Source: Thermodesulfovibrio sp.
Lineage (GTDB): Bacteria > Nitrospirota > Thermodesulfovibrionia > Thermodesulfovibrionales > Thermodesulfovibrionaceae
Assembly: GCA_025057595.1 (NCBI GenBank)
Contig: JANXBK010000003.1
Span: 1-64,000, forward strand
DNA length: 64,000 bases
Direction: 5' to 3'
Shown: one piece after another, positions 1 through 64,000 of the stretch
Numbering within the stretch: the first letter of the stretch is position 1
How the letters are laid out: each line of letters opens with the position of its first letter
The notes under the pieces: model-generated
Databases searched by the model: none
Told to the model about the DNA's origin: nothing
The model's input: the letters and a program-made list of their open reading frames with translations, nothing else
Position numbers and translations under genes: made by a program

Positions 1-102
1 TCTCTGATGCGGGATAACTTCTAAATCATCTACAGATACAAGTTTAAATACAAGTTCATTACCTTTGTAGGGGTCTTTAAACAGAAGTTGTTTTGCTGCC
101 AT
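1..102 (-). CDS. ParB-N-like protein, N-terminal fragment
   Basis: A reading frame starts with ATG at 102 on the minus strand and runs out of the window at base 1, giving 34 residues. The segment LVSVDDLEVIPHQR resembles the beginning of ParB/Srx-type nuclease-fold domains, where a short strand and a proline-containing loop lead to an arginine. Too little is visible to assign a function. It may be a ParB-domain protein or merely resemble one. It is divergent from the small plus-strand gene at 172, with an AT-rich 69-bp spacer. Confidence 0.5.
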   Translation of the reverse strand, partial: MAAKQLLFKDPYKGNELVFKLVSVDDLEVIPHQR

Positions 103-171
103 AGATTTTATTATATAAAATTTTTATAAATTATGATTGCCAAATTCTAATATTTTATTTTATAAAAAAGT

Positions 172-498
172 ATGCTGTCAGAGAAGAGTATAAAAGAGGT
201 TTTAAAGAAGTTTTTAAAAGAGTTAACAACTCAAGAAAAATTTATTTTTTTAAATAAAGTTAATGAAGAAATCCATCAGAATGGCTATTTAGCTGATGAA
301 AATCTCTTTTACTACTGTTACTTTCTAACATTAAAGGAAAGATTCAGAGCCATTACACCTTACAGAACAGACGGATTTTTAAGATATATTTTTGCTGAAG
401 GACTAAAGGAAGTTGAGGATTCAATAAGATTTTATAAGGCAAGACTTAAAAAAAGAGAGCTTGCGGTTTCTCAAGACTTTCTTGAAATTGAGGAGTGA
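172..498 (+). CDS. hypothetical protein, 108 aa
   Basis: A small charged, probably helical and soluble protein that I do not recognise. It has no signal peptide, membrane segment or cysteine cluster. The middle contains an aromatic run (NLFYYCYF) and the C-terminus is rich in Lys and Glu. The ATG at 172 has no clear Shine-Dalgarno sequence, only an A-run, so the start is uncertain. The last 53 bases overlap convergently with the 3' end of the omega-amidase gene on the other strand, which is unusual and slightly lowers confidence. Confidence 0.5.
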   Translation: MLSEKSIKEVLKKFLKELTTQEKFIFLNKVNEEIHQNGYLADENLFYYCYFLTLKERFRAITPYRTDGFLRYIFAEGLKEVEDSIRFYKARLKKRELAVSQDFLEIEE

Positions 499-1252
499 AC
501 TTTTGATCTTTAATAAAGGGAAATCCGCTTCTTATCTCTAAAACTCTATTAATATCTAAATCACAAATGAGAACCCCTTCCTCTTCTTCTAATTTTAAGA
601 TAAGTTCACCCCAAGGATCATAAATAACAGAGTCTCCAGAGTAGTCTATTCCATTTCCGTCTTTTCCAACTCTATTTACTCCAACTACATAACATAAATT
701 CTCTATTGCTCTTGCTTTTAATAAACTTAACCAATGATCTGCTCTACTTTTTGGCCAATTAGCAATTATAAATATGAGCCACACTTGATAAGAAATTAAT
801 CTAAAGACTTCAGGAAATCTTAAATCATAACATATAAAAACAGTAAAAGGTACATTATTAATATTAAACAAAGTAGGATAAGAACCAGCTTTAAAGATTT
901 TATCCTCCTTCAGCAAAGAGAAAAGATGAATTTTTTCATAAGTACCTATGATATTTCCTTCTTTTGTAAAGACTCTTGCAACATTTTTCAATTCTCCATT
1001 TCTTTTAAGAAAATAACCTGCGATGATGTTTATCTTATTTGAGCGAGCAAGATTTGTAAGAAATCTATCTGTCTCACCTCCCTCATCCTCAGCTAAATTA
1101 GGATCCATACAGAATCCTGTGTTAAATGCTTCAGGAAGAATAACTAAATCGCAATTTGATTGTTTTGCTAATGCAGTAAAGTTTTTTGCCTTTTCAAAAT
1201 TTTTTATTTTGTCTTTCCAGACAATATTAAGCTGTATAATACCAATTCTCAC
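446..1252 (-). CDS. carbon-nitrogen hydrolase, omega-amidase-like
   Basis: A nitrilase-superfamily hydrolase of 268 aa. The catalytic triad is visible: Glu41 in LPEAFNTGF, Lys107 in YEKIHLFS and Cys141 in [13 protein letters not shown]. The ANWP and RAIEN segments are typical of the YafV/Nit2 omega-amidase branch, whose members hydrolyse alpha-ketoglutaramate or alpha-ketosuccinamate to the keto acid and ammonia in the cytoplasm. The exact substrate is inferred from the family. The start codon overlaps the ilvD stop by 4 bp, so it is the last gene of a ydcH-like/ilvD/amidase operon. This fits amino-acid and keto-acid metabolism. Confidence 0.85.
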
Positions 1253-2901
1253 TCAACTATTGCACCTTTGTCAGCAGATTTTACCATTTTTGAGTATCTT
1301 AATAAATATCCTTTATTTATTTTTGGTTTAGGAGGCCTCCATCTGCTAAGTCTTCTGTTAAGCTCTTCTTCAGTAATAAGAATCTCAAGTTTCCTATTGG
1401 GAATATCAACTAAAATTCTGTCGCCATCTCTTACTACAGCAATTGGTCCACCTAGTTGAGCCTCTGGAGAGACATGTCCTATGCAAGGACCACGAGTTCC
1501 ACCTGAAAATCTTCCGTCAGTTATTAAGGCAACTGACTCACTAAGTCCCATTCCAGTTATGGCAGATGTAGGAGATAACATCTCCCTCATTCCCGGACCA
1601 CCAGCAGGCCCTTCATATCTAATCACTACAACATCTCCTTCTCTTATATAACCACCCAAAATAGCTTTCATTGCTTCCTCTTCAGAATCAAAGCAACGTG
1701 CAGATCCTTCAAATTTAAGCATTTTTTCTGAAACCGCAGTTTGCTTCACTACAGCTCCCTCAGGAGCAAGATTACCTTTAAGTATAGCTATCCCTCCCTC
1801 TTTATGATAAGCTTTATCTATATCTCTTACTACGTCTTCATCATAAATCTCTGCCTTCTCTGCAATCTCTTTTATATCTAAACCTGAAACTGTTGGATTT
1901 GCAAGAATTCTGTCTTTAAGTCTTTTAAGTACAGCTGGAATTCCTCCTGCTTTGTAGAGATCTTCCATGTAGTGTTGACCTGATGGAACTATATTTACAA
2001 TATGAGGAGTTTTTTTACTTATCTCATCAAATAACTCAAGGGGCAACTCTACTTCAGCTTCATGGGCAATTGCCTTTATATGTAACACTGTATTAGTTGA
2101 GCCACCAAGAGCCATATCAACTGTTATTGCATTGTAAAATGCTTCTTTTGTGAGGATTTTTCTTGCTGTAATCTTCTTTTTTATAAGTTTTACGATTTTG
2201 ACTCCTGTTTCAAAAGCAAGTCTTCTTTTTTCTGACATTACAGCAGGTGTTGCAGCAACTCCAGGAAGGCTCATTCCCATAGCTTCTGTAATACAAGCCA
2301 TGGTATTTGCAGTATACATCCCCTGACAAGAACCAGCAGTAGGACATGCACAAAGTTCAAGTGCTTCAAGATCTTTTTCGGTAAGTAAGCCCTTTTTAAA
2401 CCTTCCGACTGCCTCAAATGTATCTGTTGTAAGATTTCTTCTTTGACCTTTATAGTATCCTCCAAGCATTGGTCCAGCTGTAAGAACTACAGCGGGAATA
2501 TCAAGTCTTGCAGCAGCCATAAGCATTCCAGGAGTGATTTTATCACAGTTTGTAAGCAACACCACTCCGTCAAACTGGTGTGCCTCAACAATACATTCAA
2601 TAATATCGGCAATTAACTCTCTTGAAGGAAGCGAATACCTCATTCCTTTGTGACCCATTGCAATTCCATCACATATTCCAGGAACACCAAAAAAGAAGGG
2701 ATATCCACCAGCTGTATGAATTCCCTTTTCAATAAATCTCTCAAGCTCCCTCATTGAAATATGTCCAGGAATCACATCAGTAAAGCTTGTTGCAACTCCT
2801 ACAAAAGGTTTAGAAACTTCACTTTTTGGCAGTCCTGTAGCAAAAAGCAATGCTCTATGAGGCGTTCTTTCAAGACCCTTTTTTATAGCATTACTTCTCA
2901 T
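1249..2901 (-). CDS. ilvD: dihydroxy-acid dehydratase
   Basis: IlvD/Edd-family Fe-S dehydratase of 550 aa, the normal length. It dehydrates 2,3-dihydroxy-isovalerate and 2,3-dihydroxy-3-methylvalerate to the keto acids in valine, leucine and isoleucine synthesis. Cluster-binding and active-site motifs are visible: [10 protein letters not shown] near residue 120, [16 protein letters not shown] near 190, and the C-terminal [11 protein letters not shown] with GHVSPEA. The ATG at 2901 overlaps the stop of the upstream YdcH-like gene (ATGA), and its own stop overlaps the amidase start, so all three are probably translationally coupled. No leader peptide or T-box is seen upstream. Confidence 0.97.
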
Positions 2902-3137
2902 TGAGTAGCTCCTTGAGATATTTTTGCCTTATACTGTCTGATCATTTCAGCCATTTTATCTTTTTTATATAACTTCTCCTTTTGCATTCTTTTCTTTTCA
3001 ATCTCCTCTTCAGGAGTTAGATAAACTCTTTTGTTTAACTCATTAAGAAGGCTGTCAAGCTGACGATGCTCTTCATAAAGTTTACGAAACTCTTCATTTT
3101 CTCTTTTAAGAATCTCGATGATCTCTTCCTCTTTCAT
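2898..3137 (-). CDS. YdcH/DUF465-like small coiled-coil protein
   Basis: A 79-aa, highly charged protein with a heptad-like helical pattern. The segment [17 protein letters not shown] and the later [23 protein letters not shown] match the DUF465/YdcH family, which is short, cytoplasmic and of unknown function. I chose the ATG at 3137, not the longer frame to 3221, because a strong GGAGGT lies just upstream of it and family similarity begins there. It is the first gene of the operon with ilvD. Confidence 0.8.
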
Positions 3138-3247
3138 AGTTTTACCTCCACAGATGTTTTTTAATTTTACATTAAAGTATAAAAAATTGTTATATTTTTT
3201 TAAAAGTTTCTGTGGGAACAATGTGAAAATCTTTGGTAGCTTAAAAT

Positions 3248-4393
3248 TTAACGAGATTGAGCTGGTATTATTACATACTGAAAGCTGTCTTTTCTATATA
3301 TAAGAATTAAAAGATCCTTAAGTTCTGCTTCTTTTAAGGCAGTATAATAATCATTAAGACCATTTATAGATTTCTTATTTATTTCAACGACTATATCTCC
3401 CTCTTTAAGTATTCCAAGAGCGGGACTGTCTTCACTAACCTTTCTTACAAAGACGCCTTTAACAGATTTTCTAATATTAGCCTTTATAGAGTCTGGAATC
3501 TCTTCAACTAAAACACCCTTTATATCTGTAGAATAAGATCTTACTTGGATTATCTCCTTAGGTGGTTCCTCTAAAACTATAGAACTGTCTTTTTTTACGC
3601 CATTCCTTAGATAAGTAACTGTTAGTATATCTCCAGATAATTTTGAAGAAAGAATATTCTGTAAATCCCTTAACTCTCTTATTTTTTGTTTATCTACTTC
3701 TACTATTACATCTCCTCTTAAAATTCCTGCTTTATCTGCTGGACCACCTTCGTAAATATTTGTCACAACAACTCCTTCATTTATACCAAAAGCTTTACTT
3801 AGCTCATAAGTTATTGTTTGTCCTTGAATTCCTATCCATCCAGGAGTTCTTTTTATTAGTCTAAACATCTCATTATAGATTGGTTTAACTAAAAGAACCT
3901 CTGATAAGTAGTCACTTTTTACAATTACTCCTAAAGGAACTAAATCAGTAGAGATTACTAATGAACCAAGTGGGTATTTCCCATATATTTCTATTGTATT
4001 TTCCCTCCAACTTCCGTTCACTACCATCACAGATGTGTCAGTTACAAGGAAAAATACATCTATTTGTTTCCGAGGCAGATCGAATCTTATAGGTGTTATT
4101 GCTTTTTCAGTTTTCAAAATAGCAATGTTTAATTTTGTATCTAAAGCTACAACTGAGAGTTTTTCTACTTTTGCAGCAGGTATTATTGCATAATTTTTCT
4201 CAATAGCTACTGCTAAGGCATTATTGATCGGCAGTATTGATGGAGAGAACTGGTCATGAATCTTTTTTAATTTACTTTTTAAAAATATAGCAAACTCTTC
4301 GTCTTGACAGTAAACATTTTCAGAAAAAAAATAAATAATAAAAATTAAAAGCGCTAAAACTAAACTTTTGGTATAATTTTTATTTCTAAACAT
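3248..4393 (-). CDS. degenerate HtrA-like exported protein with two PDZ domains
   Basis: A 381-aa protein with an N-terminal hydrophobic signal or anchor (residues about 10-30, ending in YCQ), a trypsin-like beta-barrel remnant, and two PDZ domains (about 190-275 and 295-375). The protease part keeps the strand around the HtrA catalytic Asp (VVALDTKLNIAILK). I cannot find the catalytic His context or a GNSGG serine motif; where it should be the sequence reads GKYPLGSLVIS. It is therefore probably a non-proteolytic PDZ scaffold or inhibitor in the periplasm. Its start overlaps the end of tilS by 34 bp. Confidence 0.75.
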   Translation of the reverse strand: MFRNKNYTKSLVLALLIFIIYFFSENVYCQDEEFAIFLKSKLKKIHDQFSPSILPINNALAVAIEKNYAIIPAAKVEKLSVVALDTKLNIAILKTEKAITPIRFDLPRKQIDVFFLVTDTSVMVVNGSWRENTIEIYGKYPLGSLVISTDLVPLGVIVKSDYLSEVLLVKPIYNEMFRLIKRTPGWIGIQGQTITYELSKAFGINEGVVVTNIYEGGPADKAGILRGDVIVEVDKQKIRELRDLQNILSSKLSGDILTVTYLRNGVKKDSSIVLEEPPKEIIQVRSYSTDIKGVLVEEIPDSIKANIRKSVKGVFVRKVSEDSPALGILKEGDIVVEINKKSINGLNDYYTALKEAELKDLLILIYRKDSFQYVIIPAQSR

Positions 4394-5745
4394 CTTTTTG
4401 TATTATCATCAATTTTGAATCTGTCGTCAAGTCTATATCCTGCTATACAGACAATTTCACCATCACTTTCTACTATTGGAACAGTGTCTCTTTCATCTCT
4501 TGGAACTTTTTCATCCACAAAAAAGTCCTGAAGTTTTTTTCTCTTACCAAAACCAAAAGGATAAAAGTAATCACCCGGCTTTCTTCCTCTTATGATTAAA
4601 GGAAATTTGATTTTATCCATATCTACATAAAATGTTGTTTTGCCATCACCATAGCTATTTAGTTCACTTTTCGGTATTTCTCTAAAACTTAAAGTTAAAT
4701 TTGCTTCTTTAAGGAAAACTGTCTGAGGTATAGAGATTTCATATCTGGTGAGTTTTTTAGGAGGTTCAGCAGTTATTGTTAGTGTAGAGTAGCCCTTTAT
4801 TGCTCTTATTCCTTTTGGTAGATAAACTCTATCTCCTGGTTTACCATCTTTTATTAGTTTGATTATCTCTTCAATTTGTTCAAAGCTTATTCCTCTTAAA
4901 TCCCTTACAGCATCAATCGCTGTTCTTAAAGCTCTTCTTAAGATTACTATATTTAAAACCTCCATTGGATTACAAAAAAGCTCCACTGTGCTTTCACTCT
5001 TTCTACTCATAAGTCTCATTAATGTCTTTGTTACAGTAATATTTATATAATCATTTTCTTCTCTTATTATTTCAGCAGTTTTTGATAATATTTTGACTGC
5101 TTGAGGGGCTATGATTTTAATTATAGGCATAAGCTCATGTCTTATCCTATTTCTCATATATTTAAGGCTTTCATTAGAGGGATCCACTATATAAGATATT
5201 TTATTTTCTGTAAGATATCTCTCAATCTCTGCTCTTTCAACTTCTATTAGAGGTCTTATAATTTTTTTTCTTACTGGAGGAATTCCGCTTAAACCTGCAG
5301 GTCCTGCACCTCTTAAGAGTCTCATTAGCATAGTCTCTGCTTGATCATCTGCATTATGAGCGACTGCCACTTTATTAGCTTTTACTGAGGCACTTATTTG
5401 ATCTAAAGCCTCATATCTTAAGACTCTTGCTGCTTCTTGAATATTTATTTTTTCTCTATTTGCAAATTCAACTACATTAATCGGTAAAGTGTAAAAATCA
5501 ACTGATAGAGTTTCACATAATTTTTTACAGAATTCAATCTCCCTTGGAGTATCATCAGGTCTTAAGCCATGGTCTATATAAGCAGCTGATAATTTAAGTT
5601 TAAACTTATCTTTAAAGTAATCATTAAGTATATATAGTAGACAAACTGAATCAGGACCTCCTGACAGTCCCACAAGAATATGATCTCCCATTGAAAGCAT
5701 ATTGTATTTTTCACAGGTTTTTTCAATCTTTTTAACTATTTCCAT
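4360..5745 (-). CDS. tilS: tRNA(Ile)-lysidine synthase
   Basis: A 461-aa cytoplasmic enzyme that uses ATP to attach lysine to C34 of tRNA-Ile(CAU), so that it reads AUA. The PP-loop SGGPDS is at residues 28-33, followed by AAYIDHGLRP and the VAHNADDQAETMLMRLLRG block typical of TilS. The C-terminal substrate-binding domain is recognisable in RGRKPGDYFYPFG and KKLQDFFVDEKVPR. It overlaps panE by 14 bp upstream and the PDZ gene by 34 bp downstream, so it sits inside a minus-strand operon. Confidence 0.96.
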   Translation of the reverse strand: MEIVKKIEKTCEKYNMLSMGDHILVGLSGGPDSVCLLYILNDYFKDKFKLKLSAAYIDHGLRPDDTPREIEFCKKLCETLSVDFYTLPINVVEFANREKINIQEAARVLRYEALDQISASVKANKVAVAHNADDQAETMLMRLLRGAGPAGLSGIPPVRKKIIRPLIEVERAEIERYLTENKISYIVDPSNESLKYMRNRIRHELMPIIKIIAPQAVKILSKTAEIIREENDYINITVTKTLMRLMSRKSESTVELFCNPMEVLNIVILRRALRTAIDAVRDLRGISFEQIEEIIKLIKDGKPGDRVYLPKGIRAIKGYSTLTITAEPPKKLTRYEISIPQTVFLKEANLTLSFREIPKSELNSYGDGKTTFYVDMDKIKFPLIIRGRKPGDYFYPFGFGKRKKLQDFFVDEKVPRDERDTVPIVESDGEIVCIAGYRLDDRFKIDDNTKRCLEIKIIPKV

Positions 5746-6679
5746 AGATAAGTTTTTCCTTTGCTTTAATCAAATTAGTAATTAGTTCATTGACTGGCGT
5801 TTGAATGCCTATCTCTTTTGCAAGCTTTACAATTGCTCCATTCAGAGCGTCAATCTCTGTTCTTTTACCCTGCCTTATATCATAATACATTGAAGGAAAA
5901 TGCTTTGCAGTAGGAGGAACAAGTTTCTCATAAAAATGATTAATATAATCTTGGGGATTACTCCAATTAAGCTTAATTCCTTTAGCATAAGCCACAGTAA
6001 ATATCTCTTCAATTATCTTATTCATTATAATTTTAGTCTCCTCATTCTGAGCAAGACTTCCATAGTTACACTCAAGTAAAGCTCCTAAAGGATTTAAAGC
6101 AGAGTTGTAGAGGATTTTATCCCAAAGTATAGTATAGACATCTTTAGAGTATCTTGTTGGAATACCTGCTTTAGTAAATTCAGCTGCTATTTTTTTTATT
6201 TTGTCTTCAGCAACTGCTTCCTCTGGTTGTCCAATAACCACATCGTCAGCAAAAACCGTTACTTCCGCAAATCCTGGTTCAATAAGCTTTGAACCAAATA
6301 TGACTCTTGAGAGAATAACACGCTGTTTACCCAATATTTTTGTTGCTACCTCATAATTACCATATCCATTTTGAGTTAGTAAAACCAAAGCCTCTGAGGG
6401 AATTTCTTTAATCTTAGAGACAACAGTTTCTGTATCATAAGATTTTACAGAAACCACAATAAGGTCAATATTTAAAGAAACTATTTGCTTTGGATCTGTA
6501 AAAATTCCATCTAATTTGGCCTGTTTTTGTCCGAATAAACCAGAGATTTTTACTGTACAATTTTTAATCTTGTCTAAATATTTTTCTTTTATCATAGCAT
6601 AGACATTGTGTCCAGAAGCTTTAAGAGCTGTTGCAAATACAGTTCCTAAAGCTCCAAGTCCTACTACAAGAATATTCAT
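5732..6679 (-). CDS. panE: 2-dehydropantoate 2-reductase
   Basis: A 315-aa ketopantoate reductase family protein. The N-terminal Rossmann motif GLGALG (residues 7-12) binds NADPH, and the ApbA C-terminal domain carries WDKILYNSALNPLGALL, the usual catalytic and substrate-binding helix. It reduces 2-dehydropantoate to pantoate for coenzyme A synthesis. A pantothenate synthetase (panC) is elsewhere in this window at 56996 and a pantothenate kinase (coaX) at 39490, so the pathway is represented but scattered. It overlaps tilS by 14 bp. Confidence 0.92.
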   Translation of the reverse strand: MNILVVGLGALGTVFATALKASGHNVYAMIKEKYLDKIKNCTVKISGLFGQKQAKLDGIFTDPKQIVSLNIDLIVVSVKSYDTETVVSKIKEIPSEALVLLTQNGYGNYEVATKILGKQRVILSRVIFGSKLIEPGFAEVTVFADDVVIGQPEEAVAEDKIKKIAAEFTKAGIPTRYSKDVYTILWDKILYNSALNPLGALLECNYGSLAQNEETKIIMNKIIEEIFTVAYAKGIKLNWSNPQDYINHFYEKLVPPTAKHFPSMYYDIRQGKRTEIDALNGAIVKLAKEIGIQTPVNELITNLIKAKEKLIYGNS

Positions 6680-6696
6680 AGCCTTCCTGTCTCTAC

Positions 6697-8826
6697 TTAT
6701 ATATTTGGCTGAGGTGCAGGAAAGTCTAATATCTCTTTATCTTCTAGGACCTCTTTCATAAATTGAGCCCATATAGGAGCTGCAACTCTTCCACCTGCTT
6801 CACCACTGCCAAGACTTTTTCTCATATCATCGTATCCAACCCATACTCCTGCTACAAGTTGAGGAGTATATCCAATAAACCAAGCATCTCTAAATTCATT
6901 ACTGGTGCCTGTTTTCCCTGCTATGGGTCTACCAATGTTTGCTCTTGTTCCCGTGCCATATACAACTACATCTTGAAGCATATTAGTAATCTTAAAAGCA
7001 ATCTCTGGTAAGATAGCATCTTCAAGTACTGGCTCATTTTTTAATATAATTTTTCCTGAAGAATCGGTTACATATTTTATAGCTATTGGTTTAACTTTTT
7101 TACCACCATTTGCAAATGCAGCATAAGCAGATGTAATTTCAAGAGGAGAAAGACTCACGCTTCCAAGAGCCAATGTTAAATCCTGTGGCATTTGAGATAC
7201 TATACCCGCTTTTTTAGCAAGCTCAATAATTTGAATGATCCCTACACTTTCAGCTAATTTAACTGTCGCTACATTTCTTGAGTAAGCCAAAGCTTTTCTT
7301 AATGTAATCTCTCCCCAAAACTCTCCATCGTAGTTTGAGGGTGACCACTCTTTAAATCCTGTTCTATAAGTGATTGGTTCATCTAATATAGTATCTTCAG
7401 GTTTAAATCCTTTCTGTAACGCAACTGCATAAACAAAAGGTTTAAAAGCACTTCCAGGCTGTCTTTTTGAGTAGACTGCTCTGTTAAACTCGCTTGTTTG
7501 AAAACTATATCCCCCCACCATTGCTCTTATATATCCTGTAGAAGGCTCTATTGCAACCAATGCACCCTGTATCTCTGGCTCTTGCTCAAGGGAGAAAAGA
7601 ATCTCCTTACCTACAGATTTGAATTTTACCCAAATCACATCTCCTGGAGCTAATATATCTGTTAGTTTAAAGTTTTTAATTACTTTAACTTTTCCTGAGT
7701 TATCTACTATTTTACTTGCCCATGTAGCATCTTGTAATGAAAGTGTTCCTACAACTCCTCTTGTTTTTACAGTTGCTTTAGTAGGACTGACAGACAAAAC
7801 AACTCCCTTTGCTATATCTCCCACTGTAGGAGTAAAAGCAACTTTTCTCTCCTCTACTTCTTGTTTTAAAGATACTTTACTAATAGCTCCTCTCCATCCG
7901 ACTCTTTTGTCTACATCCCTTAAACCTTCTTGAATCGCTCTTTGTGCTATTGTTTGTGCTTTTGGATCTAAAGTTGTATAAACCCTTAAATTTCCTTTGT
8001 ATATTTTTTCTATATCAAAATTTTCTTCAAGCTCTTTTCTTACATACTCAAGAAAGTAGTTGTAGTTTTCAGTTGAGATTCTTAGAGAGCTAAGATGAAT
8101 TGGCTGAAGTAAGGCTCTTTGTCTTTCTTGGGGAGTAATAAATTCTTCTTCTTCCATTCTTTTAAGAACTACATCCTGTCGCTGTTTTGCCTTTACTAAA
8201 TCATTGTAGGGAGAATAAAGATTTGGTGCTTTTATTAAACCTGCAAGCATCGCAGCTTCTGCAAGATTTATATCCTTCACACTTTTACCAAAGTAAATTC
8301 TTGAAGCCATCTCAACTCCATATGCACCATGTCCAAAATAAACATTGTTTAGATATAGTTCAAGAATTTTTTCTTTACTTAACTCCCTTTCAATCTTTAT
8401 CGCGAGATACGCTTCTTTTATTTTTCTTGAGATAGTTTTTTCTGGAGTAAGAAACATTATCTTTGCAAGCTGCTGAGTTATTGTGCTACCTCCTTCTTTT
8501 ATACTCAAATAAAGGATATCTTTAATAAGTGCTCTTGCTATTCCTATATAATCAATTCCCTTATGTTTCCAAAATCTTGAGTCTTCTGTAGCTATAACAG
8601 CATTTACAAGATGTTTAGGTATTTGTAAAAAGGGTACATAAATTCCTTTTTGCATCTTAAACTCTCCAATAAGTGTGCCATCTTCAGCATAAACTTTGGT
8701 TCCTTGTATGTTTTTGATCTTTCCGAAATCTTTTACAGATGGAATATCTCTTAAAATAGCAAGAGCTGCTCCAGAAACAAAAGCAACCAAGACAAGAATA
8801 GATATAGCAATAATTTTAAGTCTCAT
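6697..8826 (-). CDS. bifunctional penicillin-binding protein 1A
   Basis: A 709-aa class A PBP. An N-terminal membrane anchor (about 5-25) is followed by a GT51 glycosyltransferase domain with the catalytic Glu in ATEDSRFW (E81) and GGSTITQQLAK at 112-122. An inserted OB-like segment occupies about 310-415. The transpeptidase domain follows, with SAFK at 459-462, SRN at 516-518 and KTGT at 638-641. It polymerises and crosslinks peptidoglycan in the periplasm. All catalytic motifs are intact. There is no Shine-Dalgarno before the ATG at 8826, and an extended -10 lies only a few bases upstream, so the message may be leaderless. Confidence 0.95.
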   Translation of the reverse strand: MRLKIIAISILVLVAFVSGAALAILRDIPSVKDFGKIKNIQGTKVYAEDGTLIGEFKMQKGIYVPFLQIPKHLVNAVIATEDSRFWKHKGIDYIGIARALIKDILYLSIKEGGSTITQQLAKIMFLTPEKTISRKIKEAYLAIKIERELSKEKILELYLNNVYFGHGAYGVEMASRIYFGKSVKDINLAEAAMLAGLIKAPNLYSPYNDLVKAKQRQDVVLKRMEEEEFITPQERQRALLQPIHLSSLRISTENYNYFLEYVRKELEENFDIEKIYKGNLRVYTTLDPKAQTIAQRAIQEGLRDVDKRVGWRGAISKVSLKQEVEERKVAFTPTVGDIAKGVVLSVSPTKATVKTRGVVGTLSLQDATWASKIVDNSGKVKVIKNFKLTDILAPGDVIWVKFKSVGKEILFSLEQEPEIQGALVAIEPSTGYIRAMVGGYSFQTSEFNRAVYSKRQPGSAFKPFVYAVALQKGFKPEDTILDEPITYRTGFKEWSPSNYDGEFWGEITLRKALAYSRNVATVKLAESVGIIQIIELAKKAGIVSQMPQDLTLALGSVSLSPLEITSAYAAFANGGKKVKPIAIKYVTDSSGKIILKNEPVLEDAILPEIAFKITNMLQDVVVYGTGTRANIGRPIAGKTGTSNEFRDAWFIGYTPQLVAGVWVGYDDMRKSLGSGEAGGRVAAPIWAQFMKEVLEDKEILDFPAPQPNI

Positions 8827-8833
8827 AAAAATT

Positions 8834-8842
8834 ATTATACCA
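8834..8842 (-). promoter_or_regulatory. extended -10 promoter element for the PBP1A gene
   Basis: The minus strand reads TGGTATAAT here, a perfect TG-N-TATAAT extended -10. It lies 8 bp before the ATG at 8826, so transcription would begin at or next to the start codon. No good -35 is seen. Inference from sequence only. Confidence 0.5.
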
Positions 8843-8848
8843 GAAAGT

Positions 8849-8878
8849 TTGATTTATCTCAGAAAGTTATTTTAAAAT
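8849..8878 (+). promoter_or_regulatory. sigma70-type promoter for rubredoxin-rubrerythrin
   Basis: TTGATT at 8849-8854 and TAAAAT at 8873-8878 are separated by 18 bp. Transcription would start near 8885, leaving a short leader with AAGGAGG before the rubredoxin ATG at 8909. Confidence 0.5.
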
Positions 8879-8908
8879 TATTTTTAAATAAAAAAGGAGG
8901 TTTTTATT

Positions 8909-9070
8909 ATGAAAAGGTACAAATGTAGTGTATGTGGGTATGTTTATGATCCAGCTCAGGGAGATCCTGACAATGGTATTCCTCCTGGAACTCCCTTTGA
9001 AAAGCTACCTGAGAATTGGAAGTGTCCTATCTGTGGTGCAACAAAAGATATGTTTGAAGCAGAAGAGTAA
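8909..9070 (+). CDS. rubredoxin
   Basis: A 53-aa rubredoxin. The two iron-binding knuckles [12 protein letters not shown] and [14 protein letters not shown] give the four cysteine ligands of a mononuclear iron site, with the usual [13 protein letters not shown] between them. The protein is full length for the family. AAGGAGG lies 7-8 bases upstream of the ATG. Only 14 bp separate it from the rubrerythrin-like gene, so it probably passes electrons to that diiron protein during peroxide or oxygen detoxification in the cytoplasm. The electron donor to rubredoxin is not in the window. Confidence 0.97.
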
Positions 9071-9084
9071 ATCTGGAGGTAGCT

Positions 9085-9573
9085 ATGAAATCAGTGCAGA
9101 TAGCTTTAAAAATGGAGACAGAGGCAGTGAAGTTTTACACAGAGGCTTCTGAGAAGGTTAAACATCCTGTTGGCAAGAGGATGTTTCTTAGTATTGCAGA
9201 AGATGAAAAAAATCATATTAAGATGATTGAAGAGTTATTAAAAGGATTAGACTTAACCCTTAGAGAGGCAAATCCAATAAAGACAGTTAAAACAATATTT
9301 GAAGAGTTAAGGGATAAGCTTATGGAAAGAGTAAAAGCTGAAGAAGACGAACTTGAAGCTTTTAGAATTGCTATGGATATGGAAAGGGAAGGAGTAGAGT
9401 TTTACAAGAAAATATTAGATGAAGTAAACACAGAAAAGGAGAGAAAACTCTTTGAAAGATTAATATACGAAGAGGAGCAGCATTACAAAATTTTTTCTGA
9501 AACTTATAGCTTTCTTAGTGATACAGGAAACTGGTTTATGTGGAAAGAGTTTTCAATAGTTGAAGGAGGATAA
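9085..9573 (+). CDS. rubrerythrin-like ferritin-fold diiron protein
   Basis: A 162-aa four-helix-bundle protein with two ExxH/E repeats: E13 and E20 with EDEKNHI near 40, and EREGVEFY with EEEQHYKIF in the second half. This is the diiron-binding pattern of rubrerythrins. It lacks the C-terminal rubredoxin domain of classical rubrerythrin, and the separate rubredoxin gene immediately upstream may supply that function. Its likely role is peroxide reduction in an anaerobe. It ends at a strong hairpin shared with dapB on the other strand. Confidence 0.9.
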   Translation: MKSVQIALKMETEAVKFYTEASEKVKHPVGKRMFLSIAEDEKNHIKMIEELLKGLDLTLREANPIKTVKTIFEELRDKLMERVKAEEDELEAFRIAMDMEREGVEFYKKILDEVNTEKERKLFERLIYEEEQHYKIFSETYSFLSDTGNWFMWKEFSIVEGG

Positions 9574-9596
9574 AGGGGGAGACTACCCCCTTTATT
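9572..9596. terminator. bidirectional hairpin terminator
   Basis: AAAGGGGG and CCCCCTTT form an 8-bp GC-rich stem with a 6-base loop, followed by TATTTAAT on the plus strand and preceded by an A-run that gives Ts on the minus strand. It lies between convergent rubrerythrin and dapB and overlaps both gene ends. Confidence 0.75.
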
Positions 9597-10395
9597 TAAT
9601 ACCTAAAACATCTGCCATCTCATATAAACCTGCAGGTTTGCCACTTAGCCATAGCACAGCCCGTAAAGCACCCCTTGCAAAAGTATCTCTACTTGAAGCT
9701 TTATGAACTATCTCAATCCTTTCTCCTAAACCACCAAATATTACAGTATGCTCACCAACTATATCTCCGGCTCTTACAGTTTGAATACCTATCTCTTTTT
9801 TAGTTCTCTCTCCGATCATTCCTTTTCGTGCATACACTGCTACTTCGTCAAAGTTTCTTCCTAGAGCATCTGCTATGACTTTTGCCATCTTTATGGCAGT
9901 TCCACTTGGTGCGTCCTTTTTCATTCTATGATGTGCTTCAATAATTTCTACATCATATTCATCACCAAGAACAACTGCGATGTCTTTTAAAACTTTAAAA
10001 AGCAAATTAACTCCAACACTCATATTTGGAGAAAGCACAACAGGAATATCTTTTGCCGCCTGTTGAATAACTTTTATCTGTTCATTGCTAAATCCTGTTG
10101 TTCCTATAACTGTAGACTTTTTATACTTTTTTACAATCTCTAAATGTTCCAAGGTTGCTTCAGGATTGGTGAAATTAACAACAACATCTGTATCATCTAT
10201 AACTTTTTCAAGGTCATCAACAATTTTTACATTTAACTGTCCAACTCCTGCTACAACTCCAGCATCTTGTCCTAATTTTGGATGGCCTTTTGCCTCAACA
10301 GCTCCAGTAAGCTTTATTTCAGGATAATCCTTTGATAAGGCAATAACTCTACTGCCCATTCTTCCTGCTGCACCACATACTGTCATTCTTATCAT
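9592..10395 (-). CDS. dapB: 4-hydroxy-tetrahydrodipicolinate reductase
   Basis: A 267-aa DapB, full length. It reduces the DapA product with NAD(P)H on the way to diaminopimelate and lysine. The N-terminal GAAGRMG motif, the GTTGFS segment and the substrate-binding and catalytic block EAHHRMKKDAPSGTA are all present. The ATG at 10395 has AAGGAGG about 7 bases upstream, which supports this start even though it lies inside the 3' end of yacG (47-bp overlap). Translational coupling with yacG is likely. Confidence 0.96.
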   Translation of the reverse strand: MIRMTVCGAAGRMGSRVIALSKDYPEIKLTGAVEAKGHPKLGQDAGVVAGVGQLNVKIVDDLEKVIDDTDVVVNFTNPEATLEHLEIVKKYKKSTVIGTTGFSNEQIKVIQQAAKDIPVVLSPNMSVGVNLLFKVLKDIAVVLGDEYDVEIIEAHHRMKKDAPSGTAIKMAKVIADALGRNFDEVAVYARKGMIGERTKKEIGIQTVRAGDIVGEHTVIFGGLGERIEIVHKASSRDTFARGALRAVLWLSGKPAGLYEMADVLGIK

Positions 10396-10567
10396 TGTTA
10401 ACCTCCTTTATTTTAATAGATTCCTCAACTTCTTCAATCTTTATTGAATATACCCCATTTAACCAATTCCATAAATCAAGTACTTTACAGGCTTTTGAAC
10501 AGAAAGGTCTCCAGGGATTATCTTTAAAAACAGTATATTTACCACAGTTAGGACAAATAACGAACAT
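10349..10567 (-). CDS. yacG: YacG-like zinc-finger protein
   Basis: A 72-aa protein with CPNCGK followed by NPWRPFCSKACKVLDLWNWLNG, the Cys4 zinc finger and NPxRPFCS signature of the YacG family. The E. coli member binds and inhibits DNA gyrase; that function here is inferred from family. The C-terminal 20 or so residues are unrelated to the family core and are encoded within the start of dapB, so the tail may be an accidental extension caused by loss of an earlier stop. Confidence 0.8.
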   Translation of the reverse strand: MFVICPNCGKYTVFKDNPWRPFCSKACKVLDLWNWLNGVYSIKIEEVEESIKIKEVNNDKNDSMWCSRKNGQ

Positions 10568-10598
10568 ATAACAAAATTTTATATCTTTACTCTAAAAT

Positions 10599-10622
10599 TT
10601 TCAATAAAGTTTTTTATTGAAA
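10599..10622. promoter_or_regulatory. perfect AT-rich inverted repeat
   Basis: TTTCAATAAA and TTTATTGAAA form a 10-bp perfect stem with a GTTT loop, between the divergent yacG and the decayed kinase gene. It could be an operator for a dimeric regulator. It lacks the GC-rich stem of a terminator. Confidence 0.4.
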
Positions 10623-10643
10623 TTTTTACAAAATAATGACCTT

Positions 10644-12544
10644 ATGTCAAGGGAAATTAAAGAGCAGTTTAAGCATATTGCTTTTTTCTATTACTCTTAC
10701 GAAGATTGGCAGAAAAGCCTTATTCCCTTAATTAAAAAAGTCTTAGAGTCGGGTGAAAAAATTATATATTTTTCTGATAAACATACATCTGAGCAGATTA
10801 TAAATTTGCTTGACATTGACTCAAAGGATGAGAAAAGCCAGATTATTTTTTTAAATAAGATTGAGCCTGACATGATAGAAAAATTGGTAGAAGTAGCTGA
10901 AAAGGCTATTTCAGATGGCTTTAAATCACTGTTTATAACTATTGATATGACATGGGCTTTACAACAAAGATTAGAAAAAATAATAGGCTTAAAACAAAGC
11001 CTTTAAAGGCAGTAGAGGTTAACACCTTCTTTTAAAACTTCTCATAATTGAAGAAAAAAGAAAAAAAGCAGATGAAATATTTCAACTAATAGAAGAAGAG
11101 CCTTATATGGGTTTTTCAATTGCTACAGATTTTCCACCAAAATTTTTGATTGCAAACAAAGGCTTTAAAGAAATTTTAGGCTCTGATGAAAAAGAGATTA
11201 ACCTAATAGAGCAAATTCATGAAACTGATAGAGATTTATTCATAAACAGTTATAACTCTATCTTAAATAGACAACAGAAAAAGATGAATGAAAGAATAAA
11301 ATTTATTAGAAAAAACAATAATTTAGTCTGCCTTAGAGTAGTTATGACACCAACAAAGTTTATGGATTTAGACTCTGTTAAAATCTGCTTTACAGATATA
11401 ACTGAAAGTTGGCTTAAAGAGCAAGAGATGGAAGAACTACAAAAGCAGCTTTTATTTGCACAAAAAATGGAGTCAATTGGTAGACTTGTTGCGGGCATTG
11501 CCCACGATTTTAATAATATATTGACTGCAATTAAAGGTTTTATCTATCTTGCTCAAATAAAAACGATAGAGGATGATCCTCTTAAAAAATATCTTGACAA
11601 TATTCAATTGGCTGCAGAAAGGGCGGAAAAACTCGTAAGACAACTTCTTGCCTTCTCAAGAAAGCAACTTTTACAGCCAAAAGCAATAAATCTTAATGAT
11701 TTAGTTAAAAATCTTACTTATAAAACTTGATCCTGATTTAGGAGTTGTAGAAGTAGATCCTTCTCAGATAGAACAAGCTATTGTAAATATTGTAGTAAAT
11801 GCAAGAGATGCTATGCCACAAGGAGGAATTCTAACTATAGAAACAAAAAATGTCTATGTTGAAGATGACTATGTAAAGAGCCATTTTGATTTTAAAAAAG
11901 GACCCTATATAATGCTTGCTATTAGCGATACAGGAGTAGGCATACCAGAAGAGATAAAGGATAAAATATTTGAACCATTTTTTACCACCAAACCTGAATC
12001 AGGCACTGGATTAGGGCTTTCAACAGTATACGGAATTGTTAAACAACATGGTGGAAATATTCATGTATACAGTGAGTTAAATAAGGGAACAACATTTAAA
12101 ATATACCTTCCACAAGTTGAAAAACCTATTGAGCAGGTCAGATTTGATGCTACCGAAGAAAAGCTCTTTAAGGGTTCTGAGACAATTCTTGTGATTGACG
12201 ACGATGATAGTGTAAGAGCTGTACTACTTGAGATGTTAAAAAAATTAGGATATAAAACCCTTGAAGCAAAAGACTATAACACTGCTTTGTTTTTGGCTCA
12301 ATTTTATGATAAAAACATTGACCTTATAATATCAGATGTGGTTTTACCTACAATGAGCGGACCGAAGTTGGTTAACAGAATTAAAAAATTTAGGCCTGAT
12401 ATAAAAGTTTTGTATATGTCAGGATATACAGATAATGTCATATCAAAACATGGAGTAATTAATAGGAAGGTAAATTTTATTCAAAAACCTTTTAGTATTT
12501 CTGAACTTTCAAGAAAAATCAGAGAAATTCTCAATAAGCAATAA
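10644..12544 (+). pseudogene. decayed MEDS-PAS histidine kinase with receiver domain
   Basis: Pieces of one hybrid sensor kinase lie in successive frames. A MEDS sensor domain starts at the ATG at 10644 and ends with MTWALQQ near 10970. Short coding-like residues (AVEVNT) sit in another frame near 11009. PAS plus HisKA lies in a third frame (11023-11730) with the H-box GIAHDFNNILTAI. HATPase (DTGVGIPEE, GTGLGLSTVYG) plus an intact receiver (VIDDDD, ISDVVLPTMSG, KPF) occupies 11729-12544. At about 11715 the helix between HisKA and the ATPase is short by roughly a dozen residues, so a deletion is likely as well as frameshifts. The MEDS domain also lacks its C-terminal part. The HATPase-receiver portion could still be translated from the ATG at 11813, but no RBS is evident. 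Confidence 0.8.
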
Positions 12545-12566
12545 GGGAGGGTCTCCCCTCCCTTTT
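12543..12566. terminator. hairpin terminator
   Basis: AAGGGAGGG pairs with CCCTCCCTT around a 4-base loop (9-bp stem), ending in a T-run. It sits right after the kinase remnant's stop and before the convergent small secreted-protein gene, and is probably active in both directions. Confidence 0.75.
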
Positions 12567-12569
12567 AAC

Positions 12570-12818
12570 TTAACAACCTTCAACTGCTTTCTTTTTCTTT
12601 GGTGCTGCCTCTTTACCTTTTTCTTTTCCGTCTTGTTTAATTGTTATTTTATCACCTACTTTGAGTTCTACAGTTATTTCTTTGCCATCAGCCTGTTTGA
12701 TTGTAATCTTATTACAATCAATTTTCGTAATAATTCCACTCACATTAGCAGCATAAGCTGAAAAGACAAAACCCCAAACAAAGGTTAAAATTAAGGCTAC
12801 TATTAAAAATTTCTTCAT
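12570..12818 (-). CDS. small secreted protein, 82 aa
   Basis: A signal peptide is clear (MKKFLIVALILTF through SAYA, cleavage after about residue 23). The mature part, about 59 aa, reads as a small beta-strand domain (VSGIITKIDCNKITIKQADGKEITVEL) resembling the OB-like DUF5666-type fold seen in many secreted proteins. It then becomes lysine-rich and ends in Cys. A GAGGGGGTGA ribosome-binding site precedes the ATG. Function unknown. It lies between a terminator and the psr-type operon and may be an independent unit. Confidence 0.75.
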   Translation of the reverse strand: MKKFLIVALILTFVWGFVFSAYAANVSGIITKIDCNKITIKQADGKEITVELKVGDKITIKQDGKEKGKEAAPKKKKAVEGC

Positions 12819-12854
12819 ACTGTCACCCCCTCTCTTTTAGGTTTTTTAATTATA

Positions 12855-13841
12855 TCAGTAATGTGATAGTTTTGTTAACTGTCCTGCATAAACTATCGCT
12901 GCTCTCAAAATAAATGAGCCTACAACTACGAGAACCGCGGCTAAATTCATTCTGAAAACTTGAGACTTTGTAAAATCACCCTGAAATCCTCCCTCAAACT
13001 CCCTTAATTCACCGATTTTAATTCTTAATGCGAGAGGTAAAAGTAAAAATATAGATATTAGTGCCAAAGAGAAAATAAAATGTTCACTCGTAAAGGAAAA
13101 GAAGGGCTTAATTGCCTTTTTGTATGGTGCGGTAGATGTATACAGACCATAAAAGAAAAGAAGAATAATCACAAGTTCTGCTACAATTAACCATATATCT
13201 ATCTTTGTAAAAAGAAATTTTATTTCTGCTTTTTTTGCAATAACAACAATCATTGCTGCACCAGAAGAAAGTGCTGATACTAAAAACAAAATGGGAAGCG
13301 TAGCATTATTCCATAAGGGTATAGCAGCAAAGGAACTTAAAAGTACACCAGTGTATATCCCTAAAAATATTCCAGCCACAAAATTCCATTTTGCGAGAGC
13401 TCTCACTTTAGAAGCAAGTTTTTCTGACAGTTTTAATAAAAACGGAAATTTTAGACGATATCTTTGTTCCTCAGGAATGACAGCTAATATGTAAAGTGCA
13501 TTTAGCAGTAAAACTATAGGAATTCCCCAAGTACCCCAAGACATAAGAGAAAGAGGCTGAAATGTTAAATAACCCCAAATAAGATTTTGTGGTTTGCCAA
13601 GGTCTAAAATTATAAATAAAGCACCTATTGCCAAAGTTATAAAGGCAATAAAGGGAGCTCTTACACACTTAGCAAGCTCTTTAACAGACTGTTTAGGAAT
13701 TCTTAAGTTAGCAATTGAAGACATCACAAGCATTCCTGCAGAAAGACCACCAAGAAACAAATAAATTATAATTCTCCAATCCCATACCTTTAAATAAGGA
13801 TGCGTTATAGCATTTAATCCTGTTATTGTTATTTCACTCAT
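12855..13841 (-). CDS. psrC: NrfD/PsrC-type membrane subunit of polysulfide/thiosulfate reductase
   Basis: A 328-aa NrfD-family integral membrane protein with about 8-9 hydrophobic segments. The start RIIIYLFLGGLSAGMLVMSS is the family's typical first helix. It would anchor the periplasmic catalytic dimer and exchange electrons with the quinone pool. It is the third gene of a psrA-psrB-psrC operon, and its ATG overlaps the psrB stop (TAATG). The substrate could be polysulfide, thiosulfate, tetrathionate or similar; the sulfur-rich context favours a sulfur compound. The symbol denotes the family, not proven specificity. Confidence 0.8.
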   Translation of the reverse strand: MSEITITGLNAITHPYLKVWDWRIIIYLFLGGLSAGMLVMSSIANLRIPKQSVKELAKCVRAPFIAFITLAIGALFIILDLGKPQNLIWGYLTFQPLSLMSWGTWGIPIVLLLNALYILAVIPEEQRYRLKFPFLLKLSEKLASKVRALAKWNFVAGIFLGIYTGVLLSSFAAIPLWNNATLPILFLVSALSSGAAMIVVIAKKAEIKFLFTKIDIWLIVAELVIILLFFYGLYTSTAPYKKAIKPFFSFTSEHFIFSLALISIFLLLPLALRIKIGELREFEGGFQGDFTKSQVFRMNLAAVLVVVGSFILRAAIVYAGQLTKLSHY

Positions 13842-14398
13842 TATAGACCTCCAGTAAAACTTCTTTTAATATAAAAGACTCGCGGTTGTGTTCCTGCAAA
13901 CTCAAGCCTCACTGAAAAATCGTGTCTTCTTAAAAGCTCAACTACTTCACTACTTAGATTATCAAGATCTCCAAATATTCTTGATTTTCCAAGACATGTT
14001 TCAACACAAGCAGGCTTTTTACCTTCCTTAAGTCTATGTTCACAGAAGGAACATTTATCTGCAAATCCTTCTGGATGGGAGTATCTGGCATCATAGGGAC
14101 ATGCTAAAATACATGCTTTACAACCTATACATTTTTTTCTGTCTATCTGAACAGTCCCATCTTTTGCTCTATGAGATGCTCTTGTTGGACAAGCATCAAT
14201 ACAAGGCGCGTTTTCACAATGATTACAAAGTTCGCTTCTTAACTCCATTCTAAGATTAGGAAATTCCCCTCTTACTTCCTCAACCACTCTAGTTCTAAAA
14301 TGTTTCTCTGGAACATTGTTTTCTTTTTTACAGGCAATCACACAAGCCATACAGCCAATGCATCTTTCAATATCTATTACCATTACGTATTTTGGCAT
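13841..14398 (-). CDS. psrB: four-cluster ferredoxin subunit, PsrB/PhsB type
   Basis: A 185-aa electron-transfer subunit with four 4Fe-4S motifs: CIGCMACVIACKKEN, CNHCENAPCIDACPTRA, CIGCKACILACPYDARY, and CSFCEHRLKEG followed by CVETC. It would carry electrons between the NrfD membrane subunit and the molybdenum subunit. It has no signal of its own, as expected for a partner co-exported with a Tat substrate. It sits 1 bp after psrA and is flanked by psrC, in the canonical order. Confidence 0.9.
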   Translation of the reverse strand: MPKYVMVIDIERCIGCMACVIACKKENNVPEKHFRTRVVEEVRGEFPNLRMELRSELCNHCENAPCIDACPTRASHRAKDGTVQIDRKKCIGCKACILACPYDARYSHPEGFADKCSFCEHRLKEGKKPACVETCLGKSRIFGDLDNLSSEVVELLRRHDFSVRLEFAGTQPRVFYIKRSFTGGL

Positions 14399-14399
14399 T

Positions 14400-16589
14400 C
14401 TAAACCTCCTTTGTTATCTTTACGAAGTTCACTCTCATTCCAACAGTTCCTGCAATCGGATCAACTGCATATCTTGTTATCAACTGCTGATCATCAGCAC
14501 CTCTTAGATATGCTCTACGGAGAAATCTTGATGTTGAGCCAAATCCGTGAACGAGATATATGCAGTCTGGTCTAATTCTTTCTGTAACCTTAGCTTTTAC
14601 TTTATTACTTTTAATGCCATCTTGATTAACTAAAACTATATACTCACCATGATTAAGTCCGATTTTTTTAGCAACCTTTGTATTTATCCATGCTACGTTT
14701 TCCTCCATAAGCTCCCATAAAGAAGGATTATTTATAGTTCTTGAAAAGGTGTGTACAGGTGCTCTTCCATAGATAAGTCTAAACCACCCCTCTGGTGGTT
14801 GCTCATGTTTTGTGTATTTTGGAATAGGATCAAAACCATGTCTTTTTAATTCTTGACTGTAAAGCTCAATCTTTCCTGAAGGTGTCTTAAATTTATAATT
14901 TTCATCTGGTAGTAGGTAGGGTTTGGAACTTTCTGGAATTTCAATATATCCTTTTTTAACAAGCTCAGAATAATCAACTCCCCAAATCTGGGCTTTTGTT
15001 TTTAAGAACTCTTCGAGCGTATTCCAGGGGAAGTAGTCCTCAAGTCCGAGTCTTTTCCCAAGTTCTTTAGCTATCCACCAACCAGGTTTTGTCTCATACA
15101 TTGGCTGAACAACAGGTTGACGAAGTGATACTCCAAGAGCTCTTTCTTTAACAACAAAAAAATCATCATGTCTTTCAAGATAAGTACATTCAGGAAGCAC
15201 AACATCTGCAAGCATTACACCATCATAAGGCATTATATCAACTGCTACAACTAAATCAAGTTTTTCTAAAGCTTTAATAGTATCTTTCTGATTAGGCATC
15301 GCCTTCATTATATTCGTTCCAGTTATAAACCATGCCTTTATTGGATATGGCTGTTCTGTGAGAGTTGCCTTTACAATAACATGTGTCAAACCCTCATCGC
15401 CTGCGAAAGGATAGTTTCCTTTATTTAGCTCTGGCTTATGCTCAGGATAGTCTTTCTCAGAAAGAAAGACTGGTTCTAGTTTCTTCTTAGGACTAAGATA
15501 TATTCCTCCTGGTCTTCCATAGGCTCCTAGGAGCGCTACAAGAATAGCAATTGCACGTTGTCTTTGAACATTGTCAGAGTACCATGCAGTATGTCTTCCT
15601 GGATGTATTAGTACATTAGGTTTATTTTTCCCTAATACCCTCGCAGTCTCAATGATAAGAGTTGCGGGAATGTCAGTTTCCTTTTCAGCCCACTGAGGTG
15701 TGTATTCTTTGACAGCCTGTGCGAGTTCATTGAAGCCTAAGGTATATCTTGCAACATAGTCTTTATCATAAAGTCCTTCATTTATAATTATATTTATCCA
15801 TGCAAGTAATATGGCCAAATCAGTTGCAGGTTTTATTGGCAACCAATATTTTGCTTTTCCAGCAGCAGTTGAAAATCTCGGATCTAAAACTATAACTGTA
15901 GCACCCTTTCCAACAGCCTCTGCAAATTCTTGACATTGCGAGTTATGGGCATTCTCACCAAGATGGCTTCCAATAAGAACAATTACTTTGCTGTTTTGTA
16001 TATCAATCCTTTCTGGATTTCCCACAGCCTCGCCAAAGGTTATTTCAAAAGCTGTATCTCTTGCTCCTCTACAAAGTGCAAAGGATGGAAAAGCAAAATT
16101 TGGTGAGCCAAAAGCTTGAAGCAGATGTATAAAATATGTTGATATACTTCCATGAGTAAGAAGAGCTATTGATTCTGGTCCATATTTTTCTTTGATTTTT
16201 TGCATTTTATCTGCTATATATCCTAATGCCTCATCCCATGAGACTTTCTTAAACTTTCCTTCTGCTTTTGCTCCTGTATTGATAAGGGGTGTTTTTAATC
16301 TGTCTTGGTCATAGAGTAACCCTATTCCTCCATGTCCTCTTGCACAAAGTTTGCCTCTTGAATTGGGATGAATTGGATTTCCATCAAGCTTAACAACCTT
16401 ACCATCAACTACCTTTGCGATAGCACCACATCTCCAAAAACACATCTCACAAGTAGTAGGAATATATTGAGGTAAAGAGACAGGTCTCTTACCGAGAGCT
16501 AAAACTGTTTTTACTACAGAATTAGTCGCTACTGCTGCACCACCCGCTGTAGCTGCAATTTTGAGAAAATCCCTTCGGCTAAGATCCAT
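14400..16589 (-). CDS. psrA: Tat-exported molybdopterin oxidoreductase, PsrA/PhsA type
   Basis: A 729-aa catalytic subunit of the DMSO-reductase superfamily. The twin-arginine signal SRRDFLKIAATAGG is at residues 4-17. The Fe-S ligands are C47, C50, C54 and C82. The molybdenum ligand is probably Cys173 in FALCRGARDT, as in polysulfide and thiosulfate reductases. Pterin-binding blocks follow (GSHLGENAHNSQ, LDPRFSTAAGKAKYW, FITGTNIMKAMPN). It probably reduces, or in reverse forms, polysulfide or thiosulfate in the periplasm. Arsenate or tetrathionate enzymes of the same superfamily are the alternatives. It is divergent from the Rieske operon. Confidence 0.88.
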   Translation of the reverse strand: MDLSRRDFLKIAATAGGAAVATNSVVKTVLALGKRPVSLPQYIPTTCEMCFWRCGAIAKVVDGKVVKLDGNPIHPNSRGKLCARGHGGIGLLYDQDRLKTPLINTGAKAEGKFKKVSWDEALGYIADKMQKIKEKYGPESIALLTHGSISTYFIHLLQAFGSPNFAFPSFALCRGARDTAFEITFGEAVGNPERIDIQNSKVIVLIGSHLGENAHNSQCQEFAEAVGKGATVIVLDPRFSTAAGKAKYWLPIKPATDLAILLAWINIIINEGLYDKDYVARYTLGFNELAQAVKEYTPQWAEKETDIPATLIIETARVLGKNKPNVLIHPGRHTAWYSDNVQRQRAIAILVALLGAYGRPGGIYLSPKKKLEPVFLSEKDYPEHKPELNKGNYPFAGDEGLTHVIVKATLTEQPYPIKAWFITGTNIMKAMPNQKDTIKALEKLDLVVAVDIMPYDGVMLADVVLPECTYLERHDDFFVVKERALGVSLRQPVVQPMYETKPGWWIAKELGKRLGLEDYFPWNTLEEFLKTKAQIWGVDYSELVKKGYIEIPESSKPYLLPDENYKFKTPSGKIELYSQELKRHGFDPIPKYTKHEQPPEGWFRLIYGRAPVHTFSRTINNPSLWELMEENVAWINTKVAKKIGLNHGEYIVLVNQDGIKSNKVKAKVTERIRPDCIYLVHGFGSTSRFLRRAYLRGADDQQLITRYAVDPIAGTVGMRVNFVKITKEV

Positions 16590-16687
16590 ACCCTCACCTC
16601 CCTTTATTTTGTTATACTAATACAAACATAAAAAAATTTACTTTGTCAACCCATTCTTTTATAGGGATTAGGGGTATAAATTGAAAC

Positions 16688-17149
16688 ATGTTAACTGATA
16701 GAAAAGTAGGCGAGGAAAGAAGGTTTTTTCTAAAAAAACTTTTTAATTTTTTATTTTTCTTAGCATCAATCTCTTTTACCTTATTGGGATTAATTGTTTT
16801 CAAGCCTTCAAATCCAAAAAGAAGAGATTATATATTCTACTCCGTACCTGAAGACAGAATACCTAATGAGGGAGTTAAAAAGGTTGATATTAAGATTGAA
16901 AACTTAAGTAAATCCTTTAAAATTTTTCTTGTTAAAAAAGATAATTCTCTCATCGCATTCTCTCCAGCTTGTACACATCTTGGTTGTTTCGTAAACTTTG
17001 ACATAAACTCTATGGAGTTTGTATGTCCTTGCCATGGAGGAAGATACGATATTGAGGGAAAAGCAGTAGCAGGACCTCCTAAAGACCCTCTCAATAGACT
17101 TCCTATTAAAATAGAGAATAAAAAAGTATATGTAGGCATAAAAATATGA
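16688..17149 (+). CDS. Rieske iron-sulfur protein
   Basis: A 153-aa membrane-anchored Rieske protein. The N-terminus carries a Tat-like ERRFFLKK and one hydrophobic helix (about 17-38). The 2Fe-2S ligands are in CTHLGC (C95, H97) and CPCHGG (C113, H116), with the disulfide cysteines C100 and C115. The GPPKDPLNRLPI proline loop is present. It is the high-potential subunit of a quinol:acceptor oxidoreductase. It overlaps the cytochrome b gene by 4 bp. No cytochrome c1, cytochrome f or other c-type haem subunit is encoded next to it. Confidence 0.95.
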   Translation: MLTDRKVGEERRFFLKKLFNFLFFLASISFTLLGLIVFKPSNPKRRDYIFYSVPEDRIPNEGVKKVDIKIENLSKSFKIFLVKKDNSLIAFSPACTHLGCFVNFDINSMEFVCPCHGGRYDIEGKAVAGPPKDPLNRLPIKIENKKVYVGIKI

Positions 17150-17790
17150 GTATCATTGATTGGTTTCTTGATAGATTCAGACTCAAAACACTTCATAGAG
17201 GCATCTTTGATAGAGATATTCCTGAGGGTATAAACTACTTTTACTGTTTTGGTGGAATTGCTTTTACTGCACTTTTAGTTTGTATTATATCTGGACTGTT
17301 TCTTTCTGTTCATTATATTCCCTCTGAAAAAGAGGCATATCAGAGCATTATAAAGATCCACGAAGAAGTTTATCTTGGAAAGCTTATCAGAGGACTACAT
17401 AAATGGTCAGCAAATGTATTGATTGTAAGTATCGTAATTCATTCAATCAGGGTTTTTATCACTAAAAGTTATCGACCACCAAGAGAGTTAAATTGGATAG
17501 TTGGTGTTTTAATTTTTGTTGTTGTAATGCTTGAGAGTTTCACAGGATATCTTCTTTTATGGGATCAAAAAGCCTACTGGGCAACTGTTGTTGGCACAAA
17601 TATAGCTGGAAGTATTCCAATTATTGGAGAAACAGTTTTACTGCTTATAAGGGGAGATTATGAAGTTACAGGAAAAACTCTCATTAGATTTTACAGTCTT
17701 CATATACTCTGGTTTCCATTAATAATGATGATTCTTCTGTGGGCTCATTTTCATATGATTAAAAGACTAGGAATCTCAAAACCTTTATGA
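17146..17790 (+). CDS. petB: cytochrome b6-type subunit
   Basis: A 214-aa N-terminal-half cytochrome b with four membrane helices. The bis-His haem ligands are H85 and H99 on helix B and H186 and H201 on helix D, with the b6-like FYSLH and HFHMIKRLGISKPL. The segment YCFGG places Cys34 where cyanobacterial b6 has the cysteine that covalently binds haem c-i, so an extra haem is likely. The split from subunit IV also follows the b6f/b6c pattern and not fused cytochrome b of bc1. It overlaps the downstream gene by 4 bp. Confidence 0.93.
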   Translation: MSIIDWFLDRFRLKTLHRGIFDRDIPEGINYFYCFGGIAFTALLVCIISGLFLSVHYIPSEKEAYQSIIKIHEEVYLGKLIRGLHKWSANVLIVSIVIHSIRVFITKSYRPPRELNWIVGVLIFVVVMLESFTGYLLLWDQKAYWATVVGTNIAGSIPIIGETVLLLIRGDYEVTGKTLIRFYSLHILWFPLIMMILLWAHFHMIKRLGISKPL

Positions 17791-18146
17791 AAAAGAAGTT
17801 TTATCCAGACTATCTTGTAGAAATACTTTTTTTTGCTATTATAACTTTTGAACTTATCCTTATACTCGCCTTTGTTTTCCCTCCTCAAATAGGCAAAGAA
17901 ATCGATTTTTTAGGCTCCTATAAACCAAGGCCAGAATGGTATTATTTGTGGCTCTTCTTTCTTCTGAGATTTTTTCCAGCAGATACAGTATTCATTGGAG
18001 GCATTTTAATACCCTTAGTTGTCTTGAGTTTTTTGATTTTTATTCCTTGGATAGATAAAAAAATCGGTTGGAGGCTAACTGCACTGATTGCTTTTGCTAT
18101 TCTTGTTTTACTTATAGTTGCAACTCTAATTGAGGGACTACTTTAG
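17787..18146 (+). CDS. petD: cytochrome b subunit IV-type protein
   Basis: A 119-aa protein with three membrane helices, equivalent to subunit IV of b6f. The PEWY quinol-oxidation motif is present as RPEWYYLWLFFLLRFFP. It completes the quinol oxidase core with the preceding cytochrome b6. There is no fused cytochrome c domain, unlike the Bacillus QcrC arrangement, so the c-type electron acceptor must be encoded elsewhere; the multihaem cytochrome at 21838 is one speculative partner. It ends 4 bp into the convergent photolyase gene. Confidence 0.92.
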   Translation: MKKKFYPDYLVEILFFAIITFELILILAFVFPPQIGKEIDFLGSYKPRPEWYYLWLFFLLRFFPADTVFIGGILIPLVVLSFLIFIPWIDKKIGWRLTALIAFAILVLLIVATLIEGLL

Positions 18147-19471
18147 GTAGAGTAAGTTTTCAGATAAATCTTTCTTGCAAGGAGTACTCTTTCAAAATGA
18201 TTAACTATTGGTTTATAGTAAGGCAGTCTATAACTTAATGGATTCTGAAGCTTATAGATGGGAATACTTTTTAATTGTGGCAAATATTTTTTTATAAATC
18301 CACAGTAGGGATCAAATTTTTTTGCCTGAATTAATGGATTAAATATTCTGAAGGGCTTTGCATCAGGACCTACAGAGGCAGTCCACTGCCAATTTCCTAT
18401 ATTAACTATCTCATCGTAGTCAATAAGATACTCCATGAAAAATTTTTCACCCCATCTCCAATCAATTAATAAATCTTTTGTTAAAAAAGAAGCCACTATC
18501 ATTCTTGCTCTATTATGCATCCAGCCTTCCTCTTTTAACTGAACTACAGCTGCATCAACTATTGGATATCCAGTTTTTGCCTCAATGAGTGCTTTATAAA
18601 ACTTCTCATTATTTTCCCAATGTATGTTTCTTCTTTTTTCTTGAAACTCTAAATCTTTAAACTCAGGAAAGTTAATTTTAATATGATACCAAAACTCTCT
18701 CCAAGCTAACTCCTTTATAAACTGACAATCCTGTCCTGCAGTATTAGATGCTAAATTATAAATTTTTCTAAGAGAAATTAGACCAAACCTTATATAGGGC
18801 GAAAACTTAGATGTGCCATCAAGATCAACTCTATTACGTAGAGTTTCATACCTTATAAAATCAAAACTCTTAAGCCTTTGAAATCCATAAGAGATACTCC
18901 ATATACTGTTTTCTTCATGTTTAATATTGCTGGAAATCTCATTAATATCAGGCTCCTGCAAAGCAGGAGTATTTATACGATGAGGTATGGGTAAGCTTTC
19001 TAACAAAAGATTCATTTTCCAACTTCTGTAGAAACTTGAAAAAACTCTCTTGTAGGGAATATTTTCTATCTTTGACAAAAAAATATCGCTAAAAGATATA
19101 AAATCAACCCCCATATCAAAACATAGCCTTTTGACTTGATTTTCTACCTCTTCACCACTGTAGGAGAAAGCCCTATTTGTATAAATAGCTTGAGGCTTAT
19201 ATTTTTTTATTAGGTTATAGAAAACTTTCACAGGCTCCTCATGAAAACAATAAAGTTTTCCTCCTTTTTTTTCTATCTCTTTACTTAAATGTTTTAGACA
19301 ACTAATTATAAATCCTGTTCTTCTGTCATAGCTTCTAAATTTTTTAAGAATTGAAGGGATAAAGATAAATAAGGGAATTAACTCAAATGAGTTTTTACAG
19401 GCTTCGTAAAAGGCCTTATTGTCATCAATTCTTAAGTCTCTCTTAAACCAATAAAATACCCTTCTATACAA
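18143..19471 (-). CDS. phrB: deoxyribodipyrimidine photolyase
   Basis: A 442-aa class I photolyase/cryptochrome-family flavoprotein that repairs pyrimidine dimers with light. The N-terminal FYWFKRDLRIDDN and the C-terminal FAD-binding part (ELAWREFWYHIK, TGYPIVDAAVVQLKEEGWMHNRARMIVASFLTKDLLIDWRWGE, followed by NWQWTASVG) are diagnostic. The start is TTG at 19471 and overlaps the stop of the upstream DUF523 gene by 8 bp. A photolyase in a presumably anaerobic thermophile implies at least occasional exposure to sunlight. Confidence 0.94.
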   Translation of the reverse strand: MYRRVFYWFKRDLRIDDNKAFYEACKNSFELIPLFIFIPSILKKFRSYDRRTGFIISCLKHLSKEIEKKGGKLYCFHEEPVKVFYNLIKKYKPQAIYTNRAFSYSGEEVENQVKRLCFDMGVDFISFSDIFLSKIENIPYKRVFSSFYRSWKMNLLLESLPIPHRINTPALQEPDINEISSNIKHEENSIWSISYGFQRLKSFDFIRYETLRNRVDLDGTSKFSPYIRFGLISLRKIYNLASNTAGQDCQFIKELAWREFWYHIKINFPEFKDLEFQEKRRNIHWENNEKFYKALIEAKTGYPIVDAAVVQLKEEGWMHNRARMIVASFLTKDLLIDWRWGEKFFMEYLIDYDEIVNIGNWQWTASVGPDAKPFRIFNPLIQAKKFDPYCGFIKKYLPQLKSIPIYKLQNPLSYRLPYYKPIVNHFERVLLARKIYLKTYST

Positions 19472-20375
19472 CTAAAGCCTCTGGAAAAGGCTCAAGATAT
19501 TTTTGCATCAGTAGATACTGATTTTCAAATCTATAAGCAAAATTTCTTATTAATTCAACTAAAACTCTTAATTCAATCCTATTTTTTCTGTATTTTTCTA
19601 AAAGCTCTTGAAAATGTCTCTTTTCTCGATTATTCAGCTTATTTGATATATGTCCAAAAATATGCATTAAGGTGTTTATGTGTCTTTTATTTGTAGGTTT
19701 TCTCTTTAAGGCTTGACAGAAAACTTCTCTGTATATTGATATTTTTTCAGTTAAACTAAGTTTTCCATTAGCAACAATACTGCCAAGTTGTTTAAGATGT
19801 TTTTGGCTATAAGTCATAAGAAGATATTTATACTTTGTGTGAAACTCAACGAGCTCCTTAGCTGAAGGACTTTCAAGGAGAGCTCTAAGTTCACGACAAG
19901 AAAACACTCTTGTCAAAAAGTGATATCTAATCTCTTCATCTCTAAGCCTTCCCTCATCTTCTAATGGAAGTAAAGGATATGCTTTTTTTAATCCTTCAGC
20001 AAAAAAACCATCTGTTTTCCCTACAACTACGCCATCTTTATAGAGTTTTGTTGAATACACTCCACAGGATGGAGACTTTGCTTTAAGAATAATGCCATCT
20101 ACGTCATCTAAATATTTAAGGAAGTTTTCTATATAACTAAGCATTCTTTCTGTTAGATCTAATCCAGTTTCAGGCTGTATCAACTTTTTCTTAGTATCTT
20201 TAAGAATAATTATACGAGGTCTTGGAACACCGAGTCCGATTTCAACCTCGGGACATACATATATGTGATCAACATAACTTTTTAGTTTTTCAATAAATTC
20301 ATCTATTACAACTCCACCATTGTATCTTACAGGTTCAAAAAAGCATCTACTGAAAAGTATTTTTGGCTTTAACAT
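19464..20375 (-). CDS. DUF523 plus DUF1722 (YbgA-like) protein
   Basis: A 303-aa two-domain protein. The N-terminal DUF523 domain (about 5-150) has CFFEPVRYNGG, CPEVEIGLGVPRP and LKAKSPSCGVY, with conserved cysteines that may bind a metal or cluster. The C-terminal DUF1722 domain (about 170-290) carries HTKYKYLLMTYSQKHLKQLG. The family is often found beside photolyases, as here, and is suspected of a DNA-repair or thiouridine-related role. The function is unproven. It is translationally coupled with phrB. Confidence 0.85.
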   Translation of the reverse strand: MLKPKILFSRCFFEPVRYNGGVVIDEFIEKLKSYVDHIYVCPEVEIGLGVPRPRIIILKDTKKKLIQPETGLDLTERMLSYIENFLKYLDDVDGIILKAKSPSCGVYSTKLYKDGVVVGKTDGFFAEGLKKAYPLLPLEDEGRLRDEEIRYHFLTRVFSCRELRALLESPSAKELVEFHTKYKYLLMTYSQKHLKQLGSIVANGKLSLTEKISIYREVFCQALKRKPTNKRHINTLMHIFGHISNKLNNREKRHFQELLEKYRKNRIELRVLVELIRNFAYRFENQYLLMQKYLEPFPEALVV

Positions 20376-20396
20376 AATATATATTATAATTTAATA

Positions 20397-21212
20397 ATGC
20401 TTGAACAAAAAATCCAATTATTTTCTCCATTCTTACTTGCTTTATTCGCTGGCCTTTTCACATGGTCTATGACCGCTTTAGGTGCTTCAATGGTATTAAT
20501 GATAAAGAGAGTAAATCAGAAGATTTTTGATGCATCTTTAGGTTTTGCTGCAGGAGTAATGATAGCTGCGAGTTTTTGGTCACTTCTTCAGCCAGCAATT
20601 GAGATGACTAAAGAGAACAACACAATTGCTTGGCTTCCACCTGCGCTAGGATTTATCTTAGGAGCTATTTTCCTTAGAGGAATAGATATGACTATTCCTC
20701 ATCTTCATCTTCAATCACATCCTAATGAAGCTGAGGGGTTAAAAGTCTCTTTAAAAAGAAGTACTCTTCTTGTTTTAGCAGTTACTCTTCATAATATTCC
20801 AGAAGGATTATCAATAGGAGTTTCTTTTGGATCTCATGCAATAAGACCAGATGAAATAAGTTTAGCTTCCTGTCTCGTGCTTGCCTTTGGAATAGGTATC
20901 CAAAATATTCCTGAGGGATTTGCGATTTCATTACCTTTAAGAGGTGAGGGGTTTTCTAAAATAAAAAGTTTTTCTATTGGTCAAATATCAGGATTAGTTG
21001 AACCAATTTTTGCAGTAGTAGGTGTTTTATTGGTTGAAGTAATGAGAGATCTTTTACCCTATGTCTTAGGATTTGCTGCTGGTGCTATGATTTTTATAAC
21101 AGCTGAAGAGTTAATCCCGGAGTCTCATAAAAAGGGTAACTCTGATATAGCAACAGCAGGACTTATTGCTGGATTTACTTTAATGATGATTCTTGATGTT
21201 ACCTTTAAGTAA
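20397..21212 (+). CDS. ZIP-family divalent metal transporter
   Basis: A 271-aa membrane protein of the ZIP family (GufA/ZupT branch) with about eight helices. The metal-binding signature helices are visible: HNIPEGLSIGVSFG near 130-145 and IQNIPEGFAISLPL near 170. A histidine-containing loop (HLHLQSHPNE) lies between helices 3 and 4. It probably imports zinc or related metals across the inner membrane. It is divergent from the DUF523 gene with only 21 bp between the starts, and convergent with the wrbA-like gene. Confidence 0.92.
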   Translation: MLEQKIQLFSPFLLALFAGLFTWSMTALGASMVLMIKRVNQKIFDASLGFAAGVMIAASFWSLLQPAIEMTKENNTIAWLPPALGFILGAIFLRGIDMTIPHLHLQSHPNEAEGLKVSLKRSTLLVLAVTLHNIPEGLSIGVSFGSHAIRPDEISLASCLVLAFGIGIQNIPEGFAISLPLRGEGFSKIKSFSIGQISGLVEPIFAVVGVLLVEVMRDLLPYVLGFAAGAMIFITAEELIPESHKKGNSDIATAGLIAGFTLMMILDVTFK

Positions 21213-21214
21213 AT

Positions 21215-21823
21215 TTAAGAGCTTTTAAGCTTTTTTGCTATCTCTGTTAGTCTCCTTCCAAAAGCTCTACATATGTTTGCTTCGTTTATATCAATTTCTC
21301 TTTTATTTTCTGCCTCTGCAACATGTCCAGGTCCATATGGAGAGCCTCCACCCTTTGTTAAATATAAATCAGGAACTGAATAGGGTACACCCACAACAAT
21401 ACAACCGAGATGAAGTAATACGGTCATAAGAGTAAGAATAGTGGTTTCTTGTCCTCCATGAAGTGTGCCAGTTGATACGAAAACTCCTGCAGGCTTTCCT
21501 TCAAAAACTCTTTGCATCCATAGAGGACCAAGCTGATCAATGACATTTTTAAGCTGTGCAGATACATTTCCAAATCTTGTCGGTGTTCCAAATGCGTATC
21601 CATCTGCTTGTTTGAAATCTTCAGCAGTTACAAAGGATATATCTTTTTGCATTTCTATTCCAGCCTTTATATCAGGTCTTGTCTCTATAATATTTTCAGG
21701 AATTAATTCAGGACATCTTCTTATAACTGGTTCACCTCCTGCCTCTTTGACACCTTCTGCTATAATTTTTGCCATCTTGTAGGTATTTCCAAAAGTGCTG
21801 TAATAGACTATAAGAATTTTCAT
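21215..21823 (-). CDS. wrbA: WrbA-like NAD(P)H:quinone oxidoreductase
   Basis: A 202-aa flavodoxin-like protein. The FMN phosphate loop YSTFGNTYKMA, the GTPTRFGNVSAQLKNVIDQ segment and STGTLHGGQETT match WrbA. It catalyses two-electron quinone reduction in the cytoplasm, avoiding semiquinones. Full length for the family. It lies 14 bp downstream of the multihaem cytochrome gene on the same strand and may be co-transcribed with it. Confidence 0.92.
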   Translation of the reverse strand: MKILIVYYSTFGNTYKMAKIIAEGVKEAGGEPVIRRCPELIPENIIETRPDIKAGIEMQKDISFVTAEDFKQADGYAFGTPTRFGNVSAQLKNVIDQLGPLWMQRVFEGKPAGVFVSTGTLHGGQETTILTLMTVLLHLGCIVVGVPYSVPDLYLTKGGGSPYGPGHVAEAENKREIDINEANICRAFGRRLTEIAKKLKSS

Positions 21824-21837
21824 ATCTTTACCTCCCT

Positions 21838-23733
21838 TTAGATTTGTTTAAATATATCATAATCAGGATTATGAATTAAAACTCTTTTTATCTTTCTTAT
21901 CTCGTCTTCATTAATTTTGTTTTTAAGTGTCTTAAGTTTCTTAAGATTTTTCTGGTAGATTTTCTCATATTTTCTATATTTATCTTGGTCAACCCTAATA
22001 CTGAAATCACCAGATATGAACCATTTATCGGTAAGATAAATCCAAGAGGCAAAATCAGATAGCTCAAATCCTGGCAACACTTTAATCTTACTATGCCAAA
22101 AATCTTTTAACCTGAGTCCATTTTCATCAGCAACTATCTTATAACCACCTTTGAATGGTTCTGCACCTTGAGTATCTTCAAACTGCCAAGTAGATATTGA
22201 AATCTGCTGTTTTTTGTGACAACTCCTACAGTCTCTTGCTTTTCCAAAGGGATGAGCTACCTCTTCAATCTGTATCCATAAGATATGTTTATTTGCAGAT
22301 GGAAGTCCATCAAAAGTACCAATTATGGCATACATATCTCTTGTTTCACCATTACTCCATCTGTATTTTATTCCTGTCGGTGACACATCCTTCTTTATAT
22401 TACCCACACTATGAGGAAAAATCTTTACAGGAAACCATATACCTTTTTGATCTTTCATTAAAATTAAAGGCTTCTGAACTCCATAATAAAGAGAATATTT
22501 TTTAAAGGGAGTAGGTTTTTCTCCAATATAACCCTTTCCCCAAACTGTTATCTGATATCCTCCTGCTTCTGTGACATGGCAAGCCGTACATGTAAGATTC
22601 TTATGTATAGATTTTGCATGTGCCTTCTCTACTTCAATATGACAATCTCCACATGTTGCCCTTCTTTGTATATCTCCCATACCTTTTTTACCAGTCGGAT
22701 GACATTCTACACAATGAATTCCTTTTGTAAAATGAGTATCTGGTTTTCTTCCTTGGGGAACTGAATAGAATCCTCCGATATAGGTCTCTCCTCTTCTTGA
22801 ATGGGCAGAGCCTGCATGACACATTGAATTACCCCTTCCCTTTCCCATACAGCTATAAGAATCAGGCACTTTTATGAAAGAGTGACCTTTGTTGTTGCTT
22901 GGTGCGTAATGACAGTCAATACATCCTGCATGGCATATATTACAAAGTCTTTGTTTTGTTATTGCTTGCTCATCTGTAAAGGGTATATTCATTTCTTTTC
23001 TTATTTTTTCAGTATTTGTAAAATCAAACTCTGCGCTTCTAAGAACTTCTGTGGGTGGTAAATCTGCAAAAGATGGTCCACAATTATGTGGTCCATATGG
23101 CTCAAACCAGCTTCGCATTGTTCTTTGACGAAAGTTTGTTCCCATAATTGTAGTTTTAAACTGTTTTAGTTCTTCTGAGTGGCAGCCCCTTTTTCCACAT
23201 GTTTTTTCTGCTATTTTAGGGTCAAAGTTAAAAGTATAGTTGTTTCTATCATGCCATAAAATATTTCTTATATCAGGATGAAGAGATAAATTACCATTTT
23301 CTTTCTTTTTAGGTAAAAGCTCAAATAGACTATTTTCACCAGAGGGTTGTATTCTATTTAAATCAGTTTCATTTTTACTATATATTTTGTTTCTCTCAAT
23401 AGGCTCTGCACTCTCATTTACAAAGATGAGTTTTAACATTCCTTTGTGAGCTTTATCTTTATCAAAAGCTCTTCCATTACCAAGATGACAGTCTCTGCAT
23501 TGAACAGTTTTATGTCCACTTTGTTTTCTAACCTCATCAACAGTTACATAAAACTGAGGATAGCCAAGTTGAGTCATTTTTTCTCTTGAACCGTGACAAC
23601 TGATACAACTTTCAGAGGAATCCATATAGTATTGATACGCTAAAAAGCCAATAATAAATAAAAATTGTGCAAAAAAGATCGTTACAGTAAGAGGAGTTGC
23701 CAGATCACTAATCTTGCCGAGTTTAAAGGACAT
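21838..23733 (-). CDS. membrane-anchored multihaem cytochrome c, about ten haem sites
   Basis: A 631-aa protein with one N-terminal membrane helix (about 14-36) and a large periplasmic domain. Eight CxxCH motifs are at residues 43, 79, 264, 271, 341, 361, 382 and 502. Two further candidate sites are non-standard: CX4CH at 179-185 and CX9CH at 295-306. The C-terminal 100 residues have no cysteines and end in a coiled, lysine-rich tail. I do not recognise a close family. It may shuttle or exchange electrons with a sulfur- or metal-transforming enzyme. It is separated from the upstream triple rhodanese by a short hairpin. Confidence 0.85.
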   Translation of the reverse strand: MSFKLGKISDLATPLTVTIFFAQFLFIIGFLAYQYYMDSSESCISCHGSREKMTQLGYPQFYVTVDEVRKQSGHKTVQCRDCHLGNGRAFDKDKAHKGMLKLIFVNESAEPIERNKIYSKNETDLNRIQPSGENSLFELLPKKKENGNLSLHPDIRNILWHDRNNYTFNFDPKIAEKTCGKRGCHSEELKQFKTTIMGTNFRQRTMRSWFEPYGPHNCGPSFADLPPTEVLRSAEFDFTNTEKIRKEMNIPFTDEQAITKQRLCNICHAGCIDCHYAPSNNKGHSFIKVPDSYSCMGKGRGNSMCHAGSAHSRRGETYIGGFYSVPQGRKPDTHFTKGIHCVECHPTGKKGMGDIQRRATCGDCHIEVEKAHAKSIHKNLTCTACHVTEAGGYQITVWGKGYIGEKPTPFKKYSLYYGVQKPLILMKDQKGIWFPVKIFPHSVGNIKKDVSPTGIKYRWSNGETRDMYAIIGTFDGLPSANKHILWIQIEEVAHPFGKARDCRSCHKKQQISISTWQFEDTQGAEPFKGGYKIVADENGLRLKDFWHSKIKVLPGFELSDFASWIYLTDKWFISGDFSIRVDQDKYRKYEKIYQKNLKKLKTLKNKINEDEIRKIKRVLIHNPDYDIFKQI

Positions 23734-23753
23734 TAAAAATTATAGCAGACAAA

Positions 23754-23769
23754 GGAGGCATAAGCCTCC
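23754..23769 (-). terminator. weak hairpin between triple rhodanese and multihaem cytochrome
   Basis: On the minus strand GGAGGC and GCCTCC form a 6-bp stem with a TTAT loop followed by TTTG. The T-run is short, so it may only attenuate transcription into the cytochrome gene or protect the upstream message. Confidence 0.45.
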
Positions 23770-23775
23770 CCTTGT

Positions 23776-25131
23776 TTAATCTTCTGCTATAATTCTATAT
23801 TTTCCAGCCTTATCAATCTGAATAGTGGCATTAAGAAATCTTACTTTATAGCCCTTTTCTTTAAGTATATTATAAGCCATCTCTGCTCTTAATCCAGTTG
23901 CACAATGAGTTATAATTTCCTTGTCTTTTGGAATCTCATTCAATCTACTTTCTATCTCTTGAACAGGTATGTTTTTAGCACCTTTAAGCATTCCTTCCTG
24001 TACCTCTTCTACATCTCTGACATCAATTATTAGTTTATCCTTTGGTAAAGTGGCAACTATTTTTTCAAATTCAACTATAGGAATTGAACCAGGCTTTGGT
24101 TTAGGAATATAAACTATTTCAGACTTAAGTTGACCACTTAAAACTGGATAGTTAGCTTTTTTCCATGCCTCGATGCCACCTAATATGTAGGATGTATTAA
24201 TATATCCCCATCCTCTTACTACTTGAAAAGCTTGTTGAGAGAGTTTATCTAACTTACAGTATATTAGAATTGGTGCTCCTTTTTTAGCTGGGAATTTATC
24301 TTTCCACTTTTCAAGCTCTACTAAAGGTATATTTACAGCTCCTGGAATATGTTCTTTCTCCGCTTCCTCTTTTGACCTTACATCAATCAAAACAAAGGAA
24401 AGATCTTTATCTATAAGCTCTTTAACATAACTTACTGTTGATGCAACTGGATAGCCTCTTTGTTTCCAATCAGGCATTCCATCATGATATACTTTTGCAT
24501 TTGTATATCCAAGTGTTTCGGCTCTACGAAGAGATGCTGGACTCAAAGCACAGTGAGTTCCACCACAGTAAAATACTATTAACTCATTTTTGTCTTTGGG
24601 TAATTTGTCTAAATGTTTGTCAAACTCACTCCACCAGATATTGATTGCTCCAGGAATATGTCCTTCATGATATCTTCCAGGAGGTCTTGAATCAACTATA
24701 AGAGCCTTTTTATCCTCCACTAACTTTTTAACCTCATCACCCTTAATTATCTTTGACGGATCAAGTTTCTGTGGAGGTTTTACATTGACAGATACTGCAT
24801 ACAATTCTCCATTTTTTAGGATAGTCTGAATTAAAATCTCTTTGTCTTTTGGAATTTTACTGATTGGCTGTGTCCAGTTGATAGTTTTTGTTTTTTCATC
24901 AAATTTGACTGTCCATAAAGCTCCGGTATCAATTTGAATTAACTCAGCTTTTGCCGAAGCACTTTTTAAATATCCCCATAACTCTCCTTGTTTAGCAGTA
25001 TGACAACCCGGTGCTGTGCAGGGCTTTGCAATTATTGGTTTTTCCTGTGAAATACTTTGAGAGATTACAAAAGCAAATCCCACAAGTAGTAAAACTATAA
25101 GCTGACTTAAAATTAAAGCTTTACCTTTCAT
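23776..25131 (-). CDS. exported triple-rhodanese protein with N-terminal CX4CH site
   Basis: A 451-aa protein. A signal or anchor helix (about 5-25) is followed by CTAPGCH (C38, C43, H44), a CX4CH haem-like site, a small domain to about 120, and three rhodanese domains. Their loops have Cys189 (FYCGGTHCA), Cys292 (IYCKLDKLS) and Cys410 (THCATGLRA), so all three could carry persulfide. I chose ATG 25131 because GGGGGAT precedes it; the frame is open to 25209. It probably moves sulfane sulfur in the periplasm. It faces the two rhodanese genes across a shared control region. Confidence 0.87.
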   Translation of the reverse strand: MKGKALILSQLIVLLLVGFAFVISQSISQEKPIIAKPCTAPGCHTAKQGELWGYLKSASAKAELIQIDTGALWTVKFDEKTKTINWTQPISKIPKDKEILIQTILKNGELYAVSVNVKPPQKLDPSKIIKGDEVKKLVEDKKALIVDSRPPGRYHEGHIPGAINIWWSEFDKHLDKLPKDKNELIVFYCGGTHCALSPASLRRAETLGYTNAKVYHDGMPDWKQRGYPVASTVSYVKELIDKDLSFVLIDVRSKEEAEKEHIPGAVNIPLVELEKWKDKFPAKKGAPILIYCKLDKLSQQAFQVVRGWGYINTSYILGGIEAWKKANYPVLSGQLKSEIVYIPKPKPGSIPIVEFEKIVATLPKDKLIIDVRDVEEVQEGMLKGAKNIPVQEIESRLNEIPKDKEIITHCATGLRAEMAYNILKEKGYKVRFLNATIQIDKAGKYRIIAED

Positions 25132-25219
25132 AGGATCCCCCATTTCTTTTTTTAAGACTAACAGAAAAACTAAAATTTTGTCAATAGCCTTAACCCGTAT
25201 ATTAAACAATAAAATAGAG

Positions 25220-25249
25220 TTGATTTAAGTTATAATTTTGTTATATACT
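25220..25249 (+). promoter_or_regulatory. sigma70-type promoter of the rhodanese operon
   Basis: TTGATT (25220-25225) and TATACT (25244-25249) are separated by 18 bp. Transcription would begin near 25256, at the edge of the palindromes that follow, an arrangement in which a bound repressor would block initiation. Confidence 0.5.
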
Positions 25250-25255
25250 CCTATA

Positions 25256-25284
25256 TAGTACTAGTACTACCTGCGTTGCAGGTA
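25256..25284. promoter_or_regulatory. two abutting palindromes, candidate CstR-type operator
   Basis: TAGTACTAGTACTA (25256-25269) is a perfect 14-bp palindrome. TACCTGC-GTT-GCAGGTA (25268-25284) is a perfect 7-3-7 inverted repeat overlapping it by two bases. CsoR/CstR-family operators are GC-centred inverted repeats flanked by TA/AT ends, which the second resembles. The site lies just downstream of the predicted start point. The likely regulator is encoded at 26354. Confidence 0.55.
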
Positions 25285-25309
25285 TAAAATTTAATTCCAG
25301 GAGGACAAA

Positions 25310-25774
25310 ATGAGAGGAGGAAGAGTTACACTTTTAGTAGGCTTAGTTATCTTGTTTTTAACCAATTATGTGTTTGCAGCTACTCCTTTAAGTGAGGAGA
25401 GAGTTAAAGAGGCTAAACAGTGTGGAATTCAAGAGATCGATATAAGTGGAGCTAAACAGTTAATAAAAAAAGGAGCAATACTCTTAGATGTTAGAGAGTA
25501 TACAGAGTATACAGCGGGTCATCTTCCAGATGCACTATGGACGCCGAGAGGATTAATAGATTTTAGAGCTTATGAATGGTTGCCTGATAAAGAAAAGATT
25601 TATATTGTCTATTGTAAGTCAGGAGCAAGAGGAACCATTGTAACATGTGATCTTAAAAAGTTAGGATATAAAAATGTATACAATTTAAAGGGCGGTTATG
25701 ATGCATGGGTAAATGCTGGTGAACCCGTAGAAAAAGGAGAACCCCAGGGAATGGGGAAAGGTATTAAAAAATAA
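25310..25774 (+). CDS. secreted single-domain rhodanese
   Basis: A 154-aa protein with a signal peptide (hydrophobic 7-20, cleavage near VFAA) and one rhodanese domain. LLDVREYTEYTAGHLPDA and the active loop YCKSGARG (Cys102) are intact, as is the NLKGGYDAW end. It would carry a cysteine persulfide in the periplasm. AGGAGG precedes the ATG. It is the first gene after the palindromic control region and lies 16 bp before a second rhodanese. Confidence 0.9.
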   Translation: MRGGRVTLLVGLVILFLTNYVFAATPLSEERVKEAKQCGIQEIDISGAKQLIKKGAILLDVREYTEYTAGHLPDALWTPRGLIDFRAYEWLPDKEKIYIVYCKSGARGTIVTCDLKKLGYKNVYNLKGGYDAWVNAGEPVEKGEPQGMGKGIKK

Positions 25775-25790
25775 TTATGGAGGTGTTAAG

Positions 25791-26258
25791 ATGAAAACTC
25801 TATTAACAATTTTAACTCTTTTATTCTTCGTAACTTCAGCTTTTGCTTACGATGCAGAGCTTGCAAAAAGGTTTGATGCGATGTTTTCTCAGATGACACC
25901 TGAAGTTCTTACTCTGAGACCCTGTCAGATAACAACAAAGGATATTCTGGATATGATTAAAAAGAAAGAGGACTTTGTAATTCTTGACATAAGAACTCCG
26001 GCAGAGACAAAGCTTATAGCTCCTGTATGGAAAGGCTCTTTACTAATTCCTATGCATGAACTTTTCAAACCTCACAACCTTGCAAAGCTTCCAAAAGACA
26101 AAAAAATTGCTGTGCTTTGTCATACAGGAGACAGAGCTGCAGCTACAACAATAGCTCTTAGAGCAATAGGATTTACAAATGCTTACCAATTTAAGGGTGG
26201 CATCGCAGAGTTTGCCAAAGAAATTGGAAGAACAGCTACTGAATATATAAAAGATTAG
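25791..26258 (+). CDS. secreted single-domain rhodanese
   Basis: A 155-aa protein with a signal peptide (cleavage near AFAY) and a rhodanese domain. ILDIRTPAET and the active loop LCHTGDRA (Cys110) are present, with FKGGIAEF at the end. The domain is shorter and diverged from the upstream copy, so the two are not a recent duplication. An extra cysteine at 45 (LRPCQIT) precedes the domain. It is followed by a perfect hairpin terminator, so the cstR-like gene may be partly insulated. Confidence 0.9.
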   Translation: MKTLLTILTLLFFVTSAFAYDAELAKRFDAMFSQMTPEVLTLRPCQITTKDILDMIKKKEDFVILDIRTPAETKLIAPVWKGSLLIPMHELFKPHNLAKLPKDKKIAVLCHTGDRAAATTIALRAIGFTNAYQFKGGIAEFAKEIGRTATEYIKD

Positions 26259-26307
26259 TTTTAAAATAAGAATAAGAAAGATTAATTTTAAAATTACATT
26301 AAGAGAG

Positions 26308-26335
26308 TAGGGAGGAGTATTCCTCCCTAATATTT
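26308..26335 (+). terminator. hairpin terminator after the rhodanese pair
   Basis: TAGGGAGGA pairs perfectly with TCCTCCCTA around a GTAT loop, followed by the T-rich ATATTTTATTA. It lies between the second rhodanese and the cstR-like gene. No convincing promoter is visible between it and the regulator's ATG, so read-through may express the regulator. Confidence 0.75.
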
Positions 26336-26353
26336 TATTATTAAGGAGAAAGT

Positions 26354-26614
26354 ATGGGAGAGGAGAAAACAAAACTTTTCAAAAGACTTAAAAAAATCGA
26401 AGGACAGATAAAGGGACTTCAGAAGATGATTCACCAAGATAGAAGTTGTGAAGAAATAATAACTCAACTGTCTTCAATAAGTGGTGCACTAAAAGGTGTA
26501 GGAATGATGATTATCAAGATCTATCTAAAGGAGTGTTTACAAAAGGGAAAATCTATTGAAGAGATTGAAAGAGAATTTCAAAAGATTATTAAAAGATTTA
26601 TTGTAAATTTATAG
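26354..26614 (+). CDS. CsoR/RcnR-family repressor, CstR-like persulfide sensor
   Basis: An 86-aa all-helical DUF156 regulator. The DNA-binding face KLFKRLKKIEGQIKGLQKMI is typical. Of the metal or thiol positions, Cys32 (RSCEEI) and Cys61 (LKECL) are kept with 29-residue spacing, but the copper-binding His four residues before the second Cys is Tyr57. This Cys-X-Cys pattern without His marks CstR-type sensors of persulfide and sulfane sulfur, not copper-sensing CsoR. Lying between rhodanese and ferredoxin genes, it probably represses the locus through the palindromes at 25256. Confidence 0.85.
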   Translation: MGEEKTKLFKRLKKIEGQIKGLQKMIHQDRSCEEIITQLSSISGALKGVGMMIIKIYLKECLQKGKSIEEIEREFQKIIKRFIVNL

Positions 26615-26631
26615 ATTTTCGGAGGACAATT

Positions 26632-27390
26632 GTGTCCATTACAAGAAGAGAATTCTTAGCCATATCTTCAACTCTATGTGCTTTTCTAATCTTTGGTAAA
26701 GAGGCTGAAGCTTTAGAAGGCAAATATGCTACTATTATTGATATAACTAAATGTGATGGTTGTAAAGATGAACCTATTCCAAGATGTGTAAAGGCTTGTA
26801 AAGAGTATAACAGAGAGAGATTTCCAGAGCCTAAAAAACCTATTCAACCCTATTGGCCTAGAAAAACTTATGAGGATTGGTCTGACCAAAAAGACAGATT
26901 TGATACTTTAACTCCCTATAATTGGATTTTTATTCAAAGAGTGAATATAGATGGAAAGGAAATAAATATCCCACGAAGATGTATGCATTGTGATAGTCCT
27001 CCTTGTGTAAGAGAATGTCCTTTTGGAGCTCTTACTAAACAACCAGAGGGAAATACAGTTATCAATGATAAACTATGTTTTGGAGGAGCAAAATGTAGAG
27101 ATGTTTGTCCATGGCATATTCCACAAAGGCAGGCAGGTGTTGGAATCTATTTAAAAATTCTTCCTAAGTATGCAGGTGGTGGAGTTATGTATAAGTGCGA
27201 TTTATGTAAGGATAGAATAAAAAAAGGACAAATACCAGCCTGTGTTCTAGCTTGTCAGGAGAGATTGGGCAGTAACGCTGTTTTCACCCAGCTTATGAAA
27301 AAGCTAAAAAAGAAAATTTATACATATATGGAGATAAGCAAAATGGTGGAACATCAACCATCTATCTTTCAGAAGTTTCCTTTGAATTAA
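26632..27390 (+). CDS. Tat-exported multi-cluster ferredoxin (DmsB/HybA-like)
   Basis: A 252-aa protein starting at GTG 26632 after CGGAGG. A Tat-type signal (TRREFLAIS plus a hydrophobic stretch) occupies about 4-27. Four 4Fe-4S groups are visible: KCDGC with RCVKACKEYN, CMHCDSPPCVRECPFGA, CFGGAKCRDVCPWHIP, and CDLCKDRI with CVLACQERL. It is an electron-transfer subunit of the type that works with a molybdoenzyme or hydrogenase and a cytochrome b. No catalytic partner is adjacent, so it may serve the multihaem or psr-type proteins nearby, or be the remnant of a lost complex. Confidence 0.88.
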   Translation: MSITRREFLAISSTLCAFLIFGKEAEALEGKYATIIDITKCDGCKDEPIPRCVKACKEYNRERFPEPKKPIQPYWPRKTYEDWSDQKDRFDTLTPYNWIFIQRVNIDGKEINIPRRCMHCDSPPCVRECPFGALTKQPEGNTVINDKLCFGGAKCRDVCPWHIPQRQAGVGIYLKILPKYAGGGVMYKCDLCKDRIKKGQIPACVLACQERLGSNAVFTQLMKKLKKKIYTYMEISKMVEHQPSIFQKFPLN

Positions 27391-27426
27391 TAGAAAAAGT
27401 TTTAAGAGAAAAAAGAAAAATTTCAA

Positions 27427-27804
27427 ATGCCAGTAAAAGTAGAAAATAAAATTCATTCAACATTTAATCCAATAGAAAAGTTTGTCTTATTAGCGGGAGC
27501 TTTATCTATTCCCGCTGCTTTTTTAGCAGGATTTCTCTCTAAAAGTAAATCAAAGCAGGAAAACTATGAAAAACAAAATAAAAAGACATGGGTAGTTTTA
27601 TCTCCCCAGTTAGAATCAATAAATACACTTATTCATACTCTTTCAGGTATTCTCTTTATGTTTGTTTTCATAGTCCATATCTTTTTTGTATTAGCTTTTA
27701 AATCAATTTGGCCGTTACTTAAAAGTATGTTTACTGGATGGGTTGATGAAGATTATATAAAAAAGAGACACCCAATTTGGTATGAAAAAAATAAAGAAAA
27801 TTAA
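27427..27804 (+). CDS. truncated b-type cytochrome subunit (FdnI-like C-terminal half)
   Basis: A 125-aa protein with two hydrophobic helices (about 18-36 and 68-92). TFNPIEK and the end FTGWVDEDYIKKRHPIWYE match the third and fourth helices of formate dehydrogenase gamma-type cytochrome b, including H70 and H84. The first two helices and their haem-ligating His are missing, and no hydrophobic coding remains between the ferredoxin stop and this ATG. It is either a functional half-size membrane anchor for the ferredoxin or a deleted remnant. No clear RBS is seen. Confidence 0.65.
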   Translation: MPVKVENKIHSTFNPIEKFVLLAGALSIPAAFLAGFLSKSKSKQENYEKQNKKTWVVLSPQLESINTLIHTLSGILFMFVFIVHIFFVLAFKSIWPLLKSMFTGWVDEDYIKKRHPIWYEKNKEN

Positions 27805-27816
27805 GTAAATTATAAC

Positions 27817-29571
27817 ATGGAAATCACAGATAGAGCAGCAACTGTTCTTGAAGCAAGATATCTTCTTAAGGATGAGAAGGGACAAATTATTGAAACACCT
27901 CAAGAGATGTTTCAAAGAGTTGCTAACTATATTGCTCAAGCTGAATCTCTTTATGGAGAGAATGTGTCCTATTGGGCTGAAAAGTTTTATGAACTGCTTT
28001 CTTCTTTGAGATTCCTTCCAAACTCACCTACACTTATGAATGCAGGGAAACCTAAGGCACAACTTGCTGCTTGTTTTGTTTTACCTGTAGAAGATTCAAT
28101 TGAGTCAATATTTAAAACGCTTATGAATGCTGCTCTTATCCTTCAAAGTGGAGGAGGAACCGGATTTAGTTTTTCCCAATTAAGACCGAAAGGTGATGTA
28201 GTTCGCTCTACAGGAGGAGTGGCAAGTGGACCTGTTTCATTTATGAAAATATTTGATAAAGCCTCTGATGTTATAAAACAGGGTGGAGCAAGAAGAGGAG
28301 CAAATATGGGTATTTTAAGAGTTGATCACCCTGATATATTAGAGTTTATACGAATTAAGAGATTTGAAAATTTAAGTAATTTTAATATCTCCGTCGCAAT
28401 TACAGATGAGTTTATGGAGGCTCTCTTCAGAGATGACTATATTTCTTTAATAAATCCAAGAACAAAAGAAGTTGTTAAAAAAATTAAAGCAAAAGAAATC
28501 TTTGATGAACTTATAGAGTCTGCATGGGAAGTCGGAGACCCTGGTGTTATATTTATTGATACAATAAACAGATACAATCCAACTCCTCATATTGGAGAGA
28601 TTGAAAGTACAAATCCTTGTGGAGAGCAACCTCTTCTTCCCTATGAAGCATGTATTCTTGGTTCATTAAATCTATCAAAATATGTAAAGAAGGAAAAAAT
28701 AGACTATGATTTGCTTGAGTCTGATATTAAACTGGCTGTCCGATTTCTTGATAATGCTATAGATGTAACTGACTATCCAGTAGCTGAAGTGGAAAAGATG
28801 CATAAAGGCAACAGAAAAGTCGGATTGGGAGTTATGGGATGGGCTGACTGTCTTGTTGAAGTTGGCATCCCCTATAATCATAAAAAGGCATTTCAGTTAG
28901 CAGAAGAAATCATGAGTTTTATAAAGAAAAAATCCCACGAGGCATCCTATGAGCTTGCTAAAAAAAGAGGTGTATTCCCGAATTTTAAAGGCTCTATATG
29001 GGACAAAAGAGGTATTCCTATAAGAAACGCTACCACTACCACAATTGCACCAACTGGTACAATTTCAATAATTGCTGATTGTTCAAGTGGAATAGAGCCA
29101 TATTTTTTACTTGCCTATAAACAGAGAATACTAGATATGGAGTTTGAAGTTTTAAACAAATATTTAATTGATATAGCTAAGAAAAAGGGATTTTATAACG
29201 AAGAATTTATTGATAGATTAAGACAAAAAGGTACGCTAAAGGGTATGAAGAGTATTCCTTTGAAAATTAAGAGATTATTTAAAACAGCTTTTGAGATAAC
29301 TCCACAAGAGCATATTGAGATGCAATTGGCTTTTCAGAGGCATACAGACAATGCTGTATCAAAAACAATAAATCTTCCACAAAAAACAAAAAAGGAAGAT
29401 ATCGCAGAAATATTTATTTTAGCCTATAAAAAAGGATTAAAAGGAATCACAGTGTTTAGATATGGCTCAAAAAGAGGAACACTTCTTAAGGTAAGTGATG
29501 CCCATATTGCAGAGTGTTGTGAAGTAAAAGGAAGACTACCAAGACTTACTAAATTTCACGATGCTTTATGA
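27817..29571 (+). CDS. nrdJ: adenosylcobalamin-dependent ribonucleotide reductase
   Basis: A 584-aa class II ribonucleotide reductase that makes deoxynucleotides with or without oxygen, using B12. The 10-stranded barrel motifs are present: PNSPTLMNAGKPKAQLAACFVLP, GGGTGFSFSQLRP, and NPCGEQPLLPYEACILGSLNLS with the active-site Cys-X-Glu. APTGTISIIADCSSGIEP and GITVFRYGSKRGTL follow. The protein ends soon afterwards with ECCEV and lacks the usual C-terminal Cys-rich zinc domain. No cobalamin riboswitch is seen; only 12 bp separate it from the upstream gene. Confidence 0.93.
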   Translation: MEITDRAATVLEARYLLKDEKGQIIETPQEMFQRVANYIAQAESLYGENVSYWAEKFYELLSSLRFLPNSPTLMNAGKPKAQLAACFVLPVEDSIESIFKTLMNAALILQSGGGTGFSFSQLRPKGDVVRSTGGVASGPVSFMKIFDKASDVIKQGGARRGANMGILRVDHPDILEFIRIKRFENLSNFNISVAITDEFMEALFRDDYISLINPRTKEVVKKIKAKEIFDELIESAWEVGDPGVIFIDTINRYNPTPHIGEIESTNPCGEQPLLPYEACILGSLNLSKYVKKEKIDYDLLESDIKLAVRFLDNAIDVTDYPVAEVEKMHKGNRKVGLGVMGWADCLVEVGIPYNHKKAFQLAEEIMSFIKKKSHEASYELAKKRGVFPNFKGSIWDKRGIPIRNATTTTIAPTGTISIIADCSSGIEPYFLLAYKQRILDMEFEVLNKYLIDIAKKKGFYNEEFIDRLRQKGTLKGMKSIPLKIKRLFKTAFEITPQEHIEMQLAFQRHTDNAVSKTINLPQKTKKEDIAEIFILAYKKGLKGITVFRYGSKRGTLLKVSDAHIAECCEVKGRLPRLTKFHDAL

Positions 29572-30404
29572 TTTTGCTTCAAAATGTATCAAAAAGTTAC
29601 GGTAAAACAAAGGCTGTTGACTCACTAACCTTAGAGATAAAAAAAGGTGAGATATTCGGACTTCTTGGGCCAAATGGAGCAGGAAAGACAACAACAGTAA
29701 AGATTCTTACTACTCTTACAAAACCTGACTCTGGAAGTTGTTTTATTGATGGTATAGATGTTTTAAAAAACCCTCAAGAGATAAAAAAGATAATTGGTGT
29801 TGTTCCTCAAGAGAATAATCTTGAAAGAGAACTCACTGTTTATGAGAATCTTCTAATCTACGGAATGCTTCATAAAGTTAAAAATCTAAAAGAAAGAATA
29901 GAAAAGATTTTATATACTTTAGAGCTTTACGAAAAGAAGAACTCCATAGTTACAACACTTTCTGGAGGGCTTCAAAGGAGAACCCTTCTTGCGAGAGCAC
30001 TACTGACTGAGCCTAAGGTTTTATTTCTTGATGAGCCATCAATCGGGCTTGATCCCCATATAAGAAGGCAGCTTTGGCAAATAATAAGAAAAATAAAGAC
30101 AGAGGGAAGAACAGTATTGCTTACAACACATTACATTGAAGAGGCTGAAGCTTTATGTGATAGAGTTGGGATTCTGTCTTATGGAAGGCTTATAGCTTTA
30201 GGAAGTCCTTCAGAGTTAAAGAAAGATGTAGGCGAGTATGTAGTTGAATTTATAGACAAAGATGGAAATCTTTTAAGTGAGATATGCCATAGTAGAGAGG
30301 AAGCTTATGAGCTTGCAAAATTAAGACATAATGGAGTAACAATAAGAAAATCAAATCTTGAAGACGTATTTGTAAAACTTACAGGTGAAAGAATAGAAAA
30401 ATGA
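29568..30404 (+). CDS. ABC transporter ATP-binding protein (DrrA-like)
   Basis: A 278-aa ATPase with Walker A GPNGAGKTTT, signature LSGGLQRR, Walker B VLFLDEPSIGLD and the switch His in TTHYIEEAE. The C-terminal extension after about 220 (EYVVEFIDKDGN and onward) is typical of DrrA/CcmA-type exporter ATPases. It overlaps nrdJ and the permease by 4 bp each, forming an operon. The substrate is unknown; drug, lipid or polysaccharide export is usual for this family. Confidence 0.93.
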   Translation: MILLQNVSKSYGKTKAVDSLTLEIKKGEIFGLLGPNGAGKTTTVKILTTLTKPDSGSCFIDGIDVLKNPQEIKKIIGVVPQENNLERELTVYENLLIYGMLHKVKNLKERIEKILYTLELYEKKNSIVTTLSGGLQRRTLLARALLTEPKVLFLDEPSIGLDPHIRRQLWQIIRKIKTEGRTVLLTTHYIEEAEALCDRVGILSYGRLIALGSPSELKKDVGEYVVEFIDKDGNLLSEICHSREEAYELAKLRHNGVTIRKSNLEDVFVKLTGERIEK

Positions 30405-31144
30405 CCGATTGGTATCCAGTTTTCCTTAAAGAGATGCTTCAGTTTAGAAGAAAGCTACTTAGACTTGGATATATCTTTTCTGCCATGATGGCTCCAATTA
30501 TTTATCTTATTACTTTTGGACTTGGCCTTGGTAAAACTGTAAGCCTCACTGAAGGCACAGATTATTTAACATTCCTTCTTCCGGGGCTTGTTGCTATGAG
30601 CTCAATGAATAACTCCTATGCTTGGGTGGCAAGCTCTCTAAATCTGAGCAGACTTTATTTTAAAACTTTTCAAATTTTAATTCAGTCTCCGCTGAAACCT
30701 TTTTCAATAATGATTGGTGAAGTTATGGCTGGAATGGTTAAAGGACTTTTTGCATCTTTTCTTATAATAACTGTAGGATTCATAGTTCCTTCAAATTTTT
30801 CATTAAACTTAGTCTTTCTGTTAGCACTCCTTATTAACTGTTTTATGTTTGCCTCTTTGGGAGTTATTACTGGCATGATAACAAAATCCCACGAAGACAC
30901 AGCTACATATTCAAATTTTTTTATAATGCCAATGGCTTTTTTCAGTGGCACTTTCTTTTCAATTGACAGAATCCCGATGATATTTAAACCTTTAATTTAT
31001 GTAATGCCCTTAACCCATACAAATATTCTTATAAGAAAAAGTTATTTTGATTTAGAAGGATTAATCTCTCTCTTTGTAATCCTATTTTACAGTATATGCT
31101 TTTTTCATGTAGGAGCAAGATTAATTAAAAACTATAATGAGTGA
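30401..31144 (+). CDS. ABC-2 type transporter permease
   Basis: A 247-aa inner-membrane protein with about six hydrophobic segments. The N-terminal KEMLQFRRKLLRLGYIFSAMMAPIIYL and the later MPMAFFSGTFFSIDRIP with MPLTHTNILIRKSYF follow the ABC-2 (DrrB/NodJ) pattern. It is the membrane partner of the preceding ATPase, translationally coupled to it. Its last 13 bases overlap convergently with the CBS-GGDEF gene. Confidence 0.9.
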   Translation: MTDWYPVFLKEMLQFRRKLLRLGYIFSAMMAPIIYLITFGLGLGKTVSLTEGTDYLTFLLPGLVAMSSMNNSYAWVASSLNLSRLYFKTFQILIQSPLKPFSIMIGEVMAGMVKGLFASFLIITVGFIVPSNFSLNLVFLLALLINCFMFASLGVITGMITKSHEDTATYSNFFIMPMAFFSGTFFSIDRIPMIFKPLIYVMPLTHTNILIRKSYFDLEGLISLFVILFYSICFFHVGARLIKNYNE

Positions 31145-32022
31145 TTTTTACCCTTAGTAAATATCTTCACTCTGTCTTTTCCTTCTCTTTTAGCAGTATA
31201 CATAGCTTCATCTGCTTTCTTAATTAATTTGTCTAAACTTTCTCTTCTACTTGAAATAACCATACCAATACTTACAGTAATAACACTATTTTCAATCTCA
31301 GGAATTCTTATAAGTTTTACTTTTTGTCTTAATCTTTCTGCTATTTTAAATGCATGATCAGGTGGACATCTATAAAGAATTACCACAAACTCTTCTCCTC
31401 CATATCTTATAACTTCATCGTAGCCTTTCACATTTTCTCTTATTGTTTTAGCAATCTCTCTTAATACCCTATCTCCTGCTGAATGTCCATATTTATCATT
31501 TATAAGTTTGAAGTTATCTATATCTATCATTAAAACACAGTAAATGGTTTTAAGCTTCTGTAATTTTAAAGTAAGCATACTCAAATAGGTTCTATTATTA
31601 ACACCGGTAAGGGTGTCAATAAAAACAATCCCTGGAAATTCTCTTAAAATATCTCTGAGGCTAATAATTCCTACCACTCTGTTCTTTTTATCCAATACAG
31701 GAATGTGACTTATGTTGTTTTGTTTCATTAAATCTAAAGCATTAAGAAGAGGTTCTGATTCATTAACTGTTATAAGTTGTACATTTTGTTTATTTAAAAA
31801 AGACAATACATCCAAGATAGTTCCGTCAAAATTTCCTATTGAAAGAATCTTCAAAATATCTCTTAATGTCAGTATCTGATAGGGAATAAAATTTTTGTCA
31901 GTAACAATTACACTTCCAATTGCTTTTTCTCCCATAATTTGAATTAACTCAGAAAAAGGTTGTGTTTCACTTATACAAATTGGATTTTTAGTCATAATTT
32001 TTTTAACGATTAAATCTAACAT
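31132..32022 (-). CDS. CBS-pair diguanylate cyclase
   Basis: A 296-aa cytoplasmic protein. Two CBS motifs (about 1-125), a likely nucleotide or ligand sensor, precede a GGDEF domain (about 130-290). The active motif is RYGGEEF, and DIDNFKLINDKYGHSAGDRVL carries the metal-binding Asp, so it should synthesise cyclic di-GMP. The RxxD inhibitory site five residues upstream is KGYD here, lacking the Arg, which suggests weak product inhibition. It is a lone gene, divergent from the acetate-CoA ligase. Confidence 0.92.
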   Translation of the reverse strand: MLDLIVKKIMTKNPICISETQPFSELIQIMGEKAIGSVIVTDKNFIPYQILTLRDILKILSIGNFDGTILDVLSFLNKQNVQLITVNESEPLLNALDLMKQNNISHIPVLDKKNRVVGIISLRDILREFPGIVFIDTLTGVNNRTYLSMLTLKLQKLKTIYCVLMIDIDNFKLINDKYGHSAGDRVLREIAKTIRENVKGYDEVIRYGGEEFVVILYRCPPDHAFKIAERLRQKVKLIRIPEIENSVITVSIGMVISSRRESLDKLIKKADEAMYTAKREGKDRVKIFTKGKNHSL

Positions 32023-32082
32023 AATTTGAAATTTTATTTGTTTCTTTAACTAATTGTCAACATTTGAATATATAATTTTTTC

Positions 32083-34185
32083 ATGTTAAAATTCATCATG
32101 TTTGATTTTATTTTTAATCCTAAAGCAATTGCTGTTATTGGTGCTTCAGCTGAAGAAAAAAAAGTAGGCCATGCAGTGCTAAGAAATCTTATAAATGGCT
32201 TTAAAGGTAAAGTATATCCTGTAAATCCAACAAGAAGTGAGATACTTTCCCTGCCCTGTTATCCATCTGTTTCAACTATACCAGATAAAGTTGATTTAGC
32301 CATAGTTGTCATACCTGCTAAAGCTGTTGCTGAAGCATTAATAGATTGTGGAAAAGCAGGTGTGAAAGGAGTTGTAGTAATATCTGCGGGATTTAAAGAA
32401 GTCGGAGGTGATGGTGTTTCCCGTGAAAAACAGATAGTTCAGATAGTTAAAGCTACAGGAATGAGAATGGTAGGACCTAACTGTCTTGGAGTTATGAACA
32501 CAAAGAATGGAATGAATGCCTCCTTTGCTGCCACAATGCCACCTGAGGGAAAAGTTGCTTTTTTTTCACAGTCAGGGGCATTAGGGGTTGCAGTAATTGA
32601 TTGGGCAATAGAGAATAACTTTGGTTTTTCAAAGTTTGTAAGCTTTGGTAACAAAGCAGACTTAAATGAAACTGATTTTCTTGAGTACTTTGCAAATGAT
32701 CCTGACACAGATGTGATTTTAGGTTATATTGAAGATGTTGTTGATGGAAAAAGATTTATTGAAGTAGCTCAGAAAGTTACAAAAATAAAACCAGTCATAA
32801 TGATTAAATCTGGTGCTACAGAGGCTGGTGCTCGCGCAGCTTCATCCCATACAGGTGCTTTAGCAGGCTCAGACAAAGCCTTTTCAGAAGCTTTCAGAAA
32901 AACAGGAGTAATAAGAGTCAGTGGAATTCAAGAGCTTTTTGATACAGCTGAGATGTTTCTTTCAAGAAAAACTCCGAAAGGAAGAAGGCTTCTTATAATT
33001 ACAAATGCTGGTGGACCAGGAATAATAGCTGCCGATACAGCAGACAACTTAGGAATAAAGCTTGACCCTATGACAAAAGAATCAATAGATGCAATAGCTG
33101 AAAAACTTCCTCCAACTGCGTCTCTCTATAATCCGGTTGATGTAATAGGAGATGCAACTTCTGAAAGATATAAAGTAGTAATTGAGCAAGCAGTAAAAGA
33201 TAAAGCTGTTGAGGGAATATGCGTGATTCTTACCCCTCAAGCCATGACTGATCCTGAAAATATCGCAGATATTATAATATCCTCTTCAAATAATACAGAT
33301 AAACCTATTTTTGGAGTATTTATTGGAGGACAAAGAGTCAAAAAAGCAACAGAAAAGATGAAACAGACAGGCATTCCTTGTTTTAGTGACCCATCAGTTG
33401 CTATAAATGCCTATGCTAAATTAATTTATTTTTCCGAATTAAAAGATAAAGAAATTAAAGAGGAAGCCTTCATTGAAATTCCACAGGAAAATATAAAGAA
33501 AGCATCGGAGATATTAAGAAAAATGAAGGAATCTGAAATCTATGAAATCGGTGGTGAGGAGGCTATGCGGATACTTTCTCTTTATGGATTTTCATTTCCA
33601 GAAAGAGCCTTAGCAAAAACACCTATGGAAGCAGTTGCTATAGCTGAAAGAATAGGTTATCCTGTTGTTATGAAAGTCTCATCTCCTCATATACTCCATA
33701 AAACAGATGTGGGAGGAGTTAAACTAAATCTTACAAATGAAAAAGCTGTTTATAACGCCTTTATAGAGATTACATCAAATGTAAAAAGATTTATGCCAGA
33801 AGCTTTTATAGAAGGGGTCATGATTTATGAAATGATAACAGGAGGCAAAGAAGTGATTTTCGGAGTAAGTTATGATAAGACATTTGGACATATGGTAATG
33901 TTTGGTCTTGGAGGAATTTATGTTGAAATTCTTAAAGATGTCTCTTTTCGTTTAGTTCCCGTAGGAAGAACAGAAGCTTTTGAGATGATAGGAGAAATAA
34001 GGACATCTAAAATCCTTGATGGAGTAAGAGGAGAAAAACCTTATGATAAAGAGGATCTTGTAAACTGTATTTTAAGACTTTCAAGGCTTGTTTCTGATTT
34101 TCCAGAGATAAAGGAAGTTGATATTAATCCCTATATGGTTATGCATAATGGCGGTATAGGATTAGATGCAAGGATAATAATTTAG
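32083..34185 (+). CDS. acetate-CoA ligase (ADP-forming), fused alpha-beta
   Basis: A 700-aa NDP-forming acyl-CoA synthetase. The N-terminal CoA-binding domain (AVIGASAEEKKVGHAV), succinyl-CoA-ligase-like domains with the phosphorylated His in SSHTGALAGSD, and a C-terminal ATP-grasp domain (PVVMKVSSPHILHKTDVGGV, VMFGLGGIYVEI) are in alpha-beta order. It interconverts acetyl-CoA plus ADP and Pi with acetate plus ATP, conserving energy during acetate formation or activating other acyl groups. The start could be the in-frame ATG at 32098 (MFDFIF); neither has a strong RBS. It is followed by a DRTGG protein, a common pairing. Confidence 0.93.
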   Translation: MLKFIMFDFIFNPKAIAVIGASAEEKKVGHAVLRNLINGFKGKVYPVNPTRSEILSLPCYPSVSTIPDKVDLAIVVIPAKAVAEALIDCGKAGVKGVVVISAGFKEVGGDGVSREKQIVQIVKATGMRMVGPNCLGVMNTKNGMNASFAATMPPEGKVAFFSQSGALGVAVIDWAIENNFGFSKFVSFGNKADLNETDFLEYFANDPDTDVILGYIEDVVDGKRFIEVAQKVTKIKPVIMIKSGATEAGARAASSHTGALAGSDKAFSEAFRKTGVIRVSGIQELFDTAEMFLSRKTPKGRRLLIITNAGGPGIIAADTADNLGIKLDPMTKESIDAIAEKLPPTASLYNPVDVIGDATSERYKVVIEQAVKDKAVEGICVILTPQAMTDPENIADIIISSSNNTDKPIFGVFIGGQRVKKATEKMKQTGIPCFSDPSVAINAYAKLIYFSELKDKEIKEEAFIEIPQENIKKASEILRKMKESEIYEIGGEEAMRILSLYGFSFPERALAKTPMEAVAIAERIGYPVVMKVSSPHILHKTDVGGVKLNLTNEKAVYNAFIEITSNVKRFMPEAFIEGVMIYEMITGGKEVIFGVSYDKTFGHMVMFGLGGIYVEILKDVSFRLVPVGRTEAFEMIGEIRTSKILDGVRGEKPYDKEDLVNCILRLSRLVSDFPEIKEVDINPYMVMHNGGIGLDARIII

Positions 34186-34197
34186 TTGGAGGATAGA

Positions 34198-35253
34198 ATG
34201 ATACCAATTTTTATAATATCAAATCGCCCTTTTACAGGAAAAAACTTTTTCGCTATCGGTTTAGCTCTAACTCTTAAAGAAAAGGGATATAAGGTAGGAT
34301 ATATAAGACCACTAGGTAAAATTCCAATTAGAAAAGGAGAAGAAGTTTTTGACGAAGAGGCAGTTTTTATAAAAGAGATGTTAGGACTTGAAGAGCCATT
34401 AAATGTGATCTCACCCTTTGTTTTTACCTATGAGGTTCAATATAGATTATTAGAAGGAGTTGATTTAAGGATTAACGAAAAGATAAAAGAGGCTTTTTCT
34501 AAACAAGAAAATAAAGATTTTGTTATAGCTGTAGGACCTAACAACATATTTGAAGGATTCTCAGTTGGAATAGATCCTATAACATTACTTAAGGAAACAA
34601 AAGGAAAAGCTATTGCAATTCAATACTGGGACAGCGAGCTTGCAGTTGATGATATATTAGGTATTAAAACTCTAACTGAAAATAGTTTCTTAGGTGCAGT
34701 TATTAATAAGATACCTCCAGAGCAGTTTCACTATGTTAAAGAAAGAATTGTTCCCTTTGTTGAGTCAAAAGGAATAAAGATATTAGGATTATTTAAGAGA
34801 GATAAATTTCTTGAGGCAGTCACTGTAAGAAGACTCATGGAGGCAATAAATGGCGGATTAGTCTGTTGTGAAGATAAACTAGATGATTTTGTAGAAAATT
34901 TCCTAATAGGAGCTATGGATCCAGAGACTGCTTTATCTTATTTTTTGAGAACACCTAACAAAGCTGTTATTACCGGAATTCATAGAACAGATATTCAGAT
35001 AGTTGCTATGGAAACTTCTACAAAATGTCTGATTCTTACAGGTGGTATGCATGCAAATGAAACAGTAACTGGTATCGCAAAAGCTAAAGGAATCCCTATT
35101 ATTGTTACACCCTTTGATACATTTACAGCTGTTGATAGAATGGAAAAATTAATGGGTAAGGCTGTTATAAGAGAAAAGCAAAAAGCTATGAAAGCAAAAG
35201 AAGTAGTAAGTAAAGAGTTTAATATAGATGAGTTTTTAAGAAATGTAAAATGA
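34198..35253 (+). CDS. BioD-like/DRTGG-domain protein (Pta N-terminal type)
   Basis: A 351-aa protein with a P-loop-like dethiobiotin-synthetase fold (FIISNRPFTGKNFFAIGLALTL, residues 4-25) and a DRTGG domain (about 210-315), the same architecture as the N-terminal part of long phosphotransacetylases but without the catalytic Pta domain. I chose ATG 34198 because TTGGAGG lies five bases before it; the open frame starts at a TTG. It sits directly after the ADP-forming acetate-CoA ligase and probably regulates or assists it. Function inferred from context. Confidence 0.82.
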   Translation: MIPIFIISNRPFTGKNFFAIGLALTLKEKGYKVGYIRPLGKIPIRKGEEVFDEEAVFIKEMLGLEEPLNVISPFVFTYEVQYRLLEGVDLRINEKIKEAFSKQENKDFVIAVGPNNIFEGFSVGIDPITLLKETKGKAIAIQYWDSELAVDDILGIKTLTENSFLGAVINKIPPEQFHYVKERIVPFVESKGIKILGLFKRDKFLEAVTVRRLMEAINGGLVCCEDKLDDFVENFLIGAMDPETALSYFLRTPNKAVITGIHRTDIQIVAMETSTKCLILTGGMHANETVTGIAKAKGIPIIVTPFDTFTAVDRMEKLMGKAVIREKQKAMKAKEVVSKEFNIDEFLRNVK

Positions 35254-36125
35254 AAAATATTGAGCAAAAGATTTTTGAGAAAGCTAACACTCTTGTAGAG
35301 GCTTTACCATATATAAAAAATTTTTATGGTAAAACCTTTGTAATAAAGTACGGAGGAGCTGCTCAGAAGGAAAGTCACCTAAAAAAGTTTTTTTCTCAAG
35401 ATATAGTTTTACTTAATTTTATTGGAATAAAACCTATAGTTGTTCATGGAGGTGGTCCTAAAATAACTGAAATTATGAAAAAATTTGGTAAAGAACCCTC
35501 TTTTATTCATGGACATAGAGTTACAGATAAAGAAACAATGGAGATAGTTGAGATGGTTTTGGGAGTTCTAAATAAGGAGATCGTTCAACTTATAAACTCA
35601 CAAGGAGGCAAAGCAGTAGGTCTTACAGGAAAGGATGGAGGACTTTTAAAAGCAGTCAAAAAATATCTAAAAATTAACAATGAGGAGGTGGATTTAGGAT
35701 TTGTTGGAGATGTTGAGTATGTAAATGTAGAGATATTGCAGACACTTCAAAATGACGGATTTATTCCTGTTATTGCTCCAATAGGTTATGATACAGCTGG
35801 TAATACCTATAATATAAATGCAGATACTGTTGCTGCTTCAGTTTCAGTGGCAGCCCAAGCTGAAAAACTAATAGTTTTAACAGATGTTAAAGGAATCTCT
35901 GATGAAGAAGGTAATCTTATTGCTACACTTAAAGCATCCGAAGCATTAAGGCTAATCGAGGAAAATGTAATAAAAGGTGGAATGATGCCAAAAGTTTATG
36001 CTTGTTTAAATGCCTTAAGAGGCGGAGTAAAAAAGGCTCACATAATTGATGGAAGAGTACCCCATAGTCTTCTTCTTGAGATATTCACTAAAGAAGGTAT
36101 AGGCACAGAAATAGTTCTTGAGTGA
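35250..36125 (+). CDS. argB: acetylglutamate kinase
   Basis: A 291-aa amino-acid kinase that phosphorylates N-acetylglutamate in arginine synthesis. The nucleotide and substrate loops are present: FVIKYGGAAQ, VVHGGGPKITEIM, NADTVAASVSVAAQAEKLIVLTDVKGI and GGMMPKVYACLNALRGG. The N-terminal extension of about 20 residues (KANTLVEALPYIKNF) is typical of arginine-inhibited, hexameric ArgB, so feedback inhibition is likely. It overlaps the preceding gene by 4 bp. Confidence 0.96.
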   Translation: MKNIEQKIFEKANTLVEALPYIKNFYGKTFVIKYGGAAQKESHLKKFFSQDIVLLNFIGIKPIVVHGGGPKITEIMKKFGKEPSFIHGHRVTDKETMEIVEMVLGVLNKEIVQLINSQGGKAVGLTGKDGGLLKAVKKYLKINNEEVDLGFVGDVEYVNVEILQTLQNDGFIPVIAPIGYDTAGNTYNINADTVAASVSVAAQAEKLIVLTDVKGISDEEGNLIATLKASEALRLIEENVIKGGMMPKVYACLNALRGGVKKAHIIDGRVPHSLLLEIFTKEGIGTEIVLE

Positions 36126-36869
36126 ATGTCAAAAATAAGGCTTTGTATTAATTACCAAAAGCTTTCTGTTGGGCAGAAAGTCAATTTATCGAGAGAAGAC
36201 TTAAACTATCTTTTTAATGTAATGAGATATAATGTAGGACAGAGGATCTGTCTTACTGATGGTAAAGGAAAAAACTACATAGGTGAAATAATTGACAAAA
36301 AAACCGTGATTATTCTGAAGGAAGAAAACAACTCAGTAGAGGATAATTTTGATTTAGTTTTATGTCAAGCACTACTTAAATCCAACAAAATGGAGTTAGT
36401 TATTCAGAAGGCAACAGAACTTGGTGTGAAAAGAATAATTCCATTTGTAAGTGAAAGATGTATTATAAAAAAGACTAACAAAATTGAACGATGGAGAAGA
36501 ATAGCAAAAGAGGCTACAGAGCAAAGCCTAAGAAGTATTCTTCCTGAGATAGAAAATATAACAACTTTTAGAGAGTTATTAAACTCTATTCATAATGGTA
36601 TATTTTTTTGGGAAAAGGCTTCTCAGTCTTTATTTGAAACTGTACAAAAAATTGATATATTAAAACCAGTCTATCTAATTATCGGACCAGAGGGAGGATT
36701 TACTGAGAAAGAGGCGGAAGAAGCAAAATTAAAGGGGCTTCAGATTGCCTCTCTTGGTAAAAGAGTGCTTCGGACAGAGACAGCCTCAATAGTAGCTACT
36801 GCGCTGTTGAGTTTTTTATTACAAAATTATGATATAATTAAACAGTGGATGCTAAACAAAAAGCTTTAA
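36126..36869 (+). CDS. rsmE: 16S rRNA (uracil-1498-N3) methyltransferase
   Basis: A 247-aa SPOUT methyltransferase. It has an N-terminal PUA-like domain (about 1-75) and a knotted SAM-binding domain with KATELGVKRIIPFVSERC, IGPEGGFTEKEAEEAK and SLGKRVLRTETASIVATALLSF. It methylates U1498 of 16S rRNA in the 30S subunit. It starts immediately after argB and overlaps rsfS by 25 bp, placing it in one plus-strand transcript. Confidence 0.95.
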   Translation: MSKIRLCINYQKLSVGQKVNLSREDLNYLFNVMRYNVGQRICLTDGKGKNYIGEIIDKKTVIILKEENNSVEDNFDLVLCQALLKSNKMELVIQKATELGVKRIIPFVSERCIIKKTNKIERWRRIAKEATEQSLRSILPEIENITTFRELLNSIHNGIFFWEKASQSLFETVQKIDILKPVYLIIGPEGGFTEKEAEEAKLKGLQIASLGKRVLRTETASIVATALLSFLLQNYDIIKQWMLNKKL

Positions 36870-37219
36870 AAATAGCTTATTTACTTCAAGACAAAAAAGC
36901 TCATGAAGTATTAATTCTTGAGCTCAAAGATTTAACAATTATAACTGACTACTTTGTTATATGTTCTGCCTTTTCAACTACTCAAGTTCGGGCTTTGTCA
37001 GAGTATGTGGAGGAGATGATGGACAAAGAAGGGTTCAATCTCTTCGGAATAGAAGGCTTTTCCTATGCTCATTGGATTCTAATGGATTATGGTGATGTAA
37101 TTGTTCATATATTTCTTGAAGAAACAAGAAGATACTATAATTTAGAAAGACTATGGCTTGATGCACCAAGAATTCAGCTTGAGGTTATCTCAGATAAAAG
37201 CTCCGTAATATATAAATAA
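36845..37219 (+). CDS. rsfS: ribosomal silencing factor RsfS
   Basis: A 124-aa RsfS/Iojap-family protein that binds ribosomal protein L14 and blocks subunit joining under starvation. The conserved core ITDYFVICSAFSTTQVRALSEYVEE, IEGFSYAHWILMDYGDVIVHIF and YYNLERLW is complete. The start is GTG 36845, inside the end of rsmE. Its 3' end overlaps the convergent TonB-like gene by 35 bp. Confidence 0.93.
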   Translation: MDAKQKALKIAYLLQDKKAHEVLILELKDLTIITDYFVICSAFSTTQVRALSEYVEEMMDKEGFNLFGIEGFSYAHWILMDYGDVIVHIFLEETRRYYNLERLWLDAPRIQLEVISDKSSVIYK

Positions 37220-37910
37220 AATGTCCAGTTATTGTCAAACTATCTTTCTCCCAATCATCAGGCAGTGGCCAAAAGGGTTGAGCATCCTTAAGAGCCTTCA
37301 TTGCAGCCTCATCAAGAATTCTATAACCAGATGTTCTTATAAGCTCTGCTGAGACAAGATTTCCTTTTTTGTCAATTGTGAATCTAATATATAGATCACC
37401 ATAAATTCCTCTTTCTGCAGCTTGAGACGGATACTGCCATATTCTTTCTATTTTTTCTCTAAGTCTTTCAAGATATCCCCAATTACTGAATTCTTTTGCT
37501 GAAAAACTTAAGCCTTGTTTAGTTTCAAATTGCTCATTTCTCTTTGAACTCTGTGATAGTTTAGCTATTATATCTTTATCAAATATATCAGGATTTTGTT
37601 TTTTATTGAATATAAAGTTTTTATCAGTCTTTAATGCTTCAGAAGGGTTTTTTGTCTGTTGTATTTTTTCTGAATCCTCGCTTCCCTTAGGTATTGCTGA
37701 TAGATATTTAGGAGGAGTTTTATCCTTTATTGGAGGCATTCTTTCTATTTTTGGCATAGATTTATAGGAAGGCTCAATCTTTTTTGGTAGAAGCACTACC
37801 GATACAGGTTTAGTAGTCTGAGGCTCGTGCTTAAAATGACCTTGAGATAGCATAATTATGATAAGAAAAGTAAGATGAAGTAAAATAGAGTAAACTAAAG
37901 CCTTCTTCAC
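37185..37910 (-). CDS. TonB-family protein
   Basis: A 241-aa protein with an N-terminal membrane anchor (about 4-22), a proline- and lysine-rich linker, and a C-terminal TonB domain (about 150-235). That domain contains YLERLREKIERIWQYPSQAAERGIYGDLYIRFTIDKKG and TSGYRILDEAAMKALKDAQPF. It would span the periplasm and transmit energy, or act in TolA-like envelope functions. No exbB/exbD or TonB-dependent receptor is in the window. It is the last gene of a minus-strand series from birA. Confidence 0.88.
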   Translation of the reverse strand: MKKALVYSILLHLTFLIIIMLSQGHFKHEPQTTKPVSVVLLPKKIEPSYKSMPKIERMPPIKDKTPPKYLSAIPKGSEDSEKIQQTKNPSEALKTDKNFIFNKKQNPDIFDKDIIAKLSQSSKRNEQFETKQGLSFSAKEFSNWGYLERLREKIERIWQYPSQAAERGIYGDLYIRFTIDKKGNLVSAELIRTSGYRILDEAAMKALKDAQPFWPLPDDWEKDSLTITGHFIYILRSFYLR

Positions 37911-37914
37911 AATT

Positions 37915-39057
37915 TTATTTTAACGCCAAATTAACAATTTTGGAAATTAGATTAGAGAAAGCTTTTAAGTAAAGACGAACTAATTTGCCTCCCTTCTCTT
38001 TTCTTAACCATAAAGCCATAGCAAGCTCTTGAATCGCGGGATCTCTATGGATATTAAGCCATTGATCCATCCTTTTGTCGTTGCCAAACATAAAATCTTG
38101 AAACTTTTTCATAATTAAAAATTGATTTAAAAATCTTTCTTTCCAGAGTTTCTCATATACAGTAGGATTTTTCTCCTTTATAGCTTGAGCTGCGAACTGA
38201 GCTGATTTCATAGCATAATATATACCCTCAAAAGAAACAGGCATAACAGTTGCTATGGCATCTCCAGTAAAAAATACATTGTCTTTGAAAAATATCCTTC
38301 TACTCCAACGTGGAATTTTATAAGCTTTAAGTTTAAAAGAAGCGGGATTCACTTTATCACCAAATCTTTTTTTCAAAAAGTTTTTAATCAACTCTGTTAA
38401 TTTATCAACTTTTTCAGCTCCTGTCCCTACAGATAGGTATTCTAAAGCAGGGAAAACCCAAGAGTAAAAAAACGAAGCATGAGAGCTTCCAAACCAAAAC
38501 TCACAGCAGTTTTCATTATTGGAGATTTTTGGAATATGTAAACTCACAGTCCAATAGTAGGAAATTTGAGGTAAACCTAAAAGAGAAGATACCTTCGAGT
38601 TCACTCCATCTGAAGCTATAACATACTTAGAGGATATATTTATCCTTTCTCCTTCTCTTTTTTTAGCAGTAGATATAATTCTTGATTTCTCAAACTTTAA
38701 ACTCTCTAAACTTGCCTCTAGTATTTGAGTTCCCTCTTTCTTAGCAAGCTCTCTTAAAAATGAGTCAAAGATAAATCTATTAAATATGTAAATCTCTCCT
38801 CCTTTAAGCTCTACTTCAATTGGGGCTGAAAAGGGAGGATAAATCTTTATTTTTTTCACTCTACTGAGAGGTATCTTTTCAACTTCATCGGCTAAATCAA
38901 GATCTTTAAGCCCTGCAGAAGGAACCCCTCCTCCGCAGGGCTTATGAAATGAAAGATCTTTTTCAATTAGTATAGTATCTATACCTACCTGAGCAAGAAA
39001 ACGAGCTGCTGTTGCTCCAGCTGGTCCTCCCCCTACAACTAATACTTCACAATCCAT
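37915..39057 (-). CDS. geranylgeranyl reductase-family FAD oxidoreductase
   Basis: A 380-aa flavoprotein. The FAD-binding VVGGGPAGATAARFLAQVG is at residues 7-25, the PCGGGVPSAGL motif is typical of geranylgeranyl reductases, and FFTGDAIATVMPVSFEGIYYAMKSAQFAAQAI is the second FAD contact. Substrates in bacteria are usually isoprenoid side chains such as menaquinone or polyprenyl groups, or other alkenes. The specific one is not readable. It lies 2 bp after the universal stress gene. Confidence 0.88.
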   Translation of the reverse strand: MDCEVLVVGGGPAGATAARFLAQVGIDTILIEKDLSFHKPCGGGVPSAGLKDLDLADEVEKIPLSRVKKIKIYPPFSAPIEVELKGGEIYIFNRFIFDSFLRELAKKEGTQILEASLESLKFEKSRIISTAKKREGERINISSKYVIASDGVNSKVSSLLGLPQISYYWTVSLHIPKISNNENCCEFWFGSSHASFFYSWVFPALEYLSVGTGAEKVDKLTELIKNFLKKRFGDKVNPASFKLKAYKIPRWSRRIFFKDNVFFTGDAIATVMPVSFEGIYYAMKSAQFAAQAIKEKNPTVYEKLWKERFLNQFLIMKKFQDFMFGNDKRMDQWLNIHRDPAIQELAMALWLRKEKGGKLVRLYLKAFSNLISKIVNLALK

Positions 39058-39059
39058 TC

Positions 39060-39500
39060 TTATTTTTTAGTAACCACCAAAACAGGACAAGGAGCGTTTC
39101 TTATGACTCTCTGGGTAGTGCTACCTACAAAGAATCTTTCAACTCCGCTTCTTGGAAGAGTTCCAATTATGATTAAATCAATGTCTTTGTCTTTAGCAAA
39201 CTTTATAATTTCTTCATAGGGTATACCTCTTTTTACGACTGCCTCAACATCTTTCAAATCCTCTCTTAAGTCTACACCGAAGGAATTTAAATTTTTTAAA
39301 GCATGCTGTTCAAGATCTTTATAAAGCTCAGTTATTGAGGGATGAGGTATGTGAAGATTAGATGCTTTCTCAATATCATAGATTACATGAAATAAGTAAA
39401 GCTTTGCATTAAAGAGTTTAGCTAGATCTACTGCATACGATAAAGCATAAAGAGATTCATCTGAGAAGTCAGTTGGTAAAAGAATTTTGTTAATTTTCAT
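39060..39500 (-). CDS. universal stress protein
   Basis: A 146-aa UspA-family protein. The opening KILLPTDFSDESLYALSYAVDLAK and the ATP-binding end IIGTLPRSGVERFFVGSTTQRVIRNAPCPVLVV (G-2x-G-9x-GST-like) are intact, so it probably binds ATP. Its role is general stress resistance; the precise function is unknown. It overlaps the end of coaX by 11 bp. Confidence 0.93.
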   Translation of the reverse strand: MKINKILLPTDFSDESLYALSYAVDLAKLFNAKLYLFHVIYDIEKASNLHIPHPSITELYKDLEQHALKNLNSFGVDLREDLKDVEAVVKRGIPYEEIIKFAKDKDIDLIIIGTLPRSGVERFFVGSTTQRVIRNAPCPVLVVTKK

Positions 39501-40251
39501 GACAACCTCCCTTTTTAATGTTTTTTAAGTATATCAATCTCATGCCTTCAATTACAAGATGTCTATTTAAACTATGTTTCATTGTCATATATTTTGAGAT
39601 TAATTCTGCATGCCCTCCTGTAAGAACTACTGAAAGTTTTACTCCTAATTCCTTCTGCATAGCTTTAACTAAACCCTCAATCGCAAATACTGAACCTAAA
39701 ACTACACCACTTTTTATAGCTGAGTCAGTATCTTTTCCGAGTGCTAAAATCTCTCCTTTTAGCTCTACAATATGTAAGTTGGCTGTTTTCTCTGAAAGAG
39801 CCTCATTCATACTGTTAACTCCTGGCATAATTGCTCCACCTACCACTTCTGCATTCTTTGTTACAACAGTTATGGTTGTTGCTGTGCCCGCATCGATAAC
39901 AGCCACATTTTTTCTGTAAAGTTCATAAGCTGCTACTGCACTACATAATCTATCAGAGCCAAATTTATGAGGTTTCTTTAACTTTAAAGTCAAACCAGTA
40001 AAACTTTTAGAATCTACTAAAAATAAATTTTTGCATCTTCTTTTAAAAAAATTAAAAACTGTCTTAGTAACTGAAGGCACTACAGATGAAACTATACAGT
40101 CTGCTTCTTTAAAAGACAATTTTTGAAGCTCCTTTTGCCAATCAACTATCTTTTTTGTCTCAAAGGAGATTAAATCAAAATCAGTATCAGCAGGATTTTC
40201 AAAAAAAGCAAAATTAGTTGTTGAGTTGCCTATTTTAACAGCAATCAGCAC
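39490..40251 (-). CDS. coaX: type III pantothenate kinase
   Basis: A 253-aa ASKHA-fold kinase catalysing the first step of coenzyme A synthesis from pantothenate. The phosphate motif KIGNSTTNFAFF is at residues 6-17, followed by VIDAGTATTITVV and GGAIMPGVNSMNEALSEKTANL, and by VVLTGGHAEL near the end. Type III enzymes are not feedback-inhibited by CoA. It shares one base with birA upstream (TGATG-type junction), the frequent birA-coaX arrangement. Confidence 0.95.
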   Translation of the reverse strand: MLIAVKIGNSTTNFAFFENPADTDFDLISFETKKIVDWQKELQKLSFKEADCIVSSVVPSVTKTVFNFFKRRCKNLFLVDSKSFTGLTLKLKKPHKFGSDRLCSAVAAYELYRKNVAVIDAGTATTITVVTKNAEVVGGAIMPGVNSMNEALSEKTANLHIVELKGEILALGKDTDSAIKSGVVLGSVFAIEGLVKAMQKELGVKLSVVLTGGHAELISKYMTMKHSLNRHLVIEGMRLIYLKNIKKGGCHEN

Positions 40252-41054
40252 TAATTAGCTCTCAAAAGAATAACATCACCAGCTGAGATTTTCTCATATG
40301 CTCCATCAGATAGCTTTAAAATAAGTCTTCCCTCTTCGTCAATTGCCTCAGCTATACCAACCAGTTGTTGCCTTTCGGAGAGAACTATTTTTACTTGTCT
40401 TCCAATTGTTCCACTAAGCTCTATCCAGCTGTCAATAATTTCTTTTCTTTTTGTCTTTTCAAGAAGTTGATACCATTTGTCAAACTCTTTCAGTACTTCA
40501 ACAATAAGCAAAGCCCTTGAAATTATCTTACCCTTATGAATCTTTAAGGAGGTGGCAATATCTTTTATCTCTTCTGGGAAATCTGTTTCATCCATATTGA
40601 CATTAATTCCTATTCCTACTACAGCTGATTTAATTCTTTCTGCTTCTGTCTTCATCTCAGTAAGAATTCCGCCTACTTTTTTATTATTAATAAGCATATC
40701 ATTGGGCCACTTAATTGTCACAGGAATGTCTGTAAATCTTCTCAACGCTAATGTACATGCCACTGTGCTTGTTAGTGTAAGAAGAGTTGCATACTTAGGA
40801 GGAAAATTAGGTTTTATTCCTATACTTAAGTAAATATTTTTGTCTGCTGGTGATATCCATGCTCTACCCAATCTCCCTTTTCCTTTAAGCTGTTTATTTG
40901 CTATTACAACCGTTCCAGAGGGATAACCAATTTTTAAAAGCTCATTAGCTACTGTGTTGGTAGATTCAACTTCTTCAAGAATTACGATTTCTTTGCCTAT
41001 ATCTGAAACCTCTGAGATTAATGCTTTTTTAATATCCTCTGCAGTAAATTCCAT
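40251..41054 (-). CDS. birA: biotin--[acetyl-CoA-carboxylase] ligase
   Basis: A 267-aa biotin protein ligase. The biotin and ATP loop KGKGRLGRAWISP, IKWPNDMLINNKKVGGILTEMK and GIGINVNM are complete, followed by the C-terminal SH3-like domain. The N-terminal winged helix found in repressor-type BirA is absent, so it should be a ligase only, not a regulator of biotin genes. It lies 1 bp after the UPF0173 hydrolase gene and is co-transcribed with coaX. Confidence 0.95.
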   Translation of the reverse strand: MEFTAEDIKKALISEVSDIGKEIVILEEVESTNTVANELLKIGYPSGTVVIANKQLKGKGRLGRAWISPADKNIYLSIGIKPNFPPKYATLLTLTSTVACTLALRRFTDIPVTIKWPNDMLINNKKVGGILTEMKTEAERIKSAVVGIGINVNMDETDFPEEIKDIATSLKIHKGKIISRALLIVEVLKEFDKWYQLLEKTKRKEIIDSWIELSGTIGRQVKIVLSERQQLVGIAEAIDEEGRLILKLSDGAYEKISAGDVILLRAN

Positions 41055-41675
41055 CTATTCTTCTTTTTTAAGAATAACTACATCAATTTTACCTTTTAGT
41101 TTTTCTGCGAAATATTTAGCATCCTTTTCAGAACCAACTATACTACCGTAATGCATTGGTATAGCAATCTTAGGCTGAATATCAAGAGCAGCTTGTACAG
41201 CCTCCTCTGCTGTCATCACATATGTTCCAGAGACTGGTAAAAGAGCAATATCGATATCTTTGAAAGTTTTCATCTCAGGAATATAATCAGTATCTCCAGC
41301 AATGTATATTCTTTTTCCCATTACTCTAAATATATATCCTACCCATCCCTTTTCTTTTGGATGAAACTTTTTGTCTGTATTATAAGATGGCACTACTTCA
41401 ATCTCTACTCCTTCTACATTAATTTTGTCTCCTGGTTTTACAATTACTTCTTTAGCTTTAATTTTACCTGAACAATCTTTAGGAAGAACTAAAACAGTGT
41501 CAGGTCCGAGTAGTTTTTTTATATCTTCAGGACTAAAATGATCGTAATGCTCATGAGTAATCAAAATAATATCTGCCTTGTCAGTTTTTTTAATCTGATA
41601 AGGATCAGTATAAATAATCTTTTCTCCAACAATCTTAAAAGTATCGTGTCCAAGCCATTTAATATTTTCTATCAT
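41055..41675 (-). CDS. UPF0173-type metallo-beta-lactamase-fold hydrolase
   Basis: A 206-aa metal-dependent hydrolase. TDPYQIKKTDKADIILITHEHYDHFSPED carries the HxHxDH motif, and YIAGDTDYIPEM and IPMHYGSIVGSEKDA give the remaining metal ligands. The substrate is unknown. I use ATG 41675, because GGAGGTG lies just upstream; the frame extends to 41690. It is the first gene of the birA-coaX-usp group, 99 bp from the divergent tRNA. Confidence 0.9.
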   Translation of the reverse strand: MIENIKWLGHDTFKIVGEKIIYTDPYQIKKTDKADIILITHEHYDHFSPEDIKKLLGPDTVLVLPKDCSGKIKAKEVIVKPGDKINVEGVEIEVVPSYNTDKKFHPKEKGWVGYIFRVMGKRIYIAGDTDYIPEMKTFKDIDIALLPVSGTYVMTAEEAVQAALDIQPKIAIPMHYGSIVGSEKDAKYFAEKLKGKIDVVILKKEE

Positions 41676-41735
41676 TTTACACCTCCACAATAAGTTTGTA
41701 TATTATAATAATAAATTTTTAAAAACTGTAACAAT

Positions 41736-41765
41736 TTGACTTTTTTTAGAAAATTCTTTTAGAGT
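41736..41765 (+). promoter_or_regulatory. promoter of the tRNA-Pro gene
   Basis: TTGACT at 41736-41741 and TAGAGT at 41760-41765, 18 bp apart, place the start point a few bases before the tRNA. The -10 is imperfect. Confidence 0.4.
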
Positions 41766-41774
41766 AGAAACTGT

Positions 41775-41849
41775 CGGGGCGTAGCGCAGACTGGATAGCG
41801 CACCTGCCTTGGGAGCAGGGGGTCGGTGGTTCAAATCCACTCGCCCCGA
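41775..41849 (+). tRNA. tRNA-Pro (anticodon UGG)
   Basis: The acceptor arm CGGGGCG pairs with CGCCCCG, followed by discriminator A. The anticodon arm is CCTGC-CTTGGGA-GCAGG with anticodon TGG at the loop centre. The T arm GGTGG-TTCAAAT-CCACT is intact. CCA is not encoded. It is 75 nt. Its 3' end is partly repeated 1078 bp downstream, suggesting use as an integration site. Confidence 0.95.
41833..41847. repeat. att-like site, tRNA-Pro 3' end copy
   Basis: AAATCCACTCGCCCC within the T arm and acceptor stem of tRNA-Pro. It matches 13 of 15 bases of the site at 42911, in direct orientation, with ATCCACTCGC identical. This is the expected form of an attachment site used by tyrosine integrases. 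Confidence 0.5.
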
Positions 41850-41879
41850 TAAGTATTTTCAAGGAATAAATGTGGGGAA

Positions 41880-42098
41880 TTGACTGCCTCAATAAAGAGG
41901 ACTATAGAAAATATTAATGAAGTTATTAGTCTCTTAAGAGAAATTGAAGCTGCTGAAATAATGAATAGGCTTACAAAGATTGAAGAATCAGAGAAGAACA
42001 CTAATGCTGGTATAAAGAAAGTGAAAATTATCATGTTAGTTACTCTCGCAACTTTAATCCCAGCGGTCATATTTGGAATAATTTCCTTTTTCAAATAA
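41880..42098 (+). CDS. small coiled-coil membrane protein
   Basis: A 72-aa frame with a charged amphipathic helix (about 1-45, heptad-like) and a C-terminal membrane helix (about 49-69), ending FFK. I do not recognise it. The only start in frame is TTG 41880, with a GGGGAA placed too close for a good RBS, and a stop lies just upstream, so the gene may be N-terminally truncated. It lies 13 bp before the aspartic protease gene and may be its membrane partner. Confidence 0.5.
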   Translation: MTASIKRTIENINEVISLLREIEAAEIMNRLTKIEESEKNTNAGIKKVKIIMLVTLATLIPAVIFGIISFFK

Positions 42099-42111
42099 AA
42101 GTCCCGACACT

Positions 42112-42828
42112 ATGAAGTTCAATCTTATAAATAACCATATTGTAATACCTGTATCTACCTCAAAGGGAATTAAAAATGCGATTTTGGATACAGGCAATCC
42201 AGCTTTTACGATATTTAAAGATGATTCCATAAGTGAAATATCTTTTTGTGGTATAGACTTTAAGTTACAATCTAACTCACTCGTTAATATGTTCAAAAGA
42301 TTTACAAATTGGGATGATATATCTAATCTTGTAAAAACAGAAATACAAGGAATTATCGGATATGATTTCTTTTCAAACTATAACCTTTTGATTGACTTCA
42401 AAAACTTGGATATCTCTATCGTAGATAAAATTGAAGATTCCAACCTTTCCATTATCAAAATAGACCTATTTATGAATATTCCAATATTAAAGCTTAAAAT
42501 TAACGATTTTGAGCTTAATGCCATGTTTGACACCGGTGCGATGCATTCAGTAATACATACAAAATACAGTAAACATCTAAAAGATAAAAACGAGACATTT
42601 CAAGAACATAATCCATTTTTAGGACATTTTATAGGGAAATTGTATGAAGGTGATATTGTTATTAATAATGTTTTGATTAAAAATTGTCTAATTGCCTGTG
42701 CTCCTGAATATGACTTTGCAATGCAAATGCTAAGCGGATTTAATATCGAAGGTATCTTGGGCATTTCAACATTAAAAGACAAAATAATATATATATCCTA
42801 CAAAGAACAGAGGTTGGGTATTCTTTAA
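42112..42828 (+). CDS. two-lobed retropepsin-like aspartic protease
   Basis: A 238-aa protein with two similar halves. Each half has an aspartic protease signature and the matching hydrophobic-Gly flap-partner motif: ILDTGNP (D26) with IQGIIGYDFF (80-87), and MFDTGAM (D140) with IEGILGISTL (213-221). Retropepsins normally have one DTG per chain and dimerise; here both lobes are in one polypeptide, as in pepsin. No signal peptide is present, so it acts in the cytoplasm unless anchored by the neighbouring small membrane protein. It lies inside the segment bounded by tRNA-end repeats. Substrate unknown. Confidence 0.75.
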   Translation: MKFNLINNHIVIPVSTSKGIKNAILDTGNPAFTIFKDDSISEISFCGIDFKLQSNSLVNMFKRFTNWDDISNLVKTEIQGIIGYDFFSNYNLLIDFKNLDISIVDKIEDSNLSIIKIDLFMNIPILKLKINDFELNAMFDTGAMHSVIHTKYSKHLKDKNETFQEHNPFLGHFIGKLYEGDIVINNVLIKNCLIACAPEYDFAMQMLSGFNIEGILGISTLKDKIIYISYKEQRLGIL

Positions 42829-42908
42829 TTGTTATAGACAAGATTCAATGCGACAGTGAAAAATATAAAACACCTAAACTCAATTTATGATATGTATGAA
42901 AGGTTGAT

Positions 42909-44126
42909 TTATATCCACTCGCGCCTATTCCCCATAACTTGAATTCTCCTAGGTAAAATTTTAAGAAAAATAATAGCACCAATAAAACAAATAAAGGCAT
43001 AAAATATAAGTACATTCTTTACTCCAAAATAATCTACTAGTACTCCAGTCAGTAGATTTCCTAGTGGTGTAAATCCAAGAAAAACAAAACCGAAAAAGCT
43101 CATTACCCTACCTCTCATTCTCATCTCAGTTGACTGTTGAATATAACTGTTACTGATTGTAAAAAAGTTTACAAATGTAAAACCAAGCAAAAAAGAGAAA
43201 AACATAGTTAAATAAGTTTTATCAGAAAAGGCGATTCCAAGAAGTCCTATTGGGAAAAACATAGATGCCCAAAATATATGTCTCGTCTTTTCCTTTATAT
43301 CTCTTCTTATTGCGATTAATACTCCTGCAAAAAGTGCTCCTGCTCCAATACAAGATACAATACTTCCATATCCTTCAGCGCCTGTTTTAAGAATCTCTCC
43401 AGCAATCAGAGGAAGAATCGTTGAAAAGGAGATGCCAAACAGGGTAAATATACCTATTGAGCAAATAATATAAAATATTTGAGAGTTTTTAAAGAGAAAA
43501 TAAAATCCTTCCTTTAGAAAAACTTTGAAGGATTCATTCGTTTGAATTTGAAAATCTGGATTTTTAATAGTCAAAAGAATTAGAATGAGAGGTAAAAAAC
43601 TTAATGCATTCAGATAAAAACAAGTATAAAAATTAAGATGAGTCACTATAACTCCTGCTAAAAGGGGTCCTATCATTCTTGCCACATTAAAAGAGATCGA
43701 CTGCATAGCAATTGCTGAGGTTATCATTTCTTTTGATACAATCTCAGTAATAAATGTTTGTCTTGCTGGCATATCAAAAGCTGTAGCTGTACCAAGAACT
43801 AAAGAGGCGAAAGCAATATGCCATATGTTTATTAAGTTTAGATGAATTAAGATACCAATAATTATCGCAGGTATCAAAGAAAGTATTTGTGTCATAATTA
43901 AGATATTCTTTCTTGGATACCTATCTGCAACAACACCACCAAAGATGGTCAAAAGTAAGGTTGGAAAAGAAGACAAAAAAGATATAAAACCGAGATAAAA
44001 GGCAGATTTTGTTAAGATGTAAACAAGCCAACTTTGAGCTATATGCTGCATCCATGTTCCACTTAGGGAGATTAATTGTCCTATCCAGTAGGCACGAAAC
44101 TCTTTGACTTTTAACGGATGTGTCAT
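42909..44126 (-). CDS. MFS transporter (EntS/MFS_3-like)
   Basis: A 405-aa major facilitator with about 12 membrane helices. The opening FRAYWIGQLISLSGTWMQHIAQSWLVYILT and the loop GGVVADRYPRKNILIMTQ are typical of the MFS_3 group, which includes the enterobactin exporter EntS and many efflux proteins. The substrate is unknown. Its stop codon lies within the tRNA-like repeat at 42911. It is divergent from the yceD-rpmF operon. Confidence 0.9.
   Translation of the reverse strand: MTHPLKVKEFRAYWIGQLISLSGTWMQHIAQSWLVYILTKSAFYLGFISFLSSFPTLLLTIFGGVVADRYPRKNILIMTQILSLIPAIIIGILIHLNLINIWHIAFASLVLGTATAFDMPARQTFITEIVSKEMITSAIAMQSISFNVARMIGPLLAGVIVTHLNFYTCFYLNALSFLPLILILLTIKNPDFQIQTNESFKVFLKEGFYFLFKNSQIFYIICSIGIFTLFGISFSTILPLIAGEILKTGAEGYGSIVSCIGAGALFAGVLIAIRRDIKEKTRHIFWASMFFPIGLLGIAFSDKTYLTMFFSFLLGFTFVNFFTISNSYIQQSTEMRMRGRVMSFFGFVFLGFTPLGNLLTGVLVDYFGVKNVLIFYAFICFIGAIIFLKILPRRIQVMGNRREWI
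42911..42925. repeat. att-like imperfect repeat of tRNA-Pro 3' end
   Basis: ATATCCACTCGCGCC matches the tRNA-Pro 3' region at 41833 with two mismatches, in the same orientation. It coincides with the last codons of the MFS gene (C-terminus GNRREWI), so the recombination could have reshaped that C-terminus. Chance similarity cannot be excluded. Confidence 0.45.
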
Positions 44127-44180
44127 TTTTTATTTTACAAAGTAGCAACTATTTTTGTTAAAATATTTTTTGTATTTTTA

Positions 44181-44186
44181 TATAAT
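44181..44186 (+). promoter_or_regulatory. -10 element of the yceD-rpmF-plsX-fabH operon
   Basis: TATAAT lies 22 bp before the yceD ATG, with GAGAGGT as RBS in between. The -35 is poor; TTGTTA at 44155 is 20 bp away. Confidence 0.4.
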
Positions 44187-44207
44187 ACATTTTGAGAGGT
44201 TTAAAAG

Positions 44208-44726
44208 ATGAAAATTCAGGTCTTTGAAATTCCACAGGAAGGCATTAATTTAGAGTTGGAGGAGACTCCCTATTTAGATAACATAAAAGTTACTAAACCC
44301 TTTAGAGCAATCTTACACATAGAAAAAAAAGGCTTAGAGGTTTTTATTAAAGGAATTGTCAGCGGAGAAATTGAACTTCAATGCAGTAGATGTCTGAAGG
44401 AGTTCAAAATGCCAATAAAGACGACTGTGGAGATAAGCTATCATCCATTGGAAGAATTAAAGAAAGAAGAACTTATTGAGCTTAAAAGTGATGAGATGGA
44501 AGTTGATTTTTATAGAGATGGTGTAATTGATACTGAAAATATTATTAGAGATCAGATTTTCTTAAGTATTCCGATGAAACCCTTATGTTCTGAAGAATGC
44601 AAAGGAATATGTCCTTTATGTGGAGTAAATTTAAATGAAGAGAACTGCTACTGTAGCAGCAGAGAAATAGATCCAAGACTTGCTATTTTACAAACACTTT
44701 TAAGGAGGATAAAGACAAATGGCTAA
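44208..44726 (+). CDS. yceD: YceD/DUF177 family protein
   Basis: A 172-aa YceD-family protein, implicated in 23S rRNA accumulation and nearly always encoded before rpmF, as here. The central CSRCLKEF motif and a C-terminal cysteine cluster (CSEECKGICPLCGVNLNEENCYC) suggest bound zinc. The end of the gene overlaps the rpmF start by 8 bp. It begins the classical rpmF-plsX-fabH operon linking ribosome and membrane lipid synthesis. Confidence 0.92.
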   Translation: MKIQVFEIPQEGINLELEETPYLDNIKVTKPFRAILHIEKKGLEVFIKGIVSGEIELQCSRCLKEFKMPIKTTVEISYHPLEELKKEELIELKSDEMEVDFYRDGVIDTENIIRDQIFLSIPMKPLCSEECKGICPLCGVNLNEENCYCSSREIDPRLAILQTLLRRIKTNG

Positions 44727-44898
44727 CCCAAGACACAGACATACTCCTTCAAGAAGAGACAAAAGAAGAGCTAATTGGAAGATTATACCACCTACTGTTG
44801 TGTTGTGTTCTGAGTGTAAAGAGCCTAAACTTCCTCATAGAGTATGCCCTAACTGTGGCTCCTATAAAGGTAGAAAACTATTGAAAGTGGAAGAATAG
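44719..44898 (+). CDS. rpmF: 50S ribosomal protein L32
   Basis: A 59-aa L32. The N-terminal MANPRHRHTPSRRDKRRA is diagnostic (MAxPKxKxSxxRRxxRRA in relatives), and the zinc-binding form CSECKEPKLPHRVCPNCG is kept, so it is a C+ L32 needing zinc. TAAGGAGGAT lies upstream of the ATG within yceD. Confidence 0.97.
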   Translation: MANPRHRHTPSRRDKRRANWKIIPPTVVLCSECKEPKLPHRVCPNCGSYKGRKLLKVEE

Positions 44899-44901
44899 AA
44901 A

Positions 44902-45942
44902 GTGTTAAAGATCGCAGTAGATGCGATGGGGGGTGATTTTGCCCCAGAAGTTAATGTTTTTGGTGCATTAGAAGCAGTAGCTGATCAAGAAGTTGAAGTT
45001 ATCTTAGTAGGGAATGAATCTAAGATTAAAGAGTTTTTAAAAGAAAAAAATCCCCCGAAGGGCTCGATATCTATTCTTCATACAGAAGACTACATCGCAA
45101 TGAATGAAACAGTATCATCAGCAATTAGAAAACGTAACTCTTCTATGAGAAAAGCTATAGAGCTTGTTAAAGAAGAAAAAGCTCATGCTGTTATAAGTGC
45201 TGGTCATTCTGGTGCAATGATGGCTTTAAGTTTTTTATTACTCGGTAAAATTCCAAATGTTGACCGTCCAGCAATAGCTACAGTTATGCCAAGTCTAAAA
45301 GGACATTTTATTCTCTTAGATGTTGGAGCAAATGTAGACTGTAAAGCTGAGCATCTATTCCAATTTGCACTAATGGGTGATGCTTATTATAGAGCACTTT
45401 TTAATTCTCAATCACCCAAAATAGCGCTTTTAAGTATAGGTGAAGAGGATACTAAAGGTAATGAAGTAACTCGAGAGGCTTTTAGACTACTTCAATCAGA
45501 AAAAAAATTAAACTTTATTGGAAATATTGAAGGAAAAGATTTATTTTTTGGTTCTGCAGATGTAGTTGTCTGTGATGGTTTTGTGGGAAATATAGTGTTA
45601 AAAGTTGGTGAAGGATTGGCAGAAGCATTGATGAAGATGCTAAAACTTGAGATCGCAAATCTGGTTACAGGAAGAGTGGGTTATTTAATGATTAAGCCTG
45701 CTGTGAAGAGTTTCAGAAAAAAGATAGACTACTCAGAGTACGGAGGAGCACTACTTTTAGGTATTAATGGAACAAGTATCATATGTCATGGAAGATCTTC
45801 AGCAAAAGCAATAAAAAATGCAATAAAACTAGCAACTGAGATGGTAAAAAAAGAGATATCCAAAAGGATTGCTCAAGTCATAAAGAGCAAGGAGGAGTCT
45901 AATGAAAGTCAGAATTCTGTCAACAGGCTCTTATGTACCTGA
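44902..45942 (+). CDS. plsX: phosphate acyltransferase PlsX
   Basis: A 346-aa peripheral membrane enzyme that makes acyl-phosphate from acyl-ACP for phospholipid synthesis. The motifs IAVDAMGGDFAPEVNV, ISAGHSGAMMALS, LLDVGANVDCK and VVCDGFVGNIVLKVGEG are all present. The start is GTG at 44902, three bases after rpmF. The C-terminal 13 codons overlap the fabH start (41 bp), implying coupled translation. Confidence 0.95.
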   Translation: MLKIAVDAMGGDFAPEVNVFGALEAVADQEVEVILVGNESKIKEFLKEKNPPKGSISILHTEDYIAMNETVSSAIRKRNSSMRKAIELVKEEKAHAVISAGHSGAMMALSFLLLGKIPNVDRPAIATVMPSLKGHFILLDVGANVDCKAEHLFQFALMGDAYYRALFNSQSPKIALLSIGEEDTKGNEVTREAFRLLQSEKKLNFIGNIEGKDLFFGSADVVVCDGFVGNIVLKVGEGLAEALMKMLKLEIANLVTGRVGYLMIKPAVKSFRKKIDYSEYGGALLLGINGTSIICHGRSSAKAIKNAIKLATEMVKKEISKRIAQVIKSKEESNESQNSVNRLLCT

Positions 45943-46879
45943 AAAAGTTTTAACAAACTATGATCTTGAAAAAATGGTGGAAACATCTGATGAATGGATC
46001 ACTGAAAGAACAGGAATTAAAGAGAGAAGAATCGCTCTCCCAGAGCAAGCAACAAGTGACCTTGCCTATCATGCCTCTTTGAAAGCCTTAGAGAATGCTA
46101 AATTAGATCCCAAAGACATAGACCTTATAATTGTTGCAACAGCAACTCCTGATATGCTGATACCTGCTACAGCTTGTCTTGTTCAAATGAAACTTAAAGC
46201 TACAAATGCTGTAGCCTTTGATATAAATGCTGCCTGTTCAGGCTTTATTTTTGCTCTGGCTGTAGCAGAAAAATTTATAAAAACTGGAGCATCAAAAAAA
46301 GCATTAGTTATCGGAGCTGAGACTCTTTCAAGATTTACAGATTGGACTGACAGAACAACCTGTGTTTTGCTTGCAGATGGCGCAGGAGCTGTAGTGCTTG
46401 AAGGAAGTAGTGATGACTCAGGAATACTCTTAGTTGATATCTTTTCAGATGGAACTATGTGGGATTTTATTCACATGCCTGCTGGTGGTTCAAAGATACC
46501 CGCAAATGATGAGGCAATAAAACAAAGACTTAACTATATAAAAATGAAAGGAAATGACACATTTAAAATTGCTGTTAGAACTTTGGAGGAGGTTGTTGAA
46601 GAAACATTAAAGAAGTGTAGCATACCACCTGAGCAATTAGGTCTTCTTGTCCCCCATCAAGCAAACATAAGAATAATTCAAGCTATGGCTCAAAGACTCG
46701 GGCTTCCTATGGAAAAAGTTATGATAAATATTCATAAGTATGGTAACACCTCTGCAGCATCAATCCCTATCGCACTTGATGAGGCATTAAGAGAAGGGAG
46801 AGTTAGTCGTGGCGACTATTTACTACTTGCTGCCTTTGGAGCAGGACTAACTTGGGGTGCGGTATTAATTAAGTGGTAG
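45902..46879 (+). CDS. fabH: 3-oxoacyl-ACP synthase III
   Basis: A 325-aa initiating condensing enzyme of fatty acid synthesis. The catalytic triad is visible: Cys in NAACSGFIFAL (about 113), His in VPHQANIRI (about 248) and Asn in HKYGNTSAAS (about 278). It condenses acetyl- or branched acyl-CoA with malonyl-ACP; substrate chain type is not readable. GGAGG precedes the ATG inside plsX. It ends convergently against the DedA-like gene (11-bp overlap). Confidence 0.96.
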   Translation: MKVRILSTGSYVPEKVLTNYDLEKMVETSDEWITERTGIKERRIALPEQATSDLAYHASLKALENAKLDPKDIDLIIVATATPDMLIPATACLVQMKLKATNAVAFDINAACSGFIFALAVAEKFIKTGASKKALVIGAETLSRFTDWTDRTTCVLLADGAGAVVLEGSSDDSGILLVDIFSDGTMWDFIHMPAGGSKIPANDEAIKQRLNYIKMKGNDTFKIAVRTLEEVVEETLKKCSIPPEQLGLLVPHQANIRIIQAMAQRLGLPMEKVMINIHKYGNTSAASIPIALDEALREGRVSRGDYLLLAAFGAGLTWGAVLIKW

Positions 46880-47603
46880 TTTTATTATTTCTCCTCTGTT
46901 TATTTTTTTTGTAACGACTTAAATGCCAAATTCTAAGTAGTCTTTCTATCCTATCTTTAAAAAGCCATGCTACTATCATAACGATAATACCTATTGCGAC
47001 AAGATAGAGGAATTTTTCATACTCATGATGTCTAAGATAACTACCAGCTAAGGAAAGAAGGGCTGTTCCAAGAAGTCTTCCAACTCCTGCAATAACTGCA
47101 AACTCTAAAAGTGAAAGTTTGCTTAACCCAAGAAAATAACTTAAATAATCCTTAGGAAATCCAGGAATTAAAAAGCAAAAAAAAGCTATAAATGCTCCTT
47201 TATGATGCAGTAACCAGTCAAATCTATTTAGTATCGTGGGATCAACAACTTTTTCCACAAAAGGTCTTCCCAAAATTCTACCAAGAAGAAATGCAATAAT
47301 TGAACCAATTGTAAGTCCTATTGATGAAAGGATTATACCTCCTATGGTTCCATAAAGATATCCTCCAAGAATTCCTGTTACCTCTCCTGGAATTGGTGCA
47401 GCTACAACTTGAAAAGCCTGAAGAAGTATAAAGCCCAAGAAACCGAAAGGTCCGAGAGTTTGAATGAAATTTTTCAACTTCTCTTCATTTAGAAAAAACT
47501 CTATGAGCCCAAATTCATAGAGTAAAATTGTTAAAAAAATAATTATAGCTACCAAGACAAGAAATCTTGGTAGCATCTTTAAAATTATTTTATCTTTTGA
47601 CAC
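46869..47603 (-). CDS. TVP38/DedA-like membrane protein
   Basis: A 244-aa SNARE-associated/VTT-domain protein with about 5-6 hydrophobic segments. The core [49 protein letters not shown] and [18 protein letters not shown] match the TVP38/TMEM64 group, members of which are lipid scramblases or flippase-like. A basic C-terminal tail (KKNKQRRN) faces the cytoplasm. It overlaps the SPFH gene by 14 bp and both belong to one operon. Confidence 0.88.
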
Positions 47604-48363
47604 GCGTAAAAATCTCCATAAATGGCGTGACTAAATCAATTGGAAGAGGGAAAAGAATCGTTGAATTTCTCTCAGATGCTATTTCTTTAAGGGTTTGCAA
47701 GTATCTTAATTGAAGTGCAGCTGGCTCTGAAGCGATAATTCTTGCTGCCTCTGTAAGCTTCTCTGCTGCCTGTAACTCTCCCTCTGCGTGGATAATTTTT
47801 GCCCTACGCTCTCTTTCTGCTTCAGCTTGTCTTGCCATCGCTCTTAACATTTCTTGCGGAAGATCAACATTTTTAATCTCAACTGCTGTAACTTTTATAC
47901 CCCAAGGCTCAGTTTGAGCATCAATAACTCTTTGAAGCTCAGCATTAATCTGTTCACGATTAGTGAGTAAATCTTGAAGTTCACTTTGCCCAAGAATACT
48001 CCTCAGAGTTGTTTGAGCAATCTGACTTGTAGCATAATAGAAATCCTCAACTGCTGTGACTGCTTTTATTGGATCAATCGGTCTAAAATATACAACTGCA
48101 TTAACCTTTACAGAGACATTATCCTTCGTAATAATATCTTGAGCAGGAACATCCATTGTAACAATACGTAAGCTTACTTTTACCATTTTGTCAATTACTG
48201 GCCAAATAAGAACTAAACCAGGTCCTTTAACAGGAATAACTCTGCCAAGTCTGAAAACAACACCTCTTTCATACTCTTTGAGGACTTTGATAGCACTACT
48301 TAGTATATAGATAGCCAAGAATATAATGACAATTATTGTTACAATTGACGTTTCAAAAAACAT
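47590..48363 (-). CDS. SPFH/stomatin-like membrane protein
   Basis: A 257-aa stomatin/prohibitin-family protein. An N-terminal helix (about 3-25) is followed by [35 protein letters not shown], the SPFH domain, and a coiled coil with [33 protein letters not shown]. It forms oligomeric membrane microdomain scaffolds. I chose ATG 48363, preceded by GGGGGG; the frame is open to 48399. The usual partner, an NfeD protease or adaptor, is not adjacent; a DedA-like gene takes that place. Confidence 0.92.
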
Positions 48364-48492
48364 ATTTCCCCCCTTTAATTTTATAATAAATTTTAACACA
48401 CTTTTAAGTTAAACTAAAAATAGAGTTGATTTTTGTTGAATTTTCTCTTAAAAGAGATTTATTATTGAAGATAAACTTTAAAGAGAGAGACT

Positions 48493-49056
48493 ATGAAAAT
48501 TTTACTTAATAAAACTCCTCAATCACCAGAAGAAAGAAAAAAAATTATTACTGAAGTAATACAAAAGCAAGAGGAAGCTTTTATACAAAATATTGGTTAT
48601 ATACAAAGGATTATGATTACATATCTTCAACAACTCGGGTATAGTTTAAATAACGACATGGAGATAAATAAATGCTATGAAGTCGTAATCTCTGAAAAGG
48701 AAAAATTTTACACTTCTGTTGATATTTTAATTAAAATTGAAGATAAAATTATATTTGCTATAAAATGTACTCCTGCATCAATTGAGTCATGGGAAAGATT
48801 TATGATTGCCTTCTGTAGAGTTGTTGAACCCTATCAAATTCCCTTTGCAATGATTACAGATGGACAAAAAGGGGTAGTCATTGACGTTTTATCTCGTGAA
48901 GTAAAAGAAACTATGGAGATTCCTACTAAAGCGGAGCTTTTAAAAATTTTTACGAATTTGAAATTTATATCCTATGCTCCAGAAAAAATACATAAAGAAA
49001 AAAGAATACTGTATGCCTTTGATGCTATAAGATGTTGTCCAATTCATAGTATATGA
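48493..49056 (+). CDS. orphan HsdR N-terminal-like domain protein
   Basis: A 187-aa protein resembling the type I restriction enzyme R-subunit N-terminal domain (HSDR_N_2). It has VDILIKIEDKIIFAIKC, where the PD-(D/E)xK fold has D77, and the A89-I-K91 position has Ala instead of Glu, followed by QIPFAMITDGQKGVVIDV. The missing acidic residue suggests it no longer cuts DNA. No hsdM, hsdS or helicase part is nearby. It overlaps nadE by 4 bp and may be co-expressed with it. Function unknown. Confidence 0.72.
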   Translation: MKILLNKTPQSPEERKKIITEVIQKQEEAFIQNIGYIQRIMITYLQQLGYSLNNDMEINKCYEVVISEKEKFYTSVDILIKIEDKIIFAIKCTPASIESWERFMIAFCRVVEPYQIPFAMITDGQKGVVIDVLSREVKETMEIPTKAELLKIFTNLKFISYAPEKIHKEKRILYAFDAIRCCPIHSI

Positions 49057-50759
49057 GAAGTATAAGAATTGCACTTTGTCAAATAAATCCCACTGTAGGA
49101 GATATTGAAGGTAATACAGAAAAAATCTTTAGTTTTATTGAAAAGGCTAAGGCTAAAGATGCTCAAATAGTTGTTTTCCCAGAACTTGCTTTAACAGGTT
49201 ATACTCCTGAAGATTTACTTTTTTATCCTTCCTTTATAAACAAAACTCAAGAATCACTGAATGAAATTGTAAAAAGAGTTAAAGATTTTATAGTAATCTT
49301 AGGTATACCTGTAAAAAAAGAAGATTTATTTAATGGAGCAGTCTTACTTTGTCAAGAAAAGATCATTGATTTTTACTATAAGATTTATCTTCCAAATTAT
49401 AGTGTTTTTGATGAGATGAGATATTTTAAATCTGGAAAAAAACTTTCAATTTATGAGTATGACGGAATTTTATTTGGAGTTAATATATGTGAAGATATAT
49501 TTCATCCTTCACTTCCAAGCCTTATTCAAGCAGCCTATGGCGCAGAACTCATTGTAAACATAAGTGCTTCACCCTTTTATGTGGGAAAATATGAAAAAAA
49601 GCTTAGAATGCTTCAGACTCGTGCATATGATCTTGGAGTGTATATCGTCTATCTCAATATGGTTGGTGGTCAGGATGAAATAGTCTTTGATGGAAGAAGT
49701 GTTGTCATCTCTCCAAACGGTGAAATTCTTACAACTGGTAAAGCTTTTGAAGAAGATTTAATAGTAGTAACTCTTGATATGGAAGATGTTACAAGAGTAA
49801 GAATGAGAGAGCCAAAAATAAGATGGGAAGAAGTTTTTGAGCAACCTGAGATTATAAAAATTCCTTTAAAAAGAAAAGATCTAACTCATAAAGAAGAATT
49901 TGCCGGATCATTTATTAAACTTTCTGAAGAGGAAGAAATCTTTAAAGCCCTTGTTACTGGGCTAAAAGATTATGTTAAAAAAAATGGCTTCAGTGGAGTA
50001 TGTATTGGCTTAAGTGGAGGAATTGATTCTTCTACAGTTGCACTAATTGCTGTAGAAGCACTTGGCAAAGATAAAGTTAAAGGAGTTTTTATGCCTTCAA
50101 GATACACATCAAAGGAAAGCAGACAAGATGTTTATAAGCTTGTAGAAAATCTAGAAATTGAGCTTATTGAGATATCTATTGACGAGATTTTTGAGGAATA
50201 CCTTAAAAGACTCTCAGATATTTTTAAAGGCTTACCTGAAGATACAACAGAAGAAAACATTCAAAGTAGAATCCGTGGCAATCTTCTTATGGCTCTTTCA
50301 AATAAATTTGGCTGGCTTGTGGTTACAACAGGAAATAAATCAGAGATGTCAGTTGGTTATGCAACTCTTTATGGAGACATGGCAGGTGGATTTGGAGTTT
50401 TAAAAGATGTTTATAAAACACAAGTCTACAAGGTGGCCAGATATGCATCCTATGGAAGAATTCCTGAAAGAGTATTTATAAAACCGCCTTCTGCAGAACT
50501 TAAACCCAACCAAACTGATCAAGACACACTTCCACCTTATGAAGTACTTGATGAGATACTTAAACTGCACATTGAAAAATGTATGGGTGAAGAAGAAATA
50601 GTTGAGCAGGGATTTGACAAAGAAACTGTTAGGAAAGTCTTAAGGATGGTGAAAAAGGCTGAATTCAAACGAAGACAATCACCACCAGGAATAAAAATTT
50701 CCTCTGTTTCTCTTGGAAAAGACTGGAGATTTCCAATTACAAATAAATTTGGAGGATAA
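49053..50759 (+). CDS. nadE: glutamine-dependent NAD+ synthetase
   Basis: A 568-aa two-domain enzyme. The N-terminal nitrilase-like glutaminase (about 1-260) has Glu in FPELALTGYTPEDLLF, Lys in KIYLPNYSVFDE and Cys in GVNICEDIFHP. The C-terminal synthetase has the PP-loop GLSGGIDSSTVALIAVEALG and TTGNKSEMSVGYATLYGDMAGGF. It amidates nicotinic acid adenine dinucleotide with glutamine-derived ammonia and ATP. All catalytic residues are present. Confidence 0.97.
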   Translation: MRSIRIALCQINPTVGDIEGNTEKIFSFIEKAKAKDAQIVVFPELALTGYTPEDLLFYPSFINKTQESLNEIVKRVKDFIVILGIPVKKEDLFNGAVLLCQEKIIDFYYKIYLPNYSVFDEMRYFKSGKKLSIYEYDGILFGVNICEDIFHPSLPSLIQAAYGAELIVNISASPFYVGKYEKKLRMLQTRAYDLGVYIVYLNMVGGQDEIVFDGRSVVISPNGEILTTGKAFEEDLIVVTLDMEDVTRVRMREPKIRWEEVFEQPEIIKIPLKRKDLTHKEEFAGSFIKLSEEEEIFKALVTGLKDYVKKNGFSGVCIGLSGGIDSSTVALIAVEALGKDKVKGVFMPSRYTSKESRQDVYKLVENLEIELIEISIDEIFEEYLKRLSDIFKGLPEDTTEENIQSRIRGNLLMALSNKFGWLVVTTGNKSEMSVGYATLYGDMAGGFGVLKDVYKTQVYKVARYASYGRIPERVFIKPPSAELKPNQTDQDTLPPYEVLDEILKLHIEKCMGEEEIVEQGFDKETVRKVLRMVKKAEFKRRQSPPGIKISSVSLGKDWRFPITNKFGG

Positions 50760-50783
50760 ATTGGAAATTTACAGGAGGGCAAA

Positions 50784-51044
50784 ATGAATAAACTCTTAGT
50801 TAGCGTTGTCATTTTTTTATTTTCTACTTCTGCTTTTTCTATTGACAAATCCTTCAGTGAAACGCAGTCTCAAATTCAAGTAAGTAAAGACAAAGCACTT
50901 CAGTATGCAAAGCCTAAAAAACCTGTTAAAATAAAGCTTCATCGGGATAAAAAGGGAGAGTATAGCTGGGATATAACAGGTGAAAATGTTGATGAAATTA
51001 TTAAGACAGACAAACGTCTTAGACAGCTTCTTAAGGAGGAGTAA
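50784..51044 (+). CDS. small secreted hypothetical protein
   Basis: An 86-aa protein with a signal peptide (hydrophobic 5-16, cleavage after SAFS near 19). The mature 67 residues are lysine-rich, with KIKLHRDKKGEYSWDITGENVDEIIKTDKRLRQLL resembling short periplasmic proteins of unknown role. AGGAGG precedes the ATG. It lies 24 bp after nadE and ends directly before rsmI, so it is operonic. Confidence 0.75.
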   Translation: MNKLLVSVVIFLFSTSAFSIDKSFSETQSQIQVSKDKALQYAKPKKPVKIKLHRDKKGEYSWDITGENVDEIIKTDKRLRQLLKEE

Positions 51045-51869
51045 ATGCCTCAGGGCAGACTATACATTGTATCAACTCCTATTGGTAATCTTGAAGATAT
51101 AACCTTAAGAGCTCTCGATACTCTGAAAAAAGTAGACTATATTGCCTGTGAAGATACAGAACACAGTCTTAAGCTTCTTAATCATTATGGAATAAAAAAG
51201 CCTCTTATAAGTTACTGGTCTCAGAAAGAAAAAGTCAGGGCTGAAGAGATTATTCAAAAAATAAAATCAGGAAATAATGTAGCTCTAATTACTGATGCAG
51301 GAACACCTGGAATTTCAGACCCTGGAGCAGTTGTTATTAAAAGAGCGATTGAGGAAGATATTGAAGTTATTCCTATTCCTGGTCCTTCTGCTTTAACTGC
51401 AGCTTTAAGCATATCAGGACTTCCCTCAGATGAATTTACTTTTATTGGATTTTTACCTGTCAGGCAATCACAAAGAAGAAAAAAGCTTCTTGAGCTTAGT
51501 TCAGAAAGAAGAACTCTTGTATTTTATGAGGCACCTCATAGAATTATTCAAAGTCTTTATGATATGCTTGAAGTCTTAGGAGACAGATATGTTGCAGTTG
51601 CAAGAGAGCTTACAAAAATATATGAAGAAGTTGTAAGAGGAAGGCTTAAGGAAGTATTAGAAAAACTTGAAAACTCTAAAGTAGCCGGGGAGTATGTTAT
51701 AGTTTTAGAAGGTGCTTCAGAAAGTCAGACAAATTTAGATGAAGCAGTCAGAAAAGTAAAAGAGCTTATAAAAAAGGGTAAAGGAAGAAAAGAGGCAGTA
51801 AAAGTAGTGTCAGAGCTCTATGGAATCAGTAAAAGAGAGCTTTATGAAAAAAGTTTAAAGGAAATATGA
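51045..51869 (+). CDS. rsmI: 16S rRNA (cytidine-1402-2'-O) methyltransferase
   Basis: A 274-aa tetrapyrrole-methylase-fold enzyme. YIVSTPIGNLEDITLRALDTLKKVDYIACEDTEHSLKLL, LITDAGTPGISDPG, PIPGPSALTAALSISGLP and FYEAPHRI are diagnostic of RsmI. It methylates the ribose of C1402 in 16S rRNA near the P site. It follows the secreted protein with no gap and overlaps the dehydrogenase by 4 bp. Confidence 0.96.
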   Translation: MPQGRLYIVSTPIGNLEDITLRALDTLKKVDYIACEDTEHSLKLLNHYGIKKPLISYWSQKEKVRAEEIIQKIKSGNNVALITDAGTPGISDPGAVVIKRAIEEDIEVIPIPGPSALTAALSISGLPSDEFTFIGFLPVRQSQRRKKLLELSSERRTLVFYEAPHRIIQSLYDMLEVLGDRYVAVARELTKIYEEVVRGRLKEVLEKLENSKVAGEYVIVLEGASESQTNLDEAVRKVKELIKKGKGRKEAVKVVSELYGISKRELYEKSLKEI

Positions 51870-52873
51870 AAGTAGCATATCTTATAAAACCTGGTAAAAT
51901 AGAAATTGTTGAAAAAGATATACCTCCTTTAAAGGAAGGAGAAGTTTTAGTCAAAGTTAAAGCTGCGCTTACTTGCGGAACAGATCTTAAAGCATATCTT
52001 AGGGGACATCCCCTTATTCCAATGCCTGGTCCATTTGGACATGAGTTTTCAGGAGTAATTGAAGCTGTTGGATATGGAGTGGAGAATTTTAAAGCCGGAG
52101 ATGAAGTTATGCTTGTTCATACAGCACCCTGCAATGAGTGTGAGTACTGTAAAAGAAAGCTTTTCAATCTATGTAAGATTTTACCTCAAGATATGATACT
52201 TGGAGCATTCTCCGAATATGTGGTAGTAAAGAAAAGAGTCGTAAGACAGAATATGTTCATAAAACCCTATGAAGTGAGTTTTGAGGAGGCTGCATTTCTT
52301 GAACCTATATCTTGTGTAGTTCATGGCTTTAAAGCTTTAAACTTCAAGAAGGATGACAGGGTTTTAATTATTGGGAGCGGACCGATTGCTCTAATTTTTC
52401 TTCAAATTTTAAAACTTAAAAAAGCAGAAGTCGTGGTAATGGGAAGAAACTCCTATAAATTAGAGCTTGCTAAAGAGCTTGGTGCAGATAAAGTTTACAG
52501 AAATAATGAAAATCCCTTAGAGTTTACAGAGGGATTCGGATTTGACATTGTTATTGAAGCAACAGGTCAAAAGGAAGTATGGCTTCGGTCAGTTGACTAT
52601 GTAAGAAAGGGTGGAATGGTTTTACTTTTTGGAGGACTTAAATCTGGAACTGAAGTTTGTTATGAAGCTGGTAGACTCCACTACGATGAGCTTATACTAA
52701 AGGGAGCTTTTCACTACACTCCTGAGGATGTTAAAGAGGCTGTAGATATTATCTCATCTGGAAAACTTAAACTTAAAGAGCTTATATCTGGAAGTTTTCA
52801 ACTTTCTGAGATCTCTGAAGCCTTTGAAAAACTTTCAAGAGGGGAGGCGGTTAAGTATCTAATTAAACCATGA
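51866..52873 (+). CDS. zinc-dependent medium-chain dehydrogenase
   Basis: A 335-aa MDR-family oxidoreductase. Catalytic zinc ligands are in ALTCGTDLK and GHEFSGVIEAVG; structural zinc cysteines are in CNECEYCKRKLFNLC. The nucleotide loop is VLIIGSGPIALIFLQIL. It resembles sorbitol, threonine or alcohol dehydrogenases; the substrate cannot be decided. It overlaps both rsmI and the fumarase alpha gene by 4 bp, which suggests a cytoplasmic central-metabolism role. Confidence 0.88.
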   Translation: MKVAYLIKPGKIEIVEKDIPPLKEGEVLVKVKAALTCGTDLKAYLRGHPLIPMPGPFGHEFSGVIEAVGYGVENFKAGDEVMLVHTAPCNECEYCKRKLFNLCKILPQDMILGAFSEYVVVKKRVVRQNMFIKPYEVSFEEAAFLEPISCVVHGFKALNFKKDDRVLIIGSGPIALIFLQILKLKKAEVVVMGRNSYKLELAKELGADKVYRNNENPLEFTEGFGFDIVIEATGQKEVWLRSVDYVRKGGMVLLFGGLKSGTEVCYEAGRLHYDELILKGAFHYTPEDVKEAVDIISSGKLKLKELISGSFQLSEISEAFEKLSRGEAVKYLIKP

Positions 52874-53712
52874 GAAAGATATCAAAAAGTGAGATTGTAA
52901 AAGCAGTAAAAGAGCTTTATACGAAGGCTACTGTAATACTTCCTCAAGATGTATCCGAAGCCTTAAAAAAGGCCTATATGCAGGAAAAAGGAATTGCAAA
53001 GGAGATTTTATGGCAAATAATAGAAAATCAAGAGATTGCTTTAGAAGACAACATACCTCTTTGTCAAGATACAGGTATTCCTGTTATTTTTATTGAATGG
53101 GGTGTAGAAGTAGTTTATGAGGAAGGAGAGCCTCTTGATGCTATTTATGAAGGTGTAAAGAGTGCTACAAAAGAGGGTTACTTAAGAGCCTCAGTAGTTA
53201 ATGATCCCATATTTGAAAGAAAAAATACAACTGACAACACCCCTTGTATTGTTCATTTTGAACTAAAGAAAGGTGATAAAGTTAAAATAACTGTTGCTCC
53301 TAAAGGAGCTGGTTCTGAAAACATGTCTGCACTTAAGATGCTAAGACCCGCAGATGGTCTTCAGGGAGTCCTTAATTTTGTATTAGATACAGTAAAAAAA
53401 GCCAATGGGAATCCCTGTCCACCAATAGTTGTGGGAGTAGGAGTAGGAGGCAATTTTGAGATAGCAGCACTGCTTGCAAAAAAAGCTTTACTTAGAAAAG
53501 TGGGTGAACCTAACAAAAATCCAAAGTACGCAGAACTTGAGAGAAAACTTCTTGAAGAGATAAATTCTCTTGGAATAGGCCCTATGGGTGTTGGAGGCGG
53601 TGTTACTGCCTTAGCAGTCCACATTGAGTATTATCCCTGTCACATAGCATCACTTCCTGTAGCAGTAAACATTCAATGTCATTCGGCAAGACATGCAGAG
53701 GTAGAGTTATGA
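52870..53712 (+). CDS. fumA: class I fumarate hydratase, alpha subunit
   Basis: A 280-aa Fe-S hydro-lyase alpha subunit. The cluster cysteines are in [11 protein letters not shown] (about 74), [16 protein letters not shown] and the C-terminal CHSARHAE region; [19 protein letters not shown] is typical. With the following beta subunit it forms an oxygen-labile 4Fe-4S fumarase interconverting fumarate and malate, or a related tartrate dehydratase. Its TGA overlaps the beta subunit ATG. Confidence 0.93.
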
Positions 53713-54239
53713 TGAAACGAAAGATACAGACACCTCTTACAGATGAAGTTATAGAAACATTAAAAATAGGTGATATTGTTTTAATAAACGGATATGTCTA
53801 TACAGCAAGAGATGCAGCACATAAAAGACTTATTGAATTAATTGAAATGGATGCACCTTTGCCAATTCCACTTAATGGTCAAATTATTTACTATGTAGGT
53901 CCAACGCCAGCACCTGAAGGAAAAGTTATAGGCTCAGCAGGACCTACAACCTCATCAAGAATGGACCCCTATACTCCTTTACTGCTCTCCTTAGGACTTA
54001 AGGGAATGATAGGAAAAGGTAAAAGATCAAAGGAAGTTAAAGATGCGATAAAAAAATATAAAGCAGTTTATTTTCTTGCAACAGGAGGTGCCGGAGCATT
54101 TCTCAGTAGACATATTGTTTCAGTAGAAGAAATCGCTTTCTCAGAACTTTTAGCAGAATCCATTAAAAAACTTCTTTTTAAAGATTTCCCAGCAATTGTA
54201 GCAATAGACTGTCATGGAGGAGATATATTTGAAAGATAA
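53709..54239 (+). CDS. fumB: class I fumarate hydratase, beta subunit
   Basis: A 176-aa beta subunit. IQTPLTDEVIETLKIGDIVLINGYVYTARDAAHKRL, GPTTSSRMDPYTPLLL and GMIGKGKRSKEV match fumarase and tartrate dehydratase beta domains. I start it at ATG 53709, which overlaps the alpha stop (ATGA); the frame is open to 53676 but the first 11 residues there are not family-like. It ends 28 bp into the convergent cca gene. Two-subunit fumarases are common in anaerobes. Confidence 0.93.
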   Translation: MMKRKIQTPLTDEVIETLKIGDIVLINGYVYTARDAAHKRLIELIEMDAPLPIPLNGQIIYYVGPTPAPEGKVIGSAGPTTSSRMDPYTPLLLSLGLKGMIGKGKRSKEVKDAIKKYKAVYFLATGGAGAFLSRHIVSVEEIAFSELLAESIKKLLFKDFPAIVAIDCHGGDIFER

Positions 54240-55462
54240 CGTTTTTTAATTTCTTCTATCGCTTCTTCTTTCTTTGAAATTTTGCCTGCAAGAGTTAAAA
54301 TTTCAATCTTTTCAAGTATCTCTCCTACAAGAGGAGATGGCTGTATCCCTAAAGAAATAATATCATCTCCCCTAATTATAGGTAATTTTTTCTTATTTTT
54401 TAGATAGTTTTTCCTATAAAAATCTTCAATATCCCTGTAAAACCATATCCTTGAAAGCTTAAAAGGATCTTGACTCAAGCCATATATGAGAGACGGATAA
54501 ATAATATGTTCAAAATCTCTGATAAATCTAACTTTATCAAGAAGTGTCTCAATTTTTCTTAGTCTTATCCCTGCTTTAACAAGCTCTTCTGTAAGCTTAT
54601 ATTCTTTCTTTGAGGGTTTAAGCTGTTTTATTAATTCTGGAGCCTGAAAATTAAAGATTGCTGCAAATTTAAGACAAATCTCTATATATGGCTTCTGAAT
54701 TACCTTTTGTATAGGAAGAGAAAAAATATCTTCTATTTGATTCAAAATTTCTTCAACGGTCTTAAATGCCTGTAAATTTATCTTTAATGGTACTATCTCA
54801 CTAAATTTAAATAAAGCCTTAAATATTTCATCCTCTTCAAGAAATTTAATGGTACAAAAACTTTCTTTAACTGATAGAATTCTCCATAACTCCTCTTTTA
54901 CTCTTTCTTTAGCGGTTACTTTCATTAAACTGGCATTCTTTCTTAGAGCATCTCTTGTGCCTTCTTCTATCTCAAATTTTAAAGTAGCATGAAATCTATA
55001 TGCTCTTAGAATTCTTAAAGGATCATCTCTTAGATTCTTCTCTTTTATCATTCTTATAATCCTGTTTTCTATATCCTTTTGCCCTGAGAAAGGATCAATC
55101 AGTTCGTCTTTTGCTAAAGAGTAGGCAATTGCGTTTATTGTAAAGTCTCTCTCAGCCAAATCTTCTTCAATACTGTTACCTCTCATTTCTGCAAAGTCAA
55201 TTGTAACATCATCTTTTACTACCCTTGCAATTGAAAAAAACTCGTCAAGAAGGACAAAACTACCACCGACTTCCTTTGCGAACTCTCTTGCTAAAGTGAC
55301 TGTATCACCTCTTAAAGTAAGGTCAATATCTTTTGTAGGAATTCCTATAAGCAGATCTCTAACAGTGCCTCCTACTAAGTAGGTTTCAGAAACAAGATTT
55401 TTTTTCACTAAAAAATTTAATGTTTCTTTAAAATATGGATTCTTCTTAAAACCTTCAAACAT
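54212..55462 (-). CDS. cca: tRNA nucleotidyltransferase/poly(A) polymerase family
   Basis: A 416-aa class II nucleotidyltransferase. YLVGGTVRDLLIGIPTKDIDLTLRGD contains the G(G/S) motif and the metal-binding DxD, and RDFTINAIAYSL and DDPLRILRAYRFHATL follow. The C-terminal half is a divergent helical domain. The tRNA-Pro in this window lacks an encoded CCA, so a CCA-adding enzyme is needed. Some species split the C- and A-adding activities, and sequence reading cannot decide. Confidence 0.87.
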   Translation of the reverse strand: MFEGFKKNPYFKETLNFLVKKNLVSETYLVGGTVRDLLIGIPTKDIDLTLRGDTVTLAREFAKEVGGSFVLLDEFFSIARVVKDDVTIDFAEMRGNSIEEDLAERDFTINAIAYSLAKDELIDPFSGQKDIENRIIRMIKEKNLRDDPLRILRAYRFHATLKFEIEEGTRDALRKNASLMKVTAKERVKEELWRILSVKESFCTIKFLEEDEIFKALFKFSEIVPLKINLQAFKTVEEILNQIEDIFSLPIQKVIQKPYIEICLKFAAIFNFQAPELIKQLKPSKKEYKLTEELVKAGIRLRKIETLLDKVRFIRDFEHIIYPSLIYGLSQDPFKLSRIWFYRDIEDFYRKNYLKNKKKLPIIRGDDIISLGIQPSPLVGEILEKIEILTLAGKISKKEEAIEEIKKRYLSNISPP

Positions 55463-55465
55463 AAC

Positions 55466-55906
55466 TCACCTCGTAGTTATTATAAATGTTACAGGTCCTT
55501 CATTTATTAAAGATACATTCATAAAACTTCTAAAAACTCCTTCTTTTACAGGAACTCCTGTTTGTTTTAGCCTTTCCACAAATACTTCATAAAGCTTTTT
55601 AGCCTGTTCTGCTGGTGCTGCTGTATCAAAAGACGGTCTAAGTCCTTTTTTACAGTCAGCTGTTAAAGTAAACTCTGAAACCACAAGAATTTCTCCTTTT
55701 ATATCCTTTAAAGAAAGATTCATCTTACCAAAAGCATCTTCAAATATCCTTAAATTAGGAATCTTACTGATAAGATAATCTATATCCTTTTCACTATCTT
55801 CTTTATGAACTCCTAAGAACAAAACTATACCCCTTCCAATTTCAGATACTTTTCTTCCTTCTACTTCAACAGAGGCTTTACTTACCCTTTGTAAGACAAC
55901 AATCAT
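55466..55906 (-). CDS. dtd: D-aminoacyl-tRNA deacylase
   Basis: A 146-aa DTD, full length. It removes D-amino acids (and glycine from tRNA-Ala) from mischarged tRNAs. The active-site SEFTLTADCKKGLRPSF (SQFTL-type) and the cross-subunit Gly-Pro in NEGPVTF are both present. It lies 3 bp before cca on the same strand, forming a tRNA-maintenance pair. The start is only 20 bp from the divergent HD-GYP gene. Confidence 0.95.
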   Translation of the reverse strand: MIVVLQRVSKASVEVEGRKVSEIGRGIVLFLGVHKEDSEKDIDYLISKIPNLRIFEDAFGKMNLSLKDIKGEILVVSEFTLTADCKKGLRPSFDTAAPAEQAKKLYEVFVERLKQTGVPVKEGVFRSFMNVSLINEGPVTFIITTR

Positions 55907-55926
55907 TATGTTAATATATCATATAA

Positions 55927-56991
55927 ATGTTTGAAGAAATTTCAAAAGTTTTAGTTGTTGATGATGAAATTATAAATTTAGAGTTAATATCTGCATCCTT
56001 CTACGATACTCCCAATATAATAATATACACTGCTAAAGATGGACTGGAAGCATTAGAGGTAATAGAAAAACAAACTCCAGACCTCATAGTTCTTGATATT
56101 ATAATGCCAAGAATGGATGGAATTCAATTAATTGATATATTAAAATCCGATTTTTCTACTTCTCAGATTCCTATAATTGTGCTTTCTGCAAATGAAAGAG
56201 AAAGAAAGAATGCATTAAAAAAGGGGGCTAATGACTTTTTGTCAAAGCCTTTTGATATAGAGGAACTAAAAATTAGAGTTATGAATAACTTAAAAGTTAA
56301 GAAATATAATGATCTTATAAGAGATATAAACGAAATACTACAAAAAGAGGTTGAAAATAAAACAAAACAACTAAGACAGGCTTACGAACTTGCTAAAGAA
56401 GCAGAGTATGAAATGGTTGTAAAACTTGGTATGGTTTCTGAATTTAGAGATGAGGAGACAGGGCAACATGCAAAGAGGATTAGTTTGTATGCTAAACTTT
56501 TTGCACAACTTATTGGACTGTCTGAAGAAGAACAAAGTCTTCTTTATTATGCGGCACCCTTACACGATGTTGGTAAAATAGGTATTCCAGATAGTATTTT
56601 GAAGAAAATTGGACCTCTAACTCCAGAGGAGTTTGAGATTATAAAGCTTCATACAATTATTGGTGGTAAAATTCTTGATTCTGATCCAAGATTTACTACT
56701 TTAGTGGTTGGTAAAATAATTGCAGAACAACATCATGAAAAGTGGGATGGCTCAGGTTATCCAAAAGGACTAAAAGGGGAAGATATACATATTTTTGGAA
56801 GAATTGTAGCAGTATGTGATGTCTTTGATGCTTTAACTTCACCGAGAGTTTATAGACCTGCCTTTTCAGTAGATGAAGCGATAGAGATAGTAAAATCTGG
56901 CAGAAAAATACACTTTGATCCTCTACTTGTGGATATATTTGTAAATAATATTGAAGAATTCTTAAAAATAAGAAATTCTCTTAGAGATTAA
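55927..56991 (+). CDS. response regulator with HD-GYP c-di-GMP phosphodiesterase domain
   Basis: A 354-aa protein. The receiver domain (about 5-125) has VDDE, phosphorylation Asp in VLDIIMPRMDG, and KPF. A short coiled coil leads to the HD-GYP domain with HDVGKIGIPD and HHEKWDGSGYPKGLKGEDI, so metal and GYP motifs are intact. It probably degrades cyclic di-GMP on phosphorylation, opposing cyclases such as the CBS-GGDEF protein at 31132. No cognate kinase lies beside it. Confidence 0.93.
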   Translation: MFEEISKVLVVDDEIINLELISASFYDTPNIIIYTAKDGLEALEVIEKQTPDLIVLDIIMPRMDGIQLIDILKSDFSTSQIPIIVLSANERERKNALKKGANDFLSKPFDIEELKIRVMNNLKVKKYNDLIRDINEILQKEVENKTKQLRQAYELAKEAEYEMVVKLGMVSEFRDEETGQHAKRISLYAKLFAQLIGLSEEEQSLLYYAAPLHDVGKIGIPDSILKKIGPLTPEEFEIIKLHTIIGGKILDSDPRFTTLVVGKIIAEQHHEKWDGSGYPKGLKGEDIHIFGRIVAVCDVFDALTSPRVYRPAFSVDEAIEIVKSGRKIHFDPLLVDIFVNNIEEFLKIRNSLRD

Positions 56992-56995
56992 AAAA

Positions 56996-57838
56996 TCATT
57001 CAATTAACAAATTATCAATTAATCTTGTATCACCAATTTTGACGGCTAAAGCAATTAAATATTTATTATTTTTTTGATTTACTTCTTCTAATGTTAAAGG
57101 ATCATAGACTCCAGCATACTGTATCTCTGAGACAAGAGGATCACTACTGAGTATTTCAATCATTCTTCTTTTAGCTTTATCAGGAGCCATCTCCTCTCTT
57201 AGAATTTTCTCTGCCTCTTTAAGACTTCTGTACAATAAAGTAGCTGCTTGTCTTTCTTTTTCATTTAAATAAAGATTTCTTGAGCTCATAGCAAGTCCAT
57301 CTAATTCTCTCACAGTTGGGCATATTATAATATCTACATCAAAATCTAAATCTTCCGCCATTCTTTTTATAATCAATGTCTGTTGATAATCTTTTTGCCC
57401 AAAGTATGCTCTTGTAGGTCTTACAATATTAAAGAGTTTACATACTATCGTAGCAACTCCTCTAAAATGTCCAGACCTAAATCTTCCGCAAAGCTTATCA
57501 CTTAGTTTTTCTACAGTCACATATGTGCTGTATCCTTCTGGATAGAGATTCTGAACATCAGGATAAAATAGATAGTTTACCTCTAACTTTTCAAGCTTTT
57601 GTTTGTCTCCCTCTAAATCTCTTGGATATTTTTCATAATCTTCGCCTTCTGCAAACTGAATTGGATTAACAAATATGCTTACAACTACCACATCATTTTC
57701 ATTTCTTGCTCTTCTTACAAGTGAGAGATGTCCCTCATGAAGCGCACCCATTGTAGGAACAAATCCTATGGATTTGCCTTTAATTTGAAGTTCTTTTGTT
57801 ATCAAACTCATTATTCTCGGAACTCTTACAATTTCCAT
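56996..57838 (-). CDS. panC: pantothenate synthetase
   Basis: A 280-aa enzyme joining pantoate and beta-alanine with ATP. The HIGH-like motif is TMGALHEGHLSLVRRAR, the substrate loop is VNPIQFAEGEDYEKYPRD, and the KMSKS-like GLAMSSRNLYL closes the site. It is full length. With panE (5732) and coaX (39490) it supplies coenzyme A. It is not in an operon with panB in this window. A TTGATT/TATAAT promoter pair lies upstream. Confidence 0.96.
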   Translation of the reverse strand: MEIVRVPRIMSLITKELQIKGKSIGFVPTMGALHEGHLSLVRRARNENDVVVVSIFVNPIQFAEGEDYEKYPRDLEGDKQKLEKLEVNYLFYPDVQNLYPEGYSTYVTVEKLSDKLCGRFRSGHFRGVATIVCKLFNIVRPTRAYFGQKDYQQTLIIKRMAEDLDFDVDIIICPTVRELDGLAMSSRNLYLNEKERQAATLLYRSLKEAEKILREEMAPDKAKRRMIEILSSDPLVSEIQYAGVYDPLTLEEVNQKNNKYLIALAVKIGDTRLIDNLLIE

Positions 57839-57845
57839 ATCTTCA

Positions 57846-57876
57846 ATTATAAGACAAATTTGCCTCTTTTAATCAA
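57846..57876 (-). promoter_or_regulatory. promoter of panC
   Basis: On the minus strand TTGATT (57876-57871) and a perfect TATAAT (57851-57846) are 19 bp apart. The start point would be very close to the panC ATG at 57838, so the leader is short or absent. Confidence 0.4.
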
Positions 57877-57895
57877 CTTTTTCTATACTTTTTAA

Positions 57896-58594
57896 ATGAG
57901 TTTTATAAAAAAATTAATTTTTGCCTTTCTTCTTCCTCCGGGATCAGTTATTATTTTTTTAATTATTATCGGGATTTTCCTTAAAGGAAATATCCTGTTT
58001 CGTTTTTCAGCCCTCTTTTTTGCCTTTTTTATCTATCTGATTTCTATTGAACCAGTAAAAGATTTAATCTTTACTCATTTAGAAAGCTTTTCAACTTCTC
58101 AATCAATTAATGGAGATGCTATTGTGATTGTTGGAGGAGGCTCATATGGCTCTGGTTTTATGAAAGAAGATACTCTAAATAGAGTGATCGCAGGATATTT
58201 CATTTATAAAAAAATTAAAAAACCTATCATTGTTTCAGGTGGTGGAGGTGTATTTAGCGATGCGAAACTAATGGCTCACTTTCTTAAAGAGGTAGGAGTC
58301 CCTGAGAAAGATATAATTGAAGAGGACAAAAGCAGAAATACTGCTGAGAATGCTATCTATGTTAGTAAAATTTGTAAAGAGAGGGAGTACAAAAAAATAG
58401 TTCTTGTTACTTCTGGATATCATATAAGAAGAGCTGTAAAGTTATTCAAAAATGAGAGGCTTGAGATTATCCCTTATCCTGCAGACTCAAAAATAGATGG
58501 AGACTACACAATTTATAGCTTTCTCCCGAAATATACTGTTTTTGCTAACTCTGTTAAGGCTTTAAGAGAGTACATTGCAATAATTTTTAGTTAG
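57896..58594 (+). CDS. DUF218 (ElyC/YdcF-like) membrane protein
   Basis: A 232-aa protein with two N-terminal membrane helices (about 8-28 and 33-50) and a periplasmic or cytoplasmic DUF218 domain. The latter has AIVIVGGGSYGSG, PIIVSGGGGVFSDAKLMAHFLKEVGVPEKDIIEEDKSRNTAENA and VTSGYHIRRAVKLFK. E. coli ElyC is linked to peptidoglycan precursor metabolism; here the role is inferred. It is followed by lapB, so it is an envelope-related gene in an envelope-related neighbourhood. Confidence 0.88.
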   Translation: MSFIKKLIFAFLLPPGSVIIFLIIIGIFLKGNILFRFSALFFAFFIYLISIEPVKDLIFTHLESFSTSQSINGDAIVIVGGGSYGSGFMKEDTLNRVIAGYFIYKKIKKPIIVSGGGGVFSDAKLMAHFLKEVGVPEKDIIEEDKSRNTAENAIYVSKICKEREYKKIVLVTSGYHIRRAVKLFKNERLEIIPYPADSKIDGDYTIYSFLPKYTVFANSVKALREYIAIIFS

Positions 58595-58651
58595 ACATAT
58601 AGCTTATCAATAGGTTATAATTACTAAATTTATTTAAACAAGAGGTTATTC

Positions 58652-59965
58652 ATGTCAAAGGTGTATATCTTTTTGCTTCTTATTTTTCTTGTAGTAGTCG
58701 GGCTTTTTGCTATGGAAAATAAAGATGCGATACTCATTAAAGTTCCTTTTGGCTCGGCATATGAGATGCCCAAGATTGGTTTAATTCTTCTTTCATTAAG
58801 TTTCGGTGCTTTTTTCATTTTTCTTCTTTTTTTCATTAGAGATACCTCTCAACTAATCAGTAAGATACATCTACAGAGAAAACAAAAAAGAGATGAAAAA
58901 ATTCGTAACTACTACGCTAAAGCTTTAAATGCTATTATGAGAGAAAAAACTCAAGAAGCAAAAGATGCCTTAATGGAAATTCTTAAAGATGAACCAGATC
59001 ACATAGATGCACTTATTAGACTTGGGGATTTGGCAATGAAGGAAGAAGACTATAAAAATGCTTACCAATACTATAAAAAAGCTTATGAGCTCGATCCTAA
59101 AAATATTATACCTCTTTTTTCTCTTGAAAACGTTATGGAGAAGATGAATGAAAACGAGATTGCTCTTAAATATGTTGAACAGATTATAAATATCGAACCA
59201 GATAATCTTTTAGCTCATTACAAGATGAGGGGAATTCTAGAAAAGATGGAAAAATGGGAAGAGTTAATAAATCTTCAGAGAAAAATTATAAAACTTGTAC
59301 CTGATTATAAAAAAGCTGAAGAAGAAAAGAAACTTATCGGATATACTTATGAATACGGAAGAATATCTCTTGAATCAGGAGATTTAACAACTGCTGAAAG
59401 GATTTTTTCATCTCTTATTAACAACGCAGCAGACTTTGTTCCAGCATACCTAGGAATGGCTGAAGTGATGATTTCAACAGGTGATCCAGAAAGAGCAATA
59501 GTGCTTCTTGAAAAAGCCTACAAAAATTTAAAATCAAAAATTCTTCTTATAAGACTTGAAGATCTTCTAATAACTGTCGGAGATCCTAAAAGATTAATTC
59601 AGTTTTATCATAAAGCTATAAATGAAGACCAATCTGACAATGAACTTAAATATCTTCTTGGAAGACTATACTATCGTCTTGAAATGATAGATGATGCACT
59701 GGAAATTTTCTCAGGAATAGATCCCTCAGTATGCTCTACTCCAAAACTTCACTGCATAAAAGGAATTCTTTATTTAAGAAGGAATCAAACTACTAAAGCA
59801 ATCTCGGAGTTTAAAGAGTTATGTCATGAAGACAAAATCTCAACTATTACTTATGTTTGTAAAGAATGTCAATCAAATTTTGATGAGTGGTCAGGAAGAT
59901 GCTCTGTCTGTAAAAGCTGGGGTAGTTTTGAGGTAGACCTAAGAGAATGCAAAATTATTAAATGA
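58652..59965 (+). CDS. lapB: LapB-like TPR protein with rubredoxin-type metal site
   Basis: A 437-aa protein. Two N-terminal hydrophobic stretches (about 4-20 and 38-62) precede a set of TPR repeats (about 80-390) and a C-terminal zinc- or iron-binding knuckle CKECQ...CSVC (C403, C406, C417, C420). This is the LapB/YciM architecture; LapB in E. coli controls LPS synthesis by directing LpxC to FtsH. The lipid A genes are less than 2 kb downstream, fitting that role. Its stop overlaps the HARP-like gene by 4 bp. Confidence 0.9.
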   Translation: MSKVYIFLLLIFLVVVGLFAMENKDAILIKVPFGSAYEMPKIGLILLSLSFGAFFIFLLFFIRDTSQLISKIHLQRKQKRDEKIRNYYAKALNAIMREKTQEAKDALMEILKDEPDHIDALIRLGDLAMKEEDYKNAYQYYKKAYELDPKNIIPLFSLENVMEKMNENEIALKYVEQIINIEPDNLLAHYKMRGILEKMEKWEELINLQRKIIKLVPDYKKAEEEKKLIGYTYEYGRISLESGDLTTAERIFSSLINNAADFVPAYLGMAEVMISTGDPERAIVLLEKAYKNLKSKILLIRLEDLLITVGDPKRLIQFYHKAINEDQSDNELKYLLGRLYYRLEMIDDALEIFSGIDPSVCSTPKLHCIKGILYLRRNQTTKAISEFKELCHEDKISTITYVCKECQSNFDEWSGRCSVCKSWGSFEVDLRECKIIK

Positions 59966-60549
59966 TAAATCTTTTCACAAAGAAAAGAAAGGTTGTTCTT
60001 GATACCAGTATTTTTATAAATCCTGAAGTAAGATATATATTTGGTAAAACATCAGAGGAGGCTATATCAGAGTTTTTAAAATTAGCTAAAAAAACTAAAA
60101 ATCTTGAGTTTTTTCTTCCAACGACTGTTTTCAAGGAACTTACACATTTTGTAGAGGAGAACAAAATTCCAAAAGATTTTTACTATTTAGTAAGAATTAA
60201 ATCGCCTGATAAGTATAAAAACTTTTGCGCTGCCATATTTTTTTATGAGTTTGTAGAGGAAATAAGAATGAGAATAAACAAAGGATTAAGAGTTGCTGAA
60301 TCAGCAGTAAGAAATGTCGTAAATAAAGGAGTTGAAGAAACTATTAAAGACTTAAGAAAAAAATATAGAGAGGCATTAAGAGAAGGAGTGATAGACAGTA
60401 AAGAGGATGTAGATTTAATATTTCTCTGTATTGAACTTAAAGCTACTCTTGTCAGTGCAGATACAGGTCTTGTTAAATGGGCTGACAAATTTGGAATTGA
60501 ATGGATTGTTCCCGAAAAATTTAAAGAATTTCTAATCTCCGCATCTTAA
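59962..60549 (+). CDS. PIN-domain protein, HARP-type RNA-free RNase P candidate
   Basis: A 195-aa PIN-fold protein. VVLDTSIFINP carries Asp14, and EGVIDSKEDVDLIFLCIELKATLVSADTGLVKWADKFGIEW carries Asp145, Asp149, Asp151, Asp167 and Asp175, giving the acidic metal site. A helical basic insertion (about 100-140, RMRINKGLRVAESAVR) lies between the halves. This matches the PIN_5/RNA-ligase-partner family, whose Aquifex member Aq_880 is a protein-only RNase P that trims tRNA 5' leaders. Activity here is inferred. It is coupled to lapB by overlapping ATGA. Confidence 0.85.
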   Translation: MINLFTKKRKVVLDTSIFINPEVRYIFGKTSEEAISEFLKLAKKTKNLEFFLPTTVFKELTHFVEENKIPKDFYYLVRIKSPDKYKNFCAAIFFYEFVEEIRMRINKGLRVAESAVRNVVNKGVEETIKDLRKKYREALREGVIDSKEDVDLIFLCIELKATLVSADTGLVKWADKFGIEWIVPEKFKEFLISAS

Positions 60550-61470
60550 TTTATCTGATTCAGACTGCTCTTTATAGATAAATCTCAAATAGTAAACAAA
60601 AAAGGCTGCAAATACTACCAAACTAATGTATACATGAGCAAACTGTGTTAAAAGTTGATAAATTGCTACCAAAATAGCTCCTACATATGGAATTATTGCC
60701 AAGAGGGATGTGAAAAACAAAATCACGCCACCCATGAGGATATAAATCGCAAAAAGTAGCGCTGCCATTCCTATAGATTTGGGATTTTTCTTAATTAGAG
60801 TTTTTGACTCTTTTATTGCCTCCTTGACAGTAAGCTTTTTAACAAAAATTCCAAAAAATCCAAAAAATGTATAGGTAATCCAAATTAAAAATACAAAAAT
60901 ACCTGATAAAAACAAACTCAAATAGATAAATACACTCAAAAATACTGAAAGAAAGTGGCTGAATTTTTCAATAGAGTTTATAAAGGTTATTGTGACTTCT
61001 CTAATTATAGTAAAGACTATTGTTAAAATAATAAAAATAACTCCATAGTAAATCGCACTAACAGCAACTTTCCAAAAGTAGCTTTTAGCAATTCTATGAA
61101 AGTTTTTCCACTTAAAATTAATATTTTTATCCAAAAACATATACATTATACCGACTGTTCCAGAGAAAATATAAATCCATAAGCCAGAGACAAAAACTAT
61201 ATAAACTAAAAGAGTTACTAAAAAAACTATAGCAATTATTAAAAATTTTTTTAAAAGACTGATGGAAGATATTACTATTTCAAAAAAACTACCTCGTAAA
61301 ATCTCAGTTAAATCTATACCAAAAACTATAAATAAAACTCCTAAAGGAACGCTCATTATAAAAAAGAGACTAAAAAAAGCTACAAATACAAATAGAAAGT
61401 GAATAAAAATCAATTGATAGTTTTTATGAATAACTCTTAAAGCATCATTTATACAAACAAAAAAATTCAA
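60532..61470 (-). CDS. polytopic membrane protein, unknown function
   Basis: A 312-aa protein with about six long hydrophobic segments (residues about 18-50, 65-95, 98-115, 130-160, 180-215 and 235-300), loosely resembling glycerophosphodiesterase-type membrane domains or DUF4013-like proteins. No catalytic motif is visible. Its start overlaps the lpxI stop by 4 bp, so it is the terminal gene of the lpxD-fabZ-lpxA-lpxI operon and might act on the envelope. The end overlaps the HARP-like gene convergently by 18 bp. Confidence 0.75.
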   Translation of the reverse strand: MNFFVCINDALRVIHKNYQLIFIHFLFVFVAFFSLFFIMSVPLGVLFIVFGIDLTEILRGSFFEIVISSISLLKKFLIIAIVFLVTLLVYIVFVSGLWIYIFSGTVGIMYMFLDKNINFKWKNFHRIAKSYFWKVAVSAIYYGVIFIILTIVFTIIREVTITFINSIEKFSHFLSVFLSVFIYLSLFLSGIFVFLIWITYTFFGFFGIFVKKLTVKEAIKESKTLIKKNPKSIGMAALLFAIYILMGGVILFFTSLLAIIPYVGAILVAIYQLLTQFAHVYISLVVFAAFFVYYLRFIYKEQSESDKLRCGD

Positions 61471-62276
61471 CTGAACCTCACACCAACTACAGCTATTCCA
61501 AATTCGTTAGCTTTCTGAATAACTTCATTTCTCTGTAGTAGCAATGTTTTCTCTGCCTCTAATGCTAAAATCTTTGCTTTCGCTTTTTGCATACTCATTA
61601 TTGTATTTATTCCTGCAACTGGTGGATCAAGTCTTAAATCTTGCTGTGGTTTGCTTACCTTCACTATAACAGTATCCTCTACATAATTTCCAGCTCTAAT
61701 TATAGTCTCATCTGTTCCTTCTATTGCCTCAACTGCTACTGTAGCTTTATCCTTTACTATTACTGTTTGACCTATGTCAAGTTTGCCTACCTCTTTTGCA
61801 ATACTAAATCCATATTTTATGTCTTCCCACTCTTCCTTTGAAGGCTTATTTTTTGTAAGAATGCCTTCAGGAGTTAAAAGTTCAGGACATATCTCAGAAA
61901 CTCCTATAATTCTGATTCCCTCTCCAAGTAACTCTTTCTCCACTACTTTTAAAAGCTCATTGTCTCCTCTTAGCTTTGCTGAAAAGAGCATTTTAACTGC
62001 TCTCGCATCAGGTTTAATTCTGTCTTTTTCATAAATAACTCTTTTTGGAACTTTTCCCGTAAGAACGATTTCTTTTACTTTATTTTTTTTTAAGAATTTT
62101 AGAATTTCGCCGAATTTCCCGATGTTGATATAAATGAAGGCATCACTACAATGAGATAAATCTTCACTTACTATATCTTCTAAAGAAACTATAACAACTT
62201 TATATCCCTTTTTCTTTATTTCCTCTAAAATTATAAGAGGTAAGCTTCCGGCACCAGCAATTATTCCTATCGGCAT
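61467..62276 (-). CDS. lpxI: UDP-2,3-diacylglucosamine pyrophosphatase LpxI
   Basis: A 269-aa LpxI-family hydrolase that replaces LpxH in many Gram-negatives and releases lipid X from UDP-2,3-diacylglucosamine. The opening IGIIAGAGSLPLIILEEIKKKGYKV and the later GQTVIVKDKATVAVEAIEGTDETI and DLRLDPPVAGINT are typical. It overlaps the lpxA stop by 10 bp, continuing the lipid A order. Cytoplasmic. Confidence 0.93.
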   Translation of the reverse strand: MPIGIIAGAGSLPLIILEEIKKKGYKVVIVSLEDIVSEDLSHCSDAFIYINIGKFGEILKFLKKNKVKEIVLTGKVPKRVIYEKDRIKPDARAVKMLFSAKLRGDNELLKVVEKELLGEGIRIIGVSEICPELLTPEGILTKNKPSKEEWEDIKYGFSIAKEVGKLDIGQTVIVKDKATVAVEAIEGTDETIIRAGNYVEDTVIVKVSKPQQDLRLDPPVAGINTIMSMQKAKAKILALEAEKTLLLQRNEVIQKANEFGIAVVGVRFS

Positions 62277-63043
62277 ATTCCTCTTTTGTTTGCCTCCAAA
62301 AACTCAATTAAGTGTCTTATCTCAGGAATATCTGGAAACTCTTCTCTTACTTTTTTTATTGCCTCTTTTAGTTGAAGCTTGTCTCTAAAAAGAATTTTGT
62401 AAGCTTTTTTAAGAATATTAATTTTTTCATCTGAAAATCCTCTTCTTTTAAGTCCTACAGTATTTAGTCCATAAAGCCTTGCTCTGGCTCCTGAAACCAT
62501 AGTAAAAGGAGGTACATCTTGTGCAACTCCGCTAAATCCACCAACCATAGCATAAGCACCAATTCTTGAAAACTGATGCACCGCGACCATACCTCCTATA
62601 AAGGCAAAATCCTCAACAATAACATGTCCTGCCAGTGTTGCAAGATTTGCCATTATTACATTATTTCCAATTTTACAGTCATGAGCTATATGAACATAAG
62701 CCATTATAAAGTTATTATCGCCTATTGTAGTCCATCCATCTCCTGAAACACTTGCTCTATGAATAGTTACATACTCTCTTATGATATTGCCGCTGCCAAC
62801 TTTTACTCCAGTTGGCTCTCCCTTGTACTTCATGTCTTGAGGTGGAAATCCTATAGTAGTGAAAGGATATATAGTACAGTTTTCTCTAATCTCTGTAATA
62901 CCTTCTATCTGAACATGACTTATAAGATGACATCCTTTGCCAATTTTTACATTATCTCCTATTATGCAGTAAGGTCCGACTTCCACATCCTCATCAATTT
63001 CAGCTTTTCTGCTTATTATAGCCGTACTATGTATCTTTGTCAC
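62267..63043 (-). CDS. lpxA: UDP-N-acetylglucosamine acyltransferase
   Basis: A 258-aa left-handed beta-helix acyltransferase, first step of lipid A synthesis. Hexapeptide repeats run from about 5 to 185; the catalytic His is in AYVHIAHDCKIG, and the C-terminal helical part is KRRGFSDEKINILKKAYKILF. It transfers a hydroxyacyl chain from ACP to UDP-GlcNAc. It lies 8 bp after fabZ. Confidence 0.95.
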   Translation of the reverse strand: MTKIHSTAIISRKAEIDEDVEVGPYCIIGDNVKIGKGCHLISHVQIEGITEIRENCTIYPFTTIGFPPQDMKYKGEPTGVKVGSGNIIREYVTIHRASVSGDGWTTIGDNNFIMAYVHIAHDCKIGNNVIMANLATLAGHVIVEDFAFIGGMVAVHQFSRIGAYAMVGGFSGVAQDVPPFTMVSGARARLYGLNTVGLKRRGFSDEKINILKKAYKILFRDKLQLKEAIKKVREEFPDIPEIRHLIEFLEANKRGICR

Positions 63044-63051
63044 GACTCCTC

Positions 63052-63474
63052 CTAATCTGTAACCATAGCTGTAAACTCAGCTTCTGTAGTTACTTTATCA
63101 TCTACCTTTGCAACGCCTGAAAACTTCCAAACTCCTCCACGATGATGAATAACTTTTACTTCAAATCTTATTTGATCCCCTGGTATAATAGGTTTGCGAA
63201 ACTTAACTTTTTCTATGCTTAAAAAGAGAACTCCGCTGCCTTTAACTCCAGATTTAAATGCTAAAATACCTGCTACTTGTGCCATAGCCTCAATAATTAA
63301 AACACCAGGCATTATTGGATTACCTGGAAAATGACCCTGAAAAAAGGGCTCATTAATTGTTACATTTTTTACTCCTACGATTCTCTCCTCTGGAACAAGC
63401 TCTAAAACTCTGTCAACAAGTAAAAATGGATATCTGTGAGGAAGAATACTCATTATCTCTTTAATATCAATCAT
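63052..63474 (-). CDS. fabZ: 3-hydroxyacyl-ACP dehydratase FabZ
   Basis: A 140-aa hot-dog dehydratase. The opening [17 protein letters not shown] and the active-site [23 protein letters not shown], with catalytic His and Glu, are intact. It dehydrates hydroxyacyl-ACP, competing with LpxA and LpxD for hydroxyacyl chains, which explains its usual position between them. It overlaps the end of lpxD by 8 bp. Confidence 0.96.
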
Positions 63475-64000
63475 CTTTATCCTCCAGCTTCTTTATTTTA
63501 TCCTCAAGCTCTTTAATCTTTTTGTAAAGTTCTGGCAATTTTTGAAAAATAGAGGTCGCTTTAAGCCAATCTCTATGAGGAAAAACGGGAATACCAGAGT
63601 AAACTCCTTTAGTGAGTTTACCTGGCATAACTCCTGATTTTGCTGTAATAATTGTTCCTGATTCAATCTCTACATGATCTGAAATGCCTACTTGCCCTGC
63701 TAAAATGCATCCGTCACCTATTTTTGAACTTCCAGCAATTCCCACTTGTGCTACTACTATTGAGTTTTTTCCAATCTTTACATTGTGTGCTATTTGAACA
63801 AGATTGTCCACCTTTGTTCCTTCTCCAATCACAGTATTACCTGTAGTTGCTCTATCTACTGTTACACAAGCACCTATCTCTACATCATCCTCTATAACTA
63901 CTCCACCAACTTGAGGAATCTTTTGATGTTTTCCTTCGTAAAAAATATAACCAAATCCATCTGAACCAATGACCGTTCCTGAATGTATTATAACTCTGTT
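63467..64000 (-). CDS. lpxD: UDP-3-O-acylglucosamine N-acyltransferase, C-terminal part
   Basis: The frame is open from base 64000, so 177 C-terminal residues are visible. Beta-helix repeats with [41 protein letters not shown] and [13 protein letters not shown] (catalytic His) match LpxD, followed by a coiled-coil end ([14 protein letters not shown]) that LpxD uses for ACP and substrate contact. The N-terminal domain lies outside the window. An internal ATG at 63832 is not the true start. Confidence 0.93.

Follow-up and report, generated by a model that had tools for sequence, protein, structure and literature searches.

The stretch of DNA analysed here (the window, 64,000 nucleotides in full) comes from a Thermodesulfovibrio-like MAG, of which 72% was recovered; the source organism is a relative of sulfate reducers. 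All the open reading frames listed in a preliminary description of the region were found in their places. That description had joined seven genes around a single control region into one locus, an arrangement that was ruled out. The seven genes are not a conserved unit, because the CsoR-ferredoxin-cytochrome b module sits elsewhere in the genomes of the relatives, and this module is broken in the window. The psr-type reductase that the locus was supposed to feed does lie nearby, as a PhsA/PsrA-like gene at 12855-16589, but no connection between it and the locus was found.

The mhc gene (21838..23733, minus strand) encodes a membrane-anchored multihaem cytochrome of 631 amino acids with ten candidate haem sites and a conserved lone Cys218. 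Eight of the sites are CXXCH motifs (at 43, 79, 264, 271, 341, 361, 382 and 502), the further two are CX4CH at 179 and CX9CH at 295. All ten were invariant in 26 orthologue rows and haem binding is predicted for them. The single TM helix is at the N-terminus, thus the anchored cytochrome with about ten haem sites recognised earlier was borne out. Orthologues of mhc could be detected order-wide and phylum-wide. The N-terminus (residues 15-99) resembles NrfH/NapC, and the score of Mhc with the NrfH equivalog TIGR03153 was 26.9 bits against a cut-off of 134.2, i.e. it is not a member. Residues 247-392 approximately gave weak profile matches to ExtN/ExtO and still weaker ones to ExtS and ExtM; with the ExtN/ExtO models NF040967/NF040968 Mhc stayed below 30 bits, the cut-off being 200. 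The AF2 model of Mhc was poor (mean pLDDT 67) and the fold search made with it gave no match. An octahaem sulfite or tetrathionate reductase was also considered and was not assigned, the PDB profile search having returned weak haem-motif matches to NrfA/NrfH only.

Upstream of mhc, across a gap of 42 nt, lies rhd3 (23776..25131, minus strand, likely start ATG 25131), which codes for a signal/anchor, a CX4CH haem motif, a small beta domain and three rhodanese domains. The putative N-terminal c-haem motif, CTAPGCH, had been overlooked before; it is present in 28 of 28 homologue rows and haem attachment is predicted. Rhd3 has no obvious lipobox and did not match any Ext model, while YnjE of E. 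coli and 1yt8 of P. aeruginosa were among the best fold matches of its predicted structure. Exported single-domain rhodaneses are encoded by rhdA (25310..25774, plus strand, Cys102) and rhdB (25791..26258, plus strand, Cys110). The Pfam Rhodanese domains are five in number, distributed as 3+1+1 among Rhd3, RhdA and RhdB, and no others were found in the recovered genome. All five have the catalytic Cys and all three proteins an N-terminal signal/anchor, in agreement with the five exported domains with intact cysteines claimed previously. The Cys of the second rhodanese domain of Rhd3 was not conserved beyond the genus.

The control region from which rhd3 and rhdA diverge (25132..25309) contains a dyad, ATACTC-N5-GAGTAT (25245-25261, two mismatches in the window), which overlaps the -10 of the predicted rhdA promoter, and a 5'-UTR hairpin at 25268-25284. 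Both elements recur among several members of the genus. A CsoR operator common to rhdA and csoR was dropped, since the dyad was not found at the csoR promoters.

The csoR gene itself (26354..26614, plus strand) encodes a CsoR/CstR-family repressor of 86 amino acids with C32 and C61, and in the relatives it is a gene of the ferredoxin module. Four places ahead of the second Cys a Tyr replaces the His at what we take, from the known CsoR pattern, to be the usual metal-ligand position. Two Cys without the metal-ligand His is the combination expected of CstR, a persulfide-responsive repressor of sulfur genes. The CstR-like switch proposed earlier is retained as a CsoR-family protein with C32/C61; in other genomes its partner is the ferredoxin-cytochrome b module and not the rhodaneses. 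The next gene (26632..27390, plus strand) is broken by two frame shifts after approx. residue 220; the exported ferredoxin has 252 amino acids in the window and 325 in the relatives. It is followed by a chimeric remnant (27427..27804, plus strand), in which the ferredoxin tail is fused to the last third of cytochrome b. This open reading frame of 125 amino acids retains only residues 151-219 of a cytochrome b that is 218-221 amino acids long when intact, as in the relatives. What had been regarded as a Tat-exported ferredoxin and a half-size cytochrome b are thus both remnants of genes that are whole in the relatives. Judged from their sequences, the genes for CsoR, ferredoxin and cytochrome b, which lie to the right of the rhodaneses, are a separate, decayed module, and the placing of this module beside the rhodanese genes is a window-specific juxtaposition.

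The main point of the region, missed by the preliminary description in its reading as a sulfur locus, is that the rhd3 and mhc genes are Cys forms of selenoproteins. In case of rhd3 the site in question is Cys199 (456-aa numbering; codon TGT, 24550..24552, minus strand), the fifth residue after Cys194, the catalytic Cys of the first rhodanese domain. In 25 of 28 homologues a single in-frame TGA occupies the same alignment column, in the pattern C-X4-U and with homology on both sides. A hairpin begins 16 nt after the UGA; 97.3% of its cells are paired, two-sided changes occur in four of the six pairs, and none of 500 shuffles matched it for cells paired and covariation score. When the register was slid, just 41-59% were paired. 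The Sec copies keep 5-6 of the 6 pairs, while the three Cys copies, the window among them, have eroded hairpins with 4/6 pairs; the relic in the window lies at 24505..24549 (minus strand), downstream of the Sec/Cys codon. The three Cys copies arose independently, by three changes. A sequencing error or a general recoding of TGA was ruled out by the one-column TGA in 25 homologues, the covarying hairpin and the replacement by Cys.

SelB was present in 27 of 29 genomes with the UGA form and in none of the three Cys genomes (Fisher p 0.002), SelA was likewise absent from G000 and G065, and tRNA-Sec was found in members of the genus. Two exceptions were noted. G082 has the UGA form without SelA/SelB, and the C-terminus is out of frame there, consistent with decay; G008 has the Cys form although SelA and tRNA-Sec are kept. 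In the window's own genome, SelB, SelA and tRNA-Sec were not found in the recovered 72%, and its Rhd3 does not contain Sec, the codon being TGT. The rhd3 family thus combines the features by which bacterial selenoproteins are recognised: a conserved UGA, a SECIS-like hairpin and Sec machinery in the UGA genomes.

The corresponding site of mhc is Cys218 (codon TGT, 23080..23082, minus strand), the sole invariant non-haem Cys of the protein, in the motif N-(U/C)-GPSFAD. The UGA falls exactly at this position in 12 orthologues. Ten of these UGA copies (L135-L144) keep 6-7 of the 7 pairs of a common hairpin and the remaining two have it in a shifted register, whereas in 13 Cys copies 1-5 of the 7 pairs are left. 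A conserved UGA with a hairpin therefore characterises the mhc family as well, the copy in the window having Cys. That both families include Sec members is, on this evidence, predicted with very little doubt, and on sequence grounds the rhd3 and mhc genes of the window are Cys orthologues of selenoproteins. In the literature we found no description of the selenoprotein form of either Rhd3 or Mhc. This points to two selenium-dependent forms, both new, among the proteins that handle sulfur outside the cytoplasm.

The linkage of the cytochrome with the rhodanese, offered earlier as a check, held within Thermodesulfovibrio but not outside the genus. The rhd3 and mhc genes are adjacent, together with the single rhodaneses, in nine Thermodesulfovibrio genomes, and G013 has remnants of both side by side; three near-complete members of the genus (G001, G009 and G012) keep mhc and lack rhd3. 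No mhc-rhodanese linkage was seen in 29 order-level mhc loci or in 20 rhd3 loci. Across the phylum 39 genomes have both genes, 20 only rhd3, 50 only mhc and 287 neither, a co-occurrence above chance (p 2.5e-15) that is confounded by shared ancestry.

As first suggested, mhc, rhd3, rhdA and rhdB are still best read as genes for sulfane-sulfur handling outside the cytoplasm with an electron route through the cytochrome; the decayed ferredoxin/cytochrome b part of that suggestion has to be given up. We propose, with a probability of about 45%, that Rhd3 and Mhc form a quinol-linked relay in which sulfane sulfur carried by a rhodanese would be reduced by haem electrons at a chalcogen site, the direction and the substrate being inferred. 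Outside the cytoplasm, Cys194 of Rhd3 would accept sulfane sulfur as a persulfide from thiosulfate, polysulfide or RhdA/RhdB. The adjacent Sec/Cys199 would attack this persulfide, so that sulfide is released and an S-Se or S-S bond is left. This bond could be re-reduced with menaquinol electrons through the NrfH/NapC-like N-terminus of Mhc, the Mhc haems and the Rhd3 haem, and Sec/Cys218 of Mhc may be the chalcogen site at a putative catalytic haem. The Sec/Cys sites, the haem motifs, the adjacency in the genus, the co-occurrence in the phylum and the NrfH/NapC-like N-terminus of Mhc argue for the relay; against the partnership stand the separation of mhc and rhd3 outside the genus and the 50 genomes with mhc and without rhd3. 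A wider proposal is rather doubtful. It sees in the pair a two-selenoprotein respiratory unit acting as a molybdenum-free extracytoplasmic sulfane-sulfur reductase, in which haems would connect the Sec sites to quinol; the unit would be widespread across Nitrospirota, with Cys versions where selenium use was lost.

The same observations on gene order would also fit proteins of unrelated functions that are chance neighbours in one genus, Mhc being a stand-alone quinol-linked respiratory cytochrome and the rhodaneses serving detoxification or sulfur supply. Many genomes hold just one of the two genes; mhc lies among housekeeping genes in 29 order-level and 20 class/phylum-level loci, and rhd3 outside the genus is found beside NtrC-type two-component genes. 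This explanation, which we rate as less probable than the relay, has to face the adjacency in nine genomes with the single rhodaneses, the paired remnants in G013, the significant co-occurrence and the Sec/Cys site and haem motifs common to Mhc and Rhd3.

The same parts run in reverse could oxidise persulfide. Sulfane sulfur or sulfide would then be oxidised outside the cytoplasm, with electrons passing through the Rhd3 haem and Mhc to menaquinone, a reaction with which the disproportionation of sulfur or thiosulfate would begin. We consider this direction improbable, in view of the reductive PhsA/PsrA-like enzyme nearby and of the lifestyle of Thermodesulfovibrio, which lives by the reduction of sulfate/thiosulfate. 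Dissulfurispira, of the same order, does disproportionate sulfur by a mechanism that is unsettled, which speaks for the oxidative direction, but the distribution of SseA-type rhodaneses does not follow disproportionation (PMC12998232). Even less probable is an Ext-like conduit, in which electrons would go to selenite, tellurite or metals and the rhodanese would trap the chalcogen. The weak ExtN/ExtO matches of Mhc recall it, as does the Geobacter extHIJKL cluster, in which a porin and a Sec cytochrome accompany a rhodanese lipoprotein (PMC5877670, PMC6148476). However, between these genes the loci of the genus contain no porin-candidate open reading frame, the Ext matches are far under the cut-off, and the features of Rhd3 described above (lipobox, Ext models) do not suit such a conduit.

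The exchange of Sec and Cys marks a likely catalytic residue in Mhc and in the haem-rhodanese Rhd3, both uncharacterised, and makes the pair a testable candidate for electron-linked extracytoplasmic sulfane-sulfur chemistry in sulfate-reducing and sulfur-disproportionating Nitrospirota. The UGA-containing rhd3 and mhc genes are likely split or truncated in present annotations.

Among known systems, YnjE and 1yt8 share tandem rhodanese domains with Rhd3; to our knowledge, neither has a haem motif or Sec. Mhc is like the NrfH/NapC/NirT quinol dehydrogenases in having an N-terminal TM helix with haem sites after it (residues 15-99), and differs from them in its score (27 vs 134 bits) and in its length of approx. 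630 amino acids with about eight further haem sites. The window's repressor resembles the sulfur-responsive CstR/TTHA1953 as a CsoR-family protein with two Cys and without the usual metal-ligand His. Rhodaneses are often under the repression of CstR homologues (PMC10318464), whereas in the relatives this gene adjoins the ferredoxin-cytochrome b pair, and persulfide sensing by its product is putative. Rhodanese selenoprotein forms 1-5 are covered in a review, in which a text search did not find the CxxxxU motif (PMC13188914). With the CxU rhodanese model NF041203 Rhd3 reached 98.4 bits against a cut-off of 115, and the spacing differs, being C-X4-U. TsoB (NF045694, UxxxxU), a rhodanese/DsbD fusion-like selenoprotein, shares with Rhd3 Sec in a rhodanese domain and an equal four-residue chalcogen spacing, although Rhd3 is not a member of that model (88.4 vs 805 bits). 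In the Rhd3 family the catalytic residue stays Cys with Sec only at the fifth following residue, and instead of a DsbD part there are three rhodanese domains and a haem motif. In the Geobacter ext cluster, for which electron transfer to selenite, tellurite or metals was proposed, the gene of a 49-kDa exported rhodanese lipoprotein (ExtH) likewise lies beside multihaem cytochromes, one of them, ExtKL, a selenoprotein (PMC5877670, PMC6148476). That cluster includes a porin, which is lacking here, the similarity of Mhc to ExtN/ExtO is weak, and ExtKL is pentahaem whereas Mhc is a membrane-anchored ten-haem protein.

The open reading frames of the preliminary description were found at its coordinates, and its five rhodanese domains were confirmed by Pfam, three in an exported 450-aa protein (rhd3, 23776-25131, minus strand) and one in each of two short exported proteins (rhdA, 25310-25774, and rhdB, 25791-26258, plus strand). 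PF00581 has no further match in the recovered MAG, which comprises 1.17 Mb and is 72% complete. The cytochrome with about ten haem sites (mhc, 21838-23733, minus strand) proved to be a 631-aa protein with an N-terminal TM helix and 8 CXXCH, 1 CX4CH and 1 CX9CH motifs; 20 of its 21 cysteines lie within these motifs, C218 being the exception. The CsoR family domain of the repressor was recognized by Pfam in an 86-aa protein (26354-26614, plus strand), and the neighbouring psr-type reductase corresponds to a PhsA/PsrA-like molybdopterin reductase with Fe-S and NrfD-like subunits (12855-16589, minus strand). The latter scored 565.8 bits to PhsA (cut-off 694) and is a candidate thiosulfate/polysulfide reductase. 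The named relatives were mostly Thermodesulfovibrio or Nitrospirota MAGs.

The suggested conserved linkage was observed within the genus, where mhc adjoins rhd3 in nine genomes (that of the window, L044-L048 and L052-L054), in most of them with rhdA, rhdB or the two alongside, but not beyond it, since no rhodanese neighbours were found at the mhc loci examined outside Thermodesulfovibrio. The gene order of L045 is that of the window, tudS-zip-wrbA-mhc-rhd3-rhdA-rhdB. Two complete genomes (G009, G012) kept mhc and rhdA and have no rhd3, G001 kept only mhc of these genes, and in G013 remnants of mhc and rhd3 lie side by side. Outside the genus mhc occurs in many genomes with 52-64% identity, and rhd3 is located apart from it, in some genomes adjoining an NtrC-type two-component pair. 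Genes for an NtrC-type response regulator and a histidine kinase stand beside the Sec triple-rhodanese genes of L094, L098, L099, L102 and L103 (genome groups f12/f13), and a protein of ~350-390 aa with a CASCGC motif is encoded near mhc in L145, L149, L150 and L154 (group f24). Of 396 Nitrospirota genomes, 39 have both genes, 20 only rhd3, 50 only mhc and 287 neither (Fisher 2.5e-15, a value which disregards shared ancestry).

The rhd3 homologues carry one in-frame TGA each, always in domain 1 at residue 5 past the catalytic Cys (YYCQGPTU, IFYCGGVTU). UGA is present in 25 of the 28 aligned rows, and Cys in the window, G008 and G065; three separate Sec/Cys changes are required on the tree. A SECIS-like hairpin starts 16 nt downstream of the UGA. 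In the 25 UGA sequences 97.3% of the cells are paired, with two-sided change in 4 of the 6 pairs; the covariation score was reached by no shuffle, and pairing falls to 41-59% when the partner is slid. The three Cys copies retain 4 of the 6 pairs. SelB above the family cut-off was absent from all three Cys genomes and from 2 of 29 UGA genomes. One of these two is 56% complete and has a partial SelB; the other (G082, L100) is without SelA and SelB, and the C-terminus of its rhd3 is out of frame, apparently decay following the loss of selenium use. ARAGORN confirmed tRNA-Sec in three genus members and G022, while the best match of the tRNA-Sec model in the genome of the window was a tRNA-Ser. G008 still has SelA and tRNA-Sec, so a complete loss of the selenium machinery does not account for its Cys form. 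Some single-domain rhodaneses of the order also contain an in-frame TGA (e.g. in G019, G027, G082 and G088), which makes additional rhodanese selenoproteins likely.

Directly past the signal of Rhd3 there is a CXXCH or CX4CH motif in 28 of 28 rows, a putative haem site. The AF2 model (mean pLDDT 88) places a small beta domain after it and then the three rhodanese domains, and the best fold matches were multi-rhodanese proteins including 1yt8, EanB and YnjE. Domain 1 is the only one with both chalcogen positions invariant; the Cys of domain 3 is kept in nearly all rows and that of domain 2 is lost outside the genus.

Single TGAs were also seen in distant mhc orthologues in the phylum search. 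In all 12 which were read, the UGA coincides exactly with C218 of the window (TGT, 23080-23082), in the context HGPNNUGPSFAD or YGPQNUGPSFAD. C218 is thus the single site of the protein where Sec and Cys replace each other, a pattern that usually marks a catalytic chalcogen. A hairpin 20 nt past the UGA has 6-7 of 7 pairs in ten UGA copies (L135-L144) and a shifted register in those of f12 (L146, L147); 13 Cys copies form 1-5 of its pairs. The structure model of this protein was poor, a PDB profile search gave weak scores to NrfA/NrfH-like haem stretches only, and the NCBIfam matches, to NrfH (N-terminus) and ExtN/ExtO (247-392), were weak.

The Tat-exported ferredoxin and half-size cytochrome b, previously counted as part of the rhodanese locus, are not intact genes. 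The ferredoxin (26632-27390, plus strand) shifts frame past about residue 220, the second frame encoding the expected ...LYIYGDKQNGGTSTIYLSEVSFELIEKVL, and the half cytochrome b (27427-27804, plus strand) is a ferredoxin tail fused to cytochrome b residues 151-219. In relatives the module lies elsewhere, distant from the rhodanese genes; four such loci were read completely, with a ferredoxin of 324-325 aa and, in 3 of them, a cytochrome b of 218-221 aa after it. The lesions of the window may be an assembly error, but such an error would need to account for at least three of them, and the frame shifts and the chimeric remnant point to a decayed module now adjoining the rhodaneses. The ferredoxin copy of G013 also appears damaged. 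A CsoR-family gene directly precedes the ferredoxin in seven loci, and by reading in an eighth (L106). In L108-L113 conserved AAGGGGGTAAGGTAT and TATACC elements flank the csoR promoter, as expected of CsoR-family autoregulation.

In the genus a dyad, ATACTC-N5-GAGTAT, lies across the -10 element of the rhdA/rhdB promoter (window region 25245-25284, L045, L047, L048, L049, L053), and a short 5'-UTR hairpin, CCTGC-N3-GCAGG, recurs at these places with compensatory changes. The dyad was looked for upstream of the csoR genes and was not found; therefore no regulator was assigned to it.

The sequence directly shows which genes are present, their haem motifs and export signals, the Sec/Cys sites with their hairpins, and the linkage within the genus. 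In the mechanism proposed, a persulfide would form on Cys194 of Rhd3 (456-aa numbering), Sec or Cys199 would attack it with release of sulfide, and the protein would be re-reduced from menaquinol via the haems. The relay may also run in the oxidative direction. Reduction is the favoured direction, in view of the resemblance of the Mhc N-terminus to quinol dehydrogenases and of the reduction of sulfate and thiosulfate by Thermodesulfovibrio.

In a 2026 review of prokaryotic selenoproteins five rhodanese forms are given (UxxS, UxxG twice, CxU and UxxxxU), and the multihaem cytochromes found there are ExtKL and a tetrathionate-reductase-type octahaem protein; neither the C-X4-U haem-rhodanese nor a ten-haem cytochrome of the mhc type was found in that text (PMC13188914). 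The literature on selenocysteine with Thermodesulfovibrio or multihaem Nitrospirota, as far as it was covered, contained neither protein by title or abstract. The nearest system is extHIJKL of Geobacter, which has a rhodanese lipoprotein and a Sec cytochrome (PMC5877670, PMC6148476) and resembles rhd3 and mhc in composition, and weakly in sequence.
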